DNA of 20,746 nt. It comes from a virus. The notes under the pieces are model-generated. The model did no database searches. It had not been told where the DNA came from and saw only the letters and a program-made list of their open reading frames with translations. The position numbers were made by a program, and so were the translations under genes. Below, in pieces: positions 1 through 20,746 of this stretch. The stretch spans positions 1-20,746 of IMG/VR virus record IMGVR_UViG_3300017733_000059. One strand, written 5' to 3'. Within the stretch, counting starts at the first letter, position 1. Every line of letters starts with the position of its first letter.

Positions 1-72
1 ATGAATATTTCAGGTAATTGGAATATTGCTCAAGGATTTGATATTGAAGGTCAGGCATTAGGTAGAAGATGA
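1..72 (+). CDS. C-terminal end of a virion gene (5' truncated or very short)
   Basis: An open frame begins at the first base and ends in TGA at 70-72, giving a 23-residue tail that ends in GQALGRR. The first codon happens to be ATG, but nothing upstream can be seen, so this is most likely the last codons of a longer structural gene. The stop overlaps the next start in an ATGA junction (69-72), which is the usual tight coupling in this late operon. The function cannot be told from so short a piece; the position, just upstream of small head/tail and ejection genes, fits a head-tail or tail-tube component (inference). Confidence 0.5.
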   Translation: MNISGNWNIAQGFDIEGQALGRR

Positions 73-380
73 CCAGAGCAACAAATTATCCAAGATTATC
101 TATTTATGAAGAAGATCCATTAGTTGTAGCAAATGTAGTAAATAATATTCTTGATGGAAAAATAAATTCTACAGGATCAGTAACATTGGCAAATAGTGCA
201 ACAACGACAACATTGTCAGATGACAGGATTGGTGAAGATAGTGTGATATTATTTATGCCAACAACAGCAGATGCATCATCGGTAAACATTCATGTTACAG
301 GAAGACAAAAAGGACAGGCAACTTTAAATCATGCAAGTGCTACAACCACAAGATCCTTTGACTACGTCATTTTTGGCTGA
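69..380 (+). CDS. Small virion-associated protein, unknown role
   Basis: This 103-residue protein starts at an ATG in an ATGA overlap with the preceding stop. It has a short N-terminal helix-like part (PLVVANVVNNILDG) and a beta-rich, Thr/Ser/Ala-rich remainder. The end (GQATLNHASATTTRSFDYVIFG) has the rhythm of the small beta proteins found beside podovirus tail and ejection genes. No catalytic motif is visible. The gene stands between a structural gene end and a gp13-like gene, so a minor virion or decoration role is inferred. I do not recognise a precise family. Confidence 0.6.
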   Translation: MTRATNYPRLSIYEEDPLVVANVVNNILDGKINSTGSVTLANSATTTTLSDDRIGEDSVILFMPTTADASSVNIHVTGRQKGQATLNHASATTTRSFDYVIFG

Positions 381-723
381 GTTTCAAAGGTGCAGGGAAT
401 GGATTAAAAATGCCCTGAAGTTTGCACATGACAGTCATTCTCCAGAGGATGTATTGATAATGTGTCAAAAGGGTGATGCCCAGTTTTGGTCATTTAAAGA
501 TAGTGCAATTATTACAGAAATAATTGATTACCCAAAAAGAAGAGTTTTAAGGTTTTGGTTGGCAGGAGGCAAATTAAAAACCCTGCTTGAAGTAGAAAAA
601 AAAATTATACATTGGTCAAAGTTTTATTCCTGTGAGGGTGTAGAAATCAATGGCAGACGAGGATGGGAAAGAGTTTTAAAAGACTATCAACCATCAGCAA
701 TAACTTTAGTAAAGGAAATATAG
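373..723 (+). CDS. T7 gp13-like internal virion / acetyltransferase-fold protein
   Basis: From the TTG at 373 the product is about 116 residues (TTG read as Met, then AEFQRCREW). An ATG at 331 would add 14 residues but would overlap the upstream gene by 50 bp, so the later start with an 8-bp overlap is preferred; neither has a clear Shine-Dalgarno. The C-terminal block (IIHWSKFYSCEGVEINGRRG followed by WERVL) is the conserved signature of the short phage proteins related to T7 gp13, which adopt a GNAT-like fold and are needed for internal core assembly in T7. The protein lies directly before three ejection-type genes, which agrees with that role. Enzymatic activity is not implied: no intact acetyl-CoA loop (QxxGxG/A) is visible. 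Confidence 0.65.
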   Translation: MAEFQRCREWIKNALKFAHDSHSPEDVLIMCQKGDAQFWSFKDSAIITEIIDYPKRRVLRFWLAGGKLKTLLEVEKKIIHWSKFYSCEGVEINGRRGWERVLKDYQPSAITLVKEI

Positions 724-724
724 T

Positions 725-1459
725 ATGAGCAAAGGCGGAAGAAGCGGTCAGCAAACTGTAAATACTCAAGTTTCAGCACCAAGCTATGCACAACCATTTT
801 TAGAATTTGGGTTGTCGGAAGCAAAAGAAAGGTATGATACTGGAGAACCTAATTTTTATCCATTTCCAACAACTGTTGGTTTTGCACCAGAAAGTGAAAT
901 GGCTTTAAATATGGTAAGAGACAGAGCACTAGATCCAAATAGTTTAACTTCACAAGTACAGGATGTAGTTGGACAAAATCTTGCAGGTACAAATCCTTTA
1001 ATGAGCATGGCTTTTCAGCCTGTTGTTGATCAAGTAAATTCACAATTTGCAAGATCTGGAAGATTAGGTTCAGGGGCAAATCAATCAGCTATAGCTTCTG
1101 GTTTAGCACCTATGGCATATAAGGCACAGATGGATGCATTAAAATTAGCACCAAATGTACAAAACTTAGATGCACAACAATTAGCACAAGTTGGCGGTGC
1201 AAGAGAGGCTGATGCACAGGCACAATTACAGTCAGACATAGACAGATTTAATTTTGAGCAAAATGTAGATGACCAAAGACTGGCAAACTTTTTATCACTA
1301 GTTGGTGGCGGTACAGTTGGGTCACAGACAATACAGCCTGTATTTAGAAACCAAGCATTATCTGCATTAGGTGGTGCATTGGGTGGGGCACAACTTGGAC
1401 AACTTGCAGGGTATCCTGCATATGGAGCAATTCTTGGTGGATTGTTAGGGTATTCTTGA
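725..1459 (+). CDS. Putative ejection/internal virion protein (Gly-rich tail)
   Basis: This 244-residue protein starts 1 bp after the preceding TAG, with an AAGGAAATA stretch upstream as ribosome site. The N terminus is polar. The middle (residues about 95-190) is Ala/Gln-rich and probably helical, with the signature FARSGRLGSGANQ. The last 40 residues form glycine zipper-like hydrophobic repeats (LGGALGGAQLGQLAG). Helical, Gln/Ala-rich proteins ending in a glycine zipper are typical of podovirus pore-forming ejection proteins such as P22 gp7/gp20 and T7 gp14. Function is assigned from composition, size and neighbours, not from a catalytic motif. Confidence 0.55.
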   Translation: MSKGGRSGQQTVNTQVSAPSYAQPFLEFGLSEAKERYDTGEPNFYPFPTTVGFAPESEMALNMVRDRALDPNSLTSQVQDVVGQNLAGTNPLMSMAFQPVVDQVNSQFARSGRLGSGANQSAIASGLAPMAYKAQMDALKLAPNVQNLDAQQLAQVGGAREADAQAQLQSDIDRFNFEQNVDDQRLANFLSLVGGGTVGSQTIQPVFRNQALSALGGALGGAQLGQLAGYPAYGAILGGLLGYS

Positions 1460-2709
1460 TGAGACCAATTGATTTATTATTTCAAGACGAAGTTAGAAGA
1501 TCTGGATCTAGAGCAAATGAAGGTGGTATGTTTCCGAGAGCCACTTACGGATCAGTACAACCTTTAACACGATCTAAGCCAATAAATATTACGATTGATA
1601 AAGGCAATGTAATAGGCAGGCCTTCAAATCAAAACTTACAAAACAATGCATTGATGAACCAGTCAATGACTTCAGGCTTGCTAAGTAATCAATTATTTGA
1701 TCCAAAAACATTTGGATTGTTAGGTGCATCTGCCGAATTATTAAAACAAGGTGGATACTCAACTACACCAAGATCATTTGGTGAAGGCCTTGGAAAAGCA
1801 ATGATTACAGGTCTACAGAATTATTCAGCATTACAAAATGCACAAAATAAAGCTAATCAGCCTATAGCTATACCTAAAGGTGGTACTCTAATAGACCCAA
1901 AAACCAAAGAGGTTTTATTTGATGGAAGGACAAATGTTGGAGGTTTTTCAGGTACTGGTTTAAATGTAAGTTCATACAATACAGTCCTTGATGTAAACAA
2001 CCAATTAGCTTCTGGTAAGAAATTTTCAGATTTGCCTGTGGGTTTACAAAATAAATATAAATTGGCTTATGGTAATATTACAAGGCCTACAAGAATACCG
2101 ATACCTGATGGTGAAGGTGGAACAATATTTGTAGAAAAACCACCAGTAAATACCGAAGGTTTTTTTAACCCCTTTCCAAATCAAGGTGGCACAGATTCAA
2201 ATGTGTTAGGTAAAAAACCATCTGCAACAGAACTTAAAATTAAAGCAAATGAGCCTAAGTTAATTTCAATGTTAGGCAATCTAAACGAATATATTCAGCA
2301 ACTTAAAAAATTACCAAGAAGTTCTCAGGTTCAAGGTGCTATGACAATACCAGATGCTCAAGCTACAAGTGTTAGTGCTTTAGCCGAAACATTAAGATTA
2401 GACATTAAAAATTTATATGAATTAGGTGCATTAGTTGGTGGTGATTTTCAAATACTTGATAATTTACTTACCAGTCCAAATTCATTTACTGGCCTTAAAA
2501 TGGGTAAGGACGGACTACTTCAACAAATTTATAGACTTGAAAACACATTAATTAATAAATTAAAATCTGGCGGATATAAAAAAGCCTTGGGAACTGAAAC
2601 AGATCCAATAAAAATCAATAATGCAAATGAATATAAAGAGGCTCGGTTTGGCTTGTATTACGAAATGCCAGATGGATCAATTGGTTTAAAAATTAGAAAG
2701 AGGAATTAA
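1459..2709 (+). CDS. Putative internal virion / ejection protein
   Basis: The likely start is the ATG at 1459, sharing a TGATG junction with the upstream stop; a TTG one codon earlier is also possible. The product is 416 residues. Residues about 1-60 are basic and disordered-looking. Residues 60-140 contain the line FGLLGASAELLKQGGYSTTP, a pattern common in phage proteins encoded beside ejection genes. A C-terminal region of about 160 residues is helical (ATELKIKANEPKLISMLGNL, then alternating charged and hydrophobic turns). No enzyme motif is seen. The place in a run of three ejection-like genes between the gp13-like gene and the fibres suggests an internal virion or tail-core role; a tail-tube or tape-measure-like role cannot be ruled out. 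Confidence 0.5.
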   Translation: MRPIDLLFQDEVRRSGSRANEGGMFPRATYGSVQPLTRSKPINITIDKGNVIGRPSNQNLQNNALMNQSMTSGLLSNQLFDPKTFGLLGASAELLKQGGYSTTPRSFGEGLGKAMITGLQNYSALQNAQNKANQPIAIPKGGTLIDPKTKEVLFDGRTNVGGFSGTGLNVSSYNTVLDVNNQLASGKKFSDLPVGLQNKYKLAYGNITRPTRIPIPDGEGGTIFVEKPPVNTEGFFNPFPNQGGTDSNVLGKKPSATELKIKANEPKLISMLGNLNEYIQQLKKLPRSSQVQGAMTIPDAQATSVSALAETLRLDIKNLYELGALVGGDFQILDNLLTSPNSFTGLKMGKDGLLQQIYRLENTLINKLKSGGYKKALGTETDPIKINNANEYKEARFGLYYEMPDGSIGLKIRKRN

Positions 2710-4358
2710 TGTCTGAAGAATGGTATAAAAATCTAGATAATTTTGTTATTACAGGCAAAACAGAAAAAGAAAAGCCAACAAGTAGAACTACAGGCGATTT
2801 TGCAAAAGACATTAGCAGGGCTGTAGGGCAAGGATTTTCTTTTGGTTTTGGTGATGAGGCCGAGGCATTTGCCAGAGCATTGTATGCAAAATTTATAGAT
2901 GGTGATGACTTTAATACAGCATACAACGAAACAGTAAAAGAAATAAGAGATGACATAAAGAAATTTAGAGAAGATGAGCCAGTCTTAGCCTATGGATCTG
3001 AAATAGCAGGTGCAATACCATCATCAATTGGAGCAGGTGCTAAATTAGCACAGGTAGGAGTAACAGGTTTAAAAAATGCAATTACACAAGGTGCTGTTTA
3101 TGGAGCAGGGGCAGGTGAAGGCAATCCAGTAGAAAGAGTGCCTGATGCCTTATTAGGTGGTGCTGTGTCTGGTGTTGTATCAAAAGCATTACCGCCTATT
3201 ACTGAGGGTGCAAAAAAACTTATTAAAGCAGGTACACCTTTGACAGTTGGTCAATCAGTCGGTGGTGGGTTAAGAAAAATCGAACAAGCCTTTAAATCTG
3301 TACCTTTTCTTGGAGATCCAATTGTAGAAGCAGAAATAAGAGCAACACAAGGATTTAACAAGACCGCTTTTAAAAAGGTTTTACAGCCATTAGAGAAATA
3401 TGGGATTAACTTAAATAAAGAATTTAAAGGCTTAGAAACTGGAAATCAACTATACACTAAAGCTGAAAACTTAATAAATAAAAGTTATCAAAAATTAGTA
3501 CCTAAATTAAAGTTTCCAAATCAATCTGATTTACAGCCAATATATGATGACATCATATTACAACAATCTGAATTTTTGCCAAAACAGATCAGTAAAACTT
3601 TTTTAAAGGATATGGATGATATTGTTTATGCAAACTTTAATGCTGATGGTGTTTTATCTGGTCAGGGGTTTAAAAACATACAATCTGGATTAAGAAGTAT
3701 TATAAGAGATTATTCTAAAGACCCAAATAAAATTACCAGAGACTATGGTAAATCTTATTCATTAGTTTTAGATGCTTTAAATAAAACATTAATAAAAAAT
3801 AATCCTAAATATGCAAAAGAATTACAAGATTTAGATTTTTCATTTAAGACCTTAAATTTTACTTTAGGTAAGGCTGTTGAAAAAGGTGCAAATAAAGAGG
3901 GTACATTTACACCTTCTAATTTGATGAGTGCTATTAGATCTGCGGATGACAGTCTTAGAAAGTCAGACTTTAGAAAAGGCGATGCTGTACTGCAAGATTT
4001 AGCTAATGAAGGTCAAGCCTTAAACATGACATTACCAGATAGTGGTACAGCAACAAGATCATTACTTACTACTGGTGTTGGATTAAACACAGCAGGTGCA
4101 GGAGTTGGAGCAGATCCATTAGTAACTGGGGTATTAACAGGTGGATTATTGTCTGGTTATTCAAAATTAGGTGTTCCTGCTGTAAGAGGTGCATATGAAT
4201 TGGGGGTGCCTGCAATTAGAAATGTTCTTTCAGGTGCAACCGCAAACACAGACTTGATTGGCAATGCAGAGGCCTCAGATAACAATATGTTAAGCATTGG
4301 GGTTGATAATCCCAAGTTTGTAACAATGCCAGATGGCAGAGTAGTCCAAAGATATTAA
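2709..4358 (+). CDS. Large putative ejection/internal virion protein
   Basis: This 549-residue protein starts in a TAATG overlap with the previous gene. The N-terminal third contains GFSFGFGDEAEAFARAL and FREDEPVLAYGSEIAGAIPS, followed by glycine/alanine hydrophobic segments (about residues 115-160). A long helical middle follows. The end holds SGTATRSLLTTGVG and a second Gly-rich hydrophobic stretch (about 450-490). This order of amphipathic start, Gly-rich membrane-active segment, helical rod and SGTA-R motif is shared with large DNA-transfer proteins of alphaproteobacterial podoviruses and prophages. It probably leaves the capsid to help form the channel across the envelope (inference). 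No lytic transglycosylase motif is visible, so peptidoglycan cleavage is unlikely to reside here. Confidence 0.55.
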   Translation: MSEEWYKNLDNFVITGKTEKEKPTSRTTGDFAKDISRAVGQGFSFGFGDEAEAFARALYAKFIDGDDFNTAYNETVKEIRDDIKKFREDEPVLAYGSEIAGAIPSSIGAGAKLAQVGVTGLKNAITQGAVYGAGAGEGNPVERVPDALLGGAVSGVVSKALPPITEGAKKLIKAGTPLTVGQSVGGGLRKIEQAFKSVPFLGDPIVEAEIRATQGFNKTAFKKVLQPLEKYGINLNKEFKGLETGNQLYTKAENLINKSYQKLVPKLKFPNQSDLQPIYDDIILQQSEFLPKQISKTFLKDMDDIVYANFNADGVLSGQGFKNIQSGLRSIIRDYSKDPNKITRDYGKSYSLVLDALNKTLIKNNPKYAKELQDLDFSFKTLNFTLGKAVEKGANKEGTFTPSNLMSAIRSADDSLRKSDFRKGDAVLQDLANEGQALNMTLPDSGTATRSLLTTGVGLNTAGAGVGADPLVTGVLTGGLLSGYSKLGVPAVRGAYELGVPAIRNVLSGATANTDLIGNAEASDNNMLSIGVDNPKFVTMPDGRVVQRY

Positions 4359-4370
4359 ATAGGAGATAAC

Positions 4371-5009
4371 ATGGCAAAAGACAAAATTACCGATTATTCG
4401 GCTACTGCTTCGAGTAATACAGATATTGGATCTGTAAATCTCGCAGAAAACTCAATGTTACCATCAGACGTAAATAATGCCTTGAGGGAACAAATGAGCC
4501 ATCTTGCAGAAATGAATGCAGGAACTCATCCTTTAGCAGACACAATAACACTTGCTGATCCTGATGATTTGACCAAAAAGTTTAGATTTGACGGAGTGGG
4601 AATAAGTGCCAGTAATACAAGAGTGTTAACAATACAAGACAGCGACCTTACAGTTGCAGGTATAAATGTTGCTCAAGAGTTTACAGCAACACAAAACTTT
4701 AATGCAACAACCTTAACAGATGCTTCAACAATAGCTTGGGATGCTTCAGCAAATCAGGTTACATCGGTCACATTAGGTGGCAATAGAACTCTTGGTGCAT
4801 CAACAAATCAGGTTGATGGTGGTGTTTATGTCATATCTGTTATTCAAGATGGAACTGGATCAAGAACATTAAGTTTTGACAGTAACTATAAATTTGCAGG
4901 TGGTACTGCTCCAACAGTAACGTCAACAGCTTCAGCAAGAGATGTATTTGTATTCATGAGTAATGGCACAAATATGTTTGAAATAGGTAGGAGTCAAAAC
5001 GTATCATGA
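4371..5009 (+). CDS. Short tail fibre / fibre adaptor protein
   Basis: The gene has a good ribosome site (AGGAG at 4362-4366) 4 bp before ATG, the first such gap in an otherwise overlapping operon, so translation may be boosted here. The N-terminal 50 residues (ITDYSATASSNTDIGSVNLA, then PSDVNNALREQM) form the virion-attachment segment seen on many fibres of marine phages. The rest is beta-rich, with repeating Thr/Asn/Ser patterns (VTLGGNRTLGASTNQ) typical of fibre shafts and tips. At 212 residues it is a short fibre or an adaptor to which the 980-residue downstream protein binds. The stop overlaps the next start (ATGA). Confidence 0.7.
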   Translation: MAKDKITDYSATASSNTDIGSVNLAENSMLPSDVNNALREQMSHLAEMNAGTHPLADTITLADPDDLTKKFRFDGVGISASNTRVLTIQDSDLTVAGINVAQEFTATQNFNATTLTDASTIAWDASANQVTSVTLGGNRTLGASTNQVDGGVYVISVIQDGTGSRTLSFDSNYKFAGGTAPTVTSTASARDVFVFMSNGTNMFEIGRSQNVS

Positions 5010-7948
5010 GCAGTTTATTTGGAATAGGTGCAGGTTCAGCATCTACTGGATTTTATAATGGTGTTATAGCTTCCTCATTAAGATTTGATAGGGCAAGTAG
5101 TAGTTATCTAATTCAACAAAATAGTACAGCAACAGATTCACAAAAATGGACTTTGTCAGTTTGGCTTAAAAGATCAACACTTGGTGCTGAAGCAGGAATA
5201 TTAGGAGCTAGTACAACAGCAGAGTATGTAAGATTTGAATCAAATGATACAATTAGATATAGATTATATACAAGTGCTGCGCAAAGAATAAGCATGATTA
5301 CAAATGCTGTTTTTAGAGATACTACAAATTTTTTCCATTTCGTTTGTGCAGTAGATTTAAGTAATACAACAGATAACGACAAAGTTATTATGTATGCAAA
5401 TGGCACAAGGCTTTCACTTGGCACAAATACAACAACTTCTACTGATACTTATGATTCTCTTATGAATGCCAATAGTGCTTATTGGAATTTAGGAAGATAC
5501 TCAAATTACTATGGTGGTTATATGTCTGATGTACATATAATTGATGGACAACAATTAACACCATCAAGTTTTGCAGAAACAAAAAATGGAGTGTGGATAG
5601 CTAAAGAATATACTGGAACATATGGTAATAATGGTGCAAGGCTTGAGTTCAAAGGAACTGGAACATCAACATCAACTGGAACTGTTTCTACACCTACTAA
5701 TATTGGTGATGATTCAAGTGGTAACAATAATCATTTTGATGCAAATAATGTTTCTGCACATGACAGTAATATGCCAGATAGTCCAGAGAATAATTTTGCA
5801 ACATTATTACATTTAAGGTCTGGAGAAAGTGCTTCTAGTCAAACATTTTCAGAAGGTAGTTTGCAATGGACATCTTCTTCTTATGCTTATAATTCAACTG
5901 GATCATCAATAAATATTCCTACGAGTGGTAAATGGTATTGGGAAGTTTATGTTAAAACTGCAGGTTCAGCTTCATCACATGATTTTGGTTTAGGTATTCA
6001 AGGTGTTTCTGGTGATAGTATGTCTAAATCAAATCCTGCTACTGCAACTTATGGTGATAGCACAGTCTATATTACAAGAAATGATTTTGGCTCACGAATA
6101 GTAAAGAATTTAAGTAATGTTTATATGGGAACTTCTGGAAGTGCAAGTACAGTCAATTATGTTGCAGGAGATATTATTAGTGTTGCGTTTGATGCAGATA
6201 CTGGCAAAGTTTTTTGGGGTAAAAATAATGTATTTTGGGACGATGATGTAACCACAGATGGCAATCCTTCTAGTGGAACTAATGAAACATTATCATTAAC
6301 AACTGGAGTAGAATACTTCTTTACATTGCAACAATATTCAAATGCTTATGTAAGTATTTCTAATTTTGGACAAGACAGTAGTTTTGCAGGAAACAAAACT
6401 GCACAAGGCAACCAAGATGCAAACAACCAAGGCGATTTTTATTATTCTCCACCAAGTGGCTATCTAGCACTATGCTCAGCTAATCTACCAGACACTACAA
6501 TAAGTCCAAATCAAGATACACAAGCAGATGACCATTTTAATACAGTTCTTTATACAGCCAATAATCAAACTGCACAAAGTATTACTGGTGTTGGTTTTCA
6601 ACCAGATTGGTTGTGGTTTAAACAAAGAAGCAGAGCAGATGCTCATGCACTATTTGATACTTCAAGAGGTATTGATAAAGATTTTAGAATTACTACTGAT
6701 GCTGAATTTGATGATTCCAATTCAGAAACTGCAGTAACTGCTGTTGGTGCAGATGGCTTTACTTTAGGCACAGATGCTCAAGCATGGGTAAATTATCAAT
6801 CAGATAGCATGGTTTCATGGCTCTGGAAAGCAGGGGGTTCAACACCTACAAAGACTTATAAAGTTGTAGTTGTATCAGATAGCGGAAATAAATTTAGATT
6901 TCGAAATTCCACAGACTCTGCCACTTTTGCTCAAAGTGCAGTAACTTTAAATTTACAAGAATTAGGAACTTACACGTTTGATGTAAGCGACAGCAGTATG
7001 TCTGGTCATGCTTTAAAATTTAGTACAACATCAGATGGAATACATGGTGGAGGTTCAGAATATACAACTGGTGTAACTTCTTCTGGCACATCTGGTCAAA
7101 CTGGTGCATATGTTCAAATTACTGTCGCAAGTTCAGCACCAACTTTATATTATTATTGTGGAATTTCTGGACATTCTGGCATGGGTGGTCAAGTAAATAC
7201 GAATAGTACACATGGCTCTACTAACTTTGATGGAAGTATACTATCAGTTGTTCAAACAAACGAAACATCTGGCTTTAGTATTGTGACTTATACAGCAAAT
7301 GATACTGCTAATTCTACAATTGGTCATGAATTAGGTAAAGTACCAAAATGGGTCATAATTAAAAAAAGGTCTGGAACACAACCTTGGTTTAATTGGCATA
7401 CTGGTGACGCATCTGAGTATATGTATTTAAATAGTAATGTGGTAGGTCAAGCAAATCTTGATTTAAGATTAGGAGATGATAGTTCGGTTGTGCTACCTAC
7501 GAGTTCAGTAATAACATTAGGTAGTCACGATGATACTAATAATCCTAATGGAGCAACCTATGTAGCATATGTTTTTGCAGAGGTTTCTGGATTCAGCCAT
7601 ATGGGAACATTTGTAGGTAATAATTTATTAAATGGTACGTATATCACGACTGGTTTTCGTGTCGCTTTTCTTTTGGTAAAAAGAACAGACGTTGCTAGTG
7701 ATTGGTTTATGTTAGATAACAAAAGGTCTCCACATAATGTAGTTGGTGGTGGTGGAATAGGACAGTTGGCTTCTAATCAAGCTTATGCAGAAAGCTCTTT
7801 ATCAACGTATGCAATCGTAGACTTTACATCCCAAGGTTTCAAGTTAAGACATGATATGAATTATGGGTATTGGAATGCGTCAGGTGGAACATATCTGTAT
7901 GTCGCTTTTTCAGATGGACAAACAGCAAAATTTAGTAATGCAAGATAG
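5006..7948 (+). CDS. Modular tail fibre/adhesin: LamG, SPRY, duplicated fibre module, cupredoxin-like insert
   Basis: This 980-residue protein is the largest in the window and the likely receptor-binding protein. Residues about 23-190 look like a LamG/concanavalin-A-like domain (SLRFDRASSSYL at its start, YMSDVHIIDGQQLTPSSF at its end). Residues about 285-455 look like a SPRY domain (SGKWYWEVYVKT; ISVAFDADTGKVFWGKNN). Residues about 510-610 hold a module starting TVLYTANNQ and continuing GVGFQPDWLWFKQRS, and a second, diverged copy starts near 757 (IVTYTANDT, then GKVPKWVIIKKRS) and runs to the end. Between the copies, about 614-735, is a cupredoxin-like segment with H668, C718, H723 and M726. 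The ATG overlaps the upstream stop. Host-receptor binding is inferred from domain content and position; no endosialidase- or hydrolase-type site was recognised. Confidence 0.75.
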   Translation: MSSLFGIGAGSASTGFYNGVIASSLRFDRASSSYLIQQNSTATDSQKWTLSVWLKRSTLGAEAGILGASTTAEYVRFESNDTIRYRLYTSAAQRISMITNAVFRDTTNFFHFVCAVDLSNTTDNDKVIMYANGTRLSLGTNTTTSTDTYDSLMNANSAYWNLGRYSNYYGGYMSDVHIIDGQQLTPSSFAETKNGVWIAKEYTGTYGNNGARLEFKGTGTSTSTGTVSTPTNIGDDSSGNNNHFDANNVSAHDSNMPDSPENNFATLLHLRSGESASSQTFSEGSLQWTSSSYAYNSTGSSINIPTSGKWYWEVYVKTAGSASSHDFGLGIQGVSGDSMSKSNPATATYGDSTVYITRNDFGSRIVKNLSNVYMGTSGSASTVNYVAGDIISVAFDADTGKVFWGKNNVFWDDDVTTDGNPSSGTNETLSLTTGVEYFFTLQQYSNAYVSISNFGQDSSFAGNKTAQGNQDANNQGDFYYSPPSGYLALCSANLPDTTISPNQDTQADDHFNTVLYTANNQTAQSITGVGFQPDWLWFKQRSRADAHALFDTSRGIDKDFRITTDAEFDDSNSETAVTAVGADGFTLGTDAQAWVNYQSDSMVSWLWKAGGSTPTKTYKVVVVSDSGNKFRFRNSTDSATFAQSAVTLNLQELGTYTFDVSDSSMSGHALKFSTTSDGIHGGGSEYTTGVTSSGTSGQTGAYVQITVASSAPTLYYYCGISGHSGMGGQVNTNSTHGSTNFDGSILSVVQTNETSGFSIVTYTANDTANSTIGHELGKVPKWVIIKKRSGTQPWFNWHTGDASEYMYLNSNVVGQANLDLRLGDDSSVVLPTSSVITLGSHDDTNNPNGATYVAYVFAEVSGFSHMGTFVGNNLLNGTYITTGFRVAFLLVKRTDVASDWFMLDNKRSPHNVVGGGGIGQLASNQAYAESSLSTYAIVDFTSQGFKLRHDMNYGYWNASGGTYLYVAFSDGQTAKFSNAR

Positions 7949-7957
7949 GAGAAAAAA

Positions 7958-8506
7958 ATGCCTTGGAAACATAATAATATAGCAATAAAAGCAGGAAAAG
8001 CATGGTCTGATAAAGATGGTGTTCAGCACCCTGCAAACTGGATGATTTGGACTGATCCTGAAAAAAAAGACAAAGGTCTAACTTGGGAAGATGAACCTGA
8101 CACAAGTTTTGACAATCGTTTTTATTATTCAAAAGGTGTTGAAAGAAGTTTGACTGACATTCTTGTAACAGATGAAAAAGGTGAAAAAGTTATAGATCCT
8201 ATGACTGGTGAGCAAATGGTTCAGACTGGTTTAAAAACTCAGTACATTGCTCAGACAAAGCAAACAGCAAATGATATGTTAGCAAAAACAGATTGGATGA
8301 TTGTCAGGAATGCTGAAAAGTCTACAGCAATACCTGAAGCCACAACCAAATTTAGAGATAGTGTTAGAACTGCTTGTGCTACTATTGAAACTGCAATTAA
8401 TAATGCTTCAAATATGACTGAATTTCAGGCTTTGTTTGATGCACCAGTAGATAAAGATGGAATGCCAACTGGGAATGCTCCCATGTATGACTGGCCTACA
8501 GAGTAA
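7958..8506 (+). CDS. Tail fibre assembly-like protein
   Basis: An AGGAG site at 7947-7951 precedes the ATG by 6 bp. The protein is 182 residues, with an N-terminal half containing the tryptophan-rich line HPANWMIWTDPE and a C-terminal helical half around residues 100-165 (AKTDWMIVRNAEKSTAIPEA, then FRDSVRTACATIE) ending in YDWPTE. The 'TDW-x-R-x-E...IP...R..VR' pattern is that of the C-terminal part of phage fibre-assembly or DUF4376-like proteins that follow fibre genes. It probably helps fold or attach the large fibre just upstream. It could instead be a virion component that stays on the fibre. Confidence 0.65.
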   Translation: MPWKHNNIAIKAGKAWSDKDGVQHPANWMIWTDPEKKDKGLTWEDEPDTSFDNRFYYSKGVERSLTDILVTDEKGEKVIDPMTGEQMVQTGLKTQYIAQTKQTANDMLAKTDWMIVRNAEKSTAIPEATTKFRDSVRTACATIETAINNASNMTEFQALFDAPVDKDGMPTGNAPMYDWPTE

Positions 8507-8509
8507 AAA

Positions 8510-8737
8510 TTGGAGATCTCGGTAGAATTGCTGTGGTCGGCAATTATAACACTAATTATTTGCCCTATGGCTTGGGTTTTTACATATTTGGTCAGGGAGG
8601 TTAAGCGTCAGCAAATTTTGTTGAACCGCACACGTGAAGATTATGCAAAAAAGAGTGAAGTTAAGTCAGACATAGCAACTGTAATGGATGCCCTTCACCG
8701 CCTCGAAGATAAGTTAGATAAAGTTCTTTCTAAATAA
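8510..8737 (+). CDS. Small membrane protein with C-terminal coiled coil, holin-like
   Basis: The frame opens with TTG at 8510; an in-frame TTG at 8528 lies 12 bp downstream of a GGAG and is an alternative. The 75-residue product has one hydrophobic span at about residues 8-30 (LLWSAIITLIICPMAWVFTY) followed by a charged heptad-like region (about 35-73) rich in Lys, Glu, Asp and Leu. This layout of an N-terminal membrane anchor and a short coiled coil is shared with haemolysin-XhlA-like and other phage lysis accessory proteins. The gene begins the lysis cassette. A second holin is encoded at 9818, so this may be a holin partner or antiholin (inference). Confidence 0.55.
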   Translation: MEISVELLWSAIITLIICPMAWVFTYLVREVKRQQILLNRTREDYAKKSEVKSDIATVMDALHRLEDKLDKVLSK

Positions 8738-8747
8738 GGATACATAA

Positions 8748-9206
8748 ATGATAGACCCCATTAGTGCATTTGGAATGCTTACATCTGCTCATGCAGGAAT
8801 AAAAAAAATTATTTCAATGGGCAAAGATTTGAATAGTGCATCCAACTATATAAAAAAATATGCCACAGCCGAGGCAGAATTATCTTTTGGAAAAGAAAGA
8901 AAAAAAAAGAAATGGTTTGGCCTTGGTTCAGCTACTTCTGATGCATTAGACATTCATTTTAAAAAAGAAGAGCAAAGAAAAATGCATGAAGAATTAAGGT
9001 CAATGTTCATGCTTTATGGCTCTAGAGGCGAATGGGAGAGGCTACAGGCCACCATTGCACAGGTCAGGGCAGAACGTAAAAAAGAGTTAGAAGAGATAGC
9101 TAGACAGAAAGATTTGGTAATGAAAGTGTCAGTAGGTGTAGGCCTAGCTGTCATAGGCGGTGTAGGTATTTATTACTGGGCATTATATTTGAAAGGTAGT
9201 TTATGA
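8748..9206 (+). CDS. C-terminally membrane-anchored protein of unknown function
   Basis: The 152-residue product starts at ATG after AAGGA (8737-8741). It has a mildly hydrophobic start (PISAFGMLTSAHAGIKKI), a very basic helical middle with KERKKKKWFGLG near residue 50, a long charged helix (about 70-120), and a single C-terminal transmembrane span at about 126-148 (VSVGVGLAVIGGVGIYYWAL). It lies between the holin-like gene and the endolysin and overlaps the latter by ATGA. I do not recognise the family. Position suggests a lysis or spanin-like accessory, but no lipobox or paired outer-membrane partner is seen. Confidence 0.55.
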   Translation: MIDPISAFGMLTSAHAGIKKIISMGKDLNSASNYIKKYATAEAELSFGKERKKKKWFGLGSATSDALDIHFKKEEQRKMHEELRSMFMLYGSRGEWERLQATIAQVRAERKKELEEIARQKDLVMKVSVGVGLAVIGGVGIYYWALYLKGSL

Positions 9207-9619
9207 GTAATTTAATTGCACAACTGAAGAGACACGAAGCTGTAGAACTGAAGCCTTATAAATGTACTTCTGGTAAACTTACTATTGGAGTAGGTAGGAA
9301 CTTAGAAGACATAGGAATTACAGAACAAGAGGCCGAATTACTGCTTTTAAACGACATTGGCAGGGTTAAACAAGAACTTGAGAATGATCAATGGTACATG
9401 AACTTAGATCCTGTCAGGAAGGCTGTAATCGAAAATATGTCATTTAATCTGGGATATCCAACCTTAAAAAAGTTTCAAAACATGATTGCTAGTATATCTG
9501 AGGGTGACTTTGAAACAGCCTCAAAAGAGATGTTAAATAGTCGTTGGAGTAAACAGGTAGGGCAACGTAGCATTGAATTAGCTGAACAAATGCGAACTGG
9601 TCAATGGCAGGATGTTTAA
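9203..9619 (+). CDS. GH24 endolysin (T4-type lysozyme) with E-C-T active site
   Basis: The 138-residue protein has the glycoside hydrolase family 24 layout: HEAVELKPYKCTSGKLTIGV followed by GRNLEDIGI, then helices including AVIENMSFNLGYPTLKKF and SRWSKQVGQRSIELAEQM. The catalytic Glu is E12. The T4 lysozyme Asp20 position is C21 and the Thr26 position is T27, giving E-x8-C-x5-T. A Cys in this place occurs in a subset of family 24 enzymes and is compatible with activity in T4 lysozyme mutants. The product would cut peptidoglycan glycan strands during lysis. There is no signal peptide, so release should depend on the holin. Start and stop overlap both neighbours, as expected for a lysis cassette. 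Confidence 0.88.
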   Translation: MSNLIAQLKRHEAVELKPYKCTSGKLTIGVGRNLEDIGITEQEAELLLLNDIGRVKQELENDQWYMNLDPVRKAVIENMSFNLGYPTLKKFQNMIASISEGDFETASKEMLNSRWSKQVGQRSIELAEQMRTGQWQDV

Positions 9620-9821
9620 GGCTGTCGTTGTAGCCTGTAGTATGATTATTCCAAATTATTGCATTACATTAGAAAATGTTCAGTATCCTGTAATTTTTAA
9701 TTCATATGACGAATGCAAAGTAAGGGCATTGGAAATGGCTAGTGATGTTGGTAAATACATGAAGTCATTTAAGCCTACCAGATGGAGATGCCAAGAAGTA
9801 AAAGAAGGGAGACTTTTATGA
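9612..9821 (+). CDS. Small four-cysteine protein, possibly exported (paralogue of the 13000-13206 gene)
   Basis: The ATG at 9612 overlaps the endolysin stop by 8 bp. The 69-residue protein begins MFKAVVVACSMIIP, a short positively charged and hydrophobic start that resembles a weak signal sequence. Cysteines are at 9, 17, 35 and 60, which would allow two disulphides if exported. The line YDECKVRALEM sits in the middle. The product of the minus-strand gene at 13000-13206 shares the same start, length, ECxxR motif and cysteine spacing. Function is unknown; the place inside the lysis cassette suggests an envelope role. Confidence 0.6.
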   Translation: MFKAVVVACSMIIPNYCITLENVQYPVIFNSYDECKVRALEMASDVGKYMKSFKPTRWRCQEVKEGRLL

Positions 9822-10213
9822 TATCTTTAATTTCAGCATTAGCACCAATTGTTGGTGACATTGTAAAAGAAGCAATACCAGATCCAGATAAAAAAAGGGA
9901 TGCGGAAAACAAAGTTAGGTTAGCTTTACTAGAAAATTCAAAACAACTTGAGGCATCAGCTAGTCAAATTGTACTAGCCGAAGCGAAAAGTGAGAGTTGG
10001 ATTGCCAGATCTTGGAGGCCGATTTTGATGATGAATATTACCGCCATAGTAAGTGTAAATTACTTAATCTTTCCATTAATAGAGGTAACCACAGGAAACA
10101 AAATGATGATACCTCTACCAGACGAATTATGGACACTACTGACTGTCGGAGTTGGTGGATATGTACTAGGCCGATCTGGAGAAAAGGTTGCACAACACAT
10201 TAAAAAACCATAA
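9818..10213 (+). CDS. Holin, GTA 3TM type
   Basis: The ATG at 9818 is chosen because it makes an ATGA overlap with the upstream stop and follows an AGAAGGGAG ribosome site; a longer frame from 9782 would lie inside the upstream gene. The 131-residue product starts with an amphipathic or hydrophobic segment (ISLISALAPIVGDIVKEAIP), then a charged helix ending in VLAEAKSESWIARSWRPILM. A hydrophobic span (about 70-90) and a last glycine-rich span (TVGVGGYVLGRSGEKVAQHI) follow. The AEAxSxxWxxxxWRP motif and the end YVxGRSxEK are hallmarks of the three-transmembrane holins of alphaproteobacterial gene transfer agents and phages. It would permeabilise the inner membrane for the endolysin. It is the last gene before attP. 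Confidence 0.82.
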   Translation: MISLISALAPIVGDIVKEAIPDPDKKRDAENKVRLALLENSKQLEASASQIVLAEAKSESWIARSWRPILMMNITAIVSVNYLIFPLIEVTTGNKMMIPLPDELWTLLTVGVGGYVLGRSGEKVAQHIKKP

Positions 10214-10223
10214 AGTGAGTGAA

Positions 10224-10276
10224 TGTGCTTACATTTAGGAACAAACGAAATTGGTGCTTACATTGGTGCTTACATT
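10224..10276 (+). repeat. Left arm-type repeats of attP
   Basis: Copies of GGTGCTTACATT lie at 10253-10264 and 10265-10276 in perfect tandem (12-bp period), and a related TGTGCTTACATT lies at 10223-10234. They flank the tRNA-like core on its left, in the same orientation as the right-hand pair. Direct repeats of about this length, on both sides of a core, are the usual arm-type binding sites for the N-terminal domain of a tyrosine integrase. The assignment is inferred from geometry. Confidence 0.65.
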
Positions 10277-10318
10277 GAGAAAAAACAAGTAACGTCACCT
10301 TCACTTTTTTGGAAAAAA

Positions 10319-10370
10319 CGTCAGGCTCATAACCTGAAGGTCGTAGGTTCAAATCCTACCCCCGCAACCA
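10319..10370 (+). other. attP core: 3' half of initiator tRNA-fMet
   Basis: The segment matches the 3' part of a tRNA: anticodon stem-loop with loop CTCATAA (anticodon CAT) closed by TCAGG/CCTGA, a variable loop, a T arm with GGTTCAAATCC, and an acceptor strand ending CCCCGCAACCA. The A at position 72 (CGCA then A73, CCA) suggests the initiator type, which lacks the 1-72 pair, rather than the elongator. The D arm and 5' acceptor strand are absent upstream, so this is not a full gene. A phage carrying the 3' half of a host tRNA restores the gene on integration. Confidence is high because it sits between arm repeats and an integrase operon. Confidence 0.88.
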
Positions 10371-10401
10371 AAAAGTTTCATAAAATCAATTACTTAACAT
10401 T

Positions 10402-10435
10402 AAACCCATTATCTTCGGATAGTGGGTTTTTTTTT
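10402..10435 (+). terminator. Strong rho-independent terminator after attP core
   Basis: AAACCCATTATC (10402-10413) pairs with GATAGTGGGTTT (10418-10429) through 12 base pairs, one of them G-U, around a TTCG tetraloop, and is followed by a run of T to 10435. It lies 32 bp after the CCA end of the tRNA piece. It would stop late lytic transcription before the integrase operon, and after integration it may also terminate the rebuilt host tRNA transcript. Confidence 0.88.
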
Positions 10436-10460
10436 GTTTTTAAGCCTGATAACAAATAGC

Positions 10461-10484
10461 GGTGCTTACATGAGTGCTTACATT
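10461..10484 (+). repeat. Right arm-type repeats of attP
   Basis: GGTGCTTACATG (10461-10472) and AGTGCTTACATT (10473-10484) are tandem, again with a 12-bp period and the same orientation as the left arm pair. They lie about 90 bp to the right of the tRNA core. A 14-nt match to part of this unit (TGCTTACATGAGTG) also occurs at 13438-13451 inside a minus-strand gene, perhaps by chance. Confidence 0.65.
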
Positions 10485-10521
10485 GCCGTCAGGTTTATTC
10501 CATTTTTTTTCGTTTATATTC

Positions 10522-10551
10522 TTGCATTATAGGCATATATACTTATATAAT
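10522..10551 (+). promoter_or_regulatory. Promoter for the small-gene/integrase operon with operator-like motif
   Basis: TTGCAT (10522-10527) and TATAAT (10546-10551) form a sigma-70-like pair with an 18-bp spacer. The spacer contains TAGGCATATA (10530-10539), the motif that recurs at the repressor, recombination and small minus promoters. GCATATATACTTATATAAT here differs at only two positions from the sequence (read on the minus strand) of the tandem repeat next to the repressor gene. Repressor control is therefore likely (inference). Confidence 0.6.
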
Positions 10552-10585
10552 ATATGTAACATAGATTTATTGAGGAGAAAAATTA

Positions 10586-10720
10586 ATGACTTATCAAATA
10601 TACAAAACAGAAAATTGGGGTTCTGCTTGTAAATGGGCAGTATCTTTAAATGGTAAAGTTTTGGATATATTCAGAACTAAAAAAGAAGCAAAAGTTTTTG
10701 TTAATAGTTTGGAGGTGTAA
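10586..10720 (+). CDS. Small unknown protein, first gene of the int operon
   Basis: A 44-residue frame starts at ATG 10586 behind a clear GAGGAG site (10572-10577) and directly follows the promoter at 10522-10551. The product reads YKTENWGSACKWAVSLNGKV then LDIFRTKKEAKVFVNSLEV, a short beta-beta-alpha pattern like that of small DUF2188- or AP2-like proteins, with a final KKEA helix. Its stop overlaps the next start (TAATG). As the first gene of the integrase operon and of the right size it could be a directionality factor, but nothing in the sequence proves this. Confidence 0.6.
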   Translation: MTYQIYKTENWGSACKWAVSLNGKVLDIFRTKKEAKVFVNSLEV

Positions 10721-10722
10721 TG

Positions 10723-10944
10723 ATGGAAAAGTTAACTTACAAAAAAATACTTGAAGAATTATCTTGTAAATTTCATTCATGGAAATGGAAAGATTTAATT
10801 AATGATTGTTACTCAGATTATTTAGAGGAATGTGATGCTGATTGGCAGACAAATGAGATTAAATGTTTGCCATTAAAAGATTGGTTAAAAACACAAGATG
10901 CAGAAGATTTTATCATGAGAATGGTAAAAAGGGATGCAAAATAA
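10723..10944 (+). CDS. Small unknown acidic/tryptophan-containing protein
   Basis: Two adjacent ATG codons are possible (10720 and 10723). The second is better placed, 7 bp after GGAGG (10711-10715). The product of about 73 residues is mostly helical and contains CKFHSWKWKDLINDCYSDYL and DWLKTQDAEDFIMRMVKRD. No known motif was recognised. It is one of five small genes between attP and int that overlap or abut, and its stop overlaps the next ATG (TAATG). Confidence 0.6.
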   Translation: MEKLTYKKILEELSCKFHSWKWKDLINDCYSDYLEECDADWQTNEIKCLPLKDWLKTQDAEDFIMRMVKRDAK

Positions 10945-11171
10945 TGAATTACATAATTAAAGGTCAGATTAGTAAGTATCGTAATGGTCATTATTTATGT
11001 GACGAGTTAGACAATTTAGGTTGGGTGTTAGTTAAAGAAAACTCACACCCTAGAGGGTGGTCATTGGCTAGAAAAAGAAATATTTCTTTTGTTAAACATT
11101 GGTCACCAAATCTAAAAAATTTGGATAGTTATATCACTAGACATATTCATGAAATAAAGGGGGATAAGTAA
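10944..11171 (+). CDS. Small basic unknown protein
   Basis: The start is ATG 10944 in a TAATG overlap; a longer frame from 10863 lies inside the previous gene and is rejected. The 75-residue product is basic, with WVLVKENSHPRGWSLARKRN in the middle and a histidine-rich helical end (ITRHIHEIKGDK). No family was recognised. Coupled translation with both neighbours indicates that it is a real operon member. Confidence 0.58.
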   Translation: MNYIIKGQISKYRNGHYLCDELDNLGWVLVKENSHPRGWSLARKRNISFVKHWSPNLKNLDSYITRHIHEIKGDK

Positions 11172-11491
11172 TGAAAAAAATAGCTTTCATGATTTTACCA
11201 AGACAGGATAAATTTGAGGATTTATTTATGCAGTCAGTAAACATTGTGTGTGATCAACTTTTGTTACATTTTGATGGTTGCACTTATTACGAAGTCAAGG
11301 GCAGGTCTGTATCAGATCTGCACAAGACTTTATCTTGTGTCAAAATTGAAGTTGCAGTTGCAGAGAAAGATACAAAAAAATTTCTCTCTGTCTGTGAGTT
11401 TGCACAAAAGGCCATTGGTTGTAAGCAACTAATGGTTCAACTACCTAGCGGTGAAATTCAATTCTTAGATATGAGAGGATGGGTTGAGTAA
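11171..11491 (+). CDS. Unknown 106-residue protein in the int operon
   Basis: The gene starts in a TAATG overlap after a purine-rich AAAGGGGGATAAG leader. The product appears to be an alpha/beta protein: MKKIAFMILPRQ, a helix around SVNIVCDQLLLHF, then beta strands (VKIEVAVAEKDTK; KQLMVQLPSGEIQFLDM). It has four cysteines but no paired CxxC. I do not recognise it. Its place beside the integrase and in a variable small-gene block makes an accessory role such as superinfection or defence interaction possible, but this is only suggested by position. Confidence 0.58.
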   Translation: MKKIAFMILPRQDKFEDLFMQSVNIVCDQLLLHFDGCTYYEVKGRSVSDLHKTLSCVKIEVAVAEKDTKKFLSVCEFAQKAIGCKQLMVQLPSGEIQFLDMRGWVE

Positions 11492-11706
11492 TGAAAATTA
11501 AAATTGTTATAGATGTGGATATTGATGCCAAAGAATATTATGAACATTACAGGGATTATTATGATCCAGATGAGAATAAAAAAATTAAAGATTATCATCA
11601 ATTAATGAAAAATGACATGACCATGATTGCACAACATCAAATACAAGAATGGGCAGAAAAACATCAATTCAAATCTTTCAAAATGAAAAATAAATTAGTG
11701 GGGTAA
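11491..11706 (+). CDS. Small acidic/charged unknown protein upstream of int
   Basis: The start overlaps the previous stop (TAATG at 11489-11493). The 71-residue product begins with a hydrophobic beta strand (MKIKIVIDVDIDAKEYYEHY), then a Tyr/Asp-rich stretch (RDYYDPDENKKIKDY) and a helical C terminus ending in KSFKMKNKLVG. It is likely a small alpha/beta protein. There are 3 bp between its stop and the integrase start, so the two are probably co-translated. No known family was recognised. Confidence 0.58.
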   Translation: MKIKIVIDVDIDAKEYYEHYRDYYDPDENKKIKDYHQLMKNDMTMIAQHQIQEWAEKHQFKSFKMKNKLVG

Positions 11707-11709
11707 ATT

Positions 11710-12849
11710 ATGTCTAATTATTTTATTAAAAATATTTTTTCTTATAAAGATAGTAAATCAGGTAAAAGATTTGCTTTTGAGTACAAAGTAAAAGATCCAG
11801 TTACAGGTATATGGCCTAAAAGATACACAAGGAAATCAAGTACTAGTAAAAAAGATTTGATGCAGGAAAGAAATCAGATTGAGGCTATGTTAAAATCACA
11901 AGTCAAAGTTGTACAGGATGCTTTCTTTTCTGACATTGCCTTACTTGCTTTAAAAAACAGAGAAAAGTCAGTTAACAGGGAAGTATTGGGCATACGTCAC
12001 AGAACTCACCAGAATGATGTAAGGCACATAAAATTACATTTAGATCCTTATTTTGGACATAGATCAATCAAGGACATTACAACTGGTCATATTAATAATT
12101 TTATTGAAGAAATGGCCAACAAAGGTAAGTCAGCCAAATTGATCAGACATTGCATCAACACATTAAATATGGTTTTAAAATTTTCAATCAATCATGGTTA
12201 CATTGCAATTAATCCAAATGATCCTGACAAAAGAATTGAAGTTAGGGGTAAGGATAATGAAAGAGGCGGTTATTCTCATGAGCATATATCATTGCTTATT
12301 TCTGTAGATAAAAATGTTTATATGGATTGCTTCATTAAAATTTCAGCTTTTACTGGCCTGTCTGCAAATGAATTACAGGGGTTGCAATGGTCAGATATAA
12401 ATATTGAAAGCAGGGAAATAAGAGTTCAAAGAACAATCGACAATAAGGGCGGTATGCAAGACACTAAAAGTTACTTTAGAAAAAGATCACTTGGTATACC
12501 AGAGGGCATTATTAACAACTTAAGGCAATGGAAACTACAATGTAAATCATCTGTCTGGGTATTTCCAAACTTTAATGGTGAGAAGCCATTTGAGCAAAAT
12601 GCAATGAGGAAAAATTTAAAGAAGATTTGTGTCCTTGCAGGTGTTCCAGATTATGGCATAGGTGGGTTTAGAAAGTATTTTAATACATCTATGATTGGTG
12701 AAGTGCCTGATCATATTAGAAAGGCAAGAATGGGGCATAGCAAGCATTCTAAGACCGCTGAGATTAATTATACAATTGTTGATTTAGAGATGGCTAGAAG
12801 TCCGAAGCAGGTAGAAAAAATTTATAATAAAGTTATGCGGAATGAGTAA
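11710..12849 (+). CDS. int: Tyrosine integrase with degenerate catalytic arginine I
   Basis: This 379-residue protein has an N-terminal region (1-65) fitting an arm-binding domain, a SAM-like core-binding domain (about 70-170; GHINNFIEEMANKGKSAKLI), and a catalytic domain. Visible catalytic features are K253 (DTKSYFRKRS), R321 in GGFRKYF, H343 in MGHSKHSKTAEINY and nucleophile Y354. Two canonical positions differ. The first Arg of 'TGLRxxEL' is Ser218 (TGLSANELQGLQWSDI), and the His of HxxR is Gly318. The gene lies about 1.3 kb from attP, as expected for site-specific integration into the tRNA-fMet gene. Loss of arginine I would normally abolish or strongly reduce activity, so the enzyme may be a diverged active form, impaired, or carry a sequence variant. 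Confidence 0.88.
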   Translation: MSNYFIKNIFSYKDSKSGKRFAFEYKVKDPVTGIWPKRYTRKSSTSKKDLMQERNQIEAMLKSQVKVVQDAFFSDIALLALKNREKSVNREVLGIRHRTHQNDVRHIKLHLDPYFGHRSIKDITTGHINNFIEEMANKGKSAKLIRHCINTLNMVLKFSINHGYIAINPNDPDKRIEVRGKDNERGGYSHEHISLLISVDKNVYMDCFIKISAFTGLSANELQGLQWSDINIESREIRVQRTIDNKGGMQDTKSYFRKRSLGIPEGIINNLRQWKLQCKSSVWVFPNFNGEKPFEQNAMRKNLKKICVLAGVPDYGIGGFRKYFNTSMIGEVPDHIRKARMGHSKHSKTAEINYTIVDLEMARSPKQVEKIYNKVMRNE

Positions 12850-12850
12850 T

Positions 12851-13003
12851 TTATTTTTTTTCATTAAGAAAGTTAAAAGCAATTGCATTTTTTTTTGCTT
12901 TTTTATGAATAGTTTTTAGGAACTCAAATCTTTCTTCATGAGATTTTTTAGCATAAGATTTAATAAAATCTTCCCATTTTTTAACTTCATTGTTTTTTTT
13001 CAT
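12851..13003 (-). CDS. Small basic protein ending the minus operon
   Basis: On the minus strand an ATG at 13003 overlaps the upstream stop (ATGA, 13000-13003) and opens 50 codons. The product is lysine-rich (KKWEDFIKSYAKKSHEERFE, then FLKTIHKKAKKNAIAFNFLN) and probably one or two helices. It ends 1 bp from the converging integrase stop. No family was recognised. The overlap with the upstream gene and the lack of any other gene here support it as a real, last gene of the recombination operon. Confidence 0.55.
   Translation of the reverse strand: MKKNNEVKKWEDFIKSYAKKSHEERFEFLKTIHKKAKKNAIAFNFLNEKK
12875..12903. terminator. Weak possible bidirectional terminator
   Basis: AAAAGCAA (12875-12882) can pair with TTGCTTTT (12895-12902) across a 12-nt loop, with T-rich sequence on the plus side. 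It lies just past the end of int and inside the small minus gene, where the converging operons meet. The stem is AT-rich and the loop long, so the call is tentative. Confidence 0.25.
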
Positions 13004-13206
13004 TTTGATTTTTTCTCAACCTTAAAACATTCGCCTAAAACAATATTTTGCCAGACTGGTTTTTCTCTAGTTCTATAGTGTAAAAATCTGATCTGGCATT
13101 CTTTTTTGGTCTCAAATTCCCACCTAAATTTATGAGTATAACAAGCCTGTTTAGGCTCACCATTTACTATCCAAGCAGAACAAATTAAACCTATCGCTTT
13201 AAACAT
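13000..13206 (-). CDS. Small four-cysteine protein, paralogue of the lysis-cassette gene at 9612
   Basis: The 68-residue product begins MFKAIGLICSAWIV, a short hydrophobic start like that of the 9612-9821 protein. Cysteines are at 9, 22, 37 and 60, against 9, 17, 35 and 60 there. Both share an ECxxR line (KKECQIRFL here, YDECKVRAL there) and a basic end after the last Cys (ECFKVEKK against RCQEVKEG). Length differs by one residue. The gene sits in the early recombination operon, overlapping its neighbours, while its relative is in the late lysis cassette. Function is unknown; export or an envelope role is possible for both. Confidence 0.58.
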   Translation of the reverse strand: MFKAIGLICSAWIVNGEPKQACYTHKFRWEFETKKECQIRFLHYRTREKPVWQNIVLGECFKVEKKSK

Positions 13207-13415
13207 CAGGCGGTCACCCTATGAGGCCTCATTGCCCTTACCTTCAATTCATTTTCCATCTTACCAATAGTCTGATCGACATATCTTTTTTCTTTTGATA
13301 TCTTATGGCTGTATGAATAATCATAGGGATGATCTTCCCATAATTTATCTTTGTATGATTTCATACTTCTAATAAATAATTCTATTTCCTGTTGGGATAA
13401 TTTTAAGTGTGACAT
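13206..13415 (-). CDS. Small charged helical unknown protein
   Basis: The 69-residue protein (MSHLKLSQQEIELFIRSMKS at the start) is rich in Lys, Glu, Tyr and His and looks helical; its end is RAMRPHRVTA. It starts 2 bp after the stop of the zinc-ribbon gene and its stop shares one base with the next start. No motif was recognised. The position in the early operon downstream of the DNA recombination genes is all that speaks to function. Confidence 0.55.
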   Translation of the reverse strand: MSHLKLSQQEIELFIRSMKSYKDKLWEDHPYDYSYSHKISKEKRYVDQTIGKMENELKVRAMRPHRVTA

Positions 13416-13417
13416 AA

Positions 13418-13636
13418 TTAATCGATCTCCGTTTTTTTGCTTACATGAGTGACTTTTCTGGTATACCTTCCATAATCTTTTTCTTTCAATGCTCTGGGAT
13501 CGTCTTCAAACTTATATTCATCAGGATCTACTTTTGTCACAGAATAACAAACTGGACACCGATATTGATATTGTTCAGCCATAGGATTTAGCTTCACCTT
13601 GCAACGAAAACAAATTTGATCTGGAATATTATTCAT
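13418..13636 (-). CDS. Small zinc-ribbon protein
   Basis: The ATG at 13636 gives 72 residues and overlaps the upstream stop by 8 bp; a longer TTG frame reaching 13702 would lie deep inside the upstream gene and is rejected. Two CxxC pairs (C9/C12 in CFRC and C27/C30 in CPVC) separated by 14 residues form a zinc ribbon, followed by an acidic then basic tail (DEYKFEDDPRALKEKDYGRY, TRKVTHVSKK). Such small ribbons in phage early operons often bind nucleic acid or a host polymerase; here this is only inference. Confidence 0.65.
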   Translation of the reverse strand: MNNIPDQICFRCKVKLNPMAEQYQYRCPVCYSVTKVDPDEYKFEDDPRALKEKDYGRYTRKVTHVSKKTEID

Positions 13637-13937
13637 TATCTTTTTTAACAGCCAGTTCACCGCCAATTGCACCAAAGCCAAGATTATCAACCCAATTATC
13701 AATTATTGTTGAATCATGTGCGGTTCTTGATATTTTTTGCAACTGGTTTAAAACAGCTACATCATGAGGCTTTAAAGGCTCTTTTTCGAGGTCTCTGCCC
13801 CATAAATAGGCCTGCCATAACTTAGCAGTCCTGCCAAAATTTACTCTAGCCTCACCATAAGCCTGTTGGCGGTCACCTGTAATTAAATTGCCTGCATCTT
13901 TAAGAAAGTTTGATCTAGAATGGGATTTCATCGCCAT
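13629..13937 (-). CDS. DUF6378-like phage protein
   Basis: The 102-residue protein contains the conserved lines LITGDRQQAYGEARVNFGR, LKPHDVAVLNQLQKISR and DNWVDNLGFGAIGGELA, which match the pattern of the DUF6378 family of phage proteins (TGDRQ.xYG...NF; DVA....KI.R; DNW.D..GY...GGE). The biochemical role of the family is not established as far as I know; the helical fold with acidic and Asp/Asn positions has been compared with MazG-like nucleotide hydrolases (weak). The start overlaps the upstream gene by 23 bp (ATG 13937, or ATG 13931 two codons later). Confidence 0.72.
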   Translation of the reverse strand: MAMKSHSRSNFLKDAGNLITGDRQQAYGEARVNFGRTAKLWQAYLWGRDLEKEPLKPHDVAVLNQLQKISRTAHDSTIIDNWVDNLGFGAIGGELAVKKDNE

Positions 13938-14169
13938 CGTCTTCTTTTACTTCTTCTTTTTTTTCAACTGGCTTTACTTCATCAACTTTAATTTTTCCTG
14001 CAATCCAATTATCATTTTTATTATAAAGATTTGCCCAAAGAATTTTGCCATCATTCAAAACTATTTTGCAGTTCCAATCGCAATGCCAATCTTCGGTCTG
14101 CTCTTTATTTTTGTTAATTGAAACAGTAAAATCGTCAGTTCCATATTTGATTAATTTTTTTTCTTCCAT
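13915..14169 (-). CDS. Small protein with SSB-like acidic C-terminal tip
   Basis: This 84-residue protein starts 1 bp after the ERF-like gene stop. Residues about 10-58 alternate as beta strands (DDFTVSINKNKEQTEDWHCD; KIVLNDGKILWANLYNK; WIAGKIKVDEV), and a charged linker leads to the exact end DDGDEIPF. The D/E-rich IPF tip is the partner-binding motif of bacterial and phage single-stranded DNA-binding proteins. The body is shorter than a normal OB-fold SSB (about 110 residues), so it may be a minimal OB fold or a tip mimic. Its place between the annealing protein and the DUF6378 gene fits a role in ssDNA handling or in recruiting host SSB partners (inference). Confidence 0.6.
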   Translation of the reverse strand: MEEKKLIKYGTDDFTVSINKNKEQTEDWHCDWNCKIVLNDGKILWANLYNKNDNWIAGKIKVDEVKPVEKKEEVKEDDGDEIPF

Positions 14170-14170
14170 T

Positions 14171-14890
14171 TTATTTCCTTTCAGTTAATGATTTTTTTCT
14201 GTCACTAAATAATTGAATGACCTTTTCACTCTTGGGTTTATGAAGTATCCAGAGTTTCTGTAGTTCATCCTCATCAGCATTTGCAATTTTCTCTTTAAGT
14301 TCATCAAAAGATAAAGGATCTGGGTCTCCATCTTTATTGAGGAGATTGGAAGACCCAGACTTAGAAGACTTAGTTTTTTTACTAGTGTCTTCATTATTAG
14401 ATGCCTCATTACCATCATCATCATCATCGAATAGGTATTCAGCAAAATCTTTTTCCATTTCCATATCGACTGTAACCACATCAAGCATGGTTGCACCAAC
14501 TATCCTGCGATAATAAGTCATAGCTGAAGAAAAAGCCTGTGGATCATTTTTTGCCAGTAGGATTGGAACTCTTGATATTTCAGTCTGACCTGTCGGAATG
14601 TGAACTAGTTTGGCAATAAAAATTGATCTAAGTTCACCACCAATTTCAATAAAATCAATATTGCTTTGTAAAACTAAATCAAATTTAGTTGTATTATCAA
14701 TACACCTTTGGACATGAGGAAGTTTTGCATATGTTGCACCCTTCAAAAAAGAATTTTTTTCAGTCTTTAAAAGATATCTTTTAGCTTCTTTAATCCATCT
14801 TTTTTTAGCTTCGTAAAAGCCAATTTGAGGTGATGGATCGTTTTCTAAACCACCAACCATTTTTGTTGTAATATTTCCTATTCTTTCCAT
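14171..14890 (-). CDS. ERF-family single-strand annealing recombinase
   Basis: The 239-residue protein carries IFIAKLVHIPTGQTEISRVP and DPQAFSSAMTYYRRIVGATM (about 116-135), which match the 'QxxGSAxTYxRRYxLxxxLGL' core of ERF/RecT-type annealing proteins, followed by a run of aspartates (155-159; DDDDDGN). A Ser/Lys-rich linker and a helical C-terminal domain (LSFDELKEKIANADEDELQK) complete it. It would anneal complementary single strands exposed by the exonuclease encoded just upstream, with which it overlaps by 13 bp. The aspartate run after the core is usual for the ERF group, favouring ERF over RecT or Red-beta. Confidence 0.75.
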   Translation of the reverse strand: MERIGNITTKMVGGLENDPSPQIGFYEAKKRWIKEAKRYLLKTEKNSFLKGATYAKLPHVQRCIDNTTKFDLVLQSNIDFIEIGGELRSIFIAKLVHIPTGQTEISRVPILLAKNDPQAFSSAMTYYRRIVGATMLDVVTVDMEMEKDFAEYLFDDDDDGNEASNNEDTSKKTKSSKSGSSNLLNKDGDPDPLSFDELKEKIANADEDELQKLWILHKPKSEKVIQLFSDRKKSLTERK

Positions 14891-15753
14891 AACTCAACTC
14901 TCTTTGATTTATTTTTTTGAACTTTAACTTTTACTCCATGCCCAAAACATTCTTTGGCATTGGGTGGTACTAGCTTCTTAATACCATCACAGGCATCCTT
15001 AAAAATTTTAGTAGCACCATTTGTCTGGATAATTTGATCTGCAAATGCCTTCCATTTAAGGTCTGTTTCCATACTTATGGGTATTAAATCAGCCTCTGGA
15101 ATAAACTCTTGAAGTGTTGGCAAATCAATTGGCTCAAAGCCTAGTGTTATGCAATTATAAAAGTAATTACCAAGTTCAATAAGTTCTTCCTGATAGCTTT
15201 TACTTATCTTTACTTCTTCCAATCGAGGTGGCTCACCTGCTTTAATAAAAGATAAAAGTCCATACTTAACAGGTCTTTTCAAATATTCTTCTAATAGGTA
15301 AGCATTCCAATGTAATTGCGGTGAGTAATATTTGGTTAACCTTGGAATAACATCTTTATACTCTTCATCTTTTTTAGGTCTTCCAAAAGTAAATTTAGCA
15401 TCAATGACAGCAGTTTCTTCGCCCTTGTAGTAATCAATTGCTCCATCAAGAGTACACCGCATAAAGGGATGTTTTTTGCCCTCTATGACCATCTGGCGGT
15501 AACGTATCATTTTATCAAGAGCATTTTCCTGCCATTCAATATTTGCATTTTCAGTAATGTGACCCATAATAACAGGCCATACCATTGTCAGGTCATCTGG
15601 CTTTATTTTACCAGTTTTTTCATTATATATTTTATAAACTTCATCAGGCTTGCCAGAAGCTAATTTATTAATGTCTGAGCCACCAATGAAGAGTTTTCTT
15701 TTAGACAGATCTTTTTCATCCATCTGCATCGATTTAAAAAAATCAATTCCCAT
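14878..15753 (-). CDS. YqaJ/lambda-exonuclease-like PD-(D/E)XK nuclease
   Basis: The 291-residue product has the YqaJ motif set: FIGGSDINKLASG (21-33), GHITENANIEW with E68, CTLDGAIDYY with D103, AVIDAKFTFG with D118 and K120, and PQLHWNAYLLEEY with Q146. These give the E...D...(D/E)xK...Q active site of lambda exonuclease relatives. It is expected to degrade one strand of a DNA duplex from ends, producing substrate for the annealing protein next door. The start has GAGGAG 5 bp before ATG, immediately downstream of the operator-like promoter at 15778-15825. It is the first gene of the minus-strand operon. Confidence 0.83.
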   Translation of the reverse strand: MGIDFFKSMQMDEKDLSKRKLFIGGSDINKLASGKPDEVYKIYNEKTGKIKPDDLTMVWPVIMGHITENANIEWQENALDKMIRYRQMVIEGKKHPFMRCTLDGAIDYYKGEETAVIDAKFTFGRPKKDEEYKDVIPRLTKYYSPQLHWNAYLLEEYLKRPVKYGLLSFIKAGEPPRLEEVKISKSYQEELIELGNYFYNCITLGFEPIDLPTLQEFIPEADLIPISMETDLKWKAFADQIIQTNGATKIFKDACDGIKKLVPPNAKECFGHGVKVKVQKNKSKRVELWKE

Positions 15754-15777
15754 AGCATCTCCTCAAATAATATTGAG

Positions 15778-15825
15778 AATATACTAGTAGGCATAAATAG
15801 GCAAATATTTTCTTAAATATGCCTA
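15778..15825 (-). promoter_or_regulatory. Promoter/operator of the recombination operon
   Basis: Reading the minus strand, a TTTGCC-like -35 and TATATT (plus 15778-15783) lie upstream of the exonuclease ribosome site with a 16-bp spacer. Three operator-like units cluster here: TAGGCATA (15788-15795), TAGGCAAA (15798-15805) and, inverted, ATATGCCTA (15818-15825), the last touching the repressor stop codon. The outer two form an inverted repeat. Repression by the adjacent S24 repressor is likely (inference). Confidence 0.58.
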
Positions 15826-16437
15826 ATAAAAGTTTGTTCGAGTTCCTGCAATTGAGTGTATGTATAAAATTTCAGAATTTTTTAATATATGCTCTCTTTT
15901 AGGATTAATTGTTTCAAATTTCATTTGTCTGTCTGAAATTTCAATTAATTTTCTAAACAGGCCAATCATTTTTCCATTTGGATTAAGTTGTACAACTACA
16001 AAATGCCCTTCCTGTGGTTTTATTGAGGGATCAACATAAATTAAATCGCCATGTTCATATCTTGGAGACAACATACTTCCTGATATAAAACAGGCATAAG
16101 CATCAATATTTTTGACTAAATAGTCTGGCCTCATTGTATAACTTATAAATTGTTTATGAAGTTGAACACCTTCTCCATTCATAACAGGCATTCCAAAAAG
16201 TGGCAGGTCTTCAGTTTGTTTGGCTCTAACACCTACCGAATTAGATTGGTTTCCATGAATAGCATCAATATCAACTTGGAAAAAATTACAAATTTTACTG
16301 ATGTGATCACCTATTCTGCGTTCTCCTCTCTCCATTTTGGAATACTCAGGTTGTTTCATTTCAATTGCTAAAGCTACTTCACCTTGTTGCATACCTTTTA
16401 AATTTCTCAAGGCTAGGAGGTTATTTGGGTATTTCAT
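15823..16437 (-). CDS. CI-type prophage repressor (XRE HTH + S24 peptidase)
   Basis: The 204-residue protein has an N-terminal helix-turn-helix (about 8-58; QQGEVALAIEMKQPEYSKME, then RGERRIG) and a C-terminal S24/LexA-like domain. The catalytic dyad is visible as S121 in ISGSMLSPRYEHGDLIYVD and K163 in GLFRKLIEI. No clear Ala-Gly or Cys-Gly scissile pair is seen in the 60-90 linker, so RecA-stimulated self-cleavage is not certain. It should hold the prophage silent by binding the tandem repeat just upstream of its start and related sites elsewhere. The gene is divergent from the Cro-like gene, as in lambdoid switches. Confidence 0.85.
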   Translation of the reverse strand: MKYPNNLLALRNLKGMQQGEVALAIEMKQPEYSKMERGERRIGDHISKICNFFQVDIDAIHGNQSNSVGVRAKQTEDLPLFGMPVMNGEGVQLHKQFISYTMRPDYLVKNIDAYACFISGSMLSPRYEHGDLIYVDPSIKPQEGHFVVVQLNPNGKMIGLFRKLIEISDRQMKFETINPKREHILKNSEILYIHSIAGTRTNFY

Positions 16438-16464
16438 TTAAATCCTGATGGCTTGTTATTTGCC

Positions 16465-16512
16465 TGTTGATTATATAACAATATATGCTGTTAATTATAT
16501 AACAATATATGC
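16465..16512. promoter_or_regulatory. Tandem 24-bp operator-like repeat before the repressor gene
   Basis: Two 24-bp units, 16465-16488 and 16489-16512, are directly adjacent and differ at one base. Each contains AACAATATATGC and, on the minus strand, a TATAAT (rc at 16470-16475 and 16494-16499). They lie 28-75 bp upstream of the repressor start. A repressor or Cro binding here would control repressor synthesis. The same word in minus orientation (GCATATAT..TTATATAAT) recurs at the integrase-side promoter. Confidence 0.65.
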
Positions 16513-16563
16513 CTTCAAGGAAATAGCAAACTTTAAATTAAAAAAAATATTTTTACATTGTAG

Positions 16564-16601
16564 TTGACATAATTAGACATTATATGCTTAGAATATGCCT
16601 A
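16564..16601 (+). promoter_or_regulatory. Rightward early promoter with operator-like motif
   Basis: A consensus TTGACA (16564-16569) is followed, after a long 19-bp spacer, by TAGAAT (16589-16594). ATATGCCTA (16593-16601), the inverse form of the shared operator motif, overlaps this -10. It is about 60 bp before the Cro-like gene and reads towards it. The wide spacer makes the exact -10 uncertain. Confidence 0.5.
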
Positions 16602-16627
16602 AAAGTAATATGATAATGGTTTTTAGT

Positions 16628-16639
16628 ATGTTACAACAT
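16628..16639. promoter_or_regulatory. Perfect palindrome ahead of cro
   Basis: ATGTTACAACAT is a perfect inverted repeat (ATGTT-AC-AACAT) 14 bp before the Cro-like start. TATATA follows (16644-16649) and no Shine-Dalgarno is visible, so the cro transcript may be leaderless or nearly so. The palindrome could be an operator for Cro itself. Confidence 0.4.
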
Positions 16640-16653
16640 TTAGTATATAAAAC

Positions 16654-16842
16654 ATGAAATTAAGTACATATATGGTAGAAAAAGGCATAAGGCAGGTAGA
16701 CTTGGCAAGGCTATTAGGCATAAACCAGTCATCTGTTAACAAATGGTTGTACAAAAAATCACTCCCAAGTGGCAAGCACATGATAGAAATTTATAAGTGG
16801 TCAGGGAAAAAAGTCGGACTTGAGGATTGGATACATGGGTAA
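16654..16842 (+). CDS. Cro-like helix-turn-helix regulator
   Basis: The 62-residue protein (MKLSTYMVEKGIRQVDLARL, then LGINQSSVNKWLYKKSLPSG) has a Cro/YdaS-type helix-turn-helix: 'QVDLARLLGINQSSVNKWL' is the turn and recognition helix. It is divergent from the CI-type repressor and heads the replication operon, the standard place of Cro. It would counter the repressor during lytic growth. No ribosome site precedes the ATG. It overlaps the next gene by 8 bp. Confidence 0.78.
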   Translation: MKLSTYMVEKGIRQVDLARLLGINQSSVNKWLYKKSLPSGKHMIEIYKWSGKKVGLEDWIHG

Positions 16843-17152
16843 GGCTTCTAGGGATAAGGGTTACAGGACTGAGAACAATCTCAGAAAGCAGGCCTTGCTT
16901 CATGATGACATTGAATGTTTTAGAGTTCCATTAAGTGGTGCTACGGATGCTATGAAGGGTGATTTGATTCTTAACAGATTTGGCGGTGAGAAGTGGCACA
17001 TTGAAGTCAAATGCAGGGCAAGTGGCTTTAAAGAAATATACAAGTGGATTGATGGTCATGATGCCTTAGTTATTAAGTCTGACAACAACAAGGCTTTAAT
17101 GGTTATGGATTATGATGATGCCTTAGAATTAATTGCAGGTCGTAGTTTATGA
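16835..17152 (+). CDS. Holliday-junction-resolvase-like PD-(D/E)XK nuclease
   Basis: ATG 16835 is preferred to an earlier in-frame ATG at 16820 because GAGGA lies 9 bp upstream and the family begins GK-SR-KGYR-E. The 105-residue product has GKASRDKGYRTENNLRKQAL with E13, a KGD motif with D43, and IEVKCR with E57 and K59. This is the E...D...ExK active site of archaeal Hjc-like and phage resolvases. The last part (HDALVIKSDNNKALMVMDYD) is the usual end of the fold. It likely cuts branched DNA during replication or recombination. It is not of the RuvC or RusA type. Confidence 0.75.
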   Translation: MGKASRDKGYRTENNLRKQALLHDDIECFRVPLSGATDAMKGDLILNRFGGEKWHIEVKCRASGFKEIYKWIDGHDALVIKSDNNKALMVMDYDDALELIAGRSL

Positions 17153-18036
17153 GTAGTAATGCCATAGCTTGGTGCATGAGGCAGTATTTGGACAACCAGA
17201 CGGACTGGGCAATTTTGATGAGAATTTGTGACCATTATAATGATTTAACAAAGTGTGCTTACCCATCACAGGATAGGCTTGCAGGTCAGACCAAGAAGTG
17301 CAGAGAAACAGTAAATAGACATATTCAAAGACTGGTTGATATGGGGTATATTGAGATTGAAAAAACACCGAATAAGGTTAATAAATATCGATTACCTTTG
17401 CTAGAAATGGATGTGACGAAACTGTCACAACCAGATTTGGATGTGACGAAAACGTCACACGAAGATATAATATATAATATATCAGATAATATAATTGATG
17501 ATATTACATTATCTACTAAGAAATCTAATAACTATAAAGTAGATAATGGCGATACCGCCTCTGTTTCTCCAAGAGAAAAGTTATGGAATATTTATTTGCC
17601 TTGGTTTCAAAAACAAAAATCATCAATTAAAAATCATCGTTCTTTTTTAGCCAGACTGATTAATGATGCTAGTGGTGATAAGAAGGCTAATCACGAAAAG
17701 GCCTGTGTGGAATTGTGCAGGGTATTTGAGCATTGTAAGGATAATTTAAAATATAACTTATCTGAGTATTTGATGGCTAGTGCAAAGGGCATAGCACAAG
17801 CGTCAGGGCAAACAAAAAAAGAATTAAACAGACAAGCCAAGGATATGATTGAAGACTGGATTGATCGTATTTACAAAAAGAGTAAGACCGATGACAGGCT
17901 CGTTGGTGAAGATTACGATAAAATTAGGAAGGCCTTTGAAGATGCTTGGGTTCATGGAACAACAGAAATTTATAAAGATAAAAACAATAAACCTTTCTCA
18001 GTTCGAGGCCTGAGAGAATATTTCTTGATTTTATGA
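17149..18036 (+). CDS. Lambda O-like replication initiator (winged helix) with internal origin
   Basis: The 295-residue protein starts in an ATGA overlap. The N-terminal domain (about 10-85) is a winged helix of the phage replication-protein type: DWAILMRICDHYNDLTKCAY, PSQDRLAGQTKKCRETVNRH, IQRLVDMGYIEIEKT. It is followed by a low-complexity linker encoding DVTKLS and DVTKTS repeats, which arise from the iterons at 17409-17459, then a helical C-terminal half with WIDRIYKK and a VRGLREYF end. Lambda O has the same plan: DNA-binding domain, origin iterons in mid-gene, helicase-loader-binding C terminus. No separate helicase or loader gene is seen in the window, so the partner is probably the host DnaB or is encoded elsewhere. 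Confidence 0.72.
   Translation: MSSNAIAWCMRQYLDNQTDWAILMRICDHYNDLTKCAYPSQDRLAGQTKKCRETVNRHIQRLVDMGYIEIEKTPNKVNKYRLPLLEMDVTKLSQPDLDVTKTSHEDIIYNISDNIIDDITLSTKKSNNYKVDNGDTASVSPREKLWNIYLPWFQKQKSSIKNHRSFLARLINDASGDKKANHEKACVELCRVFEHCKDNLKYNLSEYLMASAKGIAQASGQTKKELNRQAKDMIEDWIDRIYKKSKTDDRLVGEDYDKIRKAFEDAWVHGTTEIYKDKNNKPFSVRGLREYFLIL
17409..17540 (+). other. Candidate replication origin inside the initiator gene
   Basis: Two 21-bp units (17409-17429 and 17439-17459; 30-bp period) each hold a dyad: TGTGACGAAACTGTCACA (17412-17429) and TGTGACGAAAACGTCACA (17442-17459). Immediately after, 17464-17540 is almost entirely A/T, suited to strand opening. Iterons plus an AT-rich stretch within the gene for a winged-helix initiator is the lambda ori plan. 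The call rests on this layout. Confidence 0.6.
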
Positions 18037-18539
18037 AAAAGAAAAAGAAACAGAAATATAATATTAAAACTGAAAGAGTTTTGCCTACTCCTGAGTTTCT
18101 CAAGAAACATGAAGTCATTGAAAAGCCGACAAATAGAGCAGGCGAAAAAAGATTATACGTTACAGATCAATTGTGGATTGATACCTATTACAAGAAAGAT
18201 GTAATTAGTTATGATCAATACATGACAGGACAAAGATTGCTTGCCCTTTTTAAGAAGGCAGGAAGGGTGCAAAAGGTTACCATGTCGTTTGATAAGGAAA
18301 GAATAGAAACAGGATACTCAGAGACTTTTAATTTTAGTTCTGGGGCCTTTTCAGATTATAATAAACTGAAAAGATTAATGGGAAGTAGAAGTTTTGACTG
18401 TGTGCAGGATGTTATTTGTTTTAATTTATCAGCTAAAGAGTGGGCAATAAAAAACAGCCGAAACGTAAAAGCCTCGGCTGAGATATTTAGATTAAGTTTA
18501 GATGATCTGGCAGATGCCTTTAAGAGTTTACAATCCTAA
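18033..18539 (+). CDS. DUF6456-like protein, possible late regulator
   Basis: The 168-residue product starts in an ATGA overlap with a very basic head (MKKKKKQKYNIKTERVLPTP). The central part (ISYDQYMTGQRLLALFKKAG), with DYNKLKRLMGSRSFDCVQDV and a final helix (FRLSLDDLADAFKSL), resembles the DUF6456 type of alphaproteobacterial phage and GTA-region proteins, in which a 'G-x-x-L...F..A..' helix precedes a second domain. It is the last gene of the replication operon before the terminase genes, which is where antitermination or late activators usually lie. The role is inferred from place and basic character only. Its 3' end overlaps the converging gene by 20 bp. Confidence 0.5.
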   Translation: MKKKKKQKYNIKTERVLPTPEFLKKHEVIEKPTNRAGEKRLYVTDQLWIDTYYKKDVISYDQYMTGQRLLALFKKAGRVQKVTMSFDKERIETGYSETFNFSSGAFSDYNKLKRLMGSRSFDCVQDVICFNLSAKEWAIKNSRNVKASAEIFRLSLDDLADAFKSLQS

Positions 18540-18768
18540 ATCCATCATCACCAACTTTAGTTTGATAATGTCTTTTTTGAATATGAATATCAACTTCGGC
18601 CATCTGTTTTTTATGTTCTCTCATCTTCCTGTTGTAAACATTTAACTTGGGAATGTCAGGATGTTCTTTTTTAATTTCTAAATCAGCATGAGATTTAGCA
18701 CACTCGTAGTTCAGTAAGTGCCATCTTCTAACAATCATTAGGTCTTCATAGTTTAATAATTTACTCAT
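18520..18768 (-). CDS. Small charged helical protein, unknown
   Basis: The ATG at 18768 shares an ATGA overlap with the tiny gene upstream and gives 82 residues (MSKLLNYEDLMIVRRWHLLN). It is highly charged, with a likely coiled coil (NRKMREHKKQMAEVDIHIQK). An earlier start at 18780 would add four residues but would overlap further. It stands alone with the 27-codon gene under a minus-strand promoter between the replication operon and terS. No family was recognised. Confidence 0.58.
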   Translation of the reverse strand: MSKLLNYEDLMIVRRWHLLNYECAKSHADLEIKKEHPDIPKLNVYNRKMREHKKQMAEVDIHIQKRHYQTKVGDDGFRIVNS

Positions 18769-18848
18769 ATTATCACCCATAAAAATGTAAAGAAAACAAA
18801 CAGCATACCTATACCGAGAGTTTCAATTATTAGTTCATAAAGCTTCAT
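18765..18848 (-). CDS. Very small (27-residue) predicted membrane peptide
   Basis: An AGGAG site 5 bp before ATG 18848 opens 27 codons: MKLYELIIETLG then one hydrophobic span (IGMLFVFFTFLWVII). The stop overlaps the start of the next gene (ATGA). The good ribosome site, the promoter directly upstream and the coupling support it as a real gene. Single-span peptides of this size in phages can act on envelope proteins or in superinfection exclusion; which, if any, applies cannot be seen. Confidence 0.55.
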   Translation of the reverse strand: MKLYELIIETLGIGMLFVFFTFLWVII

Positions 18849-18878
18849 AAAATCTCCTCATTTATTCTTTATAGGAAT

Positions 18879-18908
18879 ATAATAGGCATATTTTATATAA
18901 TAATACAA
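18879..18908 (-). promoter_or_regulatory. Minus promoter with operator-like motif before the small genes
   Basis: On the minus strand TTGTAT (plus 18903-18908) and TATTAT (plus 18879-18884) are separated by 18 bp. TAGGCATAT (plus 18883-18891), the shared motif, overlaps the -10. It would drive the 27-residue and 82-residue genes and probably be repressor-controlled, or allow expression from the prophage if the repressor binds weakly. Confidence 0.5.
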
Positions 18909-19027
18909 TATTTATTTGACATAGGGGGATTTTGAATTTAATGTTTTTTACAAGATGGATTATTGACGATTACTCCTGATGCCTTAATTGAAAGTGATCG
19001 AACATATCTTTCTCCAAAAAGTGTTAG

Positions 19028-19059
19028 AAGGTCAGGTAGTATAATATCTGGCCTTTTTT
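19028..19059 (+). terminator. Hairpin terminator just before terS
   Basis: AAGGTCAG (19028-19035) pairs with CTGGCCTT (19048-19055), with one G-U, around a 12-nt loop and is followed by T to 19059. It ends only 13 bp before the terminase small-subunit start, so it could separate replication from late transcription and be overridden by an antiterminator at the switch to late expression (inference). Confidence 0.55.
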
Positions 19060-19072
19060 ATTGGGATGAATT

Positions 19073-19528
19073 ATGCCACGAATGAATGAAGAAAAATGGA
19101 ATGAGTTTCTTAAAAGAATTGGTGAAGGTAGATCAGCTAGAGATGTATGCGGTAATGATAAGGATATGCCTTCATGGAGAATAGTTTCAATTAAATTAAA
19201 TGAAGATAGTTTGTTTGCTCAGAAGTATTCACTTGCAATGGAGAATAGAGGGCAAATATATGCCGATAAGATTAGTGACATTATTAATCAGGTAGTTGAA
19301 GGAAACTTAGATCCGAATGCAGGAAGAGTGGCCATCGATGGATTAAAGTGGATGAGTATGAAGCTTGCACCTAAGAAGTATGGAGACATTCATAGGATGG
19401 AAGTTAAGCATGAAACAAGCTATGTGGATGCATTAAAAGCTGTTGGGGAGATGGTAGATAGTACTACAACTGGTAACGCATTACGCACGCAAGGCACAGA
19501 AAAAGAAGAAAAAAAGACAATAAATTAA
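19073..19528 (+). CDS. Terminase small subunit, Sf6-type
   Basis: The 151-residue protein has an N-terminal helix-turn-helix-like part (MNEEKWNEFLKRIGEGRSAR, then DVCGNDKDMPSWRIVSIKLN) and a helical core ending RVAIDGLKWMSMKLAPKKYG. The 'R..ID..KW...KLAPKKYGD' line is the mark of Sf6-like small terminase subunits, which recognise packaging sites on phage DNA and load the large subunit. The last 35 residues are polar and disordered-looking (KEEKKTIN). It is followed by a 235-bp gap rather than the usual direct junction with terL. A ribosome site is weak (TTGGGATGAATT). Confidence 0.78.
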   Translation: MPRMNEEKWNEFLKRIGEGRSARDVCGNDKDMPSWRIVSIKLNEDSLFAQKYSLAMENRGQIYADKISDIINQVVEGNLDPNAGRVAIDGLKWMSMKLAPKKYGDIHRMEVKHETSYVDALKAVGEMVDSTTTGNALRTQGTEKEEKKTIN

Positions 19529-19763
19529 GGTCGTTACATACTAAGCCTGACGTTTATTGTAGTTAAGTGATTGATTTACTTAGATAACGTAAACTCATGT
19601 AAGCATAAATGTAAGCATGAAGGTTTTTATTTAGGGATTTTCTGTTTTACCCCCCCCCTTCGAGACAGGCAGGGGCAGGTGTAAAATATATATACCCCTC
19701 ATAATTACATTGGTATCTACATGGGGTCTCCCCTTGCCATGTTGGAGGGATAGGGGCGGACTT
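19529..19763. other. Unusual non-coding gap between terS and terL with att-like and GC-rich elements
   Basis: No convincing gene lies here. The left part holds an inverted match to the attP core edge, AAACGTCAGGCT on the minus strand (plus 19544-19555), and an inverted pair of the 12-bp arm repeat (ATGTAAGCA at 19597-19605 and 19609-19617). The right part contains a run of nine C (19650-19658), the inverted repeat GGGGTCTCCCC (19723-19733) and other G/C tracts that stand out from the AT-rich background. A packaging (cos or pac) site is possible because of the place next to both terminase genes. Confidence 0.55.
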
Positions 19764-20746
19764 TTGGATAAAGCTACTGAAACATTATTGAAATTACGAA
19801 ACGATCCAGTTTTATTTGTAGAGAAGGTATTGAATGCTACCCCCCAGAAGTGGCAGAAGAAGGCATTAAGGGGCATACAAAAAAATGATAAGGTTGCGAT
19901 CAGGTCTGGTCATGGTGTTGGCAAGACAGCCTTCCAGTCATGGTTGATTTTATGGTGGATGCTTACTCATTATCCTTGCAAGATTGCAATTACTGGAAAT
20001 ACTCAGCACCAGTTACAGGATGTTTTGTGGACTGAATTGGATAAGTGGTACAGGCAGTTGCCTGATGGCTTTAAAAGTCAGTTGGATATTAAGTCGGATA
20101 AGATTGCCTTACATGGTGCAAAAGACAGTTATGCGGTATGCAGGGTATCCAGAAGGGAAAGTCCAGAGAGTTTACAGGGTTTTCATTCTGAGAATATGCT
20201 TTTTATTTGTGAAGAGGCCTCTGGTATTCCTGATATTATATTTCAGGTTGCGGAAGGTAGTTTATCTACCGAGGGAGCAAAGGTTGTTATGTGTGGTAAC
20301 CCTACGAGGTCTGACGGATATTTTTATGAGGCCTTCCACAGCATGAGACATCGTTGGTTTACGATGAAAGTTAGTTGTTTGGAAAGTGAATATGTATCCG
20401 AGCAGTTTTTAGAGGACATGAAGTCTAAATATTCTGAAGAAAGTAATATTTGGAGGGTCAGAGTGGCAGGTGATTTTCCTGATCAGTCTGACGATGTGTT
20501 ATTGCCCATGCATTTACTTGAGACAGCTATAACGAGGGATGTAGAGCCTTCACCGACAACACCTGTCGTTTGGGGGGTTGATGTGGCCAGATACGGATCT
20601 GACAGGTCAGCCTTGGCCAAAAGAAGGGGTCAGGAGTTATTAGAGCCGATTAAGACTTATTCTGGCAAAGACATTATGGAGATGGCAGGAATTATTTTAT
20701 CCGAGTACGAGGCGGTAAGATATTCTGACAGGCCAGAGGCTATTTA
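19764..20746 (+). CDS. Terminase large subunit (3' end beyond window)
   Basis: The frame runs open from the TTG at 19764 to the window end (327 codons). No ATG occurs upstream in frame; TTG 19764 follows AGGGGCGGA and gives a normal start (TETLLKLRNDPVLFVEKVLN). The ATPase domain shows Walker A RSGHGVGKT (about 46-54), Walker B/catalytic Glu in MLFICEEASGIPD, and the coupling motif around MCGNPTRSDGYFYEAF. The nuclease domain begins with GVDVARYGSDRSAL (first Asp near 272). It packages DNA into proheads by ATP-driven translocation and cutting. The rest of the nuclease domain is missing because the window stops. TTG initiation and the 235-bp gap to terS are unusual. Confidence 0.9.
   Translation, partial: MDKATETLLKLRNDPVLFVEKVLNATPQKWQKKALRGIQKNDKVAIRSGHGVGKTAFQSWLILWWMLTHYPCKIAITGNTQHQLQDVLWTELDKWYRQLPDGFKSQLDIKSDKIALHGAKDSYAVCRVSRRESPESLQGFHSENMLFICEEASGIPDIIFQVAEGSLSTEGAKVVMCGNPTRSDGYFYEAFHSMRHRWFTMKVSCLESEYVSEQFLEDMKSKYSEESNIWRVRVAGDFPDQSDDVLLPMHLLETAITRDVEPSPTTPVVWGVDVARYGSDRSALAKRRGQELLEPIKTYSGKDIMEMAGIILSEYEAVRYSDRPEAI

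Follow-up and report, generated by a model that had tools for sequence, protein, structure and literature searches.

A conserved putative second integrase site between the terminase genes of temperate marine phages

The window analysed here, the whole of a 20,746-bp virus record, reads as a tailed, temperate phage. Its first 10.2 kb comprised structural and lysis genes and were followed by an attachment site (attP), a cargo region, and the gene of a 379-aa tyrosine recombinase integrase (Int; 11710–12849, plus strand; PF00589). After the integrase, the ssb, Erf, exonuclease, and repressor genes were arranged leftward, and then cro, RusA, a replication protein gene, terS, and terL were found. 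The gene terS (19073–19528, plus strand) encoded an Sf6-type small terminase (PF20901), while terL (19764–20744, plus strand) started directly 3′ of the terS–terL gap and was truncated by the end of the window.

Analysis of the gap revealed, in minus-strand order, a pair of arm words, 44 bp containing an IHF-consensus site, and a recombination-type core of which the end lay 3 bp from the terS stop. The arm pair TGCTTACAT-tta-TGCTTACAT (19597–19617, minus strand; units 19597–19605 and 19609–19617) had a 12-bp period, and its units are predicted binding sites of the Int N-terminal domain. The IHF-consensus site AATCAATCACTTA (WATCAANNNNTTR) was located at 19564–19576 on the minus strand. The core CGTCAGG-CTTAGTA-TGTAACG (19532–19552, minus strand) consisted of half-sites at 19546–19552 and 19532–19538 around a 7-bp spacer at 19539–19545. 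The arms were present on one side of the core only, and the right half-site TGTAACG matched the tRNA half-site CCTGAAG weakly.

The attP site carried a P arm (10226–10275, plus strand) composed of a single arm word at 10226–10234 and a pair at 10255–10263 and 10267–10275. Its core CGTCAGG-CTCATAA-CCTGAAG (10319–10339, plus strand) was situated within a 3′ fragment of tRNA-fMet (about 10319–10370), and this tRNA fragment (10303–10359) was the only match of the Rfam search. An IHF-consensus site, AATCAATTACTTA, could be recognised from the sequence between the core and the P′ arms (10384–10396, plus strand). The P′ arm (10463–10493, plus strand) had a pair at 10463–10471 and 10475–10483, followed in register by CGTCAGG at 10487–10493, and was the same in all attPs listed. 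In the contig L033, a complete tRNA-Met(cat) was joined to the P′ arm, which represents an integrated junction. The core half-site word, as CGT[C/T]AGG, was also seen after the P′ pair in arm register in L194, L198, and L199; on the P′ side it sits just upstream of the int operon's promoter-like sequence, and some lineages have it after the outer P pair too.

The first-pass annotation of this DNA had reported repeated units and a shared 12-nt word at attP and in the gap. Both were confirmed by the sequence, with the attP pair at 10255/10267 on the plus strand, the gap pair on the minus strand, and the 12-mer AAACGTCAGGCT at 19544–19555 (minus) and 10316–10327 (plus). The conserved part of the 12-mer was CGTCAGG, one half of the full core CGTCAGG-N7-TGTAACG; this full core, the IHF-consensus site, and the second arm pair with CGTCAGG on the P′ side of attP (10463–10493) are additions to that annotation. 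The pair pattern TGCTTACATNNNTGCTTACAT (TGCTTACAT-N3-TGCTTACAT) occurred three times in the record, at attP (10255 and 10463, plus strand) and in the gap (19597, minus strand), and the reversed-pattern control for the pair gave no match in the record. In 300 dinucleotide shuffles, the single arm word occurred with a mean of 0.32, whereas neither the pair nor the 12-mer appeared in any shuffle. The core-like pattern was confined to the attP core and the gap within the window, with 0.015 expected per shuffled window. The annotated similarity of arm-to-core spacing also held, since, counted from the first base of the proximal arm, the core lay 53 bp away in the gap and 52 bp away at attP. Likewise, the opposite orientation of the two sites, about 9 kb apart, was seen in the window, and the orientation was the same in the attP-bearing relatives examined.

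Two Int sequences, TerS, and TerL served as queries in the scans for relatives, which provided about 200 loci. No nucleotide relative was found in the phage database, and C72C1 came from a protein search. A prophage in a cellular host was sought among 150 relatives, and one genome contig only, L117, was obtained. Among the related marine phage contigs with Int, every terS–terL gap had the same layout with a lineage-specific arm word, so the joint motif noticed in the first pass withstood comparison at this locus. The arm words of the gaps were TGCTTACAT, TACCAACCA, GTGGCTAAC, GTGATAA, TAGCACCA, AGTTACCCA, GTGGCGATAC, and GTGGCAACAC. For each of the eight word classes that could be tested on a single contig, the gap and the attP of the same phage carried an identical word, and a permutation analysis revealed that one of 40,320 gap–attP assignments, the true one, reached the observed 37 matching sites, the contigs of one lineage being non-independent. 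When 11 contigs were scanned for pairs, these were present at attP and in the gap only in 10; in L068, the attP-side pair alone passed and the gap pair was imperfect. The distance between the proximal arm and the core was 39–41 or 51–53 bp, one helical turn apart, in attP and gap alike. The arm pair was kept in nearly all gap sites, with none clear in L145. The IHF site was perfect in L074 also and weak or absent in other lineages; it is lineage-limited and was dropped as a general feature of gap sites. Chance was excluded by the shuffles and the permutation. Concerted evolution by exchange between attP and the gap was considered and rejected, as the two have the words alone in common while the inter-arm spacers and flanks differ.

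All 49 unique gap regions contained TCAGG and a right half-site at exactly 7 bp; the search pattern for the core set the spacer at 7, yet no gap of an Int contig was found without the core pattern. The right halves were TAACG/TAACA or the tRNA-like CCTGAAG, CCTGAAA, and CCTGACN, of which CCTGAAG/CCTGACN belong to L176 and L150/L175. In L080, both halves of the core were changed symmetrically (TGTCAGG..CCTAACA). Sixteen gap spacers could be distinguished; none was identical to the attP/attB overlap CTCATAA, from which they differed at 2–5 of 7 bases. The gap is therefore not a second attP for tRNA-fMet and, by lambda rules, is unlikely to be a partner of attP. Two copies of the gap carried by the DNA of one phage would, however, necessarily have identical spacers. 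Exchange between phages at the core was also considered and rejected, with four mosaic pairs only and scattered breakpoints.

To identify the reader of the arm word, closely related integrases of the GTGGCTAAY class (14 sequences) and the GTGAT[A/T]AAT class (14 sequences) were compared. Fourteen alignment columns fully separated the two word classes, and all were located at 11–48, with none elsewhere in the integrase. The predicted structure comprised strands at 10–14, 18–27, and 40–44 and a helix at 47–64, and the class-separating columns lie in this beta-sheet domain; residues about 1–64, with the three strands and the helix, would be the arm-binding domain. This layout is that of the arm-binding domains of such integrases, and the whole integrase model matched the Tn1549 and lambda integrases. 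No ORF common to the lineages was found between the P′ arm/attP and int, the 218-bp interval of L030 having only a 41-aa ORF, and a linked Xis/excisionase is thus unlikely to read the arm word. By these sequence comparisons, the fit of the arm words to the arm domain of Int is maintained by selection. In the integrase clade, the catalytic Arg I is replaced by Ser/Ala (TGLSANELQGL) and the box II His by Gly; the integrated junction of L033 exists nonetheless. Since the canonical residues are missing, lambda chemistry and overlap rules may not fully hold, and tolerance of spacer mismatch by the integrase, if real, would weaken the argument drawn from the spacer.

The presence of the site followed that of Int. 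The site was found in 15 of 15 contigs that had both Int and an entire terS–terL gap, and it was absent from all six with no detectable Int (C72C1, which is complete and circular; G014, a 33-kb contig; and four contigs with 8–10 kb upstream of terL), these counts being phylogenetically non-independent. In the lineage of G001 (L119) and L069, the tRNA core and the P′ arms of attP were gone, while an intact int, one arm pair, and the gap site were kept. L111 belongs with this lineage and was seen on the Int side only.

Based on sequence comparison, the gap site can be regarded with high confidence as a selected, functional second integrase site, at which the integrase very probably has a second job; it is not a relic, a chance resemblance, or a simple inversion partner of attP. 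Among the options offered by the first-pass annotation, an integrase-binding site was borne out by the co-variation of the arm word with attP and the Int N-terminal domain, while a relic and segment inversion were not. It seems likely that the integrase has two conserved jobs, namely integration at tRNA-fMet through attP and use of a self-compatible site in the terminase gap, which would be recombined or clamped by the enzyme at the packaging start, the genome thereby being circularised, resolved, or licensed. The arm specificity of the enzyme, attP, and the gap site would then evolve as one unit, with the G001 enzyme persisting with the gap site after the decay of attP.

The fullest statement of this explanation, a dedicated Int site, attL-like and recombining with itself beside the packaging start, is offered tentatively, at not quite an even chance. 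In its layout, the gap would correspond to a lambda-type attachment half-site, with two arm words, an IHF site in this lineage, and inverted half-sites around a 7-bp overlap. Int, joined by IHF in some lineages, may occupy the gap arms and the core at once in an attL-like complex, and the site may recombine with another copy of itself next to the packaging start. Such recombination could, after infection, convert virion DNA with terminal redundancy into circles, or it could resolve multimers, like Cre/loxP near P1 pac. Self-recombination appears the likeliest use because the spacer never equals attP/attB, yet is identical between the copies of one genome. The exact 7-bp core also favours it over a regulatory gate, while a position between the two terminase genes is compatible with either. 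Against self-recombination, the phage has exonuclease and Erf-type annealing genes that could close terminally redundant DNA into circles with no need of Int, the arms are on one side only, and TGTAACG is a weak match to CCTGAAG.

Sf6 and P22 are headful packagers, and the pac site of P22 lies within terS (PMC9611059). With an Sf6-type TerS and a pac placed in terS as in P22, the gap site would fall just inside the packaging start. We infer headful packaging of the window phage from the TerS family alone, and the position of pac is hypothetical. Five of 35 TerL-bearing contigs (L131, L133, L114, L115, and L116) began 438–488 bp upstream of terL, inside terS. This pile-up of contig ends was set aside as evidence for pac, as the ends are ambiguous: they could be packaging-related or could mark a conserved block at which assembly broke off.

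A gate that works by binding only is a real possibility, although it falls clearly below an even chance. Abundant Int, together with IHF, would occupy the gap and block terS-to-terL and late transcription, or packaging from a nearby pac, with no strand exchange, and this could take place during the establishment of lysogeny or before excision. A gate is consistent with the position of the site, which lies precisely in the terS–terL interval, ahead of the terL start and the conserved hairpins, as well as with the one-armed layout and the co-occurrence of the site with Int, and a spacer incompatible with attP/attB would guard against misintegration. However, an operator needs arm sites alone, so a gate leaves the 7-bp-spaced full core in 49 of 49 gap regions unexplained, and no promoter stands out in the terS–terL gap, where promoter-like matches occurred at the shuffle rate.

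It is improbable that another protein, an excisionase or a regulator, binds the attP arms and the gap. Proteins with a dual use that bind att arms and another site exist, P2 Cox and 186 Apl among them, and the word pairs are direct repeats. However, the word is present on both arms of attP, the word classes separate on Int N-terminal residues only, and the interval between attP and int provides no common candidate gene, as in L030 with its 41-aa ORF.

Inversion of the 10.3–19.6 kb segment between attP and the gap, which would switch the early-gene segment and had been suggested in the first pass, is very unlikely. The two sites are in opposite orientation in the window and in those relatives with attP that were examined, which would suit it, as would an integrase without Arg I, since IntDOT, which also lacks Arg I, tolerates overlap mismatch. 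However, all 16 spacer types differ from the attP overlap, and a single orientation was observed in all attP- and gap-bearing contigs examined, with none inverted. The same very low probability is given to a decoy for Int, as suggested earlier, or a point of entry for satellites and other elements. A decoy could titrate Int through its additional high-affinity arms, but titration requires no core and does not explain a complete, spacing-exact one; an entry site could draw on the extra ORF of about 470 bp in the gaps of L066, L067, L072, and L108, but this insert lies between the hairpins, away from the core. A relic of a rearranged att region or a chance resemblance, which has nothing more than the short word length in its favour, is negligible in view of the shuffle rates, the co-variation across lineages, and a core conserved across lineages with TerS only about 37% identical.

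The preferred dedicated Int site resembles the lambda-type attL/attR half-site of heterobivalent tyrosine integrases (PMC4880445) in its arm words for the Int N-terminal domain, its inverted half-sites, its 7-bp overlap, and, in the window lineage, an IHF site between arms and core. Of the lambda-type features, arm-type sites could be recognised by sequence inference (eight word classes; Int columns 11–48 only), and inverted half-sites around an overlap of 6–8 bp were found in 49 of 49 gap regions. In contrast to a lambda-type half-site, the gap site is neither at a host junction nor beside int, lies 9 kb from attP, and coexists with a complete attP in the genome; its overlap is incompatible with attP/attB, with at least two mismatches to CTCATAA in 16 spacers. 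Lambda itself was considered as a second example and rejected, as arm words are not clustered outside attP and nu1 and A overlap, leaving no gap.

In phage P1, loxP lies beside pac, and Cre circularises the DNA and resolves dimers. The inferred likeness is recombination between two copies near the packaging start, with a spacer free to drift. The gap site, as known here from its sequence, differs in that it would use the integration enzyme and arm sites, with IHF in some lineages, and not a stand-alone recombinase; a lox-like recombinase works without arm sites, whereas nearly all gap sites keep the arm pair. An invertible segment would have a compatible overlap and both orientations, whereas here the overlap differs and one orientation was seen in the contigs examined. 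Satellites embedded in the late genes of helper prophages also place tyrosine integrase sites in the late-gene region, terminase included (PMC10111431), but their site serves the satellite integrase and interrupts a gene, whereas the gap site serves the phage's own integrase and is intergenic and unoccupied. Among the open-licence papers searched, none was found that described an integrase site between terminase genes.

Phage integrases are usually seen as one-place enzymes acting at attP, and here a distant site at the packaging locus tracks the DNA-reading domain of the integrase. This match, kept over many marine phage lineages, would tie a lysogeny enzyme to packaging, circularisation, or late-gene control. 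Such a match is a reason to look beyond attP for integrase arm words in further temperate phages, and the site is directly testable.

Outside the Int site, the gap contained a poly-C/poly-G hairpin, CCCC-N10-14-AGGGGGGG (19650–19679), which was kept in the gap-bearing relatives and in the int-less C72C1 and is a possible packaging or expression signal. An inverted repeat at 19717–19756 was located just 5′ of terL, and base pairing is possible between its CCCCU loop and AGGGG, the Shine-Dalgarno sequence. As judged by eye, its pattern also occurs in near relatives with an altered stem sequence. The additional, moron-like ORF in the gaps of L066, L067, L072, and L108 was on the minus strand and had a promoter-like sequence of its own; it was flanked by the poly-G hairpin and the terL-proximal repeat. 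The interval between the P′ arm and int (10494–11709 in the window; also L030, L051, L052, L057, L043, and L021) was a hypervariable cargo cassette of 218–2481 bp. In several lineages, successive genes of this cassette were linked by a GGAGCAAACTAATG junction, which combines a Shine-Dalgarno sequence with an overlapping stop and start and was present in up to four copies, one of them directly before int.
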